Below, piece by piece: positions 1-64,000 of a stretch of DNA of 64,000 bases. Location: NCBI GenBank assembly GCA_040183005.1, contig JAMPIW010000007.1, positions 1,620,188 to 1,684,187 on the forward strand, in the 5' to 3' direction. How positions within the stretch are numbered: the stretch's first letter is position 1; each line of letters opens with the position of its first letter. A model generated the notes under the pieces. That model worked only from the letters and a program-made list of their open reading frames with translations, was not told where the DNA came from and searched no databases. Made by a program: the position numbers and the translations under genes. This DNA comes from Gammaproteobacteria bacterium. GTDB taxonomy: Bacteria; Pseudomonadota; Gammaproteobacteria; Ga0077554; Ga007554.

Positions 1-6
1 GTCAAG

Positions 7-33
7 CGGACCCAACAGTTAGTGTTGGGTCCG
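7..33. repeat. perfect 11-bp inverted repeat (hairpin)
   Basis: Arms at 7-17 and 23-33 are exact reverse complements around a 5-nt loop. No T-run follows on either strand, so a terminator is not supported. It lies in the 180-base stretch downstream of the aldehyde dehydrogenase. Its role is unknown, and the gene to its left is outside the window. Confidence 0.5.
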
Positions 34-114
34 GAACTCGCAGAACCCTTCGCTGCCGCTCTTCCCTGTGTATCGGAGGTAGGGCAACGCGCCGGGCAGG
101 ATGCGCAAGAGCCG

Positions 115-137
115 CCATGGAGCGGTTGCCGAGACCC
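115..137. repeat. half copy of the dispersed palindrome at 44901-44940
   Basis: These 23 bases match 44918-44940 except at one position. In the distant copy they form the right half of a near-perfect 40-bp palindrome. Here the left half is absent. Apart from this and the hairpin at 7-33, I see nothing else in the first 180 bases. Confidence 0.55.
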
Positions 138-180
138 AACCTTTAAGTGAACGGTTATAGGGCCAATGGGCAATTTGGAA

Positions 181-1548
181 TTATCGTACCCACACCGTTT
201 TCGCATTAAGAAACTCACGCATGCCGTGGTGAGACAGCTCACGCCCATAACCGGAGGCCTTGATGCCGCCGAACGGCAGGCGCGGGTCGCTCTTTACCAT
301 GCCGTTGACAAAACAGGCGCCCGCCTCGACCCGTAGCGCCAAGGCCTCGCCGCGTCGACTATCGCGCGTCCAGACGCTGCCGGCAAGGCCAAAACGCGAA
401 CCGTTTGCCAGACGCAGGGCATGCAGTTCATCACGGGCGCGGATCACTATCGCCACGGGGCCAAACAGCTCCTCGCCGAAGGCACGTTGTTCGGCTGTTA
501 CATGATCAATAATCGACGCCTGATAATACGCGCCCAGTCCATCATGGGGTGCGCAGCCGGTAACGGCCACAGCGCCTTGGCGGATGCTGTCCGTGACCTG
601 TTGGTGCAGCTCATCACGCAGATCAGGACGCGCCATCGGGGCAAGTGTGGCGGCCTCATCCAGCGGATCCCCCGGCGCAAGCCACGACTCCACCGCCGCC
701 TTGAATTGCGCGACGAAGAGATCGGCAATCGCGTCCACCACGATAAAGCGCTTGGCAGCGATGCAGCTTTGTCCGGCATTAAGAAAACGCGAGGCCACGG
801 CGTTTTTCACGGCAAGCTCCAGATCGGCATCTTCCAGCACAATAAAGGCGTCCGACCCTCCCAGCTCCAACACCAGTTTTTTTAGATGGGTTCCGGCGCA
901 CGCCGCCACTGCACGCCCTGCCGCCTCGCTGCCGGTAAGCGTCACGGCATGAATGCGCGGATCGGCAATGACCTGTTCCACTTGGCTGCTTGCGATCATC
1001 AGAGTGCGGAACACGCCCTGCGGAAAGCCACACGACTGGAATACCTGCTCGATAGCCAGTGCGCACTGCGGCACATTGGAGGCGTGTTTCAGGACGCCAG
1101 TATTGCCCGCCACCAGCGCGGGGGCTGCAAAACGGAATACCTGCCAGAAAGGGAAATTCCATGGCATTACCGCAAGCACGGTGCCCAGCGGTTGGTAGGC
1201 GACATAGCTTTTAGCCGCATCGGAGCCGATAAACTCATCCTCCAGGAATTTCGGCCCGTGCTCCGCATAGAAATCACACGCCGTAGCGCATTTTTCCACC
1301 TCAGCGCGGGCCTCTTTGATCAGCTTGCCCATTTCGAGGGTGATGATGCGCGCCAAGCGGTCGCGGTGATCGCGCAGGTATTGCGCGGCCTTGCGCATCA
1401 ACCGGCAGCGTTCTTCCAGCGGGGTTGTGGCCCACACTGGCGTGGCATTGGCGACTTCGCGCAGCGCGGCATCCAGTTGCGCGTCATTCCACACCGCAAA
1501 TTCCTGGAGTGCCGCACCATTGGCCGGGTTGACGGATTTGAACGACAT
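181..1548 (-). CDS. NAD(P)-dependent aldehyde dehydrogenase, succinate-semialdehyde dehydrogenase type
   Basis: A 455-residue aldehyde dehydrogenase that oxidises an aldehyde to the acid with NAD(P)+. Visible features are the Rossmann-side PWNFP motif near residue 128, the general-base glutamate in LELGGSD, the catalytic cysteine in GQSCIA, and the EELFGPV motif near the C-terminus. Length and motif wording resemble the Sad/GabD2 group of succinate-semialdehyde dehydrogenases. The exact substrate cannot be fixed from sequence. The ATG follows a strong GAGGAGG ribosome-binding site. It appears monocistronic. A TATACTA-N6-TAGTATA palindrome sits just upstream and may regulate it. Confidence 0.9.
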   Translation of the reverse strand: MSFKSVNPANGAALQEFAVWNDAQLDAALREVANATPVWATTPLEERCRLMRKAAQYLRDHRDRLARIITLEMGKLIKEARAEVEKCATACDFYAEHGPKFLEDEFIGSDAAKSYVAYQPLGTVLAVMPWNFPFWQVFRFAAPALVAGNTGVLKHASNVPQCALAIEQVFQSCGFPQGVFRTLMIASSQVEQVIADPRIHAVTLTGSEAAGRAVAACAGTHLKKLVLELGGSDAFIVLEDADLELAVKNAVASRFLNAGQSCIAAKRFIVVDAIADLFVAQFKAAVESWLAPGDPLDEAATLAPMARPDLRDELHQQVTDSIRQGAVAVTGCAPHDGLGAYYQASIIDHVTAEQRAFGEELFGPVAIVIRARDELHALRLANGSRFGLAGSVWTRDSRRGEALALRVEAGACFVNGMVKSDPRLPFGGIKASGYGRELSHHGMREFLNAKTVWVR

Positions 1549-1565
1549 GATGTGGCCTCCTCTAA

Positions 1566-1585
1566 TATACTATTGCGGTAGTATA
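1566..1585. promoter_or_regulatory. 7-bp inverted repeat, candidate operator upstream of the aldehyde dehydrogenase
   Basis: TATACTA and TAGTATA are separated by 6 nt, about 20 bases 5' of the start codon and just beyond the ribosome-binding site. The position suits a repressor site overlapping the transcription start. This is inference from symmetry only. Confidence 0.35.
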
Positions 1586-1664
1586 GTCCGTTTGCCGGTA
1601 TTCTTGTGCGGCTGCAAAAGCGCTCAGCGCGCTACGATTATTAGCATCTGATTCGAGTCCATAA

Positions 1665-2621
1665 ATGAAAAAACATATGATCTGTATCCTGGGCGGCAGC
1701 GGCTTTGTCGGCCGTCACCTGGTTAATCAACTGGTCAAGGCGGGCCATCACGTGCGCTTGATTACGCGCCGCATTGAACGCCAGCGGGATCTTTTGATTT
1801 GGCCCACGGTCGATGTGGTAGAGGCCAACATTCACGACGCACAAGCACTGCACACACACTTTGCGGGCTGCGACACGGTCGTTAATCTGGTTGCCATTCT
1901 CAATGAGAGCAAAAAAACCACGTTTCAAACTGTTCATGTCGATCTGGCTCGCAATGTGGCGCAGGCCTGCCTGGCCCAAGGTGTCAAACGCCTGCTGCAC
2001 ATGAGCGCGCTCAACGCCGACGCCAGGCAAGGCGCCAGCGCTTATCTGCGCAGCAAGGGCGAAGCTGAAGATGTCGTGCACAGCGCGTCAGAACAGGGCC
2101 TGCGTGTAACCAGCTTCCGGCCTTCTGTGATCTTCGGCCCCAATGACCACCTCTTCAACCGCTTCGCTGGATTGCTCAGGTACGCACCCCTCATCCCACT
2201 GGCCTGCCCCGACGCACGCTTCGCGCCAGTGTATGTTGGCGATGTTGTGCATGCTTTTATGGTGGCGCTTGATGAGCGCGCCACCCTTGGCCAGCGCTAT
2301 GATCTGTGCGGACCGCGCACTTATACGCTGGAAGAGTTGATGGAATACGCCGCCTCCGTCATCGGCGTAAAGCGCCCGATCATCGGCCTTGGTGACACCC
2401 TGTCGCGCATCATGGCGGGGATTATGGAGCACGCGCCCGGCAAACCACTGACCCGCGACAATTATCTGTCGATGCAGGTAGACAGTGTGTGCCACGGCGA
2501 ATTTCCTGCAGTGTTCGGCACACAGCAAACCAGCGTTGAGACTGCGGTGCCTTTATATCTGAACCGGCGTGACCAGCGTGCGCGTTATTACGATTTCCGG
2601 CGCGTCGCGGGGCGTGATTAA
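1665..2621 (+). CDS. complex I NDUFA9-like NAD(P)-binding SDR protein
   Basis: A 318-residue extended/atypical short-chain dehydrogenase. The GGSGFVG dinucleotide-binding motif is at residues 10-16. The N-terminal Rossmann fold and the region around SAYLRSKGEAE (probable Tyr/Lys pair YxxxK-like) match the NDUFA9 group of SDRs often annotated as complex I NDUFA9 subunit family. In bacteria these are stand-alone proteins, and neither substrate nor partner is established. No clear Shine-Dalgarno precedes the ATG. The gene is followed by a strong hairpin and T-run at 2684-2736. Confidence 0.85.
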   Translation: MKKHMICILGGSGFVGRHLVNQLVKAGHHVRLITRRIERQRDLLIWPTVDVVEANIHDAQALHTHFAGCDTVVNLVAILNESKKTTFQTVHVDLARNVAQACLAQGVKRLLHMSALNADARQGASAYLRSKGEAEDVVHSASEQGLRVTSFRPSVIFGPNDHLFNRFAGLLRYAPLIPLACPDARFAPVYVGDVVHAFMVALDERATLGQRYDLCGPRTYTLEELMEYAASVIGVKRPIIGLGDTLSRIMAGIMEHAPGKPLTRDNYLSMQVDSVCHGEFPAVFGTQQTSVETAVPLYLNRRDQRARYYDFRRVAGRD

Positions 2622-2683
2622 CGTAGGCGCGCTCTTGGGAGAAGTAAGGGATTAAGCGTGAGGGAGATTAGCGGTGAGGCAAA

Positions 2684-2736
2684 CATCAGGGACCGGAGCC
2701 AGTCATCTCCGATCCCTGATGGGTAATGCTTTTTTA
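2684..2736 (+). terminator. intrinsic terminator-like hairpin after the NDUFA9-like gene
   Basis: Arms 2684-2698 and 2707-2721 pair over 15 bp with one mismatch around an 8-nt loop. A T6 tract follows about 8 nt later, at 2730-2735. It lies between convergent genes (the SDR on plus, a 36-codon ORF on minus) and could stop transcription in the plus direction. Confidence 0.65.
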
Positions 2737-2737
2737 C

Positions 2738-2848
2738 TTAGTGGCCAGCCGGAAAATGCGCCAGGCTCATGCCCACCACATACAGGAAGCTGACTATCCC
2801 GAACAAGTACGCCGGAATCAATATATCGCCTTTGGTTGCGCTCTTCAT
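2738..2848 (-). CDS. 36-aa single-span membrane miniprotein, unrecognised
   Basis: The reading frame starts at ATG 2848 behind GAGGAG with good spacing and ends in TAA at 2738. The predicted peptide begins MKSATKGDILIPAY and continues with a hydrophobic stretch (LFGIVSFLYVVGMSLA, residues 15-30), then HFPAGH. That is one transmembrane helix with a charged N-terminus. Small single-span proteins of this kind often serve as oxidase or transporter accessory subunits, but I recognise no family. The strong ribosome-binding site and the terminator-like hairpin just beyond its stop support a real gene. Its 5' region is filled with palindromes (2891-3048). Confidence 0.55.
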   Translation of the reverse strand: MKSATKGDILIPAYLFGIVSFLYVVGMSLAHFPAGH

Positions 2849-2890
2849 AAATAATCTCCTCTCTCAGGAATTTTTACACGTAGATGTCAG

Positions 2891-3048
2891 CACCAAAGTT
2901 AATTTCCATAGTAACTTTGGTGGAAAAACCATAGCAAAATGGTTGGGTATTTTGCAAGCCCTTTTGAAAAATAATTTTTTCAGCACAATTTCCTTGTTTT
3001 TGCTATGGTTTTTTTAGGTAAATCCTATGCAAAAATTATGGTAATTTT
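2891..3048. repeat. cluster of AT-rich inverted repeats between the miniprotein and argA
   Basis: Three nested symmetries are present. First, an 11-bp perfect pair at 2891-2901/2912-2922. Second, a 16-bp perfect pair at 2924-2939/2998-3013, built on ACCATAGC. Third, a 7-bp pair at 3032-3038/3042-3048. The middle pair spans about 90 bases, like the ends of a small miniature element. Alternatively these are operators for the divergent genes. The rest of the 2849-3120 interval shows no gene. Confidence 0.5.
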
Positions 3049-3120
3049 CGGGTCCACCCACATCGAAACCATCATTTTCAGTAGAGTGATTGCCATAATG
3101 GATGGCGTGATACAAAATCA

Positions 3121-4515
3121 ATGCCTTATCAATCGCAGCTTGATCGTTCATTTTTGATGCCAACCAATACTATTCAGAAAACATCCCTGGCCAACGGGCA
3201 CGACGAATCACAGTTCGTCGCTTGGTTCCGTGGTTCATCCCCCTACATCAACGCCTTCCGTGGCCGCACGTTTGTCATCATGTTCGGGGGCGAGGCGGTG
3301 GCGGATGAGCGCTTTGCCAACCTGATTCATGATGTCGCCCTGCTCAACAGCCTGGGGGTGCGCCTGGTGCTGGTGCATGGCGCCCGTCCGCAAATCGAGC
3401 AGCGGCTGCGCGCCTCCGGCACCGCCATCGAATATGCCGGCGGCCTGCGGGTTACTGGCGACACAGCGCTGACCGGCGTCAAAGAGGCCGTCGGTATGTT
3501 GCGCGTGGAGATTGAGGCGCTGCTGTCGATGGGGCTGGCCAATTCACCAATGGCAGGCGCACGGATTCGCGCAGCGTCGGGCAATTTCGTGGCCGCAAAA
3601 CCGCTGGGGGTCCGTGACGGGGTCGATTATTGCCATACCGGAGAGGTACGCCGCATCGATGTCGAGGCGATACGGCAGCGTCTGGACGACGGCGCCATTG
3701 TGTTGCTCTCGCCACTTGGCTATTCACCCACTGGAGAGGTGTTTAATCTCACCGCCATCGAAGTGGCCACAGCCACGGCGGCGGCACTCAATGCCGACAA
3801 GCTGTTGTGCCTGGTGGAAACAGGTGGCCTGATGGATGCGCACAAAGATCTGGTGCGGCAGTTGACGCTGGCCGAGGCGGAACAATGGCTGTCGACGCAA
3901 CTTGTCGATGAGGGAGTGGCGGCTTACTTTAACGGTGCGGTGCGGGCATGCCGCCAAGGCGTGCGCCGCGCTCATCTGGTCGACAGACATGTCGACGGCG
4001 CTCTGCTGCTGGAACTCTTCACCCGCGACGGCATTGGCACGCTGATCACGTCGGACGCCTACGAAGACACACGCAAGGCCACTATTGATGACGTGGGCGG
4101 CATTCTGGAGCTGATTGCCCCATTGGAGGCGGAAGGTGTGCTGGTACGCCGTTCTCGCGAACGGCTTGAAACAGAAATCGAGCACTTCACTGTGGTGGAA
4201 CGCGACGGCATGATTATCGCCACCGCCGCGCTATACCCATTCAAGGCTCAGGGCATGGGCGAACTGGCCTGCCTTGCCGTCCACCCTGCGTATCGCAACA
4301 CGGGCAGGGGTGAGGCGCTGCTCGGCTATCTCGAACGCATTGCGGTGCAGCAAGGGATACACCATCTGTTTGCACTCACGACACATACTCCCCACTGGTT
4401 CCAGGAGCGCGGCTTCCAGCCGGGGGAAATCAACGATCTGCCCATCACACGCCAGCGCATGTACAACTACCAGCGCAAATCAAAGGTATTTATCAAGGTT
4501 ATACAAGCAAAATGA
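3121..4515 (+). CDS. argA: amino-acid N-acetyltransferase (N-acetylglutamate synthase)
   Basis: Catalyses the first step of arginine synthesis, acetyl-CoA plus glutamate to N-acetylglutamate, in the cytoplasm. The roughly 464-residue chain has the classical ArgA layout. An amino-acid-kinase-like domain (about residues 45-300; RTFVIMFGGEAV, LVLVHGARPQ) carries the arginine feedback site in this family. It is followed by a C-terminal GNAT domain with an acetyl-CoA loop near the ACLAVHPAYRNTGRGEALL segment. The N-terminus is ~25 residues longer than usual. ATG 3157 is an alternative start, and neither site has a convincing ribosome-binding site. The stop overlaps the next ATG by 4 bases (ATGA), suggesting coupling. 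Confidence 0.93.
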   Translation: MPYQSQLDRSFLMPTNTIQKTSLANGHDESQFVAWFRGSSPYINAFRGRTFVIMFGGEAVADERFANLIHDVALLNSLGVRLVLVHGARPQIEQRLRASGTAIEYAGGLRVTGDTALTGVKEAVGMLRVEIEALLSMGLANSPMAGARIRAASGNFVAAKPLGVRDGVDYCHTGEVRRIDVEAIRQRLDDGAIVLLSPLGYSPTGEVFNLTAIEVATATAAALNADKLLCLVETGGLMDAHKDLVRQLTLAEAEQWLSTQLVDEGVAAYFNGAVRACRQGVRRAHLVDRHVDGALLLELFTRDGIGTLITSDAYEDTRKATIDDVGGILELIAPLEAEGVLVRRSRERLETEIEHFTVVERDGMIIATAALYPFKAQGMGELACLAVHPAYRNTGRGEALLGYLERIAVQQGIHHLFALTTHTPHWFQERGFQPGEINDLPITRQRMYNYQRKSKVFIKVIQAK

Positions 4516-4706
4516 AAGAGATTCTGGTTTACCTGTTTGTCGCCATTAGCTCGCTGCTGTTATGGACTTATGTTGTGCATATGCTTATTGGGGGGCTGGT
4601 GAGCCCGGAAACCGAGCTGTGGGTGATGATTATAGCCGTGGTGGCCGGCGCTGTTATCATGGGCGCCATGGCGTGGGATGTTGTCCGGCGGCGGCGAAAA
4701 AGGTGA
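4512..4706 (+). CDS. 64-aa two-span membrane protein, unknown
   Basis: A small protein with two predicted membrane helices (about residues 4-28 and 36-56) and a C-terminal basic cluster RRRRKR, so both ends probably face the cytoplasm. It begins inside the argA stop (ATGA overlap) and is followed 6 bases later by another membrane-anchored protein, so the three form an operon. I recognise no function. Confidence 0.65.
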   Translation: MKEILVYLFVAISSLLLWTYVVHMLIGGLVSPETELWVMIIAVVAGAVIMGAMAWDVVRRRRKR

Positions 4707-4712
4707 CAGCAG

Positions 4713-5378
4713 ATGGATAATGATAATGGCGCTCAAGTTGCGGACTCCGCGCTAGAACCTTCAGACCGCAACAAGCGCTCGGCCACCCGCCGCGGCTCAC
4801 GTAGCCGACATCATACACGCAGCCGCCAGGCAAACCCGCGCATGGTGGTGATCATTGCCTGGCTCGGCATTTTTCTCGCCTTGCTGCTGGTGCTCACAGT
4901 TTATTTGGGGCTGGAGCTTGCGCAAATAACGAAACATGCCAATAGGCTTGCTGCGGAATTGACTGATGCAAAGCTGGCGTTATCCGCCCTGAAGCCACGG
5001 CGGGAGGAAGTCCCGCTACAGATCGCCAAGGAGCAGCCCCCCGCGCTCATTGACATGCAGTTCGACAAGGTGATCCCGATAAACAAAGGGTACTTGAAGA
5101 ATATTATGTTCTCAGTCGTCAACCGCAACGGCCAAAAGAGATACGAATACCGGTTAGTGTTCGAGAATACCGCAACCCACCGGGTCTACCCTCACGCCCG
5201 TGTGACGCTATTCAACAAAAGCCAAGCACCGATTGGCACCGATGAGGTTAGCGATTATGACGAGCTTGCATCCGGTGAAAGCCGCTCGCACTCAGCACTG
5301 ATGACGCATTTGAGCGGTCAGGAACCATACCGTTTTTCAGTCGACACCAAAGGTGGGGTGGATCTGCCTGGCACATGA
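4713..5378 (+). CDS. membrane-anchored hypothetical protein
   Basis: 221 residues. A charged, Arg/His-rich N-terminal segment (residues 1-43) precedes one transmembrane helix (about 44-68). A short predicted coiled region (LAAELTDAKLALSAL) follows, then a C-terminal soluble domain, probably periplasmic, with beta-rich composition (YEYRLVFENTATHRVYPHARVTLF). The end resembles extracytoplasmic beta-sandwich domains, but I cannot name a family. It is co-transcribed with argA and the 64-aa protein and convergent with sspB, 25 bases away. Confidence 0.7.
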   Translation: MDNDNGAQVADSALEPSDRNKRSATRRGSRSRHHTRSRQANPRMVVIIAWLGIFLALLLVLTVYLGLELAQITKHANRLAAELTDAKLALSALKPRREEVPLQIAKEQPPALIDMQFDKVIPINKGYLKNIMFSVVNRNGQKRYEYRLVFENTATHRVYPHARVTLFNKSQAPIGTDEVSDYDELASGESRSHSALMTHLSGQEPYRFSVDTKGGVDLPGT

Positions 5379-5403
5379 CATCGTGGCGGATTTCTCCCTA
5401 CTC

Positions 5404-5787
5404 CTACTTGACGACTTTCAACGTGGGCCGGCGTGGCTTTTCGGGAGCAGGCTCAGTGGGTTGTCCGCCGTCATCATCCTCACCAAATACCATGCCCTTG
5501 CCGTTTTCCTTGGCATAGATGGCAAGCACGGAACCGGGCGGCACTGCAACGTTCATCGGTGTTCCGCTGAAGCGGGCGCTGAAGCGGATTATGTCATTAC
5601 CCAGCACCAAGGCCTGCACGGCATGCGGGGCAACATTGAGAATGATCTTGCCGTTTTCGACGAACTGTACGGGGACGCTCACCGCGGAGGATTGTGTACT
5701 CACCAGGATGTGGGGCGTCATGCCATTTTCGACTATCCATTCATAAATGGCACGGATCAGATAAGGGCGGCTGGAGGTCATGTTCAT
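5404..5787 (-). CDS. sspB: ClpXP protease specificity-enhancing factor SspB
   Basis: An adaptor that binds ssrA-tagged peptides and delivers them to ClpX. The 127-residue chain has the SspB substrate-binding fold (TSSRPYLIRAIYEWIVENGMTPHILV at the start; LNVAPHAVQALVLGND in the middle). An acidic flexible linker (FGEDDDGG) and a C-terminal basic tail ending RPTLKVVK match the ClpX-docking peptide of the family. It directly follows sspA, with a TAATG junction in which stop and start share one base, as in other beta- and gammaproteobacteria. Confidence 0.95.
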   Translation of the reverse strand: MNMTSSRPYLIRAIYEWIVENGMTPHILVSTQSSAVSVPVQFVENGKIILNVAPHAVQALVLGNDIIRFSARFSGTPMNVAVPPGSVLAIYAKENGKGMVFGEDDDGGQPTEPAPEKPRRPTLKVVK

Positions 5788-6410
5788 TATCTTATTTCAC
5801 GTTCGGCAGAGGACAGGCTGGCGCGGAATGCTTCCCGCGCAAAAATGCGCTCGGCGTATTGCATGAGCGGTTTGGCCTGCACCGGCAGCTCAATGCCGTA
5901 GGACGGAAGCCGCCATAGCAAGGGGGCAAGACTGCAATCCACCAGGGAAATCTCATCGCTCATGAAAAACGGTTTCTGCTTAAAGGTGGGGGCAACCACC
6001 GTCAGGCTATCGCGCAGGGCGTTGCGCGCCTTGCCCGCCACCTTTTCGTCGCCGCCAGCAATGTCATTCAGCATGCTGTACCAGTCATGATCGATGCGAT
6101 ACAAAAAGAGCCGGGTGCGCGCCTTCGACACTGGATCCACAGGCATAAGGGGCGGATGCGGGTAACGGTCTTCCAGATACTCCATGATGATCTGCGAGTT
6201 ATATAGCGCCAGATCACGGTCTGTCAGTGTCGGAAGCGTGTTGTATGGGTTAAGGTCGAGAAGATCCTCCGGCAAGCTGGCGCCGTCAACATTGATGATA
6301 TCAACGCTGACGCGCTTTTCTGCGAGCACCATGCGCACCCGATGGCAATAGGGGCATGTCGCCCGCGAATACAACGTCATCACCGATCGTCTGCTGGCAG
6401 GTAGCGCCAT
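5787..6410 (-). CDS. sspA: stringent starvation protein A (GST-fold RNA polymerase-associated protein)
   Basis: A 207-residue glutathione-S-transferase-fold protein that binds RNA polymerase during starvation in characterised gammaproteobacteria. The thioredoxin-like N-terminal domain has a retained CPYC motif (residues 19-22), where many SspA proteins have lost catalytic cysteines. An alpha-helical GST C-terminal domain follows from about residue 92. It is the first gene of the sspA-sspB pair. Confidence 0.95.
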   Translation of the reverse strand: MALPASRRSVMTLYSRATCPYCHRVRMVLAEKRVSVDIINVDGASLPEDLLDLNPYNTLPTLTDRDLALYNSQIIMEYLEDRYPHPPLMPVDPVSKARTRLFLYRIDHDWYSMLNDIAGGDEKVAGKARNALRDSLTVVAPTFKQKPFFMSDEISLVDCSLAPLLWRLPSYGIELPVQAKPLMQYAERIFAREAFRASLSSAEREIR

Positions 6411-6474
6411 TGAGTGATTCTCCAGCTCGAACCTTCGAGTCTCGGCGCATTATAACGTAATGCAACAATCGGCG

Positions 6475-7683
6475 TCAGCGCATTCCAGGCTGGTAAATCG
6501 ACTCGAAGCCGCGCTGTAAATCCGCCTGAAGATCCGCTACATCTTCCAATCCCACCGCAATACGCACCAGTCCTTCGGTGATGCCCGCCGCCGCGCGCGC
6601 TTCGGGGCTGATACGACCGTGGGTGGTGGTGGCCGGGTGAGTGATGGTGCTCTTGCTGTCGCCCAGATTGGCGGTGATAGAGATCAACCGCACGGAATCA
6701 ATGAGCTTCCACGCTGCCTCGCGCCCTCCTTCCAGCTCAAAAGACAGCACGCCGCCGAACGCTGTCTGCTGGCGCGCCGCCAGCGCGTACTGGGGATGCG
6801 ACGCAAGGCCGGGATAATTAACGCGCGTCACGCCCGGCTGCCCTTCCAGCCATTGCGCCAACTGCAAGGCGCTGGCGCAATGCGCCTGCATGCGTAAACG
6901 CAAGGTCTCAAGCCCTTTAAGGAATACCCAGGCGTTGAATGGGCTCATGCTTGGCCCCGCAGTGCGCAAAAAGCCATAGATGCCCCCGCCCACTAGCGCT
7001 TCGCTGCCCACCACCGCGCCGCCGATACAGCGGCCCTGTCCGTCGATATACTTGGTAGCGGAATGGATGACGATATCGGCGCCCAGAGACAGGGGCCGCT
7101 GCAGGACGGGCGTACAAAAACAGTTGTCCACCGCCAGCCAGCAGCCATGCCGGTGCGCCACATCCGCCAACGCTGCGATATCCGCCACCTCGATCAAGGG
7201 ATTGGAGGGTGTCTCCAGAAACAGCAACCGGGTATTCGGGCGTATCGCCTTCTCCCACGCATCAATCTCGGTCTGCGGCACGAAGGTGGTCTCCACGCCG
7301 AAACGCGCCAGTATCGTATTGAACAGCAACACCGTGGGGCCAAAGATGCTGCGCGAGGCAACAATATGATCACCCGCCTTCAGCAGCCCCATGCACGTGG
7401 TCAGGATCGCCGCCATGCCCGATGCAGTAGCCACGCAGCGCTCGCCCCCTTCCAGCGAGGCAAGACGCTGCTCAAAGACGCGCACCGTAGGATTAGTGAA
7501 ACGCGAGTAGATGTTGCCGGTCGTAGCCCCGGAGAAGCGCGCAGCGGCTTCAGCGGCGCTACCGAAGGTGTAACTGGATGTGGCAAAAATCGGCTCGGAC
7601 TGCTCGCCTTCATTGGTGCGCACGTGTCCTGCGCGCACGGCGCGGGTGTCGAAACCATATTCATCGAAATCAAAGTGTGGCAT
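6475..7683 (-). CDS. metZ: O-succinylhomoserine sulfhydrylase
   Basis: A PLP enzyme that converts O-succinylhomoserine and sulfide to homocysteine in the direct-sulfhydrylation route to methionine. The 402-residue product belongs to the Cys/Met-metabolism PLP family. Substrate and cofactor signatures are SRFTNPTV near residue 60, the TASGMAAI phosphate loop, and the PLP-lysine motif HSATKYIDGQGR. I chose ATG 7683 (MPHFDFDEYGFDTRAVRAGH) because AGGGAGA lies at correct spacing. A longer frame beginning at 7740 would start right at the U-tract of the upstream terminator. A SAM-II riboswitch with that terminator controls it. Confidence 0.95.
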   Translation of the reverse strand: MPHFDFDEYGFDTRAVRAGHVRTNEGEQSEPIFATSSYTFGSAAEAAARFSGATTGNIYSRFTNPTVRVFEQRLASLEGGERCVATASGMAAILTTCMGLLKAGDHIVASRSIFGPTVLLFNTILARFGVETTFVPQTEIDAWEKAIRPNTRLLFLETPSNPLIEVADIAALADVAHRHGCWLAVDNCFCTPVLQRPLSLGADIVIHSATKYIDGQGRCIGGAVVGSEALVGGGIYGFLRTAGPSMSPFNAWVFLKGLETLRLRMQAHCASALQLAQWLEGQPGVTRVNYPGLASHPQYALAARQQTAFGGVLSFELEGGREAAWKLIDSVRLISITANLGDSKSTITHPATTTHGRISPEARAAAGITEGLVRIAVGLEDVADLQADLQRGFESIYQPGMR

Positions 7684-7740
7684 GCCGCTTTTCTCCCTGG
7701 GGTTGGATGTTATGCACGAGGCAGAGGGATTTTCAGGCAT

Positions 7741-7776
7741 AAAAAAACCCGCTTACAGCATTCGCCAAAGCAGGTT
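7741..7776 (-). terminator. intrinsic terminator forming the riboswitch expression platform
   Basis: On the minus strand a 9-bp stem (7768-7776 with 7746-7754) is followed directly by a run of T residues (the A-run 7741-7745 on plus). It sits between the SAM-II aptamer and metZ. That geometry suits ligand-induced premature termination. Confidence 0.8.
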
Positions 7777-7831
7777 CCCCTCTTTAGCTGCATTTATTAC
7801 GCGCCCGCAAGCTGAATCAAATCGGCGCGAA
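7777..7831 (-). promoter_or_regulatory. SAM-II riboswitch aptamer upstream of metZ
   Basis: Read on the minus strand, the segment contains TCGCGC-N-GATTT near its start, then GCGCG-TAATAAATG-AGCTAAA-AGGG. These are the conserved pieces of the SAM-II (metA) class, including the pseudoknot partner strands and the AAAGAGGG 3' end. SAM-II senses S-adenosylmethionine. Its place before metZ and directly before an intrinsic terminator fits shut-off of methionine synthesis when SAM is plentiful. I matched it from memory of the consensus, not by a covariance model. Confidence 0.85.
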
Positions 7832-7933
7832 TGAAGAATAGGAAATCAGGGGATAAAAGTCAACACTCAGCCCAAGCACTATAGTCCTATCGGCTATTCA
7901 ATGGCGGGCGGGGCTGTATCCACTCAGGTTTTT

Positions 7934-8204
7934 TCAAAACAACGCTTTGCTGGTTTCCCTGCTCCAGATCAAGGCTTCCAGATAGGCGTTCCTGAGGATA
8001 TCGAAAGGTAGGCCTGTAGCGTCGATCTCCTCCGGCGCGCCACCCTGTTCGTAAGCCAGGGTAGCGCGCAATGCCCGGCCCAATGAGCCCTCATGGCGCA
8101 GCAGCGCGTTTTTGATGTGTTCCGTCAGGGGTAAAGGACTGAGTATTATCTCCAGCGGCTGGTCCATGAGGGCATCAAGCGTGGAAAACAGGCCAACGAT
8201 AAAG
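7934..8204 (-). pseudogene. C-terminal fragment of an EAL-HDOD protein, cut off by the IS66 element
   Basis: The frame continues the interrupted gene at 10070-11015. Read through one copy of the 8-bp target duplication, the two pieces join as ...KETFFIVGLFSTLDALMDQPLEI..., giving an uninterrupted HDOD C-terminal region ending SRETSKALF. Alone, this piece encodes about 90 residues of the HDOD helical bundle with no start signal. Confidence 0.9.
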
Positions 8205-8613
8205 GTAACTACTCGCCCCCCTCACCCGAAAATAAAGTTGTAAAACCCCTTGACAGGTTTTTTCAGCACAAAAGATCGGTTTCTTATCTCAGCATAAACT
8301 CTGCCCGCTGTCGCCACTGATAGATGCCTAGATCTATTTGTCCGATCATCTTGTCGGTGTAACTACCCACTCCCTTCACACGAAAAATAACTTAAAAATC
8401 TCTTGACAGGTTTTTTCTATCGAAAAAACCACTTCCTTATCTCGGTGTAAAATCTATTCTCTATTGCCGCTGGCAGGGGCTTTGATCTCTTCAATGAGCC
8501 GCCTTGCCATTTCAAGTCGAAAAAACCATTTCAGCCTGATCTGACCGTTATCAGGGGGTCGAAAAATGCCATGTTATCCTTTGGCTATTCCAAACGTATA
8601 GCCCCCCTTATTA
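8205..8613. repeat. duplicated left terminus of the IS66 element (two ~154-bp units), no gene
   Basis: The 409-base leader before the transposase holds two diverged tandem copies of the IS end. A second GTAACTACCCACTCCCT begins at 8359, echoing the outer repeat at 8205. CTTGACAGGTTTTTTC occurs at 8249-8264 and again at 8402-8417, followed by similar CTTATCTC-G-GTAAA stretches. CTTGACA upstream of the second unit may be a -35 element. No other coding sequence is seen. Confidence 0.7.
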
Positions 8614-10065
8614 ATGGCAAGCCTAGACAAAACCTCGGTCAGAAACGAAGTCAGCCGGTTGAAAGCGGATTTTGAGCAGCTCAGTTGCGACGGTAAAGTG
8701 CCTCGCGAAACTCAGGTGCTTATGAATAGCATGTTCATGATGATGGAGCTGATGCTCTCCATTTTTCTGGAAAGAATAACCAAGAAAGACAGCCGCAACT
8801 CCAGCAAGCCCTCCTCCCAAACGGAAAAGGACGACTCCTCGTTGAGTCATCCGGGGAGCCAGGGTAAGGGGAAAAACGAAAACGGCGCCCTGCTGAAAAA
8901 CACGCGCGTCAAAGAGAGTGTGACTCTTTCTAGAGTCCGCCTCTGCGATGTATGTGGCGAAGATCTGGATAATACGCCCTGTAGTCACCATGAAAGACGG
9001 ACGAAGATCGATATTGTTTTTGAGAAAGTCGTTGAGCATGTGGATGCCGAGGTCAAGCAGTGCCCGGTCTGCGATGCGACGGTCAAAGGGAAGTTCCCGG
9101 CGGATATGCACGGCCCGTTGCAATACGGCGATGGCTTAAAGGCCTTTGTCATCAATTTACTGGTGTCTCAGATGGTCGCGATCAATCGCGCGCAAACGCT
9201 GCTGACCTCCATGATCGGTGTCGTGATCTCTGAAGCCACTCTTCTGGCCTTCGTGCTGCGTCTTCATCGCGCCTTGGAGCGGTGGGAGCAGCACGCCACC
9301 GCACAGCTGCTGAAAGCACCCTCCATGCATGTGGATGAGACCTCCTTGCGGGTGGATAAGCAAAACCACTGGATACACGTGTACTCCGCAGGGGAGATCA
9401 CCCTCAAGTTTTTACATCGAAAACGGGGCACGGCAGCGATTTCGTCGATTGATATTATTCCGCGCTACGGTGGCGCCATTATCCATGACTGTTGGTCATC
9501 CTACTTGTCCTATGATCACTGCTCTCACGGCCTGTGCGGCTCGCATCTGCTGCGCGAATTGACGTTCATTGTTGACGCCAATGACTACGCCTGGGCGCGC
9601 CACATGAAACGCCTTTTACAGGAGAGCTGCGCCACCGTCTCCAGAAGCACGGAAAAGAGATTGACCGATGAAGCACTGGCGCGGTTGCAAAAGCGCTACC
9701 GCACGATTCTCACCCGTGGCGAAAAAGAGCTTCCACCTATTCCCCAAAAGCCCAGCGGGAAACGCGGCAAACTCGCCAAGTCAGATGCACACAATCTGCT
9801 GGAGCGATTGCAAAAACATGAGGCATCCGTCCTGCTGTTCGCCAAAAACCCGCATGTCGCCTTCACCAATAACCGGGCCGAGCGTGATTTGAGAATGTCC
9901 AAGGTGAAGCAAAAGGTCTCTGGCTGTTTCCGCTCAGAGATTTATGCTCAGACTTATTGCCGAATATCAAGCTATCTGCAAACTATGGCCAACAAGGGAC
10001 ATAATCCTCTTATTGCGATTCAAATGGCTCTCGCGGGTGAGGTCAACTTAATCGGGGGTGAGTAG
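8614..10065 (+). CDS. IS66-family transposase (TnpC type)
   Basis: A 483-residue DDE transposase. An N-terminal helical segment and Ser/Lys-rich linker precede a zinc-ribbon with two CxxC pairs (CDVCGEDL and CPVCDATV). The catalytic core follows, with Asp in MHVDETSLRV, Asp in IHDCWSSY and Glu in NNRAERDLRM. All triad residues are present and the frame is intact, so the element is probably active. The C-terminus runs almost to the right terminal repeat. Confidence 0.95.
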   Translation: MASLDKTSVRNEVSRLKADFEQLSCDGKVPRETQVLMNSMFMMMELMLSIFLERITKKDSRNSSKPSSQTEKDDSSLSHPGSQGKGKNENGALLKNTRVKESVTLSRVRLCDVCGEDLDNTPCSHHERRTKIDIVFEKVVEHVDAEVKQCPVCDATVKGKFPADMHGPLQYGDGLKAFVINLLVSQMVAINRAQTLLTSMIGVVISEATLLAFVLRLHRALERWEQHATAQLLKAPSMHVDETSLRVDKQNHWIHVYSAGEITLKFLHRKRGTAAISSIDIIPRYGGAIIHDCWSSYLSYDHCSHGLCGSHLLRELTFIVDANDYAWARHMKRLLQESCATVSRSTEKRLTDEALARLQKRYRTILTRGEKELPPIPQKPSGKRGKLAKSDAHNLLERLQKHEASVLLFAKNPHVAFTNNRAERDLRMSKVKQKVSGCFRSEIYAQTYCRISSYLQTMANKGHNPLIAIQMALAGEVNLIGGE

Positions 10066-10069
10066 TTAC

Positions 10070-11015
10070 CGATAAAGAACGTTTCTTTATCTTTTTCGCG
10101 CGTTTTTTCTGCAATCAGTTCGCACATTTTACCTCGGATCAAGGCGATGGACATAAGCTCCTGGGGCTTGTCGTCGATGCTTGAAAGTGCAATGAGCGTT
10201 GCCCAGGAGCGGATGCAATTCAGCCCGGCGATAACGAGCGCCTGACGTACGGAGTCGATTTTTCTCGGCATGGCCACAGCGGCCGAATTGATGTAGCGCA
10301 GCAACTTATAACTGAGCGACACGTCCTGGGCAATGACTTCCGCCAGCTCTTCTAAATCCAGCCGGGGGTTTTGCAGCACGCCGAGCGTACGTAGCGTAGT
10401 AATGCGCATAGAGGGCGGACTCTTTCCCGCGACGATATTCGGGCGAGACAGGAAATATCCCTGAAAATAGTCAAAACCGAGCTCCTTGCACTGCATCAGC
10501 ATGGCATGAGTTTCAACCTTCTCGGCCAGCAACTTGACATTGAACGTGCGAAGCAGCCGGACATGTTCTTCGAGGCCCTTCGTATCGAGCGCCAGCACGT
10601 CGATCTTGACAATCTTTGCTATCTCACACGCCGCCCTGGCCTGCTCGCTGAATATGAAGTCGTCCAGCGCCAGGGTATAGCCTTCTTGTACAAGCCGTTG
10701 CAGCGCCGTCAGCATTTCTTCGTCGAAGACTATGTCTTCCAGGACTTCCAACACCACCTGTTCTTTGGGGAAAGGCATGGGGTTGGTGTGCAGGAAGAAG
10801 TTACGGGTCAAATTGATGAAGGCTTTCTGATGTTTTTCGACCAGTTGATCCAGACCGATCTCAAGAAAGGTATTGATAACCACCTGACGGCTGGCGGCAT
10901 CACCATCGACAAATTGTGCGCGGTTTTGGGAGCCATCGCGATAAAGCAACTCGTAAGCGACAACCTTCAGTTGGCGATCATAGATGGGTTGCCTGCCAAT
11001 ATAGATGTCAAGCAT
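10070..11015 (-). pseudogene. N-terminal part of an EAL-HDOD (YuxH-like) signalling protein, disrupted
   Basis: Starting at ATG 11015 (MLDIYIGRQPIYDRQ), the frame encodes an EAL-like domain (about residues 1-205; YELLYRDG, LALDDF, AEKVET). The start of an HDOD domain follows (RLDLEELAEVIAQDVSLSYKLLRYINSA). It runs into the IS at KETFFIG and ends in IS sequence. Proteins of this design act in cyclic-di-GMP-linked motility and biofilm control. The EAL residues look degenerate, as is usual in the YuxH group. With its C-terminus displaced to 7934-8204 the gene is probably inactive. Confidence 0.92.
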
Positions 11016-11195
11016 GGTGGATCCATATGATGGTAGTGTTATGGTTATGTCGGCACCTGCGCTGTTTACAGAAGGGCCGCTATTGGGAGGGCGGCATATT
11101 GACCCCATGTTCTCGCAATTTGCGGAAGACTGCGCCGGTGCTTCTGTGGCAAAATCCAAGGTATCCTATTTCGACTTTGGCATTGAGACATTATT

Positions 11196-13997
11196 ATGGC
11201 GACGCAAAAAGACAACCTGAACAGCTTCGGCACCCAGTCTACCCTCACCGTTGACGGAAAAAATTACCTCTACCACTCGCTGCCGGCGCTCGCCAAGGCT
11301 GGTCTCGGCGATAGTGCGCAGCTGCCCTTTTCGCTCAAGATCCTGCTGGAAAACCTGTTGCGCCAGGAAGACGGCGTTGCGGTCAAAAAGGCTGATATCG
11401 AGGCCCTGACACAGTGGAATCCCACGGCCGAACCTGACCGGGAAATCTTTTTCATGCCATCACGGGTGCTGCTCCAGGACTTCACTGGTGTGCCCGCCGT
11501 TGCCGATCTGGCAGCGATGCGTGCCGCGCTGCAACGCCTAGGCGGCGACCCCAGCAAGATCAACCCTTATACGCCCGCCGATCTGGTGATCGACCATTCG
11601 GTACAGGTAGACCAGTACGGCAGCTCCACGGCCTTCCAGGCCAACGCCACCCGCGAATTCGAACGCAACAGCGAGCGCTACCAGTTTCTGCGCTGGGGAC
11701 AAAACGCCTTCAACAACTTCCACGTCGTGCCGCCAGACAACGGCATCGTCCATCAGATCAACCTCGAATACCTGGCTCCGGTGGCGATGGTTGCCGAGCA
11801 GGATGGCATTGCCTGGATCTATCCCGACACTGTGATCGGCACCGACTCCCACACCACCATGATCAACGGCCTGGGCGTACTGGGCTGGGGCGTGGGCGGC
11901 ATCGAGGCTGAGGCGGCGTTGCTTGGTCAACCCAGCTCCATGCTCATCCCGCAAGTGGTGGGATTCAAGCTCGCCGGCAAACTGCCTGCCGGGGCCACTG
12001 CCACCGACCTGGTGCTGACTATCACCCAGGTGTTGCGCAAAAAGGGCGTGGTGGGCAAATTCGTGGAATTTTACGGCCCCGGCCTTGCCCATCTGACCCT
12101 GGCCGACCGTGCCACTATCGCCAACATGGCCCCGGAATATGGCGCGACCTGCGGCATCTTCCCGGTGGACAGTCAGACCACCGGCTATCTGCGCCTCACT
12201 GGACGGGAACATCTGATACCGCTGGTGGAGGCCTATTATCAAGCACAAGGGCTGTGGTATTCGCCGGATCAACCCGAGCCGGCCTACTCGGAAACTGTGG
12301 TGTTCGACCTGGGCTCCGTCGTTCCATGCCTGGCCGGCCCATCGCGTCCGCAAGACCGCACCCCGCTTGCTGAAGTACGCAACTCGTTCCGCAAGTTGCT
12401 TGCCAATCAGTACAAAGAAGAAGCCTCCGCCCTGCATAAAGAAGATCTCAATCACTGGCTGAATGAGGGTGGCAACCCCGTCCTTATTACCCCGGAGCTG
12501 GCGCCCACCCATCCGGACGAGGCGCTGAATGTGTTCGGTACCTGCGTGCCGGTGCGCCAGCCCGATGGCTTGGCCTACAAGCTCTGCCACGGCTCGGTGG
12601 TCATCGCCGCCATCACCAGTTGCACCAACACCTCCAATCCATCCGTGATGATCGCTGCTGCGCTGCTGGCGAAAAACGCGGTACAGCGCGGCCTGCAGGT
12701 CAAGCCTTGGGTCAAGACCAGCCTCGCGCCCGGATCAAGGGTAGTCACCGACTACCTTATCAAGTCCGGCCTTATGCCGTATTTGGAGGCATTGCGCTTC
12801 CATCTGGTGGGTTACGGCTGCACCACCTGCATCGGCAATAGCGGCCCCTTGTCCGACCACATATCGCAGGCTATTCTCGACGGCGATCTCGCGGTGGCAT
12901 CGGTGCTGTCCGGCAACCGCAATTTCGAAGGGCGCGTCAATCCACTGGTACGCGCCAACTATCTTGGCTCGCCACCGCTGGTGGTAGCTTATGCCCTGGC
13001 AGGCAACATCAACATCGACCTGACGGTAGACCCCCTCGGCATCACCCCCACCGGCGAGATGGTCTACCTCAAGGACATCTGGCCGACCAACGAGGAGATT
13101 GCCGACCTGGCGCATACCCACGTGGTGTCTACCCAGTACAAGCGCACCTACTCGGACATCTTTCACGGTAATAGCGAATGGAACAGCCTGGCAGTGCCCA
13201 GTGGCCAGTTGTTTGACTGGAATAATGATTCCACTTACATCAAGGAGCCGCCTTTCTTTGACGGCATCACCACCACGCCCGCGCCACTCACCGACATCGT
13301 CCAGGCGCGCGTGCTGGCGCTGCTGGGAGATTCCGTCACCACCGACCACATATCCCCTGCCGGCTCCATAGGCAAAACCAGTCCCGCCGGGAAATACCTG
13401 ATCGGCCTGGGCGTGCCCGCCACCGATTTCAATTCCTACGGCGCACGGCGCGGCAACCATGAGGTCATGGTGCGCGGCACCTTCGCCAATGTGCGCCTGA
13501 AAAACAAGCTGGTCGAAGGTGTTGAAGGCGGTGTGACACTGCACCTGCCGGGCGGCGAACAGATGTCGATCTACGACGCCTCTGTTCGCTACCAGGCCCA
13601 AGGCACGCCGCTCATCGTCATCGCCGGCAAGGAATACGGCACTGGCTCGTCGCGCGACTGGGCGGCCAAAGGACCCAAACTGCTCGGCATCCACGCCGTG
13701 ATCGCCGAAAGCTTCGAGCGCATCCACCGTTCCAACCTGGTGGGCATGGGCATTCTGCCGCTGCAATTCCTGCCCGGCGAAAGTGCCCAGACGCTGGGGC
13801 TGACCGGACACGAGACCTACGACATCGCCGGCATCACCGCACTCACGCCAGGACAGAAGATCGAAGTCGTAGCAACCGCCACCGACGGCAGCATCAAGCG
13901 CTTCACCGTCCAGTCGCGCATTGATACCGCAAACGAAGTGGAATACTTCCGCCACGGCGGCATCTTGCCGTATGTGCTACGGCAGTCGGTGCGGTAA
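11196..13997 (+). CDS. acnA: aconitate hydratase A
   Basis: Interconverts citrate and isocitrate in the TCA cycle. The 933-residue chain has the AcnA/IRP-type order of domains 1-3, a linker, then swivel domain 4. The three [4Fe-4S] cysteines are visible in AITSCTNTSNP and GCTTCIGNSGP. Active-site features include IGTDSHTTM and, in domain 4, the YGTGSSRDWAAKG loop with its catalytic serine. Length fits the family (about 890-930). It is monocistronic, divergent from the broken EAL-HDOD gene and convergent with ptsP. Confidence 0.97.
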   Translation: MATQKDNLNSFGTQSTLTVDGKNYLYHSLPALAKAGLGDSAQLPFSLKILLENLLRQEDGVAVKKADIEALTQWNPTAEPDREIFFMPSRVLLQDFTGVPAVADLAAMRAALQRLGGDPSKINPYTPADLVIDHSVQVDQYGSSTAFQANATREFERNSERYQFLRWGQNAFNNFHVVPPDNGIVHQINLEYLAPVAMVAEQDGIAWIYPDTVIGTDSHTTMINGLGVLGWGVGGIEAEAALLGQPSSMLIPQVVGFKLAGKLPAGATATDLVLTITQVLRKKGVVGKFVEFYGPGLAHLTLADRATIANMAPEYGATCGIFPVDSQTTGYLRLTGREHLIPLVEAYYQAQGLWYSPDQPEPAYSETVVFDLGSVVPCLAGPSRPQDRTPLAEVRNSFRKLLANQYKEEASALHKEDLNHWLNEGGNPVLITPELAPTHPDEALNVFGTCVPVRQPDGLAYKLCHGSVVIAAITSCTNTSNPSVMIAAALLAKNAVQRGLQVKPWVKTSLAPGSRVVTDYLIKSGLMPYLEALRFHLVGYGCTTCIGNSGPLSDHISQAILDGDLAVASVLSGNRNFEGRVNPLVRANYLGSPPLVVAYALAGNINIDLTVDPLGITPTGEMVYLKDIWPTNEEIADLAHTHVVSTQYKRTYSDIFHGNSEWNSLAVPSGQLFDWNNDSTYIKEPPFFDGITTTPAPLTDIVQARVLALLGDSVTTDHISPAGSIGKTSPAGKYLIGLGVPATDFNSYGARRGNHEVMVRGTFANVRLKNKLVEGVEGGVTLHLPGGEQMSIYDASVRYQAQGTPLIVIAGKEYGTGSSRDWAAKGPKLLGIHAVIAESFERIHRSNLVGMGILPLQFLPGESAQTLGLTGHETYDIAGITALTPGQKIEVVATATDGSIKRFTVQSRIDTANEVEYFRHGGILPYVLRQSVR

Positions 13998-14023
13998 GTT
14001 GGATCTGGAGCCTTGCGCACCGC

Positions 14024-14070
14024 CCACGAAAGGCACGAAAGGCACGAAAAAATGGTTCGTGTTTTTCGTA
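14024..14070. repeat. CACGAAAGG iterated extragenic repeat
   Basis: Downstream of acnA, CACGAAAGG-type 9-mers occur in tandem. They are followed by TTCGTGTTTTTCGT, which can fold back on them. A related arrangement lies at 23461-23561 between yggS and proC. It looks like a dispersed extragenic palindrome family. Confidence 0.5.
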
Positions 14071-14151
14071 GACCGCACCTTCCCACCGTAAAGGTGGCAA
14101 TGTCGTTGGACGTGCGTAACATCAAATCTTCACTCGAAATACAGGGGTTCC

Positions 14152-16467
14152 TCAGCCACCGCCCGCAATCTTCGCCTTGCCAGGCAAAACATGCTTCGCG
14201 GACGGCGCGCCCCCTCTTACCAGACTGCCAAGGCCGGCATCTTCCAGCCGGGCATTGAGGTAAGTGCGGATAGAGGCAGGGTCTTCCAGGGCGAGTGCAT
14301 GTTCAAGCATCTCCCGTGCATGGGTGCGACTGATGTTGCGTATCACCCATTTGATGCGCGGCAGGCTGGCGGCGCTCATGCTCAGGCTGTCGATACCCAT
14401 GCCCAGCAACAGCAGCGCCGCCGCCGGATCACCGGCCATTTCTCCGCATACGCTGACAGGTTTGCCTTGCCGGTGCGCGCCTTCGACCACTTGCATGAGG
14501 GCGCGTAGCACAGCGGGGTGCAGCGAATCGTAGAGGTTTGCGACGCGGGCGTTGTTGCGGTCTACGGCAAGCAGATACTGGGTAAGGTCGTTGGTGCCGA
14601 CCGAAAGGAAATCCACGCGCCGCGCCAGTGCTTCCGTCTGGTACACCGCAGAGGGCACCTCCACCATCGCGCCGACACGGGGCCGCACGATGGTTTCGCC
14701 TGCCTCGACCAATTCCCGGTAGGCGCGGTCCAGTAGTCTCTGCGCCTCGTCGATTTCGGTGACACCACTGATCATGGGCAACAGCACGTGCAGGTTGTTC
14801 AACCCCGAGCTGGCGCGCAACATGGCGCGCAGCTGCACGATAAAAATTTCGGGATGGTCCAAGGTAATGCGGATGCCGCGCCAACCGAGGAAGGGGTTGT
14901 CTTCGCTGATGGGAAAATACGGCAAATCCTTGTCACCGCCCACATCCAGTGTGCGCAGCGTCACTGGCCGGGGCGCGTAGGCCTCCAGCACCTGACGGTA
15001 GACCCGGCTCTGCTCCTCTTCGCTCGGAAAGCGCTGGCGGATCATGAAAGGGATTTCGGTGCGGTACAGCCCGATACCCTCCGCGCCGCTGTTGAGCGAC
15101 GAGGCGACATCCGACAGCAATCCGGTATTGGCATACAGGGGAACATGGATGCCGTCCAATGTCACGGCGGGGAGGTCGCGCAATTCCGCAAGACCGGCGG
15201 CGATCTCCGCCTCTTCGCGCTCCAGGCGAGCGTATTCAACGCGCAGACTGGCAGTGGGTTTTACGTACACCCTGCCCATATGGCCATCGACGATCATTTC
15301 CTGCCCATCCATGCGCGCCACGGGCAGATCGTTCGCGCCCACTACGGCAGGGATGCCCATCGCGCGCGCGAGAATGGCGACATGCGAGGAGCTGGAGCCG
15401 CGCGCCGATATCACACCGACCAGCCGCTCATGGGGCACTTCGGCAAGCAGGGTGGCGGTAATCTCTTCACCCACCAGGATAGTCCTTGGTGGATACGGCG
15501 GTTGGCTACGCTTGCCGCTTTGCAGACATACCAGAATGCGCCGCCCCAGGTCGCGGATATCTTCGGCGCGTTCGCGGATGTAGGGGTCATCCATCTCGTC
15601 GAAGATGCGCGCGTGTTCGTTGACCGTTTCGCGCAAGGCGCCGGAAGCCCAGCTCCCGGCGCGGATGCGCTGCACCGTGTTGTCTACCAGGCTGTCGCTG
15701 CCCAGCATAAGCCGGTAGGCATCGAACAACGCGCGGTCTTCGGCTTGCAGGAGTGGGCTGAGGCGCTCGCTAAGCGTCTGGATGTCGGCCCGCACCGCTT
15801 CAACCGCCGCCATGAAGGCGGTCACTTCAGCGTCAATATTGGTGATTTTGCGATCCGGCACGGCGTCCAGATCCGCAGCGGGATAGACGACCATCGCCGT
15901 GCCTATGGCTACGCCCGGCGCGCCGGGCAGGCCATCAATGGGGCGCAGCTCGTGCGCGGCGCTACCATTCAGCCCGTCGATTCCGCCGCTCGCCTGGGCA
16001 TGGGCGATAGCTCCGGAAAGCTGGGCTGCAACGGTCACCAGAAAGGCGACCTCGTCTTCCCCAAAGCGACGACGGGCAAACTGACGCACCACAAGCACGC
16101 CCAACACCCTGCGATGATGAATGATTGGCACGCCGAGAAAGGCATGATAGTACTCCTCCCCGGTCTCGGCGATGAAACGGTAACGCGGATGGCTGGTGGC
16201 GCTGTCAAGATTGAGCGGCTCGGCGGTCTCAGCGACCACGCTGATGATGCCCTCGCTCGGTGCCAGGCGCACCACGCCGATAGCGGCTGGGTTCAGCCCG
16301 TCGCTGGCCATCAGCACATAGTGCTCGGTGTCAGGGTCGGCCAGATATACCGAGCAAACCTCAACGGTCATCTCTTGCTTGACGCGCTTGACGATAATGG
16401 CGAGCGCCTGCCCCAAATTCTGGGCGGTGTTGACCTCTTGGATAATGCGGCGCAGGATGTCGAGCAT
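14152..16467 (-). CDS. ptsP: phosphoenolpyruvate-protein phosphotransferase PtsP (EI-Ntr)
   Basis: The first enzyme of the nitrogen phosphotransferase system, transferring phosphate from PEP to NPr. The 771-residue product has an N-terminal GAF sensor domain (about 1-160), then the EI N-terminal domain with the phosphohistidine in ARGSSSSHVAILARAMGIPAVVG. The PEP-binding TIM barrel follows (GIGLYRTEIPFM, GTNDLTQYLLAVDRNN, SVCGEMAGDP). The rppH-ptsP order is a standard gammaproteobacterial arrangement. The ptsO and ptsN partners are not in the window. Confidence 0.97.
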   Translation of the reverse strand: MLDILRRIIQEVNTAQNLGQALAIIVKRVKQEMTVEVCSVYLADPDTEHYVLMASDGLNPAAIGVVRLAPSEGIISVVAETAEPLNLDSATSHPRYRFIAETGEEYYHAFLGVPIIHHRRVLGVLVVRQFARRRFGEDEVAFLVTVAAQLSGAIAHAQASGGIDGLNGSAAHELRPIDGLPGAPGVAIGTAMVVYPAADLDAVPDRKITNIDAEVTAFMAAVEAVRADIQTLSERLSPLLQAEDRALFDAYRLMLGSDSLVDNTVQRIRAGSWASGALRETVNEHARIFDEMDDPYIRERAEDIRDLGRRILVCLQSGKRSQPPYPPRTILVGEEITATLLAEVPHERLVGVISARGSSSSHVAILARAMGIPAVVGANDLPVARMDGQEMIVDGHMGRVYVKPTASLRVEYARLEREEAEIAAGLAELRDLPAVTLDGIHVPLYANTGLLSDVASSLNSGAEGIGLYRTEIPFMIRQRFPSEEEQSRVYRQVLEAYAPRPVTLRTLDVGGDKDLPYFPISEDNPFLGWRGIRITLDHPEIFIVQLRAMLRASSGLNNLHVLLPMISGVTEIDEAQRLLDRAYRELVEAGETIVRPRVGAMVEVPSAVYQTEALARRVDFLSVGTNDLTQYLLAVDRNNARVANLYDSLHPAVLRALMQVVEGAHRQGKPVSVCGEMAGDPAAALLLLGMGIDSLSMSAASLPRIKWVIRNISRTHAREMLEHALALEDPASIRTYLNARLEDAGLGSLVRGGAPSAKHVLPGKAKIAGGG

Positions 16468-16517
16468 GATTAATTGAGCTGTGAGCGCCTTTTAGGGGTG
16501 TGCGACTACGGGGGTGG

Positions 16518-17060
16518 TCAACGCCCCGCTTTGTGTTGCATGCTGCTTTCCAGTATCAGTGGACGGTACGGCTCTTTGCGCTGATTGTGCGGCTTGAGCA
16601 AAGGCGCCAGTTCACACAGGGCGCGCTGATAGACGCGGCGCTTGAATGACACAATCTCCCGCAGTGGATGCCAGTAGTTTACCCAGCGCCAGCAATCAAA
16701 CTCCGGCTTGTCGCTCCGATCCAGCCTGACACAGCTCTCGTCACTGTCCAGGCGCAACATATACCATACCTGTTTCTGGCCGATGCACAACGGCTTGCAG
16801 CCATGACGGATCAGCTTGTGGGGCAGGCGGTAACGCAGCCAGCCACGGGTGTGGCCAATGATTGCGACATCGGAGGCGTGCAGCCCAACCTCCTCGTACA
16901 ATTCGCGATACATCGCCTCCTCCGGGGACTCGTGCTCCCGGATGCCGCCTTGCGGGAATTGCCAAGCGTCCTGTCCGATGCGCCGTGCCCAGAACACCCG
17001 GCCGGACAGGTTGCTGACGATGATCCCTACATTGGGTCTGTAACCATCTGCATCAATCAC
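16518..17060 (-). CDS. rppH: RNA 5'-pyrophosphohydrolase
   Basis: A Nudix hydrolase that removes pyrophosphate from the 5' end of transcripts and so triggers RNase E decay. The 180-residue chain contains the complete Nudix box ([23 protein letters not shown]) from about residue 38 and the RppH-typical start [15 protein letters not shown]. It is the first gene of the pair with ptsP, 50 bases apart. The start is well supported by family comparison. Confidence 0.96.
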
Positions 17061-17254
17061 TTGCGCGCCGCTTTAAAATAACTAACTTAACCGCATTGTT
17101 CCACAAATCCATGCTGTTCCGCAAATGCGAAATCATGGCGCTTGATGATTGTGGCGAACGTCGCTTGCCGCGAGTTTCAACCCGCGCTTTACCTGTTCGA
17201 CTTTCCCCTCTATGCTTTTGTTTCACTATCCTCAAACAATTTGGAGCACCCGTT

Positions 17255-17938
17255 TTGAATCTTGCGATTTTTGACCTGGACAACACCCTGCTGGGCGGCG
17301 ATAGCGATTACCTGTGGGGGCGATTTCTGGTGGAACAGGGCATCGTCGACAGCGAAAGCTACGAGCGTGAAAACCGGCGCTTCTATGAAGAATACAAAGT
17401 GGGCACACTGGATATCCACGAATTTTTGCGCTTTTCACTACGCCCCCTGGCGGAACACGATGTTGAAACCCTGCACACCTGGCGCGACACCTTCATGCAG
17501 GAAAAAATAGCGCCCATCATGCTCCCGGCCGCGCGTGACCTGTTGGAAAAACACCGCGCACAGGGCCACCTGCTGCTGATCATTACCGCCACCAATCGCT
17601 TTGTCACAGAACTTATCGCCGCTGCGCTGAACGTGGATCATCTTATCGCCACGGAACCAGAGATGATGAATGGACGTTATACCGGCAACGTGACAGGTGT
17701 TCCCAGCTTCCGCGAAGGCAAAGTAAAGTGCCTGGAAAACTGGTTAAAAAGCAACGGCATAAATCTGGCATCGAGCTGGTTTTACAGCGACTCGTTAAAC
17801 GATCTGCCGCTGCTGGAGATGGTTACCCACCCCGTGGCGGTGGATCCGGATGACACCCTGGCCGACCACGCCCGGATGAGAGGATGGCCGATCATCAGCC
17901 TTAGATCCGTCGACAAAGCAGCATCATCCCCCCTTTGA
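17255..17938 (+). CDS. HAD-IB family phosphatase (SerB/CicA-like)
   Basis: A HAD-superfamily phosphohydrolase of 227 residues. Motif I is DLDNTLLGGDSD near the N-terminus, motif II lies in LLIITATN, and motif III/IV is in WFYSDSLNDLPLLE. The helical cap between motifs I and II fits the HAD-IB subclass that includes phosphoserine phosphatase. The natural substrate is not clear. I chose the TTG at 17255 because it directly precedes the motif-I strand and has GGAG 8 bases upstream. Its stop overlaps the next start (TTGA). Confidence 0.88.
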   Translation: MNLAIFDLDNTLLGGDSDYLWGRFLVEQGIVDSESYERENRRFYEEYKVGTLDIHEFLRFSLRPLAEHDVETLHTWRDTFMQEKIAPIMLPAARDLLEKHRAQGHLLLIITATNRFVTELIAAALNVDHLIATEPEMMNGRYTGNVTGVPSFREGKVKCLENWLKSNGINLASSWFYSDSLNDLPLLEMVTHPVAVDPDDTLADHARMRGWPIISLRSVDKAASSPL

Positions 17939-18915
17939 AAAAGGTTTGGGTGCGAAAACGCCTCCTCCTGCCCAGCCTGCTCGTGGTTTCCGTGGCAAGC
18001 CTGATCCTCGCACTGGCATTCGGCAGTGTGACGATACGCTGGCAGGAGCTGTGGGCGGTGCTCAATGGCGCAGGCGGATTGAACCGCAGCTTGGTGCTGG
18101 ATCTGCGCCTGCCGCGCGCGGCTTCCGCGTTTGCCACTGGCGGCCTGCTGGCGCTGGCTGGCGCGTTGATGCAAGTGCTGTTGCGCAATCCGTTGGCCGA
18201 TCCTTACATTCTGGGCATCTCAGGCGGCGCGGCCGTGGGCGCACTGCTCTCCATGCTGTTGGGCGCAGGTGGCGCATGGCTCACCGGCAGCGCCTTTGGC
18301 GGCGCCCTGCTGTCCATGCTGCTGGTGTTCACGCTGGCGCATGGTCATGGCAGCTGGACTTCATCCCGCCTGCTTTTGACAGGCGTGGTCTGTGCCGCAG
18401 GCTGGGGCGCGGTGATCAGCTTTATCCTCGCCATCAGCCCCGATGCCCAGCTACGCGGCATGCTGTTCTGGTTGATGGGCGACCTCAGCCACGCCGATGA
18501 CCCGTGGCCGGGACTAATGGTGCTGGCGCTGGGGGTGGTGGCATGCCTGCCCCTGGCCCGCAATCTCAATGTACTTTCACGTGGCGAGCTGCAGGCTGGT
18601 GCGTTGGGAGTGGCGGTTGCACCGTTGCGTTGGCAGATCTACCTAATCGCCTCGCTGCTCACCGCCGTGGCGGTGACGTTGGCGGGCAGCGTCGGCTTTG
18701 TCGGCCTGGTCGTACCGCACCTGCTGCGCCTGGCCATCGGCAATGACCAGCGCCTGCTGCTCCCCGCTGCGGTGCTGCTCGGCGGCAGCCTGCTGACTAT
18801 CGCCGACACCCTGGCACGCACCGTGGCAGCCCCTCAGCAATTGCCGGTGGGCGTAATTACGGCGCTGCTGGGTGTGCCGGTGTTTCTCTATCTGCTCCGA
18901 CGCAGCCACCGCTGA
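17935..18915 (+). CDS. btuC: FecCD/BtuC-family ABC transporter permease, likely corrinoid importer
   Basis: A 326-residue, multi-span inner-membrane permease of the FecCD family. The sequence is strongly hydrophobic throughout and has the family signatures GALMQVLLRNPLADPYILGISGGAAVGA and GFVGLVVPHLLRL. These permeases import vitamin B12, heme or iron-siderophores. BtuC is suggested by size, by the partner ATPase, and by the cobalamin operon 28 kb away, but the periplasmic binding protein that would settle it is absent here. Translation starts at a TTG overlapping the upstream stop. Confidence 0.8.
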   Translation: MKKVWVRKRLLLPSLLVVSVASLILALAFGSVTIRWQELWAVLNGAGGLNRSLVLDLRLPRAASAFATGGLLALAGALMQVLLRNPLADPYILGISGGAAVGALLSMLLGAGGAWLTGSAFGGALLSMLLVFTLAHGHGSWTSSRLLLTGVVCAAGWGAVISFILAISPDAQLRGMLFWLMGDLSHADDPWPGLMVLALGVVACLPLARNLNVLSRGELQAGALGVAVAPLRWQIYLIASLLTAVAVTLAGSVGFVGLVVPHLLRLAIGNDQRLLLPAAVLLGGSLLTIADTLARTVAAPQQLPVGVITALLGVPVFLYLLRRSHR

Positions 18916-19685
18916 TGCCTGCATTACTAACAGCCAACGACCTGACCGTCTCCATCGCGGACAAGAGTGCCTGCCGCGGATTAAATCTCGCCATCGAGCG
19001 CGGCCAGTGCTGGGGAATACTGGGGCGCAACGGTATTGGCAAGACTACTCTGCTCCATACCCTGGCCGGTCTGCGTGCACCCGATGCCGGGGTAATCTAT
19101 CTGGAGGAACAGCCGCTAACCCGTCTGCCACGCCGCCATATCGCTCAATCCATCGGCGTACTCTTTCAGCATAGCGAAGACCCGTTCCCCAGCACGGTAC
19201 TGGAAACCGCCCTGATTGGACGGCACCCTTATCTGAACGCGTGGGACTGGGAAAGCGAAGAAGATCAAACACTGGCGCGGCAGGCTCTCGCCGCGGTGGG
19301 CATGGACGGCATGGCGTATCGTCAGGCCGGCACACTTTCCGGCGGTGAACGGCAGCGACTCGCCATCGCCACCCTGCTCACCCAGGATCCGCAACTGCTG
19401 CTGCTAGACGAGCCCGCCAATCACCTCGACCTTCATCACCAGATCACCATCCTCGACCTGCTCGTCCGCCAAACCCGTGAGCGCGGCAAGGCACTGCTCA
19501 TGATCGGCCACGACCTAAACCTGACGGCACGTTATTGCGATCACGTCCTAATGTTGTTCGGGGAGGGGGAAACCTTGCAAGGTGCGGCGTCTGAAGTGTT
19601 GACGGCAACCAATCTGGCACGGCTTTATGGACATCCCATCCGGTGTGCGGAGGTGGAAGGGAGGCGGGTTTTTGTGGCAGGGTGA
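18915..19685 (+). CDS. btuD: ABC transporter ATP-binding protein, corrinoid/iron-complex type
   Basis: A 256-residue ATPase with Walker A GRNGIGKTT (about residue 37), signature LSGGERQR, Walker B LLLLDEPANHLD and the switch histidine in LLMIGHDL. The 1-base TGATG overlap with the permease shows they form one importer. BtuD-like by wording and length; HmuV- or FecE-like substrates cannot be excluded. Confidence 0.82.
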   Translation: MPALLTANDLTVSIADKSACRGLNLAIERGQCWGILGRNGIGKTTLLHTLAGLRAPDAGVIYLEEQPLTRLPRRHIAQSIGVLFQHSEDPFPSTVLETALIGRHPYLNAWDWESEEDQTLARQALAAVGMDGMAYRQAGTLSGGERQRLAIATLLTQDPQLLLLDEPANHLDLHHQITILDLLVRQTRERGKALLMIGHDLNLTARYCDHVLMLFGEGETLQGAASEVLTATNLARLYGHPIRCAEVEGRRVFVAG

Positions 19686-19751
19686 TGGGTTGGGTGGCGC
19701 AGTGTCACAAACATCTTGAACGTGGTGCAACAATTGCACTATTATTGCGGT

Positions 19752-19985
19752 ATGCCCACAATCAAGCGCTTCAAAAATGGCCGTATCATGATCTATCCAC
19801 GCGAGCATGGCATTCCCCATTTTCATGTCGAGTTTCTGGATGGAGACCGCTGTGGTGTGGCTATCGAAACACTTGATATTCTCAGCGGCACGATTCGCCC
19901 CATGAACAAACTCGATGAGGCGCTGGACTGGGCAGCGGAAAATCGCTCGCTCTTGTTGAAAAAGTGGAAGGAGATTACCCGATGA
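19752..19985 (+). CDS. DUF4160 domain protein
   Basis: A 77-residue protein starting MPTIKRFKNGRIMIYPREHGIPHFHVEF. The histidine-containing IPHFHVEF stretch is the hallmark of DUF4160. Start ATG 19752 is preferred over the upstream TTG 19716 because family members begin at MPTI. It overlaps the following DUF2442 gene by ATGA. Adjacent DUF4160-DUF2442 pairs are frequently proposed as toxin-antitoxin-like modules; that role is inference here. Confidence 0.8.
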   Translation: MPTIKRFKNGRIMIYPREHGIPHFHVEFLDGDRCGVAIETLDILSGTIRPMNKLDEALDWAAENRSLLLKKWKEITR

Positions 19986-20428
19986 GTAAACCGCCTCGCG
20001 TTATCAGTGTGTCAACGGTTCCACCCGCCGTACTGCGTATCGAATGGAGCACCGGCGAAACGATGGAAACGGATATCGGCGATTGGATCGGGCGTTTCGC
20101 CATCCTCGCACCCTTAAAAAATAAAAAGTTGTTCTCGACAGCCAAAGTAGGCTATGCGGGCCATGGAGTGGAATGGACGGAAGACATCGATCTGGGCGCA
20201 GATCAGCTATACGAGCGGTGTAAGGAGCAGGTGGGCGAACTGATGCCCGTCGAGGAATTCAGGGCCTGGATGAAACGCAACGGCTTATCGCTCTCAATGG
20301 CGGCTATGGCACTTGGCCTTTCCCGCCGCATGGTGGCTTATTACCATTCAGGAACCAAACCAATACCGAAGATCGTGCGGCTGGCGTGCGCTGGATATGA
20401 CCATGCCCGAGAGAAGCGGGCCGCCTGA
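19982..20428 (+). CDS. DUF2442 domain protein with C-terminal helix-turn-helix
   Basis: 148 residues. The N-terminal half (about 1-85) matches the DUF2442 fold. The C-terminal part (FRAWMKRNGLSLSMAAMALGLSRRMVAYYHSGTKPIPKIVRLAC) reads as a Cro/XRE-like helix-turn-helix. The product could therefore bind DNA and autoregulate the pair. Start ATG 19982 has GGAG at good spacing and sits in the stop of the DUF4160 gene. Confidence 0.8.
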   Translation: MSKPPRVISVSTVPPAVLRIEWSTGETMETDIGDWIGRFAILAPLKNKKLFSTAKVGYAGHGVEWTEDIDLGADQLYERCKEQVGELMPVEEFRAWMKRNGLSLSMAAMALGLSRRMVAYYHSGTKPIPKIVRLACAGYDHAREKRAA

Positions 20429-20477
20429 GTTGCAGCAGCCTGCTTCTCTCAGAACCTGTTCATGATCTCAATCCGCC

Positions 20478-21515
20478 CTACTTAAATGACTCTTTGTTCA
20501 CCGCCCTCGACCGTGCGTCTATACGGCTGACAACCCCCTTGCGCACCAGCTCGATCAACGTCTGGTCGAGGGTTTGCATGCCGATGGCCTGGCCGGTCTG
20601 GATGGCGGAGTACATCTGCGGTATCTTGTTTTCGCGGATCAGGTTGCGGATGGCAGGGGTGCCGATCATGATCTCGTGGGCCGCGACACGCCCTCCCCCC
20701 ACTTTTTTCAACAATGCCTGGGAGATAACCGCGCGCAGCGATTCCGAGAGCATGGAACGCACCATGTCCTTTTCCGCTGCGGGGAACACGTCGATGATAC
20801 GGTCGATGGTCTTGGCTGCGGAGTTGGTGTGCAGGGTGCCGAACACCAGGTGGCCGGTTTCCGCCGCGGTCAGCGCCAGACGGATGGTTTCCGGGTCGCG
20901 CATTTCACCGACCAGAATAATGTCAGGGTCTTCACGCAGCGCGGAACGCAGGGATTGGCTGAATCCCAAGGTGTCGCGGTGTACCTCGCGCTGGTTGACC
21001 AGGCACTTTTTGCTGGTGTGGACGAACTCGATGGGGTCTTCGATGGTGAGGATATGGCCGAATTCGTTATTGTTCTTGTAATCGACCATCGCCGCAAGGG
21101 TGGTGGATTTACCCGATCCGGTAGGCCCAGTCACCAGCACCAGGCCGCGCGGGTTGTCGGCAATTTCCTTGAACACGGCCGGGCAACCCAAATCTTCCAG
21201 CGACAGGATGGTTGAGGGAATGGTGCGGAATACACCCCCCGCGCCGCGATTATGGTTAAATACGTTAACACGGAAGCGTGCCAGATCAGGTATCTCGAAG
21301 GAGAAGTCGGTTTCGAACAGCTCTTCGAAGTCCTTGCGCTGCCGGTCATTCATGATGTCGTAAAGCATGCCCTGCACGGCCTTGTGATCCAGCGGCGGGA
21401 CATTGATGCGCCGCACGTCGCCATCCACACGTATCATGGGCGGCAACCCCGCCGAGAGATGGAGATCAGAGGCCTTGTTTTTGACACTGAACGCGAGTAA
21501 TTCTGCTACATCCAT
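20478..21515 (-). CDS. pilT: type IV pilus retraction ATPase PilT
   Basis: A hexameric cytoplasmic ATPase that powers pilus retraction and twitching. The 345-residue length is that of PilT. Motifs are the Walker A GPTGSGKSTT, the Asp box TIEDPIEF, Walker B GEMRDPETIR, the His box GHLVFGTLHTNSA, and the PilT-specific AIRNLIRENK near the C-terminus. The start at MDVAELLAFSV has GAGG upstream. The usual neighbour, yggS, is displaced by an IS30-family element. Confidence 0.96.
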   Translation of the reverse strand: MDVAELLAFSVKNKASDLHLSAGLPPMIRVDGDVRRINVPPLDHKAVQGMLYDIMNDRQRKDFEELFETDFSFEIPDLARFRVNVFNHNRGAGGVFRTIPSTILSLEDLGCPAVFKEIADNPRGLVLVTGPTGSGKSTTLAAMVDYKNNNEFGHILTIEDPIEFVHTSKKCLVNQREVHRDTLGFSQSLRSALREDPDIILVGEMRDPETIRLALTAAETGHLVFGTLHTNSAAKTIDRIIDVFPAAEKDMVRSMLSESLRAVISQALLKKVGGGRVAAHEIMIGTPAIRNLIRENKIPQMYSAIQTGQAIGMQTLDQTLIELVRKGVVSRIDARSRAVNKESFK

Positions 21516-21597
21516 CTTGTATACCTCTAAAATAACGCTGATCAGGGACCGTAATGAAGATATTAGCGGCACGTTGCACGACCTTTTGAATGGGCGC

Positions 21598-22712
21598 GCT
21601 CAAAAACCAAGTGCAACATTTTTAGGGGATAATGTTGCATGGGAAAAAACTACGATCAATTGAGTATTGAAGAGCGGGCAATGATACAAACGCAACTGGA
21701 GATGGGGGTCAAACCTGCCGCAATTGCCAAGTCCATAACCCGGTCAGCCTCTACCGTCTCACGTGAACTTCGGCGCAATGGCTGGAGCCGCCCGAAAACG
21801 CCTCGCGGCCCTGGACGACCGGCTGTGGCGGGAGGCTATCGTGCCGAGGCAGCCCACAAACGTGCGCATGGCTGCACGATCAAGCCGCGTGTTGAGGGTC
21901 GCCTGCGACTGGGAACCACGCTGTGGGATTCAGTCATGCGCCACCTGAAAGCAGGCTACTCACCGGAGCAGATTGCTGGCACACTGGCGCTTGTGCATCC
22001 AGATACCCCTACCTTGCAGGTTTCCCATGAGACCATCTACACCGCCATCTACGCCATGCCGCGTGGCGAACTGCGCACGGAAGTGATTGGCTGGTTGCGT
22101 TTCGGCCATGCCAAGCGCCGTCCCCGTGCGCGTGGCGAAGACCGGCGCGGACGGATTCCTGACATGGTCAGCATTCATGACCGTCCGCCTGAGATTGAAG
22201 AGCGGTTGATCCCGGGCCACTGGGAGGGTGACTTCATCAAGGGCGCGCATAATCGCTCATCTGTCGGTACGCTGGTGGAACGGACCACGCTGTTCACGGT
22301 ACTGGCAAAAATGGAAAATGCCACTGCTGAGGCGACGTTGACCGGCTTCAGTCATGTGCTCAACCGCATTGATGCGCAAAAGCGCCTCTCGTTGACGTAC
22401 GATCAAGGCAGGGAAATGGCGGCACACCAACGGCTGACAGAAACCACAGGGGTGAAAGTATATTTTGCCGATCCACACAGCCCCTGGCAGCGCGGCATCA
22501 ACGAGAATACCAATGGTCTGTTGCGGCAGTACCTGCCCAAGGGGAGTGACTTGAGTGGTTTCACGCAGGAGGAGCTGGATGCGATTGCCTGGCAACTCAA
22601 TACCCGACCACGCAAGTCACTGGGCTTCAAATGCCCAGCCGAGTTGTTTACACCAGACTCTTTCGATTTCAGGCAGCATCACGCTGCGCTTTTTGCACTT
22701 GGTCATTGAAAC
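21598..22712. mobile_element. IS30-family insertion sequence (approximate ends)
   Basis: The transposase gene is bounded by CCAAGTGCAA at 21607-21616 and its reverse complement TTGCACTTGG at 22693-22702, a 10-bp terminal repeat core. The total size of about 1.1 kb is normal for IS30. Exact ends and the 2-3-bp target duplication could not be fixed. It lies in the pilT-yggS gap and may separate both genes from their original promoters. Confidence 0.75.
21639..22709 (+). CDS. IS30-family transposase
   Basis: A 356-residue DDE transposase. The N-terminal helix-turn-helix (YDQLSIEERAMIQTQLEMGVKPAAIAKSI and SASTVSRELRRNGW) is characteristic of IS30. The catalytic domain shows the first Asp in GHWEGDFIKG, the second in LTYDQGREMA and the Glu in GINENTNGLLRQYLPKG. 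The frame is intact. Confidence 0.95.
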   Translation: MGKNYDQLSIEERAMIQTQLEMGVKPAAIAKSITRSASTVSRELRRNGWSRPKTPRGPGRPAVAGGYRAEAAHKRAHGCTIKPRVEGRLRLGTTLWDSVMRHLKAGYSPEQIAGTLALVHPDTPTLQVSHETIYTAIYAMPRGELRTEVIGWLRFGHAKRRPRARGEDRRGRIPDMVSIHDRPPEIEERLIPGHWEGDFIKGAHNRSSVGTLVERTTLFTVLAKMENATAEATLTGFSHVLNRIDAQKRLSLTYDQGREMAAHQRLTETTGVKVYFADPHSPWQRGINENTNGLLRQYLPKGSDLSGFTQEELDAIAWQLNTRPRKSLGFKCPAELFTPDSFDFRQHHAALFALGH

Positions 22713-22716
22713 CGCC

Positions 22717-23427
22717 ATGCTTATGAGCAGCAATTCACCCACGGATTCGATACAGGCGCGTCTTGATGCGGTGCGGCGGCGCGTTGCCGAGGCGGAACGA
22801 CGGCATGGCAGGCCGACCGGCACAGTGGCACTATTAGCAGTGAGCAAGACCTGGCCGGTGGCGGATATCCTCGCTGCTGTCGAGGCGGGCCAGACCCGCT
22901 TTGGCGAAAGCTATCTGCAAGAGGCGCTGCCAAAGATTGCGGCGCTGCCGGGCAAGGGCTTGGAGTGGCACTTCATCGGCCCGATTCAATCCAATAAAAC
23001 AAAAAATATCGCGCTGCATTTTGATTGGGCGCATGGCGTTGACAGGCTGATCATTGCCGAACGGCTGAATGCGCAACGTCCGCTGCACATGGCGCCGCTG
23101 AATGTCTGCTTACAGGTCAACGTCGGCAACGAGCCGCAAAAGGCGGGGGTCAGGGCGAAAGAGTTGCCTGCTCTTGCCAGCGCCGTGGCAACACTGCCGC
23201 ACCTTAAATTGCGCGGATTGATGGCTATCCCTCCTCCGGCGGATAATATTGAAGAACAGCGCCATGCGTTCCGAATTGTGCGTAAGGCGCTGGAAGGACT
23301 TAATGACAGCGGACTGGCGCTTGATACTCTGTCGATGGGCATGTCCGGCGACATGGAGGCAGCCATTGCCGAAGGCGCCACCCTGGTGCGCATCGGCAGC
23401 GCGATTTTTGGGGAACGAACCACGTAA
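22717..23427 (+). CDS. yggS: YggS family pyridoxal-phosphate homeostasis protein
   Basis: A PLP-binding, fold-type III protein that buffers cytosolic PLP. The 236-residue sequence has the PLP-lysine in LLAVSKTWP, the HFIGPIQSNKTK stretch, and a phosphate-binding C-terminus ending SMGMSGDMEAAIAEGATLVRIGSAIFG. ATG 22717 or 22723 could start translation. No ribosome-binding site is clear because the IS30 element ends a few bases upstream, so expression may depend on read-through from the IS. Confidence 0.94.
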   Translation: MLMSSNSPTDSIQARLDAVRRRVAEAERRHGRPTGTVALLAVSKTWPVADILAAVEAGQTRFGESYLQEALPKIAALPGKGLEWHFIGPIQSNKTKNIALHFDWAHGVDRLIIAERLNAQRPLHMAPLNVCLQVNVGNEPQKAGVRAKELPALASAVATLPHLKLRGLMAIPPPADNIEEQRHAFRIVRKALEGLNDSGLALDTLSMGMSGDMEAAIAEGATLVRIGSAIFGERTT

Positions 23428-23460
23428 AAGGCATTGTTTATCCTTAAAACCTCTTTTTGT

Positions 23461-23561
23461 CCACGAAAAACACGTTGTCACGAAATAAAACAAAAGCATG
23501 GGCGGCAAGTAACACGTGATATGCATTCGAATATTTTCGTGTTTTTTCGTGACTTTCGTGG
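23461..23561. repeat. imperfect inverted repeat of CACGAAA units between yggS and proC
   Basis: CCACGAAAAACACG near 23461 is mirrored by CGTGTTTTTTCGTGACTTTCGTGG at 23538-23561. The units resemble the tandem CACGAAAGG block after acnA (14024-14070). Confidence 0.5.
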
Positions 23562-23605
23562 ATAACTGAGTTTTTTAGGTTTATGTATAACGGAGAGACA
23601 AAATC

Positions 23606-24445
23606 ATGACCACGAAAAACAGCACCATCGCCTTTATCGGCGGAGGAAATATGGCGCGCAGCCTGATTGGCGGGTTGCTTGCCGATGGCTATGACGCACA
23701 AAACATCTGGGTCTCCGACCCTGACCAGGGTCAGCGTGACGAGATAAAGAAAAATTTTGCGGTGCATACCGTCGCATCAAACCAGGATGCCATCAAACAC
23801 GCCGATGCCGTAATTCTCGCCGTAAAGCCGCAGGTTCTACAGACTGTAGCCGAGGGTTTGGCAAAAGCTGCGCAACACACAAAGCCGTTAATCATCTCCA
23901 TTGCGGCGGGCATCCGCGAGTCTGCACTGAATGCCTGGCTGGGCGGCGATATCCCCATCGTGCGCGCCATGCCCAACACCCCGGCACTGGTAGGCAGCGG
24001 CGCCACTGCGCTGTATGCCAATGCACGGGTATCAAAGCACCAGCATGATCTGGCAGAGTCGATCATGCGCGCTGTTGGGCTGGCACTGTGGCTGGACCAT
24101 GAGGCGCAGATGGATGCCGTCACGGCGCTGTCAGGGAGCGGCCCGGCCTATTTCTTCCTGATAATGGAAGCAATGGAAAATGCCGGGCGAGAACTTGGCC
24201 TGCCACCGGAAACCGCGCGGCTGTTGACCTTGCAGACCGCCTTCGGCGCGGCAAAAATGGCATTGGAAAGCACCGAAGACAGCGCCACGCTGCGCACGCG
24301 CGTCACCTCCCCCGGCGGCACCACGGAGCAGGCAATCAAGGTATTGCAAGAAGGGCAGATCAAAAATCTGTTCTCCAAGGCCCTCGCCGCCGCCCACGGG
24401 CGCTCCATTGAGATGGCTGAACTGCTGGGGAGGACTCGTGGATAA
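23606..24445 (+). CDS. proC: pyrroline-5-carboxylate reductase
   Basis: The last step of proline synthesis, reducing pyrroline-5-carboxylate with NADPH. The 279-residue protein has the dinucleotide motif FIGGGNMARSL at the N-terminus, VKPQV, and the C-terminal substrate loop SGSGPAYFFL followed by TSPGGTTEQAI. Its start follows GGAGAGAC. It overlaps yggT. Confidence 0.97.
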   Translation: MTTKNSTIAFIGGGNMARSLIGGLLADGYDAQNIWVSDPDQGQRDEIKKNFAVHTVASNQDAIKHADAVILAVKPQVLQTVAEGLAKAAQHTKPLIISIAAGIRESALNAWLGGDIPIVRAMPNTPALVGSGATALYANARVSKHQHDLAESIMRAVGLALWLDHEAQMDAVTALSGSGPAYFFLIMEAMENAGRELGLPPETARLLTLQTAFGAAKMALESTEDSATLRTRVTSPGGTTEQAIKVLQEGQIKNLFSKALAAAHGRSIEMAELLGRTRG

Positions 24446-25013
24446 TCCTTATCTATCAGCCTCCTCGGTATTCCTGGTCAAAACAGCATTTGATTTATTC
24501 ATCGGCGCGGTGCTGCTGCGCTTTTTACTGCAATGGGTGCGCGCCGACTTTCGCAACCCGGTCAGCCAGTTTCTGATGAAAGTTACCAACCCGGTGTTGA
24601 TCCCGTTGCGCCGCATCATCCCCGGCGTGGGCGGTATCGACATCGCATCAGTAATCGTGATTGCCGTATTGCAAGTTGTGAAAGTATTGCTGATTCACAT
24701 CATCGCCGCCCAAGCTACGTCGGTCGCGGGACTGTTGGTGCTGTCCCTCGCCGACTTTATCGAACTGCTGCTCGGCCTCTACACGATCACCCTCATACTC
24801 GAAGTTATTCTAAGCTGGGTGGGGCCACAAACCCGCAACCCCCTCGCCGGACCACTGCATGCCCTCAACAATCCCCTTCTGGCACCAGTGCGCCGCGTGA
24901 TTCCGGCGATAGCCGGCTTTGATTTGTCGCCCATTGTGGTGCTGATAGTATTCCAACTACTCAAGATTCTGGTAGTTGCGCCGCTGACTGATATGGGGCG
25001 CGGATTGGGTTGA
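24438..25013 (+). CDS. yggT: YggT family membrane protein
   Basis: A 191-residue integral membrane protein with two copies of the YggT repeat, each having hydrophobic helices and an NPV/NPL-type loop (FRNPVSQFLMKVTNPVLIPLRRIIP and TRNPLAGPLHALNNPLLAPVRRVIP). Family members are linked to osmotic shock tolerance and cell-envelope or division functions. I chose the GTG at 24438, 5 bases after GGAGG. It overlaps the end of proC by 8 bases. Confidence 0.93.
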   Translation: MDNPYLSASSVFLVKTAFDLFIGAVLLRFLLQWVRADFRNPVSQFLMKVTNPVLIPLRRIIPGVGGIDIASVIVIAVLQVVKVLLIHIIAAQATSVAGLLVLSLADFIELLLGLYTITLILEVILSWVGPQTRNPLAGPLHALNNPLLAPVRRVIPAIAGFDLSPIVVLIVFQLLKILVVAPLTDMGRGLG

Positions 25014-25333
25014 AATGGTATCGCTGGGAGCGCGCAGATCTGCCAGGGCATAACGATACCCTGCTTCTGACTATCAGGGTACAACCGCGCGCCAGCAAGG
25101 ATGAGATGGTCACAGGCCAGGGCGATCATTTAAAGATACGCATCGCCGCGCCTCCAGTGGATGGCAAGGCTAACGCCCATTTAATTGAATTTTTGTCTGG
25201 TGCATTCAAAGTGGCGAGATCAAACATAACGATACTGAGCGGCGAGGCAGGACGGATCAAGCGTATAAGCATCCAAGGGCCGCGCGCGCTTCCACCCTTT
25301 ATCGATCCACCGCTAAAGCCTGCTGGGAAATGA
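25010..25333 (+). CDS. yggU: DUF167 (YggU) family protein
   Basis: A 107-residue small alpha/beta protein. The family signature IRVQPRASKDEMV and PPVDGKANAHLIEFLSGAF is present. The function is unknown; the gene is conserved next to yggT. The likely TTG start overlaps the yggT stop (TTGA). Confidence 0.92.
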   Translation: MKWYRWERADLPGHNDTLLLTIRVQPRASKDEMVTGQGDHLKIRIAAPPVDGKANAHLIEFLSGAFKVARSNITILSGEAGRIKRISIQGPRALPPFIDPPLKPAGK

Positions 25334-25421
25334 CCGATAACAGAGATAGTGAAAACACGGCTGGGCCTTTGGGCTGGAGAAATCAGGTGATAGTTATGTT
25401 CACAGGCAGTGAGTGAGGGGC

Positions 25422-27401
25422 ATGGAAGAAGATCGTTTTAAACAACAAATGCGCGCCTTCGATCATTGGAAGGCCGATACCGCGCGAACCATCCAGAGCT
25501 TCATGGACTGGCTCGACAGCCAGCAACTGGGCACCCCCGAAATGGGTTTGCGCCTTTATAATGTGATTGAAACGCTGCGTTCCGACCGCTTGACCATCGC
25601 CTTCGTGGCGGAATTCTCGCGTGGCAAGACCGAGCTGATCAACGCCATTTTCTTCGCCGACTACAAGCGCCGCCTGCTGCCATCCGATGCCGGCAGAACA
25701 ACAATGTGCCCCACCGAGCTGTTTTACGACACCGTGGAGGATGATGCCTATATTCGCCTGCTGCCCATTGAGACACGGCAAGAGGATGTCAGTATCGCCG
25801 ACCTGAAACGTGATCTTTCGCGCTGGACCACCTTCCCCCTGAATATCAATTCTCCGGAAAGCATGGCGGAGACGCTGCAACAGGTAGTCAAGGTCAAGCA
25901 CGTACCCATCGCCGAAGCGCAGCGTCTAGGGCTTTATAACGAAGACATGAATGCCAGCATGAACGCGGGCGATGTCGCCCCGGACACGGCGGAAATTCCG
26001 CAGTGGCGCCACGCACTCATTAGCTTTCCTCACCCCCTCCTCCAGCAAGGCCTGGTGATATTAGATACGCCGGGACTCAACGCCCTCGGTAACGAGCCGG
26101 AACTTACTCTGAACATGCTGCCCAGCGCCCAGGCAGTGCTGTTTGTGCTGGCGGCGGATACCGGCGTCACCCGCAGCGATCTCGATATGTGGCAAAACCA
26201 CATCAAAGGCTGTCGCGGCGAAGGGAACAATGGCCTGGTGGCTGCGCTCAACAAGATTGACACCCTGTGGGATGAAATAAAAAATCCGGCAGAAGTCGAC
26301 GCCACCATTGAGTCGCAGTTGCGGGAGACCGCACGCATGCTCGGCATCGATGCTGGCAATGTATTCCCCGTATCGGCGCAAAAAGCGCTGCTGGCAAAGA
26401 TCCGCCAGGATCATGACCTGCTGGAACGCAGCCGACTTCCGACGCTAGAAGCATTCCTGTCCGACAATATTGTGCCCGCCAAACAATCCATTGTGCGCGA
26501 CAATATCGTGGGCATAGCTGGCGCCCTGCTCGGCGATGTTCGCCACACCCTCGAATCACGGATGCACAACACCCAACAGCAAATTGATGGACTGAAGGGA
26601 CTGGAAAACACCAACGCGGATGTGCTGCAACATTTAGTGCGCAAAACACGTGAAAAACAGGCCGCCTTCAACAAAAAAATGGAACACTTTCAGTCCAGCC
26701 GCCGCGTCCTGGCGCAGCAGGCAAAAATCATTATGGATGCACTCAGCCTCCCCGTCTTTGACACCATGATGGGGTCTGCGCGCAAGGAGATGGAAGGCAG
26801 CTGGAGCACGGGTGGGCTGAAAAAAGGCATGCAGACATTTTTCGACAACATGCGCGACACCATGCAGATCGTATCCAGGCAGGCCGATCAAACCTACGCC
26901 GTAATCCAAACGATTTATAACAAATTCCATGAGGACGGCGGCCCCTCCCACGTCATGCCGAAAATGTTCTCCGTGAAGAAATACTCGGAGGATTTCGAGA
27001 AGCTCTATTGGGAGGCTGAAAAATTCCGCAACAGTCCTGTAACCACCATGACGGAACAGAGCTTTGTCGTCAAAAAATTCTTCATCTCACTGGGAAGCCA
27101 CGCCCGGTACATTATCTCCAAGGCCAGCCAGGAGGCTGACACCTGGCTTAAAGAAATCATGCACCCGCTGGTAAAACAGATCAACGAAAGTAAGCTGCAA
27201 CTCGAACAGCAAATGGCAACCTTGAACAAGGTGAACGACTCCAAGGACAATCTGCAGGAAAAGCTCAAAGAACTCGAAATGCAAAACGCAGCACTTGAGG
27301 CACAACTTGCTACGCTGGCCGAGATGGAAAAAACAATACGCATGCCTCTCCCTGGCGAGGGTGCGCCCGCCATGCCGGAACGCCTTTCGAGCGTGGCGTG
27401 A
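25422..27401 (+). CDS. bacterial dynamin-like GTPase
   Basis: A 659-residue large GTPase. The G domain at about residues 50-330 has P-loop AEFSRGKTELIN, G3 LDTPGLN and G4 NKIDTLW. A long helical region follows, with a coiled coil near the C-terminus (ESKLQLEQQMATLNKV to MEKTIRMP). The first P-loop glycine is replaced by Ala (AxxxxGKT), and no transmembrane helix is evident. Bacterial dynamin-like proteins remodel or guard membranes; the role of this one is unknown. GTG 25413 is a possible earlier start; neither site has an ideal ribosome-binding site. Confidence 0.85.
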   Translation: MEEDRFKQQMRAFDHWKADTARTIQSFMDWLDSQQLGTPEMGLRLYNVIETLRSDRLTIAFVAEFSRGKTELINAIFFADYKRRLLPSDAGRTTMCPTELFYDTVEDDAYIRLLPIETRQEDVSIADLKRDLSRWTTFPLNINSPESMAETLQQVVKVKHVPIAEAQRLGLYNEDMNASMNAGDVAPDTAEIPQWRHALISFPHPLLQQGLVILDTPGLNALGNEPELTLNMLPSAQAVLFVLAADTGVTRSDLDMWQNHIKGCRGEGNNGLVAALNKIDTLWDEIKNPAEVDATIESQLRETARMLGIDAGNVFPVSAQKALLAKIRQDHDLLERSRLPTLEAFLSDNIVPAKQSIVRDNIVGIAGALLGDVRHTLESRMHNTQQQIDGLKGLENTNADVLQHLVRKTREKQAAFNKKMEHFQSSRRVLAQQAKIIMDALSLPVFDTMMGSARKEMEGSWSTGGLKKGMQTFFDNMRDTMQIVSRQADQTYAVIQTIYNKFHEDGGPSHVMPKMFSVKKYSEDFEKLYWEAEKFRNSPVTTMTEQSFVVKKFFISLGSHARYIISKASQEADTWLKEIMHPLVKQINESKLQLEQQMATLNKVNDSKDNLQEKLKELEMQNAALEAQLATLAEMEKTIRMPLPGEGAPAMPERLSSVA

Positions 27402-27510
27402 AGAAAAAACATTCACGCCGTCAATCCACGGACACAACCACCTCCTGTCGGGCAGAAAGCAAAGCTGTCTGCCATTAATCCCAGATCGTCCATTAGCCCC
27501 AAAACCGTTT

Positions 27511-27563
27511 GCCCTGAGCCTGTCGAAGGGCCGTTCATGGTTCGACAAGCTCACCACGAACGG
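27511..27563. repeat. extragenic palindrome (GAGCCTGTCGAA / TTCGACAAGCTC type)
   Basis: Two interleaved near-palindromes are present: GAGCCTGTCGAA with TTCGACAAGCTC, and CCGTTCATGGT with ACCACGAACGG. This sequence type recurs between genes in many proteobacterial genomes. It lies after the dynamin-like gene and could form a stable hairpin that slows 3' decay. Confidence 0.65.
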
Positions 27564-28136
27564 TGGTGTGCGCTCTATTTCGCCTAATGTAATTGACAAT
27601 CTGGGTTAATTTCATGAATCATTACGATGTCATCTGATCGCACCTGACACCACGGTTATCCGTCATCAGCCTCAATAGCACCCGCGCATATTAGAGATTT
27701 TTCACCTCACCCACCCCGCCGCGCACATACGCGAAATACGACAAACCCGGAGCACAACGTTGCCAGTGCGTTGACTGCCATCGTCTCGCGCGCATAGCGC
27801 ACGCTGCCGTCCTAAAAATATCCCAGCTTTTTGCTTGGTTTATGAATTTTGAAAAACTTGAGCCTTTATTGATATAGATCAAATACAACTTAATATAAAT
27901 CTGATGTACTTATCCCAGCTAAATTAGCTGTTCCAATACCTTTCAATAACATAAAGAGAACAGCATCTTCTGTTTCCGCGATTTTTCGTCAAGTGGCGAC
28001 TGTAAAAGGGGGTGGGATAGAAAAGATGATCGATAACTTAAGGTGCGGGGGCTTTGTTTCGGGCGTGAGGCCATCCCTTATCCCGGGAATTCGCCGAACA
28101 TATTCATAAAGTAATGAGCGATAAAAGGAAGGGTAT
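27564..28136. other. long intergenic leader before the GlyGly-CTERM/OmpA gene
   Basis: No open reading frame with a credible start was found. The interval becomes AT-rich from 27840 and contains one FNR/Anr-type box (27869-27882) about 255 bases before the next ATG. The start at 28137 has AGGAAGGG 3 bases upstream. Nothing else is recognised. Confidence 0.5.
27869..27882. promoter_or_regulatory. FNR/Anr-type binding site
   Basis: TTGATATAGATCAA matches the symmetric consensus TTGAT-N4-ATCAA perfectly. It lies about 255 bases upstream of the surface-protein gene, so its transcript probably starts within the following 100 bases. It suggests oxygen-responsive control, but whether the genome encodes an FNR homologue is not visible. 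Confidence 0.55.
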
Positions 28137-30476
28137 ATGAACGCCATTAAACAAAAGACATTAGTGAGGACGACCGCCTTAAGGGCGGCGCTACACGGTG
28201 TGGAGCCGACGGCGGCGGGAAGGAAAACATCAGGACTAATACTATTAGTTCTGATTGTCATGTGTGGGGTTTTGCCAATTCAAATGGTACAGGCCGACCC
28301 CCACACTGGCATGTCAAAGAATGTGGTGATCATCGGTGGGGCGACGGCCAGTGATTCCTGCGTCGGCACAGATGCCAACAGGGTAAGGAATGGTGGGTGC
28401 TTTCCTGTTACCGGAGCCACTGGCGAGCTGGGGGATTTTACCTTCGCTGGGATGGTCTCAGCGGATGTGAGTACGGCCACTCTGGCGAACTACGACACGG
28501 CTGTGTTGAACGTCGCCAGCAATGACATGGCTTGCAACTTAAACAAGCTCACCGCAAGCCAGAAAACGGATCTGGTGAATTTCGTCAAGAGCGGCAAGAA
28601 GCTGGTCATCTTCGACAGCGAGTGCTCCACCCAGGACTACAGCTGGCTGCCGTTCCCCTTCACCACTGCCAATCCGGGCGCCCAGGGCGCGAATGGGACT
28701 CTAAACATCCTTGAGGAAAACACACTTTCGTCCAAGGACCCGGCAAATGTACATTACATCGACGCAACTTTCCTAGGAGGGAGCACGGATGCGGTGGGGG
28801 ATATGAATGTAATGACTACATTTGATCCCAACTGGTGCGTAGATATGTCTGGCACCAACGCTAACCAGATCACGGGGCCGGTGCATACCTACGCCAAATA
28901 TCCCGCTGGGACAGATGCGGGGCTGATCATCTATAACGGACTGGATGTTGACTACCTGAACCCTACCAGCACGAACGATGGCTCAAAGAACCTGAGGAAG
29001 ATGTGGGTACAGGAGTTGCAGCAGCCATTCAACCCCTCCAATCTGCCCTGCGGTGTCACGGTGGCAGGCATAACATTAGCGCCAGTGGCCGCCACCAACC
29101 CAACCGGGGGGAACCATACCGTTACCGCCAACCTCACCGATCTGCTGGGCAAGCCGACCGTTGGCGTTTTGGTGGGATTCGAGGTTCTTGCGGGAGGAGT
29201 AAATGCGGGTGCCACTGGAACCTGCAACCCTGGAGACTGCAAGTCAGATGCGGCGGGTAACGTCAGCTTCACTTACAAGAGCAATGGTGCTGTGGGCGCT
29301 GATCAGATAAAGGCCTGTTACGTCAACGGTGGAAGTCAGAAAATATGCTCGCAGGTGGTGACAAAAGCATGGGTGGTTAGCATAGGTGTGGCATTAACAC
29401 CGACGGTGTCCACCAATACAGCCGGAGGAAGCCATACCGTTACAGCAGCGCTTGCCGATCCACAGGGTAACCCGCAAGGTGGTGTGCCTGTGACATTCAA
29501 GTTTATATCGGGACCAAATGCGGAGGCTACCGGAACCTGCAACCCTGGAGACTGTAAATCAGACTCGGCAGGGAATGTCAGTTTCACCTATCAGAGTAAT
29601 GGCTTTGTAGGCACTGACAAAATAGAGGTTTGCTTCACAAATGAAATAGGCCAACAAGTGTGCTCACAGGTGGCGACCAACGAGTGGAAGGAAGCTCAAT
29701 CCACCGCTATTCCGCAAGACTTCACCCTTGAAGGCAAGGGCGGCGGAGGCAGCATAGGTCTGCTGGACCTGGCGCTGGGGTTAGGCTGTGCGGGGTTTGC
29801 CTTGATCAGCAGGAGACGCAGGACTGTGGTAGCTGGCCTGTTAAGCTGTCTGGTAGTTACAACCGCTGTCATCGCAACCCCGCCTGCACTGGCGGCTGTT
29901 CCCGGCTGGTACGCGGGCGCCAGCGGCGGATGGACGAAGGGCAAATTCAGCTCATCCGACCTCCAGGGGGACTTGGCGGCCAAGGGCTACAACAGCCTGG
30001 ACTCAGTAAATGTTGACAACACTGACACTGGCTGGAAGCTGTTTGGCGGTTATCAGTTCAACCCGTTCATTGCCGCCGAGGCCAGCTATGTTGACCTGGG
30101 GGATATCACCTCCACGGTCAAGGGGAAGACCGATCCGGCCAACATTCCCCAGCCATTGCTAAATGATGCCGCCGACGTGCACGGCTATCTGGCCAAGGGC
30201 TGGACACTGGCGGGCGTTGGCATATGGCCGGTAAAACCGACAGTGTCCTTGTTTGCCAAGGCGGGGCTGTTTGCCTGGACGGCAGATGTCGATATCAAAG
30301 AAGTATCGAGCGGGTTGAGCACCTCACGCGGCGCGAATGGCACCAATGGCATGTTTGGCGTGGGTGCGCGGTTCATGCCTCATCCCAAGTGGGAGTTGCG
30401 TGCCGAGTATGAGCGCTATCAGGTGAGCAGCGATTGGGCCAATTTCTTCTCGCTCGGCGCAGCCTATCACTTCTGA
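28137..30476 (+). CDS. surface protein: Big-type repeats, internal GlyGly-CTERM signal and C-terminal OmpA-like barrel
   Basis: A 779-residue fusion. A long signal peptide (cleavage near VQA-DP, residue 54) leads into an unrecognised domain (55-305) and two Ig-like repeats (about 309-400 and 416-505), each with TGTCNPGDCKSD-AGNVSFTY. Residues 535-562 are GGGG, a hydrophobic helix and RRRR, which is the layout of a GlyGly-CTERM sorting signal. Directly after comes a second signal-peptide-like helix with PALA-A near 586, then an outer-membrane beta-barrel domain (about 590-779; GWYAGASGGW start, GAAYHF end). TTG 29802 or GTG 29826 could allow separate translation of the barrel. Rhombosortase processing is an inference; no such protease gene is in the window. 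Confidence 0.85.
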   Translation: MNAIKQKTLVRTTALRAALHGVEPTAAGRKTSGLILLVLIVMCGVLPIQMVQADPHTGMSKNVVIIGGATASDSCVGTDANRVRNGGCFPVTGATGELGDFTFAGMVSADVSTATLANYDTAVLNVASNDMACNLNKLTASQKTDLVNFVKSGKKLVIFDSECSTQDYSWLPFPFTTANPGAQGANGTLNILEENTLSSKDPANVHYIDATFLGGSTDAVGDMNVMTTFDPNWCVDMSGTNANQITGPVHTYAKYPAGTDAGLIIYNGLDVDYLNPTSTNDGSKNLRKMWVQELQQPFNPSNLPCGVTVAGITLAPVAATNPTGGNHTVTANLTDLLGKPTVGVLVGFEVLAGGVNAGATGTCNPGDCKSDAAGNVSFTYKSNGAVGADQIKACYVNGGSQKICSQVVTKAWVVSIGVALTPTVSTNTAGGSHTVTAALADPQGNPQGGVPVTFKFISGPNAEATGTCNPGDCKSDSAGNVSFTYQSNGFVGTDKIEVCFTNEIGQQVCSQVATNEWKEAQSTAIPQDFTLEGKGGGGSIGLLDLALGLGCAGFALISRRRRTVVAGLLSCLVVTTAVIATPPALAAVPGWYAGASGGWTKGKFSSSDLQGDLAAKGYNSLDSVNVDNTDTGWKLFGGYQFNPFIAAEASYVDLGDITSTVKGKTDPANIPQPLLNDAADVHGYLAKGWTLAGVGIWPVKPTVSLFAKAGLFAWTADVDIKEVSSGLSTSRGANGTNGMFGVGARFMPHPKWELRAEYERYQVSSDWANFFSLGAAYHF

Positions 30477-32500
30477 TCGTTTGCATCTGCTGCAGGAGGA
30501 GAAAACCGGGCCACCATGCCCGGTTTTCTTTTGCGCACACGGTTGAGCCACGCCGCCATCCCCATACAAATCAATGCCGCCATATCAAACGCGCCGCCTC
30601 CTCCAGCAGTCTCCGAGGCGGCCAAATTAACCGTATCGGAAGCCGCCGGACTGATGTTGCCGGTGGCATCCCTCAGCCAGGCGTAAACGGTTTTGTTGCC
30701 GCCTCCAGCGCTCAAGGTATAGGGAAGGCTCGCCTGATAACTGGTGGCAATGGGTGTCGGGGTGAAATCGGCATCAGAGGGCGGGGTGGGATGTTCGGTG
30801 AGGTAGTAGCCGCTTACGCCCACATCACTGCTGCCGTTCAGAGATACGGTGACATTTCTTGAAGATACCTCGGTTGCCCCTTGGTTGATGTTTATCGAGA
30901 CCTGGGCCAGGGAAGCGCTGCCAGTGATGGGCAGGCTGCTCACCAGCGCATAGGCCTGATCGCCCTGCACTTTAATGCCTTTGACCTTCACATGCCAGGC
31001 GCCGGCCATCGGAGTATCGACCTCGACCTGCTCTATGTTATCCACCCGGTTGGGGCCGCTGGCGATGGCCGGGGCGGCAGGATTTGCGAGGCCTGCGAGA
31101 CTATAGGGATAGTAGGTCACGCCATTGGGTGCGATGAGTTCAAGATCGAGATCATTGACCAGCGCCTTGGTGGCGTCCGGCGTGCCGGGAAGATCAGTCC
31201 ATGCGATAGTGACCTTCAGCTTGGGCGTCGCTTCCGGCACCGCGAGGGGGAGCACCTGTTCCGTGCCCTCCGCCACGCTGCCGGTATCCATGCGCCGCCC
31301 GTCGCCAACACCGGCGCTGACGATGCCTGTAGCGGCCTGGGCATCCAGTAGCCCCCACCCGTAGGCATAGTCAGGCCCTTTGTTGCCCAGATCCTTGGCG
31401 GTGTGGGTGAGCAGGGCTTTGACCATGTGCGGAGAGGGTGTCTCACCCTTGGCTTTGGCGCGATAGCGCTCAATGATCAGAGCAACGGCCCCACTCACGG
31501 TGGGCGTGGACATCGACGTGCCGCTCAAACGGGTGTAACCGTTGTTCAGATACGTGGAGTACAGGCCCACGCCATCGGCGACGATATCGGGTTTGATTCG
31601 ACCATCGTCGGTGGGGCCCCATGAGCTGAAAGTAGTCATACCCCCGGCCTGATCCACAGCGCCGACGGTGATGATATTCTTGGCGACACCCACCAGCCCG
31701 ATGCTGTCATAGTCACCGTCCGGCGCGTGCTCATCAGTATGCAGGGTGGATGAGTCGCCGATGTGGTAATGGGGCGCATTACCAGCGCCGGTATCGCTGC
31801 GGTCGTTACCCGCCGATTTGACGACAATCAGGGCATGATCGGCGACAAGCTGATCCCACAGGCGCGTAACATAGCCATAGGCGCCAAAATCCGGCTCTTT
31901 GGTGTTGCTCGGGCCGCCGTACCACACCCACTTACCGCCACCATAGCGGTTGTATTGCCAGCCGGCAGCGTAATTCCACGAGTGATTGCTCAGCGCCATC
32001 CCCTTCGATGCTTGCGCCTCAACCTGCTGCCCAAGCGTGTCGCCATAATAGTCATGGGACAGCAGGGAGGCGCCTGGCGCCATGCCTCGCGCCATGGGAG
32101 AGGCGAGGCCTGAGCCGATCAGGGTACCTGCAACGTGAGTAGCATGACCGGAGACGGTGCTTCCTTCGGCCATGGTGACGCGGCCCGCCAAATCGGGATG
32201 GGATGCCTGCGCCGCCCCTTCATCCCAGGCGCCAATCACCACGCCACTGCCTGAGAGGTTATAGGGCGCCGTCCAGAGGCGATCCACCTTGGAGGCCGCT
32301 GCCGCCTCGACATTACTGGGAATTTTATCCGGCTCCTCGTTCACCGTATAACGCAGAGGAGAACCGGTATATCCCAGGCTCCATGATATGCTTTCAATGC
32401 TGTCGTGAGACAAACATGCGCCCAATAGCACGAATAGCGTGATAATCACCGCTGGGCGTGTTTGTCTGTATTCAGAATGAGTGGGGGGTTTGTCGACCAT
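30467..32500 (-). CDS. S8 (subtilisin-like) peptidase with GlyGly-CTERM-like tail
   Basis: A 677-residue exported serine peptidase. The hydrophobic N-terminal segment contains a possible lipobox (LLGAC, Cys29). Catalytic residues are Asp93 (GAWDEG), His119 (GHATHVAGT) and Ser in LSGTSMSTPTVSGA. A beta-sandwich domain (AWHVKVKG) and an Ig-like domain (about 520-625) follow. Near the end, AGGGGAFDMAALICMGMAAW plus NRVRKRK is a GlyGly-CTERM-type signal. It is followed by 18 extra residues encoded through the terminator hairpin shared with the convergent gene, so the original stop may have been lost. Confidence 0.9.
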   Translation of the reverse strand: MVDKPPTHSEYRQTRPAVIITLFVLLGACLSHDSIESISWSLGYTGSPLRYTVNEEPDKIPSNVEAAAASKVDRLWTAPYNLSGSGVVIGAWDEGAAQASHPDLAGRVTMAEGSTVSGHATHVAGTLIGSGLASPMARGMAPGASLLSHDYYGDTLGQQVEAQASKGMALSNHSWNYAAGWQYNRYGGGKWVWYGGPSNTKEPDFGAYGYVTRLWDQLVADHALIVVKSAGNDRSDTGAGNAPHYHIGDSSTLHTDEHAPDGDYDSIGLVGVAKNIITVGAVDQAGGMTTFSSWGPTDDGRIKPDIVADGVGLYSTYLNNGYTRLSGTSMSTPTVSGAVALIIERYRAKAKGETPSPHMVKALLTHTAKDLGNKGPDYAYGWGLLDAQAATGIVSAGVGDGRRMDTGSVAEGTEQVLPLAVPEATPKLKVTIAWTDLPGTPDATKALVNDLDLELIAPNGVTYYPYSLAGLANPAAPAIASGPNRVDNIEQVEVDTPMAGAWHVKVKGIKVQGDQAYALVSSLPITGSASLAQVSININQGATEVSSRNVTVSLNGSSDVGVSGYYLTEHPTPPSDADFTPTPIATSYQASLPYTLSAGGGNKTVYAWLRDATGNISPAASDTVNLAASETAGGGGAFDMAALICMGMAAWLNRVRKRKPGMVARFSPPAADANDQK
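30502..30532. terminator. bidirectional terminator between convergent GlyGly-CTERM genes
   Basis: A perfect 10-bp stem (30502-30511 with 30518-30527) with a 6-nt loop. CTTTT follows on plus, and the AAAA base of the stem gives a T-run on minus. It ends the plus-strand surface gene and overlaps the last codons of the subtilase. Confidence 0.85.
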
Positions 32501-32616
32501 GACAACAGAAGCGCCTATCCAAGGGACACATGCTTCTGTTATCGGCTGAAGAGAAGGGATTCTTTAGCTAATGACCGTCTGACTTACAACGTTAAGATAC
32601 AAGGGGCACGCCAACA

Positions 32617-32733
32617 TGGCTACGCCATGTGCTGGAGCACCTGCCCGCAGCAAGAACCGCTGAAGAAATGGAAGTGTTGTTGCCGTGGGATTTCCATGCG
32701 GCAACATTAGCCGGCACGTCCCTCGCTGAATAG
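32617..32733 (+). pseudogene. 3' remnant of an IS66-family transposase
   Basis: The frame reads WLRHVLEHLPAARTAEEMEVLLPWDF and then ends at TAG 32731. This is the conserved C-terminal signature of many IS66 TnpC proteins (WLR-VLE-LP----------LLPW). It does not match the intact IS66 transposase at 8614-10065, so it comes from a different element. Everything upstream of the tryptophan is lost. Confidence 0.65.
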
Positions 32734-32961
32734 GCTGGGATTGCTGGAGCGCTTACCTTCAAACAGCATCAACGCGGTGCGTCGGTCGCGCTTTGGACGG
32801 TGTGCGTCGGCTTCCAGCCGCAACTTCAGCTTGGCCTCAATGGGCGTCAGCTTGACGATAGCTTTGACTCTGTGATTTGAAGGCTCTGTTCCGTCTGTCG
32901 CCCTGAGCCACTTCTTAATGGTGTTTGCGTGGGTTACCTGGTCAATATTCAACGCGCACAA
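32707..32961 (-). CDS. 84-aa hypothetical ORF in mobile-element debris
   Basis: A TTG-initiated frame. The product contains THANTIKKWLRATDG, reminiscent of helix-turn-helix segments in small transposon-encoded proteins, and a basic EADAHRPKRDRRTALMLFEGKR stretch. It may be a genuine relic of an insertion-sequence gene or a chance frame. I cannot assign a family. Confidence 0.25.
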   Translation of the reverse strand: MCALNIDQVTHANTIKKWLRATDGTEPSNHRVKAIVKLTPIEAKLKLRLEADAHRPKRDRRTALMLFEGKRSSNPSLFSEGRAG

Positions 32962-33072
32962 GCGCGTCTACTAAATGGTCAATATTGGTTTAGCGTCAAC
33001 AGCCTGCAGCGCCCACTTCCGTCATGTTGAACAGGTCGCAACGATGCCGTTGCACCATCGGAATTCTTCAGT

Positions 33073-33095
33073 TTTTGCTTGCCATGCAAGCAAAA
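33073..33095. repeat. perfect 10-bp palindrome downstream of the acyltransferase
   Basis: TTTTGCTTGC and GCAAGCAAAA are separated by CAT. No U-tract follows on the minus strand, so it is at best a weak terminator for the gene ending at 33156. Confidence 0.4.
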
Positions 33096-33155
33096 GTTGA
33101 CCATCGCCCGAATTCTATACCCCAGAACTATGGCATGAGACACATTCGGCAGGCA

Positions 33156-33971
33156 TCACGCCGCGACTGATTGAGCAGAAGGCCAAATCGTCCCATTCTT
33201 CGTAATTACCTTCCACACCTCAAAGCAGCCGTTTTCCATCGCCGCCATAACCTCGCCCGCCACAGCGACACAGGGCTGGCGCTTCCCATGATAGTCAATC
33301 AGGGGTCCAACGGGTTCAAAGTGGATACTGAAGCGTCTAAGCAATCGCAACAGGGCAGGCTCCATCACTGCGTACCAGTGAGTTATGCCGTATTCAGCGC
33401 TCATCTGCACTATGCCGCCAAACAGGCCTATTACTATGTGCGGGATCAAGCGCCGCTCTATCAAGGCGATTACTTGGGGATCATTCACCTCTGGCGAGCC
33501 GCCCCAAGCAAACTCGGTCTCCGCAAACCTCTTTTTAAATTCTTTCGAAATTGCAAAACGAGAAATCTCCGCGAAGGCACTCCGCGGCACTCGTGCCAGA
33601 TCAAATGAAGGTTTATGCACTCTCATGTCACAGATTTGCTCTATGGGAAATTGTGCACCCGGGCAATCATGATCATTAAGAACCAGGCGCACCGTCCCTG
33701 CAACCATGCTCAGTCCCTGATGTACGAGCAAGCTGTGTACAGACCGCTTATCAAATTGATCGCACTCCAGTCCGTCAGGGTGCTCGCTGGGATTTTCAAA
33801 TGCGTGCTCCAAGCAATAGACCTGGTAGCGCAGACGCAACGCCTGCTCCACCTGATCAGGGGTCGTGGCTGTTCTGACGTTAAAATAACGTGTAAAGCTC
33901 TCCATCAACTCACTCATGCTCACCTCCGCGCTGTCCGCTTGACGAACCAGCCGCTCTCTATTTCGTGACAT
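33156..33971 (-). CDS. PEP-CTERM/exosortase system-associated acyltransferase
   Basis: A 271-residue GNAT-fold protein related to autoinducer synthases. Visible family parts are the N-terminal RYQVYCLEHAFE (AHL-synthase-like), the central LVAGTVRLVLND-type strand region, and ISRFAISKEFKKRF. The family is named for genomes with exosortase and PEP-CTERM proteins and is thought to help make a signal or envelope lipid; its reaction is unproven. ATG 33971 (MSRNRERL) is chosen because AAGGA lies 9-10 bases upstream; a longer frame to 34046 lacks one. No exosortase lies in the window. It is divergent from the ThiF-nitroreductase gene. Confidence 0.85.
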   Translation of the reverse strand: MSRNRERLVRQADSAEVSMSELMESFTRYFNVRTATTPDQVEQALRLRYQVYCLEHAFENPSEHPDGLECDQFDKRSVHSLLVHQGLSMVAGTVRLVLNDHDCPGAQFPIEQICDMRVHKPSFDLARVPRSAFAEISRFAISKEFKKRFAETEFAWGGSPEVNDPQVIALIERRLIPHIVIGLFGGIVQMSAEYGITHWYAVMEPALLRLLRRFSIHFEPVGPLIDYHGKRQPCVAVAGEVMAAMENGCFEVWKVITKNGTIWPSAQSVAA

Positions 33972-34087
33972 GTTTACCATATCCTTTGTAGAATCGAATG
34001 TCCGTGCACTGTTCACATTTTTCAAAATCATCACCTTAGTCATCATGGTTTATGCAATATTGATCATTAGGCATAGAGCGCAAATTA

Positions 34088-34107
34088 TTGTCTCCTAATT
34101 GAGACAA
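34088..34107. promoter_or_regulatory. palindrome TTGTCTC-N6-GAGACAA
   Basis: A 7-bp perfect inverted repeat located about 40 bases beyond the longest acyltransferase frame (117 bases from the chosen start). Its GTCTC-N6-GAGAC core recurs at 34513-34528. Candidate operator for a dimeric regulator. Confidence 0.4.
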
Positions 34108-34512
34108 AAAGAAATTGCCCTGAGGGTGACGCAATAACCCGAGCAAGGGCGAGGCTTGCTTTATTCACGCGAGTGAACTTTCCAAGTCCGAACAACCTTG
34201 AAAACCATGAGCAAACCGCACTGAAGACGGACTAAACAGCACACAGAACAATAGAAAGTAAGGAGTGCGCAACAAAGTACCTTATTGATCTTCCAGCAGT
34301 GTCCAGAACTAAGTAAAAAAAATAATTGGCTGGCTCACTGCAAATAGCAGCAACTTATCCTCATATGCAATTATCAGACCATTAAAATTTATTCAATAAT
34401 AAACATAAGCATACATAATAAAAGCAAGCTTTCCCATGCCGTATTTTGTTGTTATACAGAGACAAAATTTTCTTATTTTAAAAAATCATAATGATTTGCC
34501 GATAAATACACC

Positions 34513-34528
34513 GTCTCCGGCTAGAGAC
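34513..34528. promoter_or_regulatory. palindrome GTCTC-N6-GAGAC, second copy
   Basis: Same arms and spacing as the site at 34090-34105, but with a different spacer (CGGCTA), about 240 bases upstream of the ThiF-nitroreductase start. Conservation of the arms and not the spacer favours a protein-binding site. Confidence 0.4.
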
Positions 34529-34770
34529 ATAACCATTTAAAACTAAGGGGTATCTCTCAAGCGCAAATTTTGATTAAATGACTGATACGCAGGCGCCCTT
34601 TACATGGTGTTTCCTCCCTTGCCACAGACACAATATGCAGTGTCAAAGATGGGGTTTTCCCATGTTTACGTAACATCAGTTAAATTAAATTAAACTCTCT
34701 TCGATTAGCAGGCAGTAAAAATGTTCCATACCGCCCAGACGACGATTCTCTAAGGGACACATAGAAAGAC

Positions 34771-36747
34771 ATGTCTTTCCAGTTTAATTATGAGGAAGCA
34801 TTCAGCCGGAACATCGGCTGGGTAACCGAGCGGGAGCAGCAGATACTGCGGGGCAAAACGATCGCTATCGCCGGTATGGGCGGCGTTGGGGGCATACACC
34901 TCCTCACCCTGGCACGACTCGGCGTGGGTGCATTTCATATTGCCGATCTTGACACCTTCGAGATCGCCAATTTCAACCGCCAAGTCGGCGCCACCATGAG
35001 CGCCCTCGGGCGACCCAAGGTCGAAGTCCTCACGGAGATGGCCAAGGACATCAACCCTGAAATAAACATCAAATCCTTTCCATCGGGCATTGATGAATAC
35101 AATCTGTCGGAATTTTTTACAGGCGTGGATCTCTATGTCGACGGGCTGGATTTTTTTGCCTTTTCGGCGCGCCAGGCCACCTTCGCCGCATGCGCAAGAC
35201 TGGGCATCCCCGCCATTACCGTGGCCCCCCTGGGGATGGGTGCCGCCCTGCTCAACTTTTTGCCGGGTAAAATGACCTTCGAAGAATACTTTTGCCTGAA
35301 CGACCGGCCAGAAGAGGAAAAGGCACTGCGCTTCATGCTCGGCCTTGCACCGGCGCGCCTGCAACTCGGCTATCTGGCAGACCCAACGCGCGTAGACCTG
35401 GCCCAGCACCGCGGCCCCTCCACCATCATGGCCTGCCAGTTATGCGCCGGCGTGGCAGCGACTGAAGCACTAAAAATCCTGCTGAATCGGGGCAAGGTTA
35501 TTGCCGCCCCCCACGGACTGCACTTTGACGCCTATCGCTACAAGATGGCGCGCACCTGGCGCCCCGGCGGCAATAACAACCCCATGCAACGTCTGGCGCT
35601 GTCGATCGCCAAGCGCTATCTTAGCAAACAGACCTGCCCCGTACCCACGAAAAGTCCTGAAGTTACGGAATCCGCCCCTCAGTCAGTGATTGAAACGATT
35701 CTCGATCTGGCGCGCTGGGCGCCGAGTGGCGACAACACCCAGCCGTGGCGGTTCGAAATCGTCAGCGATCACCAGCTCATGGTCCACGGCTTCGATACAC
35801 GCGACTATTGCGTTTACGACCTCGACGGCCACCCTAGCCAGATCGCCCTGGGGGCCTTGCTTGAGACTATTTCCATCGCGGCCACTGGCCATGGGCTAAG
35901 GGCGTCGATCCAGCGCCGCGTGGATTTGCCGGAAACCACACCCACTTTTGATGTATCTTTCGAGCCCGATCCACAGATCCAGCCGGACCCGCTGATTCCA
36001 TTCATTCCGAAGCGCAGCGTGCAGCGCCGCCCCATGCAAACGCGAGCACTAACTCCGCAGGAAAAGCGCACGCTTGAAGCAGCCGTGGGCGGCACTTTCC
36101 GGATTCTGTGGCTGGAGGGATTCGGCAACAAATGGCGCACGGCGCGGCTGATGTTCGCCAACGCCGAGCTGCGCCTCACCATGCGCGAAGCCTACGAGGT
36201 GCACCGCAGCGTTATCCAGTGGAATGCCCGTTTCAGCGAAGACAAGGTGCCCGACCAGGCGATCGGACTCGACCCCCTAACTACCCGACTGATGGGCTGG
36301 GTAATGCAAAGCTGGAAACGTGTCGAATTTTTTAACGCTTTTTTGGCGGGCACCCTAGCACCGCGGATTCAACTTGACTTGATACCTGGCATTGCCTGTG
36401 CCGCCCATTTTGCCATTCTGGCCCACAAAGCCCCTGAAAAGATAGACGATTACGTGGCCGCAGGCCGGGCGGTCCAGCGTTTTTGGCTCACCGCCACCAG
36501 CCTCGGTTTGCAGTTACAGCCGGAGATGACGCCGCTCATCTTCTCCCGCTACGCGCGCAATGGCCTGAAATTTACGGGGGACGATTCGATCAAGAATAAA
36601 GCGGGACAACTGGCTGCAGAGCTCAACAATCTATTAAGTCCAAGCCCAGCTTCAAGAGCTACCTTCATGGGTAGAATTGGCGCCGGCCCCGCGGCTCAGG
36701 CGCGCTCTCTAAGGCTCTCCGTTGCGCGGCTCATGACGCGGGGCTAA
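34771..36747 (+). CDS. ThiF/E1-like adenylyltransferase fused to a nitroreductase
   Basis: 658 residues with two domains. Residues about 8-290 form a ThiF/MoeB-type adenylation domain with the nucleotide motif GMGGVGG, DLDTFEIANFNRQ and a single CQLC pair near 230; the usual second zinc CxxC is not seen. Residues about 305-600 resemble an FMN-dependent nitroreductase (DLARWAPSGDNTQPWRFEI). The fusion is sometimes named MoeY, but a molybdopterin role is not shown. E1-like plus flavoprotein pairs also occur in peptide-modifying clusters, yet no YcaO or precursor gene is evident here. It faces the exosortase-associated acyltransferase across a shared regulatory gap. Confidence 0.85.
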   Translation: MSFQFNYEEAFSRNIGWVTEREQQILRGKTIAIAGMGGVGGIHLLTLARLGVGAFHIADLDTFEIANFNRQVGATMSALGRPKVEVLTEMAKDINPEINIKSFPSGIDEYNLSEFFTGVDLYVDGLDFFAFSARQATFAACARLGIPAITVAPLGMGAALLNFLPGKMTFEEYFCLNDRPEEEKALRFMLGLAPARLQLGYLADPTRVDLAQHRGPSTIMACQLCAGVAATEALKILLNRGKVIAAPHGLHFDAYRYKMARTWRPGGNNNPMQRLALSIAKRYLSKQTCPVPTKSPEVTESAPQSVIETILDLARWAPSGDNTQPWRFEIVSDHQLMVHGFDTRDYCVYDLDGHPSQIALGALLETISIAATGHGLRASIQRRVDLPETTPTFDVSFEPDPQIQPDPLIPFIPKRSVQRRPMQTRALTPQEKRTLEAAVGGTFRILWLEGFGNKWRTARLMFANAELRLTMREAYEVHRSVIQWNARFSEDKVPDQAIGLDPLTTRLMGWVMQSWKRVEFFNAFLAGTLAPRIQLDLIPGIACAAHFAILAHKAPEKIDDYVAAGRAVQRFWLTATSLGLQLQPEMTPLIFSRYARNGLKFTGDDSIKNKAGQLAAELNNLLSPSPASRATFMGRIGAGPAAQARSLRLSVARLMTRG

Positions 36748-36801
36748 CCCGCCCCCTGTGTCAGACTAGCTAGCCCCGGCCCGGTTACACACTCATAGCA
36801 T

Positions 36802-37080
36802 TTATCGGAAAACTTTACGCCTGCTGCGAGTGGGTCGCAAAGAGTTGCTGGATAATCGGCATAGGGAGCAGCCATACAGTGCGACCCAGAAGCTGAACCC
36901 GAGGAACTTGCGGCCGAACACGCTGGCTACTGCACTTTTGGTCTCGTTGACGATCAAGTGCAGCTTGACGTAGAGGCGCCGCAATAGTGCCAGCGCACGC
37001 TTGCCCGGACGAAAGCCGTAGCTGTGCTCGCTGAAGCCAGGGGCGAGCAGCGGTTGCAGCAACGCTTGCTAAATCAGCCT
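36802..37080 (-). pseudogene. group II intron reverse transcriptase/maturase remnant
   Basis: The frame reads LLQPLLAPGFSEHSYGFRPGKRA (RT domain 2) and then jumps directly to LLRRLYVKLHLIVNETKSAV, FGRKFLGFSF (end of the RT and start of the maturase region), so the catalytic middle is deleted. Upstream, RLI-stop-QALLQ shows a CAG-to-TAG nonsense change at 37069-37071. The whole piece is a decayed fossil; no intron RNA domains were recognised. The rest of the 36748-37157 gap holds nothing I can name. Confidence 0.8.
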
Positions 37081-37157
37081 CTCTTCGTTATTGGAAATGT
37101 CACATCTCCACTTTGGCACTCAGATGCCGTTAGGGGAAGGGGCGACCATCCCATTAG

Positions 37158-38171
37158 TCAACGCTCCTCAAATTCAAAAGCATCGAAGTAAAAATGTTCG
37201 CGCGGCAAGCCACGTGCAAGGCAGGTTTCCCGCGCGGCGTTGACCATTACTGGCGAGCCACTGGCATAGACGTCAAAAGCGCTCAGGTCTGGAAAATCTC
37301 CAACCACAGCATCCTGCACATAGCCGCGCCTGCCACGCCAGCCATCATCCACTTCAAGCCTCGACAATACCGGCGCGTATTCGAGATTTTCGACCTCGCT
37401 TACCCAACCGCGCACCACCCTGTCCAGATAAAGATCCTGTTTCGTGGATGCGCCCCAGTAAAGATAAATGGGGCGACGCACTCCCTGCGTTAGTGCGTCC
37501 TCCACGATGCCTTTGATGGGCGCAAAGCCCGTGCCTGCCGCCATGAGGATAATGGGCCGCACCGATTCCTTGCGCAGAGTGAAGTCACCCAGCGGCCCCT
37601 CGATACGCAGGATGTCTTTCTCCTTCATGCCATTGAACACGTGCCCAGTGAACTCCCCGCCCTCGACCAGACCGATATGCAGCTCAATGAATCCATCCTC
37701 ATGCGGAGGGTTGGCAATCGAAAAGCTGCGCCTGCGCCCATCGCGCAGAATGATATTGATGTATTGCCCCGCGGCATACTGCAAGCGCTCGGTATTGGGC
37801 AACTTGAGATGCAGGCGTATCACCTCGGGCGCGAGCAGCTCCATCTTTTCCACCCGGCACGGCAGTTTCTTCACCACCACATCCTGCGCAACGTGGACGC
37901 CGCGCGGCTCAATTGCAATATCGCTCAGGGGCGTTGCTTTGCAGAACAGCGCCATGCCCGCATTAATTTCCTGTTCGTTCAAGGCATGCGGGGAAAAATC
38001 TCCGTAATCGACACGGCCTTCCAAAATCTTTCCCTTGCACGCCCCGCACTGGCCGTTGCGGCAACCGTAGGGCAGCGGCACGCCCTGACGCACAGCGGCG
38101 TCGATGAGGGTCTCACCTGTTTCAACGATGAAATCACGATCTCCGGGATGGATATGAACTTTGAAGCGCAT
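37158..38171 (-). CDS. NAD(P)H-flavin/CDP-glucoseen reductase type oxidoreductase with 2Fe-2S domain
   Basis: A 337-residue electron-transfer protein. A plant-type ferredoxin domain (cysteines in YGCRNGQCGACKG plus LFCK, about residues 36-78) is joined to a ferredoxin-NADP reductase module. The FAD-binding RRRSFSIANPP and NAD-binding MAAGTGFAPIKGIVED motifs are visible. Databases often call this CDP-6-deoxy-delta-3,4-glucoseen reductase. Its place 2 kb from ubiD recalls the E. coli ubiD-fre pair, where the flavin reductase may supply reduced FMN for the UbiD cofactor. That link is inference. Confidence 0.85.
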   Translation of the reverse strand: MRFKVHIHPGDRDFIVETGETLIDAAVRQGVPLPYGCRNGQCGACKGKILEGRVDYGDFSPHALNEQEINAGMALFCKATPLSDIAIEPRGVHVAQDVVVKKLPCRVEKMELLAPEVIRLHLKLPNTERLQYAAGQYINIILRDGRRRSFSIANPPHEDGFIELHIGLVEGGEFTGHVFNGMKEKDILRIEGPLGDFTLRKESVRPIILMAAGTGFAPIKGIVEDALTQGVRRPIYLYWGASTKQDLYLDRVVRGWVSEVENLEYAPVLSRLEVDDGWRGRRGYVQDAVVGDFPDLSAFDVYASGSPVMVNAARETCLARGLPREHFYFDAFEFEER

Positions 38172-38221
38172 GGGCTAACCTTGGTATGCTGTTGTCGCCT
38201 AATTTTACACCGGAGCAACTC

Positions 38222-39103
38222 ATGAATCATGCATTTATCATCGGCTGTGGCGACATCGGCCAGCGCGTGGCCAAACTGTGGCAGACAGCAGGCGGCTCGG
38301 TGAGCGCACTGGCTCGTTCGGCAGAGCGTGCGCAATCGCTGGCCGACAGTGGCATCACCCCAGTCAGTGGTGACCTGGATCGACCCGATACGCTGCACAG
38401 CTTGCCGGTTAAATGCTCCGTTTTATTCTATTTTGCCCCGCCACCCGGTGATGGGCCGGGCGATCCACGCATGCGTGCCACGCTCGCTGCGCTAACTCCC
38501 CCAAACTGGCCTACCCGCATCGTCTACATCAGCACCACCGGCGTGTATGGCGACTGCCAGGGCGGATGGGTAACGGAGGAAACGCCCACCCATCCACGCA
38601 GCGCACGCGGCGCGCGGCGGCTTGACGCCGAAACCGCCTTGCTCGACTGGCATCGCGCCAGCGGCGTGCCGGTGGTGATCCTGCGCGTGCCGGGTATTTA
38701 TGGGCCTGGCCGCCTACCGCTGGAACGCATCCGACAAGGCACCCCAGTGGTACGCGAAGAAGAAGCACCCTACAGCAACCGCATCCACGCCGACGACTTG
38801 GCGCGCGTCTGCGTCGCCGCAGCAAATCGGGGACGTGCCGGGGAGGTCTACAACATCAGCGACGACCAGCCCACCACCATGACTGATTACTTTTACCAAG
38901 TCGCGGATGCACTAAACCTCCCCCACCCGCCTGCCGTGAACATGGCCGAGGCGCGCCGGCAACTCACGCCGGGCATGGTGTCATTTCTGGAAGAATCACG
39001 GCGCATCGACAACAGCAAGATGCGGGAGGAATTGGGGATGGAATTGCTTTATCCCAAACTGGAATCCGGCTTGGCAGCCTGTTTGCCTGCTGACAAGGGA
39101 TAA
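38222..39103 (+). CDS. SDR family NAD(P)-dependent epimerase (YeeZ-like)
   Basis: A 293-residue extended SDR. The nucleotide motif is IIGCGDIGQRVAK at the N-terminus. VYISTTGVYGDCQGGWVTE fits the serine/threonine and tyrosine region, and LRVPGIYGPGRLP is a typical epimerase strand. The substrate is unknown. ATG 38222 has GGAG at 8 bases; an in-frame upstream start at 38186 lacks one. Confidence 0.85.
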   Translation: MNHAFIIGCGDIGQRVAKLWQTAGGSVSALARSAERAQSLADSGITPVSGDLDRPDTLHSLPVKCSVLFYFAPPPGDGPGDPRMRATLAALTPPNWPTRIVYISTTGVYGDCQGGWVTEETPTHPRSARGARRLDAETALLDWHRASGVPVVILRVPGIYGPGRLPLERIRQGTPVVREEEAPYSNRIHADDLARVCVAAANRGRAGEVYNISDDQPTTMTDYFYQVADALNLPHPPAVNMAEARRQLTPGMVSFLEESRRIDNSKMREELGMELLYPKLESGLAACLPADKG

Positions 39104-39106
39104 ATC

Positions 39107-39140
39107 AAAAACGCCCGGCACCGGGAGCCGGTGTCGGGCG
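39107..39140 (-). terminator. intrinsic terminator of the carbonic anhydrase gene
   Basis: A 13-bp stem with one G-T wobble (39112-39124 with 39128-39140) and a GAG loop. On the minus strand it is followed by a T5 run (A's at 39107-39111). It lies 24 bases after the carbonic anhydrase stop and also just past the convergent SDR gene. Confidence 0.85.
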
Positions 39141-39164
39141 CAATACTGCAACTACAGATGCGGA

Positions 39165-39905
39165 TTACTTGGTGGGCAGGATGCCTGCAGCCTTGATCTT
39201 GGCCGGGTCTGTGTCACCGTTGACATTGGTGATCACCAGTTTGCCATGTCCCAGGCTGTAGTCATTGCGGAAGTCGTACACGCCGCCCATGACCGCCAGC
39301 TTGCCTGCCTTAACTTCGGCGGCGAATTTCTCCATGGCGAAGGCAACCTGATTGTTGACGTTTGCCTCCACGCTGGTCATCACCTCTTTGTTGTCACCAG
39401 CGTTCTTGCCAGGCACTTTAATGGTGTCGAGTTCACGCTTGATAGGTGCTTCGATGCTGGAGTAATCACCCATCGCCGCCTTCACGGCGCCACAAGCAGA
39501 ATGGCCGATAACCAGCAGCAATGGCGTGTGCAAATGACGCACGCCGTATTCGACGGAGCCCTCGGCGGTCGCTATCTGATTGCCGATATCACGCACCATG
39601 AACAAATCGCCCTCGGGGTCTTTGTCCAACGCATGAGTGTGGACGCGCGAGTCGGAGCAGGTCACCACCGTAGCGCGGGGCTTCTGCCCTTTAATGTGTT
39701 CGGCAAAGTGAGCGGCGCCGCTTGCCTTGACGAAACTCTGGTTGTCATCCACGAGATTTTTGACGATCGCCCTGATTTGCGCCTTTTCGTTTCCCGCAGC
39801 GGCAGTCGAGTGAGCGTCATGAGCGTCAGCTGCCAAGGCTTGTCCTGCAAAGAGGATCGCGGGCAAAGACAGAACGGCGAAACAGGTTTTTGCTGATTTA
39901 TACAT
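39165..39905 (-). CDS. exported beta-class carbonic anhydrase
   Basis: Hydrates CO2 to bicarbonate with a zinc cofactor. The 246-residue product has a Sec signal peptide (hydrophobic core AVLSLPAILFAGQ, cleavage near ALA-AD), so it works in the periplasm. Zinc ligands are Cys in VTCSDSRV, His and Cys in IGHSACGAVK, and the Asp/Arg dyad lies in CSDSR. Beta-class enzymes with signal peptides are less common than cytoplasmic ones. ATG 39905 follows GGAGG by 10 bases. It is monocistronic with its own terminator. Confidence 0.92.
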   Translation of the reverse strand: MYKSAKTCFAVLSLPAILFAGQALAADAHDAHSTAAAGNEKAQIRAIVKNLVDDNQSFVKASGAAHFAEHIKGQKPRATVVTCSDSRVHTHALDKDPEGDLFMVRDIGNQIATAEGSVEYGVRHLHTPLLLVIGHSACGAVKAAMGDYSSIEAPIKRELDTIKVPGKNAGDNKEVMTSVEANVNNQVAFAMEKFAAEVKAGKLAVMGGVYDFRNDYSLGHGKLVITNVNGDTDPAKIKAAGILPTK

Positions 39906-40115
39906 CCCTACATCCTCCACCTTTTATAATGTTTAACTAGATTCATTTTACTATCGGCGCTTTGAGATGGTTACGTCCGGCACTGCACGGTTGGACGCCC
40001 TCTTCCCCCATCCCCATCGTTTGAATGTGCTTTGAAAAAACCCAAAAAACAGACAACTATGGCCCAAACGCTGACCGTTCTATATTACATAGGAACGCGC
40101 GGATAGCAAGCCCAT

Positions 40116-41597
40116 TTATTGACCAGTTTCATCGGAAATTCCCAAATCCTGCCACATCGTATCCACGCGCCTTTTCACATCCTCGCTCATGCTGATCGGC
40201 TGCCCCCACTCACGACTAGTTTCGCCCTTCCATTTATTGGTGGCATCGAAACCGATCTTGGAACCCAGACCCGACACTGGGGACGCAAAATCCAGATAAT
40301 CAATGGGGGTGTTTTCGATGATGGTGGTGTCACGCCCAGGGTCCATGCGCGTGGTCATCGCCCAGATCACGTCCTTCCAATCACGCACGTTCACATCCTC
40401 ATCCGTGACGATAACAAACTTGGTATACATAAACTGGCGCAGAAACGACCACACCCCCAGCATCACACGCTTGGCGTGACCAGGATATTGTTTGCGCATG
40501 CTCACCACTGCCAGGCGATAGGAACAACCCTCGGGCGGCAGATAGAAATCGACGATCTCCGGGAACTGCTTTTGCAGAATCGGCACGAACACTTCATTGA
40601 GCGCCACGCCCAGCACCGCAGGCTCGTCCGGCGGCCTGCCTGTGTAGGTGCTGTGGTAGATGGGATTGTCGCGGTGGGTGATGCGCTCGATGGTGAACAC
40701 CGGAAAGGTATCCACTTCATTGTAGTAGCCAGTATGGTCGCCAAACGGGCCTTCGGGGGCCTCTTCACCCGGCTCAATATAACCCTCCAGTACGAACTCG
40801 GCACTGGCGGGCACCTGCAAATCATTGGTCTGGCACTTCACCACCTCGGTCTTGGCCCCGCGCAGCAGCCCGGCAAAGGCATATTCGGACAGCGTATCCG
40901 GCACCGGCGTCACCGCGCCGAGTATCGTCGCTGGGTCTGCACCCAGCGCTACCGCCACCGGAAAGCGCTTGCCGGGATGGGCAAGCTGCCACTCGCGAAA
41001 ATCCAAAGCCCCACCACGGTGCGATAGCCAGCGCATGATGACCTTGTTACGCGCTATCACCTGCTGGCGATAGATCCCCAGATTCTGCCGCTCTTTATGC
41101 GGCCCCTTGGTTACCACCAGCGCCCAGGTGATGAGCGGCCCTGCATCGCCAGGCCAGCAGGTCTGAATGGGGAGCGTGGACAGATCGACATCCGCCGCCT
41201 CAATGACATTCTCCTGGCAAGCGGCGCGGCTCACCACCTTGGGCGCCATGTTCAACACCTGTTTGAAGATAGGCAATTTATCCCAGGCATCGCGCATCCC
41301 TTTGGGCGGCTCGGGCTCCTTCAAAAAGGCCAACGTCTTGCCCACCTCGCGCAGCGCCTCGACTGAATCTTCCCCCATGCCTAACGCGACACGGCGCGGT
41401 GTGCCGAACAGATTGCCGAGCACTGGAATGGAGTAGCCCTTGGGATTTTCAAACAACAATGCCGGCCCGCCCGCCCGCAGCGTGCGGTCGCAGATCTCGG
41501 TCATTTCAAGAATGGGATCAACTTCAAGGGTGATGCGTTTAAGCTCCCCCTCTTTCTCCAATTTAGCGATGAAGTCGCGCAGGTCATGATATTTCAT
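40116..41597 (-). CDS. ubiD: 4-hydroxy-3-polyprenylbenzoate decarboxylase (UbiD)
   Basis: Decarboxylates the ubiquinone precursor with prenylated FMN. The 493-residue length and the wording [41 protein letters not shown] (with the E-x-x-x-x-x-x-H active-site region) and the [10 protein letters not shown] segment are characteristic. The Glu-Arg-Glu triad is presumably in this region. UbiX, which makes the cofactor, is not in the window. The nearby Fre-like reductase supports the ubiquinone context. Confidence 0.96.
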
Positions 41598-41646
41598 GCC
41601 CGGATCATAGCAATGTTCTGGAAGTTTCGCCTAGCCCGATGATGAG

Positions 41647-42411
41647 CTATAAACGAATAATCTCTCCACCCTGCAACCTCCGCAGATTGCGTCCGGCCAT
41701 GGCGGCCTGGCACTCCGTGAAGATGACATCCTCGTCACCGGGCTTATTGTGAGTAATGTACACCAGCGGGTCATGACGAAGTTTCACTATATCTTCCGCC
41801 AGCAATACGGGACAATAATGGTGGGCCAGGCGGCTAAGTTCCAGATTGTGATTGGCGAAGGCCGCTTCGACAATGAGCACGTCCAGGCGTTGATGGGCGT
41901 TCAGCGCGCTCCATAGACTGTCGTTGCTGGTGGTATCACCAGTGAAGGCAAAGGCGCCAGTGGGACATTCAACATAATAGCCGACGCCCGGAACAGTGTG
42001 ATTGACGGGAATCATTTCCAGCGTGCGCCCCGCAATCGCACAAACTTCGCCAGGGAGCATGACCTCATAGCGCAGCACCGGCTTTTCTGGGCTGGGCAAT
42101 CTGGCAAAGTCGGGCCAAATCACCCAGTTGAAAATGTGCTCTTGCAGCGCCCGCAGGGTGGCGGCTTGACCGTGAACTACGATAGGATCGTGTATGGAGT
42201 CGAAGATGCTATCCAGCAGCAACGGCAGAAAGGCAATGTGATCAAGATGGGAATGTGTTATGAATATGTGGCGAATGGCGGCCATCTCATCAAAGCTTAA
42301 ATCCCCCACGCCGCTGCCCGCATCGATAAGGATATCCTCGTCGATCAACAAAGACGTGGTTCTAAGCCCGGTTCCAACCCCCCCACTCGCCCCCAACACG
42401 CGCACGTTCAT
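41647..42411 (-). CDS. class II 3',5'-cyclic-nucleotide phosphodiesterase (metallo-beta-lactamase fold)
   Basis: A 254-residue MBL-fold hydrolase. The metal-binding motif THSHLDHIAFLP is at residues 53-64, with further ligands in PVNHTVPG and FTGDTTSND. Wording matches the class II cyclic-nucleotide phosphodiesterases (PDEase II), which cleave cAMP or cGMP. Whether it acts on cAMP in this cell is unproven; MBL-fold relatives such as RNase Z share the motif. Confidence 0.8.
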   Translation of the reverse strand: MNVRVLGASGGVGTGLRTTSLLIDEDILIDAGSGVGDLSFDEMAAIRHIFITHSHLDHIAFLPLLLDSIFDSIHDPIVVHGQAATLRALQEHIFNWVIWPDFARLPSPEKPVLRYEVMLPGEVCAIAGRTLEMIPVNHTVPGVGYYVECPTGAFAFTGDTTSNDSLWSALNAHQRLDVLIVEAAFANHNLELSRLAHHYCPVLLAEDIVKLRHDPLVYITHNKPGDEDVIFTECQAAMAGRNLRRLQGGEIIRL

Positions 42412-42613
42412 GTGTCACCGTCCTGTTTTCCCATGATCTCTCCACCGCTCCTGACTATACATGAGGCTTGAACCAAAGAGATATACCGGCCCATAGGCCT
42501 CTAAATCACACACTCCTTTACATCGGCCAATTTATCCTGAAACATGAGTCTGCCCCTTCAATGACAGCCGCAGATATGAGATTATCTCCAATTGTAGATT
42601 GAGCCACGGAAAC

Positions 42614-43420
42614 ATGAGCACTATTGTAATCAGCTTTGCCGCCGTTATTTTGTATTGCTTAACGGGCTTCCTGCTCGCATTCTCCCTCTATAAGAGGGAG
42701 AATGCGCCAATCTCCAGAGCGGGATTGATCGCCATGGGCATGGCCGCCGTTGCGCTGCACGCCATCGCCTTGTATCAAAGCCTGTTTACCACACTTGGAC
42801 TAAACCTCGGGTTCTTCAATGCGTTTTCACTGCTGTCTTGGCTGATTGCGCTGCTGGTACTGCTGGCCTCTTTTACAAAACCGGTCGAAAATCTGGGGAT
42901 CGCCATCTTCCCGCTGGCCGGTTTGGCCATCGCGTTGGAGATCATGTTCCCATCCCAGTATCTGTTCCTGGAAAAAACCACGCCAGGCATTCAGGCACAC
43001 ATCCTGATTTCGGTGCTCGCGTACAGCCTTCTCAGCATCGCCGCCATGCAAGCCATCCTCCTGTCCATTCAGGACAGATACCTGCGCGCCCGGCAGCCAG
43101 GAGGATTCATTCGAGCACTGCCACCGCTGCAAACCATGGAGACGCTTCTGTTCCAGATGATCGGAGCAGGGTTTGTGCTGCAAAGCCTGTCTTTGATCAC
43201 AGGTGTATTCTTTCTGGAGAACCTGTTCGCGCAACACCTGGTGCATAAGACTGTTCTTTCCATCATCGCGTGGCTGGTATTTGCAGTGCTATTGTGGGGG
43301 CGCTGGCGCTTCGGCTGGCGGGGGCGCACCGCAATTCGCTGGACGATCAGCGGCGCGGTGGCATTGATGCTGGCTTATTTCGGCAGCAAGCTGGTGCTGG
43401 AACTCGTGCTGCACCGCTGA
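42614..43420 (+). CDS. ypjD: CcsA/HemX-like inner membrane protein YpjD
   Basis: A 268-residue protein with eight or so predicted helices and the CcsA/HemX (cytochrome c assembly) family pattern, as in YpjD/CorE. ATG 42614 follows GGA closely. Its stop shares one base with the start of the next gene (TGATG). The pair ypjD-corC is conserved in gammaproteobacteria and is linked to magnesium/cobalt handling. Confidence 0.85.
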   Translation: MSTIVISFAAVILYCLTGFLLAFSLYKRENAPISRAGLIAMGMAAVALHAIALYQSLFTTLGLNLGFFNAFSLLSWLIALLVLLASFTKPVENLGIAIFPLAGLAIALEIMFPSQYLFLEKTTPGIQAHILISVLAYSLLSIAAMQAILLSIQDRYLRARQPGGFIRALPPLQTMETLLFQMIGAGFVLQSLSLITGVFFLENLFAQHLVHKTVLSIIAWLVFAVLLWGRWRFGWRGRTAIRWTISGAVALMLAYFGSKLVLELVLHR

Positions 43421-44709
43421 TGGACGATATCCCGTTAAGCGTCTTATTCGGCGCGCTGGTGTTTTTGGTTGTGTTGTCGGCGTTTTTTTCCGCTGCCGAA
43501 ATCTCCCTGATGACGCTGGACCGTTATCGCCTGCGGCATTTGGCCAAAATCGGCAATCAAGGCGCAAGGCGCGCTCAGTTTCTGCTGAAACGGCCGGACC
43601 GCTTGATCGGTGTGATTCTGCTCGGCAGCAACTTCATCAATGCACTCCTTTCCACCCTGACCACGGTGACCGCCATACGGCTGCTTGGCGAACAGGAAAG
43701 CACTATTGTTATAGCAACGATTGCAATTGCCCTGATTGTGCTGATCTTTACTGATCTTGCGCCCAAGACGCTGGCCGCACTGCATCCCGAACGCATCGCC
43801 TTCCCCAGCGCCTTTGTGCTGGGGCCATTGTTGAAGTTAATCTACCCCTTGGTCTGGATGGTCAACGGCATGGCCAACAGCCTGTTGAAACTGTTCGGCG
43901 TCTCGCCCAAGGACACCGCAACCCGGACGCTGGGCAGCGAAGAAATACGCACCGTGATCAACGAGGCAGGCGCCATGATGCCGCGTAGCCACCAGAAGAT
44001 GCTGCTCAGCATCATGGATCTGGAAAAGGCCACAGTGGAAGACATCATGGTCCCGCGCAATGACATAGTGGGCATGGATCTTAATAGCGAGTGGGATGAC
44101 ATCGTCCGGCAATTAACCACCAGCCAGCACACACGCCTGCCGGTATACCGGGATCATATCGACCAGATCATCGGCTTTTTGCATGTGCGCAATGCACTGC
44201 CCCTGCTGGCCAAGGGCGAATTTGACGAACTGGCTTTGCTGCAAGTGATAAAAGAGCCCTACTTTATCCCTGAAGGCACGCCACTGAACAAACAACTGCT
44301 GAACTTTCAACAGCAAAAGCGCCGCGTTGCATTGGTGGTGGACGAATACGGCGACATTCAGGGATTGGTAACACTGGAAGACATCCTGGAAGAAATCGTC
44401 GGCGAATTCACTACCGATATTTCAGCCATCGGCAAGGAAGTACACCCGTTAAAAGATGGCACTTACTTGGTAGACGGCAGCGCCAATATCCGGGTATTAA
44501 ACCGGATCATGCACTGGGACCTCCCCACGAACGGCCCGAAAACCCTCAACGGCCTGATTCTGGAATATCTGGAAACCATCCCGGAACCCGGCACCAGCCT
44601 GATGTTGGCGGGCTACCCTGTCGAGATAGTCCAAACCACCGGCAATGCCGTAAAAACAGTCAAGATCAATCCGGGGCTGAAAAAGCCTGACGTTGCTGAA
44701 GAGTTCTAG
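43420..44709 (+). CDS. HlyC/CorC (CorB) family transporter
   Basis: A 429-residue CNNM/CorB-type protein. The N-terminal DUF21 transmembrane domain (about 1-180, beginning LSVLFGALVFLVVLSAFFSAAEISLMTLDRYRL) precedes two CBS domains (ATVEDIMVPRNDI and VVDEYGDIQGLVTLEDILEEIVGEF) and a C-terminal CorC/HlyC domain. The family exports Mg2+ (CorB) or has regulatory roles. Real start is ATG 43420; the upstream in-frame extension is noncoding overlap with ypjD. Confidence 0.93.
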   Translation: MDDIPLSVLFGALVFLVVLSAFFSAAEISLMTLDRYRLRHLAKIGNQGARRAQFLLKRPDRLIGVILLGSNFINALLSTLTTVTAIRLLGEQESTIVIATIAIALIVLIFTDLAPKTLAALHPERIAFPSAFVLGPLLKLIYPLVWMVNGMANSLLKLFGVSPKDTATRTLGSEEIRTVINEAGAMMPRSHQKMLLSIMDLEKATVEDIMVPRNDIVGMDLNSEWDDIVRQLTTSQHTRLPVYRDHIDQIIGFLHVRNALPLLAKGEFDELALLQVIKEPYFIPEGTPLNKQLLNFQQQKRRVALVVDEYGDIQGLVTLEDILEEIVGEFTTDISAIGKEVHPLKDGTYLVDGSANIRVLNRIMHWDLPTNGPKTLNGLILEYLETIPEPGTSLMLAGYPVEIVQTTGNAVKTVKINPGLKKPDVAEEF

Positions 44710-44743
44710 TCCTGCTGTGTCATAAACCTAAAAACAGCGATTC

Positions 44744-44871
44744 ACCGCAGAGGACGCGGAGAACGCAGAGGAAAAAAGACCTTGGCAAGTTGTGTCGCGC
44801 CACCCGCTGGGTGAAAGCACGTTTTACGCTAACCATCCGAATTTCTTTGCGTTCTCCGCGTCCTCTGCGGT
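44744..44871. repeat. 24-bp perfect inverted repeat downstream of corC
   Basis: Arms 44744-44767 and 44848-44871 match perfectly; flanking bases extend the similarity. The spacer is 80 nt, with a T6 run a few bases later. The GCAGAGGACGC type of arm is a dispersed extragenic repeat seen widely in environmental proteobacteria. It may end corC transcripts. Confidence 0.7.
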
Positions 44872-44900
44872 TCAATAGCTTTTTTGATAAATGTAGTTAG

Positions 44901-44940
44901 GGGTCTCGGCAACCGCTCCATGGGGCGGTTGCCGAGACCC
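44901..44940. repeat. 16-bp perfect hairpin, dispersed palindrome
   Basis: Arms 44901-44916 and 44925-44940 are exact complements, and the loop itself contains CCATGG. The right half recurs at 115-137. It lies 6 bases after the stop of the subtilase gene, so it may terminate it, although no T-run follows on minus. Confidence 0.7.
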
Positions 44941-44946
44941 TATACA

Positions 44947-47484
44947 CTACTCGCTTCCACCTGCATAGCGGATGGGTTCGGCGCGCAACCCCTGCGCGGT
45001 GAGCACCAGCCGCGGCAGGTCGAGTCCGCACCCTGGGCGGAGAATGACCTTGCCCCGGCCAACGCCAGCCCGCTGCACACTGAATGTCTGTGGAACGTCC
45101 GGCACGATTGAGAGGGAGAAAACCCCGTCTCTGTTGGTCATGGCCAACGCCTCTCGGTATAGGAAAGTGGCTTTTCCCGGCGAGGCCAGCTTGGTCAGTA
45201 TACGTGCTCCGGCAACAGGGTGACCATTGGCATCCACCACCTCGCCGAAGGCGCGGCAAGGCCGCGGAACATAGGTGCGCACCGTAACGCCGCCGATCAG
45301 CCGCCGTTCACCGTCATTAGGGGTCGCATACACTGCTATGTTGCAGTTGGCCTGGCGGCCAGGGCGTGTACCGGCAGGGGCGTTAAAGGCAACTTTCACG
45401 TTCCGTGCACAGTCGGTAAACGGGTCCAGCGCAAAGGCGGCATCGCTCACCGTACAGCGCCACCCGGCGCGATCGGAAACCGCCTTGATCTCAAACCTCG
45501 CAGGTGCCATGAGTGAATTCTCGACACGGACGTTGTATACCGAGGGGCTGATCTGAAGATTTCGTTGGGTGACGTTGTTGGTGTAATCCGCGTCGAGTCC
45601 ATAGGCGATCGAGATCTGGGCGCATTGATGATCGGAGAATGCCGGTGTCCACACCTGACTCACGGGGAGGGTTGCATGAGGATTGATAGTTACCTGTTTT
45701 GTGCCGAGGTGATGGAATTGATTATTTCCGACCGCAAAACTGTATACACCAAAATTCACCAGTATTGTAATGGGGGAGTTGCCTGTATTTTCTATTTTGA
45801 CATTGATTTGATTCGGAACGCCGGCCTTCGCGGGAGTATTCGTTGTTATGTCAACCTGATTATTCCAGGCCGGATCACCGCTCTTGAGCGGGCAGGGTTG
45901 CCCAGAAGCACCACCACTCTGGCAATTCGGAAAGCGAACATCAGTGGATTGTGCCATCGCATTTTGCAGTGCCGCGCCGACGCTCAACAAACCCCAGCCC
46001 AGCGCCGTGTCCCACACGCCTGTCGTAGATGAATATGGCGTATTGCGCGAGTTGTCAGCAGACGTTATCAGCAACTGTTTCAGGCTGTCTGGTGTCATCG
46101 CAGGAAATTTTTGCAATACTAGGGCCGCAGCACCCGATGTCATCGCCGCAGCGGGAGATGTTCCGGGGATTCCCGTGAGCGTAGTGGTACTCAGGTTCTC
46201 TCCCGGCGCAGAGAGATCGGGTTTCAACGCCAACAGATTCGGCGATGTGAAATTGAAGTCCTTTCGCGGGCCTGTCAGGTAATTAGTCCAATGAGTGTCG
46301 TCGCTGCGTGCCACTGTGTTCTTGTCATCCGTGGCATTGACACTGATAGCGAAAGAGGCCGAGGCAGGTGGCTTCGTGATTTTAGTGCCTGGCGAAGAGG
46401 CGGGGCATGACGCTGTACCGTTATTGGCGTTGGCGTAGGAGGCCACCACCACCAACCCTAGCGCCGAAAGATAGTTGGCTTGCTGCGATAGCGCATCCTT
46501 GCCGTCATCATCGACGCAGCGCGAAAAAGACAGGTTGACCACGCGAATCTTGAATTTCTGGGCATTGATGCCAACCCAGTCCACCGCCCTGGCGGTAAAG
46601 GCGGAGTCGCAATTGTATTGAACAGAAGAACCAGAAGAAGTGGTCCCGCAACGGTTGACATCAATAAGACCTGCGCCCGGCGCGATCCCGGCGCAGTTGG
46701 CGGCGGGGCCGCCGCCAGGATTTCTACAGGTCTGGCCGGCAACGCCTCGCCCCAGCGCCATTACGGCCATCGTGGTGCCATGGTTGCCGACGGTGTCCGT
46801 TGGATTCCTCAATCCGTTTCCCGAATCTGTGCTGTCCCAGGCATCGTATCCGGCAACGAATGCCGAGGATGGGAGCGTATTCAGGGATCCATCGTTGACT
46901 CCCGTGTCGACGATGGCGATATTAACCCCGCTCCCAGTCAACCCCAGATCCTGGGCAGATTGGTTCAGGTATTGGGCGCTGGCATGCGCTTGAATGGCGC
47001 GGGAGGCAACGTCCAGCTCCAGGGTTTCCGGCACCTGCCACTCGATCATCGCCACCTCGGGCCGGGCAGCAAGTGCGGACAAGTCGGAAACGGGAACATC
47101 GTTGAGGAAAACAAAACTGACCAGCTTGCCTATATAGGTTATTTTTCCGTATCGGGAAAAGATTTCCTGCACCTGCGCCGGAGGCAGGCAACGGTTTAGT
47201 GCGAGAATGATATTCGTGTGATCTTTGGGGCCGAAACGCGCCTCTATCTCGTCGTCGATGAAGTTGCGGTTCTGGTCGCGAACCCAGGTGAGATGCTTGT
47301 GCTGCCCAATCAGGATGGGATTCGAGTGCGACTTCACAACTTCTTGCCAGGAAAGCGGCGTATATGCTGTTGCGTACAATGGCACACTCGTAAAAATAAG
47401 CAGCAATGACGAGAAGGCGATAACGAACTGCCTTGTGAGTTGCATCACTTTCTCTGACACGTAAAAATCCACCTGGGTTTTCAT
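44947..47484 (-). CDS. S8 (subtilisin-like) peptidase, secreted
   Basis: An 845-residue exported serine protease. The signal peptide (about 1-38) is followed by a propeptide-like region (40-170) and the peptidase domain. Catalytic residues are Asp in AIVDTGVND, His in GNHGTTMAVMALG and Ser in PGTSPAAAMTSG. A CARDB-like/beta-sandwich region follows (PAKAGVPNQINVKIENTGNSP). The C-terminal part (about 745-830) looks like a carboxypeptidase regulatory-like domain (FGEVVDANGHPVAGARI). Several Cys pairs suggest disulfides. It has no GlyGly-CTERM tail, unlike the other subtilase at 30467-32500. RBS AGGGAG precedes the ATG. Confidence 0.9.
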   Translation of the reverse strand: MKTQVDFYVSEKVMQLTRQFVIAFSSLLLIFTSVPLYATAYTPLSWQEVVKSHSNPILIGQHKHLTWVRDQNRNFIDDEIEARFGPKDHTNIILALNRCLPPAQVQEIFSRYGKITYIGKLVSFVFLNDVPVSDLSALAARPEVAMIEWQVPETLELDVASRAIQAHASAQYLNQSAQDLGLTGSGVNIAIVDTGVNDGSLNTLPSSAFVAGYDAWDSTDSGNGLRNPTDTVGNHGTTMAVMALGRGVAGQTCRNPGGGPAANCAGIAPGAGLIDVNRCGTTSSGSSVQYNCDSAFTARAVDWVGINAQKFKIRVVNLSFSRCVDDDGKDALSQQANYLSALGLVVVASYANANNGTASCPASSPGTKITKPPASASFAISVNATDDKNTVARSDDTHWTNYLTGPRKDFNFTSPNLLALKPDLSAPGENLSTTTLTGIPGTSPAAAMTSGAAALVLQKFPAMTPDSLKQLLITSADNSRNTPYSSTTGVWDTALGWGLLSVGAALQNAMAQSTDVRFPNCQSGGASGQPCPLKSGDPAWNNQVDITTNTPAKAGVPNQINVKIENTGNSPITILVNFGVYSFAVGNNQFHHLGTKQVTINPHATLPVSQVWTPAFSDHQCAQISIAYGLDADYTNNVTQRNLQISPSVYNVRVENSLMAPARFEIKAVSDRAGWRCTVSDAAFALDPFTDCARNVKVAFNAPAGTRPGRQANCNIAVYATPNDGERRLIGGVTVRTYVPRPCRAFGEVVDANGHPVAGARILTKLASPGKATFLYREALAMTNRDGVFSLSIVPDVPQTFSVQRAGVGRGKVILRPGCGLDLPRLVLTAQGLRAEPIRYAGGSE

Positions 47485-47557
47485 GGCTCATCTCCCTGCA
47501 AGGGTAAAGAATTTATTGTATTTCTGGCACGGCAGAGTCATTGAACCACATGATGAT

Positions 47558-47591
47558 CGAAGCATTTTTGACGCAGATCAAAAATGCTTCG
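47558..47591. promoter_or_regulatory. 14-bp perfect palindrome upstream of the subtilase
   Basis: Arms 47558-47571 and 47578-47591 are exact complements with a 6-nt loop, 74-107 bases 5' of the protease start. The position suits an operator or a leader hairpin. The rest of the 47485-47693 gap shows nothing recognisable. Confidence 0.5.
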
Positions 47592-47693
47592 GATTTATAT
47601 AAAATCAATCAATAGTGGGATCGCAGGGTGAATCACCTCATTGGCAAGAAGGCCGGGCGACTACCAGCGCCTGCGTGAGGTACGTGTTCGTTT

Positions 47694-48443
47694 TCACCCC
47701 ACACTAAGCAGCGCAAGCGTCACGAGAGTGGTTGCTTCGGCAATTTCGACCAATGCCCCGGCGGTATCGCCTGTTGCGCCGCCAATGCGTTTTATCATCA
47801 ACAGGCGCAATGAGATAAATACGCTGACGCAGGCCAGCAATAGCCAGAGCCCTTGCGCACCGGCGGCGCTGATGAGGACTATGGCTGTGGCAGTGATTAC
47901 GATGATGCCGGATTTTCTGGGCAGGTGTGCTGCCATGGCCGATCCCAGACCATTGGCGCGTACATAGGTGGTGGTGAGGAACAGCAGGGGTAGTGCAGTG
48001 CGACCAATGATGGGGGCTGCGATGAGTGCGAAGGTGTTTTGCGCTGATATGACAGCCACGAGGGCGGCGAATTTGATGAGCAACACAACCACCAGTGCAA
48101 CCACGCCAGCGGGGCCACAGCAGGGGTCTTTCATGATGGCTAGTGTGCGTTCGTAGTCACCGTGACCGCCGAGCCAGGCGTCGGCGCTGTCGGCGAGGCC
48201 GTCGAGGTGTAATGCGCCAGTGATCAGCACCCAGGCGGCGAGCAGAAGTGCGGCGCGCAATAACGTGTCGGCGTTGTGCAACAAGGCGTTCAGCCCGGCG
48301 AGCAGCAGGCCGATGAGCAGGCCTACCAGGGGATAGTAGAGCATAGAGCGGCCGAGCATTTGCTGGCTGGGTATTTCACGCAGCCGGATTGGCAGGCGAG
48401 TGAGAAATTGCAGGGCGATGAGCAGGGGTTGGAGGATGTTCAT
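47694..48443 (-). CDS. cobS: adenosylcobinamide-GDP ribazoletransferase (cobalamin synthase)
   Basis: A 249-residue membrane enzyme that joins adenosylcobinamide-GDP to alpha-ribazole, the last steps of B12 assembly. Several hydrophobic helices and the conserved GALHLDGLADSADAWLGG with DPCCGPAGVVALV (metal/substrate region) identify it. It is the last gene visible in the minus-strand cobalamin operon, 49 bases after cobT. No terminator is evident beyond it. Confidence 0.93.
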   Translation of the reverse strand: MNILQPLLIALQFLTRLPIRLREIPSQQMLGRSMLYYPLVGLLIGLLLAGLNALLHNADTLLRAALLLAAWVLITGALHLDGLADSADAWLGGHGDYERTLAIMKDPCCGPAGVVALVVVLLIKFAALVAVISAQNTFALIAAPIIGRTALPLLFLTTTYVRANGLGSAMAAHLPRKSGIIVITATAIVLISAAGAQGLWLLLACVSVFISLRLLMIKRIGGATGDTAGALVEIAEATTLVTLALLSVG

Positions 48444-48492
48444 GTTGGATTTTCACCCTCCCCCTGCCCTGTTGAAAGAAATGAAATCGGGA

Positions 48493-49545
48493 TCAACACT
48501 TCTTAGATACGGCGGCTTCGGCGAAGGTAGCCATGCCGTTATGGAGTGCGCAGGCAAGCCGCAACAGTGGTACGGCCATTGCCGCGCCGCTGCCTTCGCC
48601 CAGGCGCATACCGAGATTGAGCAGGGGTTTGGCGTCGAGGGCGGTGAGGATGCGGGTGTGGCCGGGCTCGGCGGAACTGTGGGCGTACATGAACCATTGC
48701 GCGGTGCCGGGGCACAACCGTTCGGCGGTCAGCGCCGCCGCTGAGCTGATGAAACCATCCACCAGTATGGGCAGGCCTGTTTTTGCGCAGGCGAGGTAGG
48801 CGCCCGCGAGGGCGGCAATCTCGAAGCCTCCCAGACGGCGCAAGGCCTCGCTGGGGTCGGCAAGATGATCGGCGTGCAGGGTCAACGCGCGCTGGATGAC
48901 TTCAACTTTATGATCTACCCCGGCGCGGTCGAGGCCGGTTCCTGGTCCCGCCAGGTGTTGCGGTGTTTCATTGAGCAGCGCGCACGCCAGTGCGGCCGCG
49001 GCGGTGGTGTTGCCTATGCCCATTTCACCACCAATATAGAGTTGCGCCCCGGCCTGTTTGGCGCGCGCGGCGCTGTCTCGGCCGGCATGCAGTGCGGCGG
49101 CGTACTGCGCTGGGGTCATGGCGGCTTCTACGGTGAAATTGGCCGTGCCCGGCCCAAGGCACAGGCGTGTGACATTCGCTATGTCACCAGGGTCATTCAC
49201 CGTTCCCAGATTGATGACTTCCAGGTCGGCGCCCAGCGTCCGCGCCAGTACGCTGATGGCGGCACCACCGTGCGCAAAATTACGCACCATCTCGCCGGTG
49301 ACGGCCTGAGGAAAGGCGGAGACACCCTCGGCAGCAACGCCATGGTCGCCAGCAAATACGGCGATCCATACTGCGTCAACGACGGGCTGTTCCGTGCCTT
49401 GCATGGCTGCGAGGCGTATCGCCAGGTTTTCAAGTTCGCCCAGTGCGCCGGGCGGCTTGGTCAGTTGCATTTGCCGCGCTTGCGCGGCGCTGCCTGCCGC
49501 TGCGTTCAGGGACTGACAAGGGGGGTATAACCATTCGATATTCAC
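48493..49545 (-). CDS. cobT: nicotinate-nucleotide-dimethylbenzimidazole phosphoribosyltransferase
   Basis: Makes alpha-ribazole phosphate, activating the dimethylbenzimidazole base supplied by the BluB part of the operon. The 350-residue product has [28 protein letters not shown] and [16 protein letters not shown], the family landmarks around the substrate pocket; the catalytic Glu lies near the C-terminus (RLGEGSGA). GTG 49545 is preceded by AGGAGAG and overlaps the cobU stop as GTGA. Confidence 0.95.
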
Positions 49546-50063
49546 AAAGACTCTCCTTTTAGTGTTAGGGGCAGACCCGCAACGGTGAGTGTCACGCGTT
49601 CGCACAGTCCTGCCAGTGCTTGATGCAGCCACCCGGCTTCGTCGCAGAAGCGGCGGGTCAATTCGCCCAGCGGCACCACGCCCAACCCGGTTTCGTTGCT
49701 GACCAGAATGATATGTCCCGGCAGGTGGGGCAACGCGGTGAGCAGCGCCTCGCGTTGCGTGGCGTAATCCGCGCCATTGTTTTTAATCAGCAGGTTGGTT
49801 AACCATAATGTCAGGCAGTCCACCACCAGGCAGTAGTCGGGATGGGCATGTGCCTCCAATACCGCAGCCAGGTTGTGTGGCTCCTCGATCAGTTTCCAGT
49901 CGGACGGGCGTCTAAGCTGATGCACTTGAATGCGCTGGCGCATTTCTTCATCACCCGTTGTCGCCGTGGCGATGTAGGTGACATTCAGGCCGCTGGTCAG
50001 CGCGCGCTGTTCGGCCAAGCGGCTCTTGCCGGAGCGCACGCCACCCAGGATCAATTCTTTCAT
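49542..50063 (-). CDS. cobU: bifunctional adenosylcobinamide kinase / adenosylcobinamide-phosphate guanylyltransferase
   Basis: Phosphorylates adenosylcobinamide and then adds GMP, forming the nucleotide-loop precursor. The 173-residue chain has the P-loop [12 protein letters not shown] at the N-terminus and the guanylyltransferase [12 protein letters not shown] region with a histidine in HQLRRPSDW near residue 50, equivalent to the GMP-accepting His. It overlaps cobQ upstream (ATGA) and cobT downstream (GTGA), so the three are translationally coupled. Confidence 0.95.
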
Positions 50064-51656
50064 GGGGCCATGTCCTCTTTGGCGGCGAGATTCAATACCA
50101 AAAGCCGGGTCAGGGTGGCCATGTCGAGATGCGCATCCACCGTATCCGCCAAACGCTCGATAGCGCTCTCACGCAGGGCGGCGTAGTCCACGGGTTGCGC
50201 CCCTGCAAGCCCTGCCCAGCGCAGCAACTCCAAACAAGCATCTCTGTTTTCAAACACGCCATGCAGGTACGTGCCGAGGACTTGCCCGTCGTTGGACACG
50301 GCGCCATCGGTACCGCCGATGTCGAACAGCACAACAGGATTTTCGAGTGCAGGCCCGGTGGTGACGCCCGCGTGGATTTCGTATCCCGTAACCTCTGCCC
50401 CGGAGACTGCGAGCGTGCCACGCACTGTGCGCAACTGTTTTTCTGGCTCCAGCGTCGTGCGTATATCGAGCAATCCTAACCCAAGACTTGCGCCCGGCTC
50501 GCCTTCAAGGCCGTGGGGGTCGTGGATGTCATGGCCGAGCATCTGAAAACCGCCGCAAATGCCGATCAGCTTGCCGCCGTAACGCAGGTGGCGCTGGATG
50601 GCCTGCTCCCAGCCGTGTTCGCGCAACCAGGCCAGGTCGGCACGCACGCTCTTGCTGCCGGGCAGGATGATGAGATCGGCGGGCGGGGGCGTTTCGTCCG
50701 GCCCCACATAGCGGAACGCGATTTGGGGATGCAGGCGCAGCGGGTCGAAGTCGGTGTGGTTGCTGATGCGCGGCAGCGCTGGGACAATGACGTGCAGGGA
50801 TGCGCTAATGTCGCGAGAGCCATGGATGGCGGGAGTGATGACGTGCAGGGATGGCGCTAATGTCGCGAGAGCCATGGATGGCGGGAGCGACGACGCGCAA
50901 ATGTTCAGCCTGTGTCTCTTGCAACGCTACGCCGCGCGGCAGCGCGTCTTCCGCCTCCAGATGCAGCCCATGCAGATAGGGCAATACGCCAAGCACCGGC
51001 TTTTTTGTTTTGTCTTCCAGCCAGTCCAGGCCCGGCTGGAGCAAGGCCAGATCACCACGGAAGCGGTTGATGACAAAACCGGCTACACGCGCCTGCTCGC
51101 TTTCAGACAGCAGCGCCAACGTGCCGACGAGATGGGCGAAGACACCGCCACGGTCGATGTCGGCGATCAGGATGACGGGACAGTCCACCGCTTCGGCAAA
51201 GCCCATATTGGCGATATCGCCCGCGCGCAGATTGATCTCCGCCGGGCTGCCTGCACCCTCCACCACAATCGCCTCGTAATCGGCCAGCAATCGCGCATGG
51301 GATGTCAGGACGGCGTCGCGCGCCACGCGCTTGTAGTCGTGGTAGGCGCGGGCATCCATCTTGCCAATAGCGTGCCCGTGAATGATGACTTGCGCACCCA
51401 CATCAGTGTTGGGTTTGAGCAGCACCGGGTTGAAGTCGGTGTGGGGTGGCAAGCCACACGCCTGCGCCTGCACCGCCTGAGCGCGGCCGATTTCGCCGCC
51501 GTCCGCGGTTACAGCACTGTTCAGTGCCATGTTCTGCGGTTTGAATGGCGCCACGCGCACACCCTTCCGCGCCAGCCAGCGGCACAGCGCCGTGACCAAC
51601 GTGCTCTTGCCGGCATCGGAGGTGGTGCCCTGGATCATCAGGGTGCGGGCGGTCAT
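50060..51656 (-). pseudogene. cobQ: cobyric acid synthase, frameshifted by an in-gene tandem repeat
   Basis: CobQ amidates four side chains of adenosylcobyrinic acid a,c-diamide using glutamine. Two frames carry the parts. Residues 1-255 (from ATG 51656) hold the P-loop [11 protein letters not shown] and dethiobiotin-synthetase-like domain. A second frame (ending 50060) holds the class I glutamine amidotransferase domain with nucleophile Cys in [12 protein letters not shown]. They are separated by a 103-bp stretch of two tandem repeats (50785-50887). Removing exactly 103 bp would give [12 protein letters not shown] in one frame, as in intact CobQ. So the gene is broken as sequenced, unless the repeat is an assembly error or frameshifting restores it. 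Confidence 0.85.
50785..50887. repeat. two tandem 51/52-bp repeat units inside cobQ
   Basis: Units 50785-50835 and 50836-50887 are nearly identical; they differ by one inserted base and a few end positions. The unit contains the short palindrome CCATGG and GTCGCGAGAGCC. Short tracts such as GACGTGCAGGG (close to the host GACGACGCGC) at the joints suggest insertion or slippage at the host sequence. The total, 103 bp, is not a multiple of three. Confidence 0.85.
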
Positions 51657-52687
51657 GTGCTGGCCTGGGTGAGATTCATCGCAGTCATGTGGGCCAGTGC
51701 AGTGTTCAGTCGCTGCCAGTCAGACTCGCATCCCGGCAGACCGAAGCGCAGACTGCATGGTTCGGTAAACAGACGCGTCAGGATGCTCGCGCGCGCGAGT
51801 CTGTCATGCAGATAGGCCGCCTGCGGCGTGAGCAGCCACTGGAACAGGGCACAGCCGCCGTCGGGCGCGAATCCGTGCTGCGCAAGTAACGCGCGCAGGC
51901 GTGCGCTGTCGTCGAGAAGGCTTTGGCGCGCCCTGTTCTGCCACACGCGATCTCCAAGCGCCGCCGTAGCCACCCAACGCGCAGGCGCGGTGACGGCCCA
52001 GGGACCAAGGTGTGTGTGGAGTCGCGACAGCAATTCAGGTTGCGCGCACACAAAACCCACGCGCGCGCCAGCCAGACCGAAAAACTTGCCCAGCGAACGC
52101 AACACTATCAGGCCGGGCCGCCAGCTGTGATTGCAAAGGCTGTGTTCAGGCGTGATATCCATGAACGCCTCATCCACCACCAGCCAGCCGCCGCAGGCGG
52201 CGAGCTGCGCATGCCAATCGAGCAATTGATCCACCGCGAAGCGCGCGCCAGTGGGATTGTTGGGATGAATGAGCACCAGCACATCCGATGACGGCACGGC
52301 ATCATTCACTTGTTCGGTGGTGACGGGCATCACCGTATGACCCGCGCGCCGCCAGGCTGCCGCATGCTCGGCGTAGCCTGGATCAAGCACGCTGACACGA
52401 GAGTGCACGCGCAGTTGTGGCAGCGCCTGGATCGCCGCCTGTGAACCGGCGACCGGCAAGAGATGTTCGGCGCCGTAATACGCTCGCGCAGCCTGTTCGA
52501 GTCCGTCATCGTCTTCGGGAAGACGTGACCAGGCCGAGGCCGGGACCATCGTCACGGGCCAGCCGTTGGGATTGATGCCGGTGGAGAGATCAAGCCACTC
52601 TGCGAGAGGAATATCGTAGCGCGCAGCGGCCAGACGCAGACGGCCACCGTGGTGCAATAGGCCCTGCTGTTCAGCGTGACGTGACAT
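51653..52687 (-). CDS. cobD: threonine-phosphate decarboxylase
   Basis: A PLP enzyme that makes (R)-1-amino-2-propanol phosphate, the linker between corrin and nucleotide loop. The 344-residue product is an aminotransferase-fold protein: [25 protein letters not shown] and the PLP-lysine motif [18 protein letters not shown]. Start ATG 52687 lies inside the end of cbiB (17-base overlap), which fits translational coupling. It is often named CobC in the aerobic nomenclature. Confidence 0.94.
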
Positions 52688-53582
52688 AGTCGACCAACCA
52701 TCCTCCCACAAACAAAACCAGCAACCAGATCACCAGTGAGCGATTTATCAGGCGCAGCGCGCGGTCAATGTCGTGGGCATCAGGTGCCTGTCCTTCACCG
52801 AGCGGTGAACGCATCTGCGTCACACCGTGATAAATCGCTGGCCCGCCGATCAACACACCGAGACTGCCGGCGCCCGCTGCCATCACCGGCCCGGCGTTCG
52901 GGCTCTTCCAGGCGGCACCTTGGGTACGCCAACACCGCAGCGCGCGCGTAAAATGGCCAGCCACGGCATAGCCCAGCGCCGTCAGCCGCGCCGGCACGAA
53001 GTTCAACACATCATCCAGCCGCGCCGCAGCCCAGCCGAAACGCAGGTAGCGTTCGTTGCGATAGCCCCACATGGCGTCCAGCGTGTTGGCAAGGCGATAA
53101 AGCACCACACCCGGCGCGCCCGCCACCACGAACCAGAAGATAGCACCGAAGATGGCGTCGTTGCCGTTTTCCAACACGGATTCGACTGTCGCTTTGACCG
53201 CACCCTCATGGTCGAGTGTAGTCGTATCGCGGCTGACCATGAACCCGACCCGTTGCCGCGCCACGGACAGATCATCCGCTGCCAATGCGTTGCGCACACG
53301 CCCGGCATGTTCACCGAGACTGTTCCAACCGATGGCGAGATAGAGCAGCAGCGCATCGAGCGCAGCACCCCAGGGCAACCATTGCGAAACCCAAGCGAGC
53401 AGGGTGAACGGCGCGAGCAGCAGCAGTACCGCTGCTACGCCGCGTGCGTGCGAGTCAATATAGATGCGTCGCTCGAACGCTTGCGCAAGGCGCCCGAAGC
53501 CGACCAGCGGATGAAAACGGCGCGGCTCGCCGAGACAGGCATCAAGAACAAGTGCCGCGAACACGATCAGCGCCGTCGTCAT
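52671..53582 (-). CDS. cbiB: adenosylcobinamide-phosphate synthase
   Basis: An integral membrane enzyme joining adenosylcobyric acid to aminopropanol phosphate. The 303-residue chain has the CbiB landmarks ACLGEPRRFHPLVGFGRLAQ, SRDTTTLDHEGAVKATVESVLENGNDAI and FWFVVAGAPGVVLYRLANTLDAMWGY, with four or more hydrophobic segments. It acts just before CobU in the pathway. It overlaps the cysG-bluB fusion by 4 bases at its start. Confidence 0.95.
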   Translation of the reverse strand: MTTALIVFAALVLDACLGEPRRFHPLVGFGRLAQAFERRIYIDSHARGVAAVLLLLAPFTLLAWVSQWLPWGAALDALLLYLAIGWNSLGEHAGRVRNALAADDLSVARQRVGFMVSRDTTTLDHEGAVKATVESVLENGNDAIFGAIFWFVVAGAPGVVLYRLANTLDAMWGYRNERYLRFGWAAARLDDVLNFVPARLTALGYAVAGHFTRALRCWRTQGAAWKSPNAGPVMAAGAGSLGVLIGGPAIYHGVTQMRSPLGEGQAPDAHDIDRALRLINRSLVIWLLVLFVGGWLVDYVTSR

Positions 53583-55669
53583 GGCTGCTCTTCCGATCTC
53601 TGCTCGGTGAGCGTGTTACCCCAGTTGTCGTGAAACACCAGCTCGTGCAAAGGCCGCCCTTGTCGCCAACCTTCCTGTTCCAACATCGGTGCCGAATAAA
53701 ACGTATCCACCGGTCCCAGGCAGAGAATTGCCACGGGCTTGCTGCCCGGCGGCATCTTCAGTAATTGTGCCAGTGCCGCAGGGTCGAACATCGAGACCCA
53801 ACCCATGCCCAGGTTCTCGGCACGGGCGGCGAGCCACAGGTTTTGGATGGCGCAGGCCACAGAACACAGTGCCATCTCTTCCGGCATGGTGCGGCGGCCG
53901 AACACGGTACCGTCGTCGGGGGCAAGTGCGGCCACCAATAGTTCAGCGCACTCACGTATGCCTTCCACCTTGAGCCGCAGGAATTCCGATCCGTGTTCGC
54001 CCAGGGCGTCGGCGGTCGCGTCTCGTTCGGCAGATACCTGTTCAGCGATGCGCGCGCGCAGGCTTTCATCGCGAATGCGCATGAAGCGCCAGGGTTGCAT
54101 CAGACCAACAGAGGGGGATTGATGCGCGGCGCGCAGTATGCGGGCGAAGACCTCATCGTCGACCTTTGTGTTGGGCGTGAAGTGACGCATGTCACGACGG
54201 GCGCTGATGATGCGGTAGAGGCTCTCTCTGTCGGCAGCAGTGAAGTGTGGCGCTGTAGCGGTGGCAGGTTCACTGCGCTCGGTTGGCGGCAGATAATGGG
54301 GGCTCAGTTTTACTGTCTCGCTAACGATCACCAGCCCCGGTATTGAGTGATCAATAGTCGGCTGACTGTTGAGTGTACCGACGGTGGCGGTAATGACGTG
54401 TTGATTTGGCAGAGTGCCGTTCTGCACAACAGCGGCAGGCGTTGTTGGGGCGATGCCATGTTCCAGCAGACGATCGCAAATCTTTTTCAGATTGTAGACG
54501 CCCATGTAGAAGACAAGAGTCTGGTGGGGCTGCGCCAGTGAGCGCCAGTCGACATGAGTTTCGCCATCAGAGAAATGGCCTGTCAGAAAAATGCAGGCGT
54601 GCGCCATCTCGCGATGTGTGAGCGGAATTCCGGCATAGGCGGCGCAGCCGGTGGCGGCAGTGATGCCGGGCACGACGTGAAAGGGGATCTTCGCCGCCAT
54701 CAATGTTTCGATCTCTTCACCACCGCGACCAAACATGAACGGGTCGCCGCCCTTCAGGCGTAGCACGCGCTTGCCTGCACGTGCATGTACCACCAACAGT
54801 TGATTGATCTCATCCTGGGTGCGGGCGTGGTTGTCGCGGGCCTTGCCGACGTAATAGCGCTCGGCATCTGAGCGCAACAGTTCGAGCACCTTTGGTCCGA
54901 TCAAACGATCGTAGACCACCACATCGGCCTTCTGCATCAGGCGCAGGGCGCGCAGCGTTAACAGCTCTGGGTCACCAGGTCCGGCGCCAACAATATAGAC
55001 TTCGCCCGATGCCGGTGACATGCCTTGCCTGATGGCCTCCTGTAACGTTTGGCGCGCGAGTGCCTGTTGGCCGGTGAATATCTGCTCGGCAATGGGGCCT
55101 GCGATAATCGAATCATGAAAGTGACGGCGCTCTTCGGCATCGTCAAATCGTGCAATGATCTCATCTCTGAACTCAGCCAGCAGTGCTGCCAGATCACCGT
55201 AGGCTTGTGGAATCAGCGCTGCGACATGACGATTGAGCTGTCGCATCAGCGCCGGTGATGCGCCGCCACTGGAGATGGCGATCTGCACGGGGGCGCGGTC
55301 AATCACTTTGGGCAGGGTAGCCGTGCTTAAATGACCGGGAGCCGCGACGTTGACAGGAATATCGCGTGCATGGGCGGCTGCGGCAATGGCGGCATTGAGT
55401 GACTCATCGTCAGTGGCGGCGACGATGAGCATATGGCCTTCGAGATCACTGCCCTGATATCTGCGGCAGTGGTGGGTGATCTTGCTATCGGCGACGAGCG
55501 CCGCCATTGTTGTCCCCAACTCCGGGGCAACGACAGTCAGTCGCGCCCCCGCCAGGAGGAGGCGTTGCGCCTTGCGTGCAGCGATGACGCCGCCGCCAAC
55601 GATGAGGCAGGGCTTACCCTCAAAGTCGACAAACAGCGGTAGCCAGTGACGCTGGTTAAGCTTCGGCAT
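53579..55669 (-). CDS. CysG siroheme synthase fused to BluB 5,6-dimethylbenzimidazole synthase
   Basis: A 696-residue fusion of proteins that are normally separate. Residues about 1-215 form the precorrin-2 dehydrogenase/ferrochelatase part (CLIVGGGVIAARKA; ISSGGASPALMRQL). Residues 220-465 form the uroporphyrinogen-III methyltransferase (VYIVGAGPGDPELLTLRAL; GITAATGCAAYAGIPLTHRE). Residues about 475-690 form a nitroreductase-fold BluB (YRIISARRDMRHF, AAHQSPSVGLMQPWRFM, LAARAENLGMGWVSMFDP). One chain thus starts the corrin ring and makes the lower-ligand base. Start ATG 55669 overlaps the ferredoxin gene; GTG 55681 is possible. Confidence 0.92.
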   Translation of the reverse strand: MPKLNQRHWLPLFVDFEGKPCLIVGGGVIAARKAQRLLLAGARLTVVAPELGTTMAALVADSKITHHCRRYQGSDLEGHMLIVAATDDESLNAAIAAAAHARDIPVNVAAPGHLSTATLPKVIDRAPVQIAISSGGASPALMRQLNRHVAALIPQAYGDLAALLAEFRDEIIARFDDAEERRHFHDSIIAGPIAEQIFTGQQALARQTLQEAIRQGMSPASGEVYIVGAGPGDPELLTLRALRLMQKADVVVYDRLIGPKVLELLRSDAERYYVGKARDNHARTQDEINQLLVVHARAGKRVLRLKGGDPFMFGRGGEEIETLMAAKIPFHVVPGITAATGCAAYAGIPLTHREMAHACIFLTGHFSDGETHVDWRSLAQPHQTLVFYMGVYNLKKICDRLLEHGIAPTTPAAVVQNGTLPNQHVITATVGTLNSQPTIDHSIPGLVIVSETVKLSPHYLPPTERSEPATATAPHFTAADRESLYRIISARRDMRHFTPNTKVDDEVFARILRAAHQSPSVGLMQPWRFMRIRDESLRARIAEQVSAERDATADALGEHGSEFLRLKVEGIRECAELLVAALAPDDGTVFGRRTMPEEMALCSVACAIQNLWLAARAENLGMGWVSMFDPAALAQLLKMPPGSKPVAILCLGPVDTFYSAPMLEQEGWRQGRPLHELVFHDNWGNTLTEQRSEEQP

Positions 55670-56018
55670 GCTCGGGACCACGATGGTAGATCAGCTCTTC
55701 GACCGGGTTGCCTTCAACGAGATGCTCCTTGATGATGCGGTCGAGATTCGCTTCCGTGGCGTTGTAGTACCAGACCCCGTCGGGTTGCACACACATGATG
55801 GGGCCAGATTTGCAGGTGGCAAAACAGTGGGTGCGGGTCCGTTTGACGCGTAGATCGCCGCTATCGATGCCTGCGGCCTTGAACTTCTCACCCAGCTTGT
55901 CGAACAGCTCCTGTGCTTCTCCTTCTTGCGTGCAACGCGGCCCTACGCATACGAGTAGATGGCGTTTGTAGTCGCCCATCTTAGGTTTTTCCAAAGGGAC
56001 TGTTTTGTTATCGCTCAT
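55656..56018 (-). CDS. thioredoxin-fold [2Fe-2S] ferredoxin (CbiW-like)
   Basis: A 120-residue small redox protein. Cysteines in CVGPRC (about residues 24-29) and in HCFATCKSGPIMCV (about 64-77) resemble the thioredoxin-like [2Fe-2S] ferredoxins that accompany anaerobic cobalamin operons (CbiW type). It probably donates electrons to a ring-modifying step, perhaps the reductase stage, but the partner is unknown. Overlaps the cysG-bluB start by 14 bases. Confidence 0.8.
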   Translation of the reverse strand: MSDNKTVPLEKPKMGDYKRHLLVCVGPRCTQEGEAQELFDKLGEKFKAAGIDSGDLRVKRTRTHCFATCKSGPIMCVQPDGVWYYNATEANLDRIIKEHLVEGNPVEELIYHRGPEHAEA

Positions 56019-56070
56019 TTAGAACTCCGGGTAAAATCGTGTGAACGGTGGTGGTAGCTGCTTTATAAAA

Positions 56071-56183
56071 TGTAGGGTGGGCACGCTGTTTGTGCCCACC
56101 AAGCGTGCGCAGCACACAACCTGTTTTTATAATGAGTGCCTAACGGCACGGCTGGTGGGCACAAACAGCGTGCCCACCCTACA
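56071..56183. repeat. ~113-bp palindromic element, copy 1 of 3
   Basis: Inverted ends TGTAGGGTGGGCACGCTGTT and its complement flank a middle that also occurs in copies 2 and 3. The TAG inside the right end serves as the stop codon of cobJ (56179-56181). A miniature-transposon or extragenic-palindrome type is likely. Confidence 0.8.
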
Positions 56184-57507
56184 TTGATAATTCACGCCAG
56201 CTCTGTTCGAATTGCTGCTCGGCGATTTTGTCGAACGCGCCATCCTTACGCAGCAGGGATAGGTTGAAAACCGTCTCACACGCCGCATCAACAAAGTGAA
56301 CGCCACGCAGCGTCTCACCACGGCGCACGAACCACGCCGCTGCAACACGCGACCACTCGATATGCAGATGGAAGTGATCGTTTTCAATCGCCAGCCAGTC
56401 ACCGCGTCGCTGGAACTCATCGCCATTGATCATCAGCTCGCTGACTGCACCGGCGCTGCTGCGTACCACTGCGCGTAACCGGCCCCACTGGCGAGTAGCG
56501 TCGAGAAGTGCGGCGAGATTTTCATGACTCACTCTGGCGCTGCTGTACTCACTGGCACCATCATCGTTACTCGCCTCGCCGATGGCAGAGAGTATCTCAC
56601 CCATGGGAACATCGAAGTGGCGGGCGACATCACGTAGTGAGTGGGCATCGCTGTCGCGCATATACTTGCGCACGCACCCCTTCCACCCCTCCAGCCCCAT
56701 GCTCAGGGAGCGTCCTGCTCTTTCGCCATCCTTCACATCGCCGGTGATGGCGTCGTATTTGTTGGCATAACCACGCGGGGTGATCATCAACCCCTCTTGC
56801 ACATAGGTGCTGCTGTTGCCGATCAACACCGTGGTGAGCATGCCGATCTTGCAGTCGGCCATTTTGTCCAGTGTTACCAGCTGGATCTCCTGCATCTCAC
56901 GGTAGGCCGATTTGACGATGGCCACAGGCGTATCCGCCTTGCGATACTGCAACAGGATGCGTTGCGCCTCGACGATCTGTCGAGTACGGCGGCCGCTCTT
57001 GGGGTTGTAGAGGGCGACGACAAAATCGCTGCGGCCAGCGGCATCAATACGCTTGGCGATGGTGGGCCACGGGGTGAGCAGGTCGGAGAGCGATATCGAA
57101 CAGAAGTCGTGTGTCAGCGGCGCGCCTACCAGCGAGGCGCAGGCAGAGAGCGCAGTGCTGCCGGGAATCACTTCAACGGTGATGTCGCTGGCGGGGTTCC
57201 AACCCGACTGCAACAGCACTTCGTAGGTGGGGCCGGCCATGCCGTAGACGCCGATATCACCGGAGGAGATCAAGGCAACGACCTTGCCGAGTTTGGCCTG
57301 ATCATAGGCCTCGATGCAGCGGTCAATTTCTTCGGTCATGCCCTTACGCACCACCTCTTTGCCATCCAGCAGATCTTCAACCAGTTTGATGTAGGTGGAG
57401 TAGCCGATGACCACATCGGCCTCGGCAATTGCCTCACGGGCGCGGTAGCTCATGTGCTGCTCGGCGCCGGGGCCGAAGCCGACCAATAAAATCTTACCCT
57501 TGCTCAT
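56179..57507 (-). CDS. cobJ: precorrin-3B C17-methyltransferase (CobJ/CbiH) with HemS/ChuX-like C-terminal domain
   Basis: Contracts the corrin ring while methylating C17 with SAM. Residues about 1-265 are the methylase (KILLVGFGPGAEQHMS; ISSGDIGVYGMAGPTYE; VALYNPKSGRRTRQI). Residues about 280-440 form a separate domain (RKYMRDSDAHSLRDVARHFD, DWLAIENDHFHLHIEWSRVAAAWFVRR) that reads like the HemS/ChuX heme-utilisation fold. A tetrapyrrole-binding role is inference. CbiH extensions in other bacteria carry an iron-sulfur motif instead. The stop codon is provided by a repeat element. Confidence 0.9.
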   Translation of the reverse strand: MSKGKILLVGFGPGAEQHMSYRAREAIAEADVVIGYSTYIKLVEDLLDGKEVVRKGMTEEIDRCIEAYDQAKLGKVVALISSGDIGVYGMAGPTYEVLLQSGWNPASDITVEVIPGSTALSACASLVGAPLTHDFCSISLSDLLTPWPTIAKRIDAAGRSDFVVALYNPKSGRRTRQIVEAQRILLQYRKADTPVAIVKSAYREMQEIQLVTLDKMADCKIGMLTTVLIGNSSTYVQEGLMITPRGYANKYDAITGDVKDGERAGRSLSMGLEGWKGCVRKYMRDSDAHSLRDVARHFDVPMGEILSAIGEASNDDGASEYSSARVSHENLAALLDATRQWGRLRAVVRSSAGAVSELMINGDEFQRRGDWLAIENDHFHLHIEWSRVAAAWFVRRGETLRGVHFVDAACETVFNLSLLRKDGAFDKIAEQQFEQSWRELSM

Positions 57508-57898
57508 TGTCTAACCTCACGATGGATACCGTGGCGTTTTTGCCGTCATCACCATGGTATTTATGTTTTTCCAGAATCAGATGTTCGATGCCACAGTTGG
57601 CCGTTAGCATTGCAGCCGCTTCGGCAACTGCGGGGGTGCCCATATGTCTGCGCACCACTTCCGATGGGTTTGGCACCTCGACCTGCGCCAGTTGCATGGC
57701 AGAGTAGAAGTGCATGGGCCAGCCATATTGTGCAGAGAGCGCCAGCAGCGCAGCTTCATCATTTTTTTTGTCGATGGTCGCTAACGCTGTTACTGCACGG
57801 CGTGACTCGCCGACGATGGCCAGCGCCTGATCAATGGCGGTCTCCAGTGTCTGGAGCGAGGTGCCACGATCACACCCCATGCCGAGAACAATCTTCAT
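57494..57898 (-). CDS. CobE/CbiG C-terminal domain protein
   Basis: A 134-residue stand-alone CobE/GbiG-C domain (KIVLGMGCDRGTSLQTLETAIDQAL, YSAMQLAQVEVPNPSEVV). In many genomes this is fused to the N-terminal CbiG domain, which here lies just upstream as a separate gene (TGATG, sharing one base). Together they open the delta-lactone ring of cobalt-precorrin-5A. It overlaps the cobJ start by 14 bases. Confidence 0.85.
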   Translation of the reverse strand: MKIVLGMGCDRGTSLQTLETAIDQALAIVGESRRAVTALATIDKKNDEAALLALSAQYGWPMHFYSAMQLAQVEVPNPSEVVRRHMGTPAVAEAAAMLTANCGIEHLILEKHKYHGDDGKNATVSIVRLDNEQG

Positions 57899-58641
57899 CA
57901 GGCCTGACCCTGTGGCGGCCGATAGACTACCAGCCGCTCCTCCATCTGTTGCCAGAGCGTTTCAGGGATGTCACGTTCGGTGATCCAGAGCACCGCCTTG
58001 TATCTGTCCAGATCAACGGCGTCAAAGTTATCGAAGAGGTGAATGTTTTTTGGCAGCGGCGTTGGGCGTGTCCACCAATTTCTGGCGCCGCTCTCCTGCA
58101 CCATGGCGATGGGCTCCTCATTCACTACATGGGCCGAAACACGGGTGATGTTGATCTTTGGCGCTTCCACCTTCCAGCCCAATTCACGCCCCAGAATATC
58201 GACAGGGATGGTCTTGCCGACATCGGAGGCGGTTGTGACTACCGCTGTGGCGCCGATCAGCGCAGCCATCTGTTCGGCATAGGCGTTGGCGCCGCCGACG
58301 TGGCCGGACAATACCGGGATGACAAACTGTGCCGCGTCGTCCACTACCAGCACACCGGGATCTTCATCCTTCGATTTGAGATGCGGGGCGATTAGGCGCA
58401 CCACTGCACCGAGTGAGACAAAAAAGACAATCTGATCGTAACGGCCAAAGAGCGGGGCGATCTGCGCACTCAGTGCGCCGCTATAGCTATTTACGTTGTT
58501 GGGTAGATTGCACATAGTCTCGGTAAATTTTTCAGAGACAATGACATCGGCCTCTGGCATCTGCGCTGCGATACCGGCGACCTGCGCCGCACCGTGTTTG
58601 GTGATGGCGACCAGAGCGATTTTGGGTTGTTGAGTCGTCAT
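57898..58641 (-). CDS. cbiG: cobalt-precorrin-5A hydrolase CbiG, N-terminal and central domains
   Basis: A 247-residue CbiG without its C-terminal domain. Landmarks are KIALVAITKHGAAQVAGIA, IVFFVSLGAVVRLIAPHLKSK and VVDDAAQFVIPVLSGHVGGANAYAEQMA, the stretch shared by CbiG proteins. The enzyme releases the C2 unit as acetaldehyde in the anaerobic pathway. The separate C-terminal part follows immediately. Its presence marks the oxygen-independent route. Confidence 0.9.
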   Translation of the reverse strand: MTTQQPKIALVAITKHGAAQVAGIAAQMPEADVIVSEKFTETMCNLPNNVNSYSGALSAQIAPLFGRYDQIVFFVSLGAVVRLIAPHLKSKDEDPGVLVVDDAAQFVIPVLSGHVGGANAYAEQMAALIGATAVVTTASDVGKTIPVDILGRELGWKVEAPKINITRVSAHVVNEEPIAMVQESGARNWWTRPTPLPKNIHLFDNFDAVDLDRYKAVLWITERDIPETLWQQMEERLVVYRPPQGQA

Positions 58642-58680
58642 ATGTTCTAAGCCCTTGAGTTAAGCCGCTGGCCAATAGGA

Positions 58681-58792
58681 TGAAGGGTGGGCACGCTGTT
58701 TGTGCCCACCAGCTGTGCCGCGAGGCACTCATCATAAAAACAGGTTGCGTGCTGCGCACGCTTGGTGGGCACAAAAAAACGTGCGCACCCTC
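58681..58792. repeat. ~112-bp palindromic element, copy 2 of 3 (inverted)
   Basis: Same ends and internal sequence as copy 1, but in the opposite orientation; the right terminus is mutated (CGTGCGCACCCTCGG). It lies between cobI and cbiG and fills most of that 246-base gap; the remainder shows nothing. Confidence 0.78.
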
Positions 58793-58887
58793 GGCAACTG
58801 CTCCTGCGTTGCTCTACCTCGTGCATCCATGCACTCGTACATTTGATGGGGCATCGTTTGATTTAATGGTGTTGGTAATGGCATTAG

Positions 58888-59679
58888 TCATGCATTTACC
58901 TCATCAAATTCTAATTCTGACTGCGATTTTTTGCGGCAGCCCCTTATTAGCTCGCCGCGTGGACGATTGGGATTGCGCACCAGCATCAGCGAGAGGTAGT
59001 TCACCTTGGTATTGCGCAGTGTGGTCACATCGATAACGGTGCGCTCTTCTGGCGCGCCGACCTTTTCAATAAAACGAGCATGTTCCAACAGCCCTTTGCG
59101 CTCCAGTAGTGCAATCACATCATCGAGCAGCGGTTTGACCTTGAGCAGAACCAGCATGTCGAACTCGCTCAACAGTGTTTCGATAGTGTCGATGCCGTAG
59201 GCGGCGGGGATAATGGCGACGGCGTCATCGGTGTCGGCCAGCGGCATGCCGAGGTGGGCCGCTGCTGCATGATAGGCGGCGACACCGGGGATGGTTTCGA
59301 TGCGCACGCTTGCATCGAGCGCGGCAACAGTACGCGCCAGATGGCCAAAGGTGGAGTAGGTCGAGGCATCACCCTCCACCAAAAATGCGACATCACGGCC
59401 GCCCTCCAGAACATCCAATACTGTTTGTGCCGCCGTAAGCCAATACTTGGCGAGGATCCCGGCGTCGTGTGTCATTGGGAAGTGCAGCGGCGTGGCTGAT
59501 TCAGGTATGGTCAGCTCTGCACGCTGGGCAATGGCAAGGGCGTAGCTCTCGCCCCCTTTTTTGCGCACGGGATAGCTCCAGAGTGCATCGCTGTGCAGCA
59601 GATCCCAGGCGCGGCGGGTGATGAGTCCCGGATCACCGGGGCCGAGCGAGAGGCCATAGAGCGTCCCTTTGTTAACCAT
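58888..59679 (-). CDS. cobI: precorrin-2 / cobalt-factor II C20-methyltransferase
   Basis: SAM-dependent methylation at C20, the first step after cobalt insertion. The 263-residue chain has the methylase motifs LYGLSLGPGDPGLITRRAW, VEGDASTYSTFGHLA, IPGVAAYHAAAAHLGMPLA, plus ALLERKGLL near the C-terminus. ATG 59679 has AAGGGAT upstream and overlaps cobL by 8 bases; an upstream in-frame extension lies within cobL and is not used. In the anaerobic naming it is CbiL. Confidence 0.94.
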   Translation of the reverse strand: MVNKGTLYGLSLGPGDPGLITRRAWDLLHSDALWSYPVRKKGGESYALAIAQRAELTIPESATPLHFPMTHDAGILAKYWLTAAQTVLDVLEGGRDVAFLVEGDASTYSTFGHLARTVAALDASVRIETIPGVAAYHAAAAHLGMPLADTDDAVAIIPAAYGIDTIETLLSEFDMLVLLKVKPLLDDVIALLERKGLLEHARFIEKVGAPEERTVIDVTTLRNTKVNYLSLMLVRNPNRPRGELIRGCRKKSQSELEFDEVNA

Positions 59680-61015
59680 TGTCTTGATCCCTTGCAGTGG
59701 CGTCGCCGCGTGTGGCGCAGAGTATCCAGACCGGGTTCTCGGCAGCCAGGCGGTGCATGTCGAGTATGGGGCGGCTGCGTGATGCCTGGAGTTGGGTGAT
59801 ATCCCACTCTGCATCCAGCGCTTTCAGAGTGGCCATGGCGATGGCGACATTCTCGAAGGTGACGAAGTTCATCACCAGCCAGCCATTGGGTTTAAGGCGT
59901 GATAGGATCAGGCGGATCAGTTCATTCAGTTCACCACCGGAACCACCGATGAAAACAGCATCGGGATCGGGCCACTGCTCCATCCCCTGCGGTGCCTTGC
60001 CATGGGTGAGTGAGTAGTTGTGTATGCCGAGGTTGCGGCAGTTCTCGGTGGCGATGGCAAAGTCGTCGCTGTTTTTTTCGATGGCGCAGACATAACCATC
60101 GGCACACAACCGGGCTGCCTCCAGCCCCACAGAGCCAGAACCGGCGCCAATATCCCAGACGATGCTGTCAGCGTGTAGCTGCATGCGCGCCAGTGATACG
60201 GCGCGCACTTCACGTTTGGTGATCAGCCCCTTGTCGGGGTAGCGCTGGCGGAAACGCTCATCGGCCAGGCCAAACAGCACATCGTTTTTTGCCACTGTAG
60301 CACGCCACAACACCACGACGTTGGGTTCTGCAAAACGCATGACAGCGGCATCGGCTATCGCGCAATCGGCGACGATGCGCTCATCGGCCTGCAACAGATG
60401 TTCGGCCACTGCCATGCGGAAATCACCATCCAGACCTTCGGCCAGCAACATGCGGGCGATACGGTCAGGTGTATTGGCGGGGCTGGTGAGGATCGCCAGC
60501 CGGTCGTGCTGTTGTACGGCGTGCAGCACGGGGTAAAGCCCATGTTCGCGACCAGCCCCTTGTTGCCACTCACCCGCATCGCGGCTGTGCACTGAACAGA
60601 TCTTCATCTCCTGCCAGGGGATGCCGAGGCGGGCGCAGGCCAGCTGTATCGTCGAAACATTGGGCAGCACTTCACGCGCTTCGATACAGAGCCGTGATTG
60701 CAGAAATGGCGCGATGCCGTGGCAGAGCGGATCACCCGTCGCCAGCACCACCACACGTTTATCTTCTGCCAGCGCAGCGCGTATCCACTCTGGCACTTGT
60801 GTCAGCTGGCCGGTCAGATCGCGCTGCTCGGTATGGGCAGCAAAATGGTTTTCAAAGAGTTGCAGGGTGCGTGTACCACCGATGACAAGATCGGCCTCTG
60901 CGATATATGCCAGCGCGCGCGGCGTGAGGCTGGCGCCGCCATCATCGAGTACACCGATGATGCGGCAGGGCTGAGCGAGATGATCGCCAGAGGTCATGAA
61001 TTCATCTTTGCTCAT
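59672..61015 (-). CDS. cobL: precorrin-6Y C5,15-methyltransferase with decarboxylase (CbiE-CbiT fusion)
   Basis: 447 residues with two methylase domains. The N-terminal CbiE-like tetrapyrrole methylase (about 15-220; IGVLDDGGASLTPRALAYIAEADLVIGG, ATGDPLCHGIAPFL) methylates C5. The C-terminal CbiT Rossmann methyltransferase (about 250-425; WDIGAGSGSVGLEAARL, FIGGSGGELNELI) methylates C15 with loss of CO2. This fused form is CobL in the aerobic naming but also occurs in anaerobic-type clusters. It overlaps cbiD and cobI. Confidence 0.95.
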   Translation of the reverse strand: MSKDEFMTSGDHLAQPCRIIGVLDDGGASLTPRALAYIAEADLVIGGTRTLQLFENHFAAHTEQRDLTGQLTQVPEWIRAALAEDKRVVVLATGDPLCHGIAPFLQSRLCIEAREVLPNVSTIQLACARLGIPWQEMKICSVHSRDAGEWQQGAGREHGLYPVLHAVQQHDRLAILTSPANTPDRIARMLLAEGLDGDFRMAVAEHLLQADERIVADCAIADAAVMRFAEPNVVVLWRATVAKNDVLFGLADERFRQRYPDKGLITKREVRAVSLARMQLHADSIVWDIGAGSGSVGLEAARLCADGYVCAIEKNSDDFAIATENCRNLGIHNYSLTHGKAPQGMEQWPDPDAVFIGGSGGELNELIRLILSRLKPNGWLVMNFVTFENVAIAMATLKALDAEWDITQLQASRSRPILDMHRLAAENPVWILCATRGDATARDQDNG

Positions 61016-62115
61016 GCTAAATTTCCTTCAGCTTCGGCGATCTTGTTGCCATCAAAATCGCAGACCAGCACTTTTAAACTGAACTGGCGCGGGTAACGCA
61101 CTGCAATGGTGGCGACAACACGCTGCGCCAGTGCGTAGTGGAAGGCGCTGCTCAAGCCCAGCGCCTCCAGCCGTTCACTGGCATAACGCGCCGTTTCGTT
61201 ATTGCGGATGTCGTTGCAGGTATCTTCATCCACACCAAGATCGGCAGCGATATCGGCCAGCAGGGCGGTATCGACTTCGGCGCGTCCGGCGTGGGTAATG
61301 GTCTCGCCCTGCGCCATCTTGGTGAGCTTGCCGACCATGCCGCCGATCACAACATGGGGAATCTTCCCTTTGACCACTGTATCCAGTGCGTAACGGAGGA
61401 AGTCGCCCATCTGTACAAAACAGGCGGTGGCCAGTTGCGGCAACTCCCTCATCACAAATTTTTCGGTGCGCCCACCCGTGGTGAGCACAACGGTGTCTTG
61501 ACCCTGTGCAGCGGCGACCTCTATTCCTTGAATGACACTGGCGCGGAAAGCGGCGGTGGAGTAGGGGCGCACGATACCGGTGGTGCCGAGGATGGAGATG
61601 CCGCCGATGATGCCGAGCCGGGCGTTCAATGTTTTCTTCGCCATCGCCTCACCACCGGGGACGGAGATGGTTACTTCCAGCCCCTGCTGCCCCAGCAATG
61701 AAGCGGCAACGGCTCGCACATTCTCTTCGATGTTGCGCCGTGGTACTGGATTGATCGCCGGGCCACCCACATCGAGCCCGAGGCCGGGCATAGTGATGGC
61801 ACCAACACCAGCGCCACCCTTGAGCACTACTTCATCCGGTGAAGAGGCGAGCAGACAGACATCAGCAGTGAGATGGGCGCCGTGAGTACAGTCCGGGTCA
61901 TCGCCCGCATCCTTGATGATCACTGCATGGGCACAGTGGCCATCGACTCGTCCTTCGGTGACTGAAAAAATGACCTGCTGACCGTTGGGCAGCAGACACT
62001 CCACACTTTCGGGAACCTGGCCCTGCACCAGGCCGAGCGTGGCCGCGCGGGCCGCCGCCGCTGCGCAGGCGCCGGTGGTAAAACCGGTGCGTGTCCCTTT
62101 GGGTTTTTTCTCCAT
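61012..62115 (-). CDS. cbiD: cobalt-precorrin-5B (C1)-methyltransferase
   Basis: Methylates C1 in the oxygen-independent pathway. The 367-residue protein shows the CbiD start GTRTGFTTGACAAAAARAA, then CTHGAHLTADV, GGAGVGAITMPGLGLDVGGPAINP and VLTTGGRTEKF. CbiD belongs only to the anaerobic route and so fixes the pathway type. ATG 62115 is used; the longer upstream frame is antisense-like overlap with cobH. It overlaps cobL by 4 bases (ATGA). Confidence 0.95.
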   Translation of the reverse strand: MEKKPKGTRTGFTTGACAAAAARAATLGLVQGQVPESVECLLPNGQQVIFSVTEGRVDGHCAHAVIIKDAGDDPDCTHGAHLTADVCLLASSPDEVVLKGGAGVGAITMPGLGLDVGGPAINPVPRRNIEENVRAVAASLLGQQGLEVTISVPGGEAMAKKTLNARLGIIGGISILGTTGIVRPYSTAAFRASVIQGIEVAAAQGQDTVVLTTGGRTEKFVMRELPQLATACFVQMGDFLRYALDTVVKGKIPHVVIGGMVGKLTKMAQGETITHAGRAEVDTALLADIAADLGVDEDTCNDIRNNETARYASERLEALGLSSAFHYALAQRVVATIAVRYPRQFSLKVLVCDFDGNKIAEAEGNLA

Positions 62116-62137
62116 CACGGCGGCGCGGCTCTCTGGA

Positions 62138-62821
62138 TTATCCCTGTGGCGACGATGAGGACTGTTGCGCCTCAGCCAGCGCCAGCAGTGCATGGATCGC
62201 GGCGACCACCAGCGTCGAGCCACCCTTGCGGCCATGGGTGATGATCCAGGGGGTCTCTTGCAGTTCGCTGACGATCTCCTTCGATTCGGCGGCAGAGACA
62301 AACCCCACCGGCATGCCGATGATCAGCGCCGGACGCGTCTGCTCTTCATTGATCAGACGCACAACCTCCAGCAGCGCAGTAGGCGCATTACCGATGGCGA
62401 CGATGGCGCCGTCGAGCAGCCCCTGCCGCTGCGCCTTGCGCATCGCCTGCACGGCACGGGTGCTGTTGACGGCGCGCGCCTCTTCGATCACATCCTGGTC
62501 GCTGATGAATTGATGCAGCTCAACACCAAAATGGGCAAGGCGAGGCCGCGATACGCCAACGCAGATCATCTCGACATCGGCGATGATCGGTTTGCCGTTG
62601 AGGATGGCGGCGACGCCCGCTTCTATGGCGTCTGGGTGAAACCGCGTCAGGCCGTTGAACTCGAAGTCCGCCGTGGCGTGAATCATGCGCCGCACGAGGG
62701 GCCACTGGTCGAGGCTGTAGCTGTGGGCACCGACCTCTTGGTCAACGATGGCGAAGGAGTCGTGTTCGATCTGTTGCCCCGCCTGGGTCAGCTGCTCGGT
62801 AATCGTATTGATATTGCCCAT
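62138..62821 (-). CDS. cobH: precorrin-8X methylmutase
   Basis: Moves the C11 methyl to C12, giving hydrogenobyrinate or cobyrinate. The 227-residue protein has the catalytic-histidine segment RRMIHATADFEF and the conserved ALIIGMPVGFVSAAESKE near the C-terminus. It is CbiC in the anaerobic naming. A repeat element separates it from cbiX. Confidence 0.95.
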   Translation of the reverse strand: MGNINTITEQLTQAGQQIEHDSFAIVDQEVGAHSYSLDQWPLVRRMIHATADFEFNGLTRFHPDAIEAGVAAILNGKPIIADVEMICVGVSRPRLAHFGVELHQFISDQDVIEEARAVNSTRAVQAMRKAQRQGLLDGAIVAIGNAPTALLEVVRLINEEQTRPALIIGMPVGFVSAAESKEIVSELQETPWIITHGRKGGSTLVVAAIHALLALAEAQQSSSSPQG

Positions 62822-62894
62822 TTGTCTCTTATCTCAATCTTATGGTCAATGCTATTAACTTCAACGATGCGCTATCAAATGTAGACCTATCAAA

Positions 62895-62995
62895 TGTAGG
62901 GTGGACACGCTTTTGTGCCCACCAAGCGTGCGCAGTTTTTTAAAGGAGTGCCTAACAGCACAGCTGGTGGGCACAAACAACGTGCCCACCCTACA
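62895..62995. repeat. ~101-bp palindromic element, copy 3 of 3 (internal deletion)
   Basis: TGTAGGGTGG and CCACCCTACA ends match copy 1, but the middle is shorter. It ends one base before the cbiX stop and fills the cobH-cbiX gap. The position, again at a gene's 3' end, parallels copy 1 at cobJ. Confidence 0.8.
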
Positions 62996-62996
62996 T

Positions 62997-63923
62997 CTAT
63001 TTATGGCTGTGATCATGATCATGATCATGGTGGCAGTGCTCATGCTCATCATGATGGTGTTCGCCATGGTCATCGTGATCGTGATGATGGTGATGCCCAT
63101 GATCACTCTCTTCGGCGAGGAGGCGATATTGACAGCCATCACACTCCATCATGGTCTTTTCACAGTGAGTCGTTTCGCCACGCGCGTCACGCACACGGCT
63201 GTTGAGTGTCTCGTAGATCTCTTTTTCAAAACCGAAGTAGTCGCCGTGGGCGATGGCCAGCTGTGGATACTGCTCCTGCAAGCGCGCCACCTGCCGTTTG
63301 ATGCGCTCGATCAGGGTGCCGGTAAAGAGGTAGTAGGGGAGCACGGCGATCTGGGTCATGCCCAGTTTGGCATGACGTTGCACCACGCCCTCAAGGCGTG
63401 GGTGGGTGATGCCGGTAAAGGCGATATCGACCAGTTCGTGGTCGCTCTCTTCGAAGAGCCAGCGCGCCATCTTGGCCACTTCGCCATTGGCGATCCGGTC
63501 GGATGAGCCGCGCCCCAGCAGGATGACGCCGGTCGTTTTGGGGTCGGGCATATCCAACTTGGCCAGCACCTTGCGCAGGTTGCGCTTAAGGATGGTGAGT
63601 ATCTGATCGGTCGCACCGATGTGGCGGGCGTAGATGAATTCAATTTCGGGATGACGTTGGCGCGCCTTGTCGATGTGGTGCGGAATCTCCATCTTGACGT
63701 GGCCCGCTGCATTCAAGATCAGCGGAATAACGATGACCTGTGCTGAATCGTTGGCAGCGGTGTCGAGCCCCTGGTCGAGCAGCACATCGGCAAATTCGAT
63801 GAAGCAGGTTTCGATACGCCACTGCGGATTTTTCTTGGCCCACTGCGCCGCGAACTGATCGATCTCGACATTGCCGGGTGTGTGGCGTGAGCCGTGGCCC
63901 ACTAACAGGATGGTGCTCTTCAT
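62997..63923 (-). CDS. cbiX: sirohydrochlorin cobaltochelatase with histidine-rich tail
   Basis: Inserts Co2+ into sirohydrochlorin early in the pathway. The 308-residue length is that of the long CbiX form with two chelatase half-domains: LLVGHGSRHTPGNVEI near the start, and VILLGRGSSD with AVLPYYLFTG in the second half. The C-terminus carries a CDGC motif and about 40 residues rich in His, Asp and Glu, likely a cobalt-binding or storage tail. The ATG overlaps the preceding gene's stop (ATGA). Confidence 0.94.
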   Translation of the reverse strand: MKSTILLVGHGSRHTPGNVEIDQFAAQWAKKNPQWRIETCFIEFADVLLDQGLDTAANDSAQVIVIPLILNAAGHVKMEIPHHIDKARQRHPEIEFIYARHIGATDQILTILKRNLRKVLAKLDMPDPKTTGVILLGRGSSDRIANGEVAKMARWLFEESDHELVDIAFTGITHPRLEGVVQRHAKLGMTQIAVLPYYLFTGTLIERIKRQVARLQEQYPQLAIAHGDYFGFEKEIYETLNSRVRDARGETTHCEKTMMECDGCQYRLLAEESDHGHHHHHDHDDHGEHHHDEHEHCHHDHDHDHSHK

Positions 63924-64000
63924 TGCTCGTTACCTGCCGGTTTTTCCGCTTTACGAAAGCGATGGGTAAATGTTTTGTCGTAGAGTTTTGACTTCTTCAA
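63920..64000 (-). CDS. cobM: partial gene, probably precorrin-4 C11-methyltransferase (CobM/CbiF) C-terminus
   Basis: Only the last 26 codons lie in the window; the frame ends SKLYDKTFTHRFRKAEKP AGNEQ then TGA at 63920, overlapping the cbiX start. The LYD-x-x-(F/Y)-x-H-x-FRK pattern is what I recall for CobM/CbiF C-termini, and this enzyme is otherwise missing from the cluster. Identity is tentative. Confidence 0.5.
   Translation of the reverse strand: MKKSKLYDKTFTHRFRKAEKPAGNEQ

Follow-up and report, generated by a model that had tools for sequence, protein, structure and literature searches.

A gene at positions 28137 to 30476 of the window (the whole stretch of 64,000 nucleotides analysed here) encodes an exported surface protein, a sorting signal, a second signal peptide and an outer-membrane barrel in one uninterrupted frame. 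We consider it likely, with a probability of roughly 0.7, that the product is a polyprotein cut by a rhombosortase and by signal peptidase I to yield a surface-sorted passenger and a separate barrel. What we observed directly is the reading frame and its conservation, the recurrence of the architecture, and the occurrence of rhombosortase and of the type II secretin GspD. The two cleavage events, the membrane topology and the destination of each product are inferred in the absence of proteomic data.

Architecture of the fused gene

The open reading frame comprises 779 codons on the forward strand with no internal stop. Its product begins with a predicted signal peptide (28137-28295, residues 1-53) that has an unusually long n-region and a cleavage site predicted from sequence after VQA; the hydrophobic stretch and the QADPH/LADPH motif are kept in relatives. 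The n-region also contains the palindrome-like sequence ACCGCCTTAAGGGCGGCGCT (28173-28192), a second copy of which lies at 15803-15822 with 3 mismatches. Over the coding region of this signal, dS relative to G002 is very low.

The passenger domain (28296-29066, residues 54-310) was also found without any barrel in Methanoperedens, Methanolobus, Archaeoglobi and others. Several of these proteins end in a PEF-type tail, indicating that the passenger family ends in part at a sorting signal and that the barrel is an addition. Archaeal relatives with such tails were seen at loci L022, L023, L024, L026 and L027. The passenger may thus be a surface protein common to different domains of life, and gene transfer is possible. 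A fold search of the passenger returned only Ig-like and poor matches and was uninformative on the N-terminal domain. Two Big (Ig-like) repeats follow (29067-29681). These were assigned from a Pfam Big_1 match (E=1e-4; 22.8 bits, below the cut-off of 34.9) together with the alignment of relatives, two of which possess a single copy.

The internal sorting signal (29739-29822, residues 535-562, GGGGSIGLLDLALGLGCAGFALISRRRR) presents a Gly/Ser motif (GGGGS), a hydrophobic helix with a peak hydropathy of 2.25 and an RRRR cluster, in the order typical of GlyGly-CTERM signals and conserved in four species. It is not C-terminal, being followed by 217 residues. The sequence-only reading had called this segment a GlyGly-CTERM signal, an assignment that the corresponding model, TIGR03501, failed to endorse for the window's own signal, whose helix is longer than that of the model. 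When nine internal signals were assessed with TIGR03501, two passed the cut-off of 15.5 bits (L065, 16.0; L066, 17.1) and four scored below it.

The RRRR cluster is common to the sorting signal and to the putative second signal peptide (29811-29894, residues 559-586), for which hydrophobicity and the small residues ahead of the barrel predict cleavage at ALA|AVPGWY. The remainder of the protein (29895-30473, residues 587-779) is an OmpA-type barrel. Residues 590 to 779 match the Pfam families OmpA_membrane (7e-19) and OMP_b-brl (6e-18), and the closest solved structure identified by Foldseek is OmpA (9fzd, E=1e-12). An AlphaFold2 model generated from an 11-row alignment contains eight barrel strands at high pLDDT, counted from the model's strand list after merging strands split by bulges; the hairpin preceding the barrel is poorly determined. 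Autotransporters of type V are defined by a C-terminal translocator barrel of 12 strands. This identity was rejected on the basis of the eight strands, the OmpA fold as best match and an Autotransporter Pfam score of just E=0.042.

Conservation in relatives and recurrence across Gammaproteobacteria

The in-frame succession of sorting signal, signal-peptide-like segment and complete barrel, on which the earlier interpretation rested, is real. The full fusion is also present in G002 (88% identity), in G003, which has one Big repeat fewer, and in G007, a member of another genus (64% identity), with the same frame, joint and signals at loci L004, L006 and L009. These sequences also occur in public gammaproteobacterial MAG contigs (JACPOZ010000052, JAKFXX010000008 and SBBG01000215). 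The gene is absent from the remaining four of the order's eight genomes in our collection. Over the hairpin, dN/dS is 0.23 to 0.30 with dS between genera near saturation, and we conclude from these sequence comparisons that purifying selection acts through the fusion joint.

Such a frame might arise artificially through loss of a stop codon, a frameshift or misassembly, and several of the genomes in question are metagenome assemblies. However, four separate assemblies agree, divergence between the genera approaches saturation at synonymous sites and the same architecture occurs in other families. An error can therefore be discounted for practical purposes. Two separate genes in relatives would have refuted the sequence-only reading; the relatives instead carry the same fusion, and the two-gene form was encountered only in other families (L068 and L118, described below).

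Beyond these four species of two genera, the fusion was detected in eight further families. A profile of the joint plus barrel, searched against 369 genomes of the class, returned long frames with the same layout in G137, G173, G313, G134, G083 and G078. A broader profile added G132 together with G278, G016, G169 and G370, the last four belonging to one family in which an OmpA C-terminal domain comes after the barrel. In all, 15 genomes from nine families carry the same joint, with passengers that are unrelated to one another and barrels that have diverged; the passengers of the other fusions include DUF11, lectin-like, choice-of-anchor-U and TSP3 domains. All 15 fusions possess a glycine motif, a helix, a basic cluster and a second helix, and shortly ahead of the barrel comes a motif of small residues resembling a signal peptidase site, as judged without a dedicated predictor. 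The mature barrel begins a few residues past this motif in nearly all cases, the linker of L110 being longer. This recurrence suggests a rare kind of bacterial polyprotein as opposed to an error. Genomes were sorted as fused or not by eye after a search with a profile of which the glycine motif was itself a part, which makes the count of fusions a biased lower bound. Searching the orders of G083 and G137 revealed no additional fusions among their few relatives.

In a phylogeny of 39 barrels, the fused state must change six times, with at least three of the changes forced by well supported branches, which implies repeated fusion or loss during evolution. The distribution within families is patchy, and in two families (f1 and f10) the fusion has been maintained across deep divergence.

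Two loci show the components as distinct genes. In G162 (L068), a frame of 1038 codons ends in GGGGAAGPLDVALALAFGGLAGRKRRRGAGTR, its stop codon forming an ATGA overlap with the start of a barrel gene. In G186 (L118), a gene with a JDVT-CTERM-like tail, recognised by eye without confirmation by a model, is immediately followed by a barrel gene. The fusion is likely derived from an overlapping or adjacent gene pair of this kind. Among barrels of the family that stand alone, most of those inspected lack a sorting-signal gene upstream, so the link between barrel and sorting signal is not universal. At five further loci (L069, L070, L072, L073 and L115) the same barrel family directly follows FecR, cadherin or OmpA-C-type domains with no hairpin; these form a second type of passenger-barrel chain, presumably facing the periplasm.

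Rhombosortase and the proposed processing of the fusion

The absence of a rhombosortase from the genome would likewise have told against cleavage. A rhombosortase (TIGR03902) was identified approximately 650 kb from the window with a score of 170 bits against a curated cut-off of 84. Its gene (L002) has subtilase-like genes on both flanks. Rhombosortase exceeds the cut-off in 126 of the 369 genomes of the class, comprising all 13 fusion genomes considered and 113 of the 356 others (Fisher p=6e-7; p=4e-5 with one genome per family). It is present in G007 and was not found in G002, the genome of which is 78% complete. G313 encodes two rhombosortases, one directly behind the fused gene. GspD is over its cut-off in 16 of 17 genomes and is apparently split over contigs in the remaining one. 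At L075 in G292, genes for a GG-tail protein, a rhombosortase and a convergent OmpA barrel adjoin one another; in the barrel tree, the G292 barrel is sister to that of G313.

VesB of Vibrio cholerae is cleaved at its glycines by rhombosortase, and the exposed terminus bears glycerophosphoethanolamine ahead of type II export (PMC6219818). All GlyGly signals reported in PMC3237569, PMC6219818 and PMC13393428 are C-terminal. Our literature search retrieved no report of a rhombosortase cutting an internal GlyGly signal and no precedent for internal GlyGly signals, for rhombosortase acting with barrels or for bacterial polyproteins of this design. The signals themselves are known; their arrangement is new.

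For the fused protein we propose that the first signal would direct Sec export of the passenger, after which the GGGGS-helix-RRRR segment would halt transfer. The second signal peptide, sharing the basic cluster, would restart transfer to leave a short helical hairpin in the inner membrane. Once rhombosortase had cut at the glycines, the passenger would be released and then, as with VesB, probably receive a lipid modification and reach the surface through type II secretion. Cleavage by signal peptidase I after ALA would allow the barrel to fold into the outer membrane. The likely purpose would be 1:1 production of a surface protein and its partner barrel. Since the barrel starts a few residues past the second helix, we infer that signal peptidase cleavage is near-necessary for outer-membrane insertion; an uncut hairpin would be expected to keep the barrel at the inner membrane. 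The release of two products by proteases, as originally suggested, thus gains support from the conserved fusion and the rhombosortase, with cleavage itself remaining an inference. A wider generalisation, whereby a recurrent and repeatedly formed class of Gram-negative envelope polyproteins couples a rhombosortase-sorted protein to a dedicated OmpA-type barrel at 1:1, split by two membrane proteases at a shared hairpin, is advanced tentatively, our own judgement falling slightly short of even odds.

The barrel could alternatively be made from an internal start, the barrel portion of the long chain being a tolerated or dead extension. Both TTG 29802 and GTG 29826 noted in the sequence-only reading are present (29802-29828, forward strand), with the AGGAG at 29811-29815 lying upstream of the GTG only. 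Within the genus, the three species carry GTG, ATG and GTG at the site, where anti-SD pairing ranges from -6.6 to -9.5 kcal/mol, and good internal starts also exist in L065 and L112. Conversely, in the other genus the site offers no start that combines an SD with a basic n-region, and no usable SD-plus-start occurs in L062, L063, L110 or L113, ruling out an internal start as the general mechanism for at least 4 of the 15 genes. Moreover, initiation at GTG 29826 would produce a signal peptide without a basic n-region, and the Arg codons AGG/AGA yield SD-like strings by chance. We regard this alternative as unlikely; internal starts may add barrel but are not the general route. Rather less credible is a chain that stays uncut, with the passenger tethered through the membrane hairpin to the barrel or anchored by the barrel in the manner of an autotransporter. 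Passenger-barrel chains do exist, given that the same barrel family terminates the five long proteins noted above, but those proteins have no hairpin. A barrel only a few residues from a hydrophobic segment could, we infer, hardly reach the outer membrane, and no eight-strand OmpA barrel is known to translocate a passenger.

Of the rival explanations, the one that retains most force holds that two neighbouring, overlapping genes merged neutrally, each contributing its own cleavage signal, with no effect and no purpose. The ATGA overlap of L068 and the adjacent genes of L118 are consistent with such an origin, as are the patchy distribution within families and the three or more state changes on the tree. 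It leaves unexplained the association of these two particular gene types, and the fusion has been kept over deep divergence in f1 and f10. We consider a neutral merger quite possible while leaning against it. Such a merger would not conflict with the cleavage mechanism and competes only with the reason suggested for the fusion, so its probability overlaps with that of our favoured explanation, the doubly cut polyprotein.

Comparison with known systems and the surrounding genes

The VesB system shares with the window gene the Gly-rich motif, helix and basic cluster, an Ig-like domain ahead of the signal, and a genome that encodes both rhombosortase and type II secretion. The VesB signal is C-terminal, whereas that of the window gene is internal with a second protein after it. 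The window barrel resembles OmpA-family barrels in fold, length, Pfam family and a signal peptide directly before strand 1, and differs in that this signal peptide lies within a longer chain. Autotransporters likewise place a passenger before an outer-membrane barrel in a single chain but lack the eight-strand OmpA-type barrel and the intervening sorting signal and signal peptide. Polyproteins are rare in bacteria. One, FbcH of Bradyrhizobium, is a cytochrome b/c1 precursor that signal peptidase cleaves at a signal inside the chain. FbcH resembles the window gene in being a polyprotein with an internal signal peptide, and differs in having no sorting signal or rhomboid-type cut and in yielding inner-membrane respiratory proteins.

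If the fusion is cut as proposed, rhombosortase accepts internal sites, a single basic cluster can serve both a stop-transfer signal and a signal peptide, and barrels of the outer membrane may act as partners of sorted surface proteins. The system would also offer a testable handle on how GlyGly-CTERM proteins remain at the cell surface.

Downstream, a convergent S8 peptidase gene (30467-32500, reverse strand) is a neighbour kept in all four species. It encodes a GlyGly-type tail, GGGGAFDMAALICMGMAAWLNRVRKRKP, at 30521-30604, followed by 17 further residues. Upstream, at 27295-27609, both strands resemble a dispersed intergenic repeat translating as PFDRLRANG/PFALSLSKG. The gene at 33156-34046 (reverse strand) appears to encode a PEP-CTERM/exosortase-associated acyltransferase, which raises the possibility of an exosortase system as well. 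Further along, at 34771-36747 (forward strand), a ThiF/E1-like domain and a nitroreductase-like domain, both recognised by eye, follow one another in one frame.
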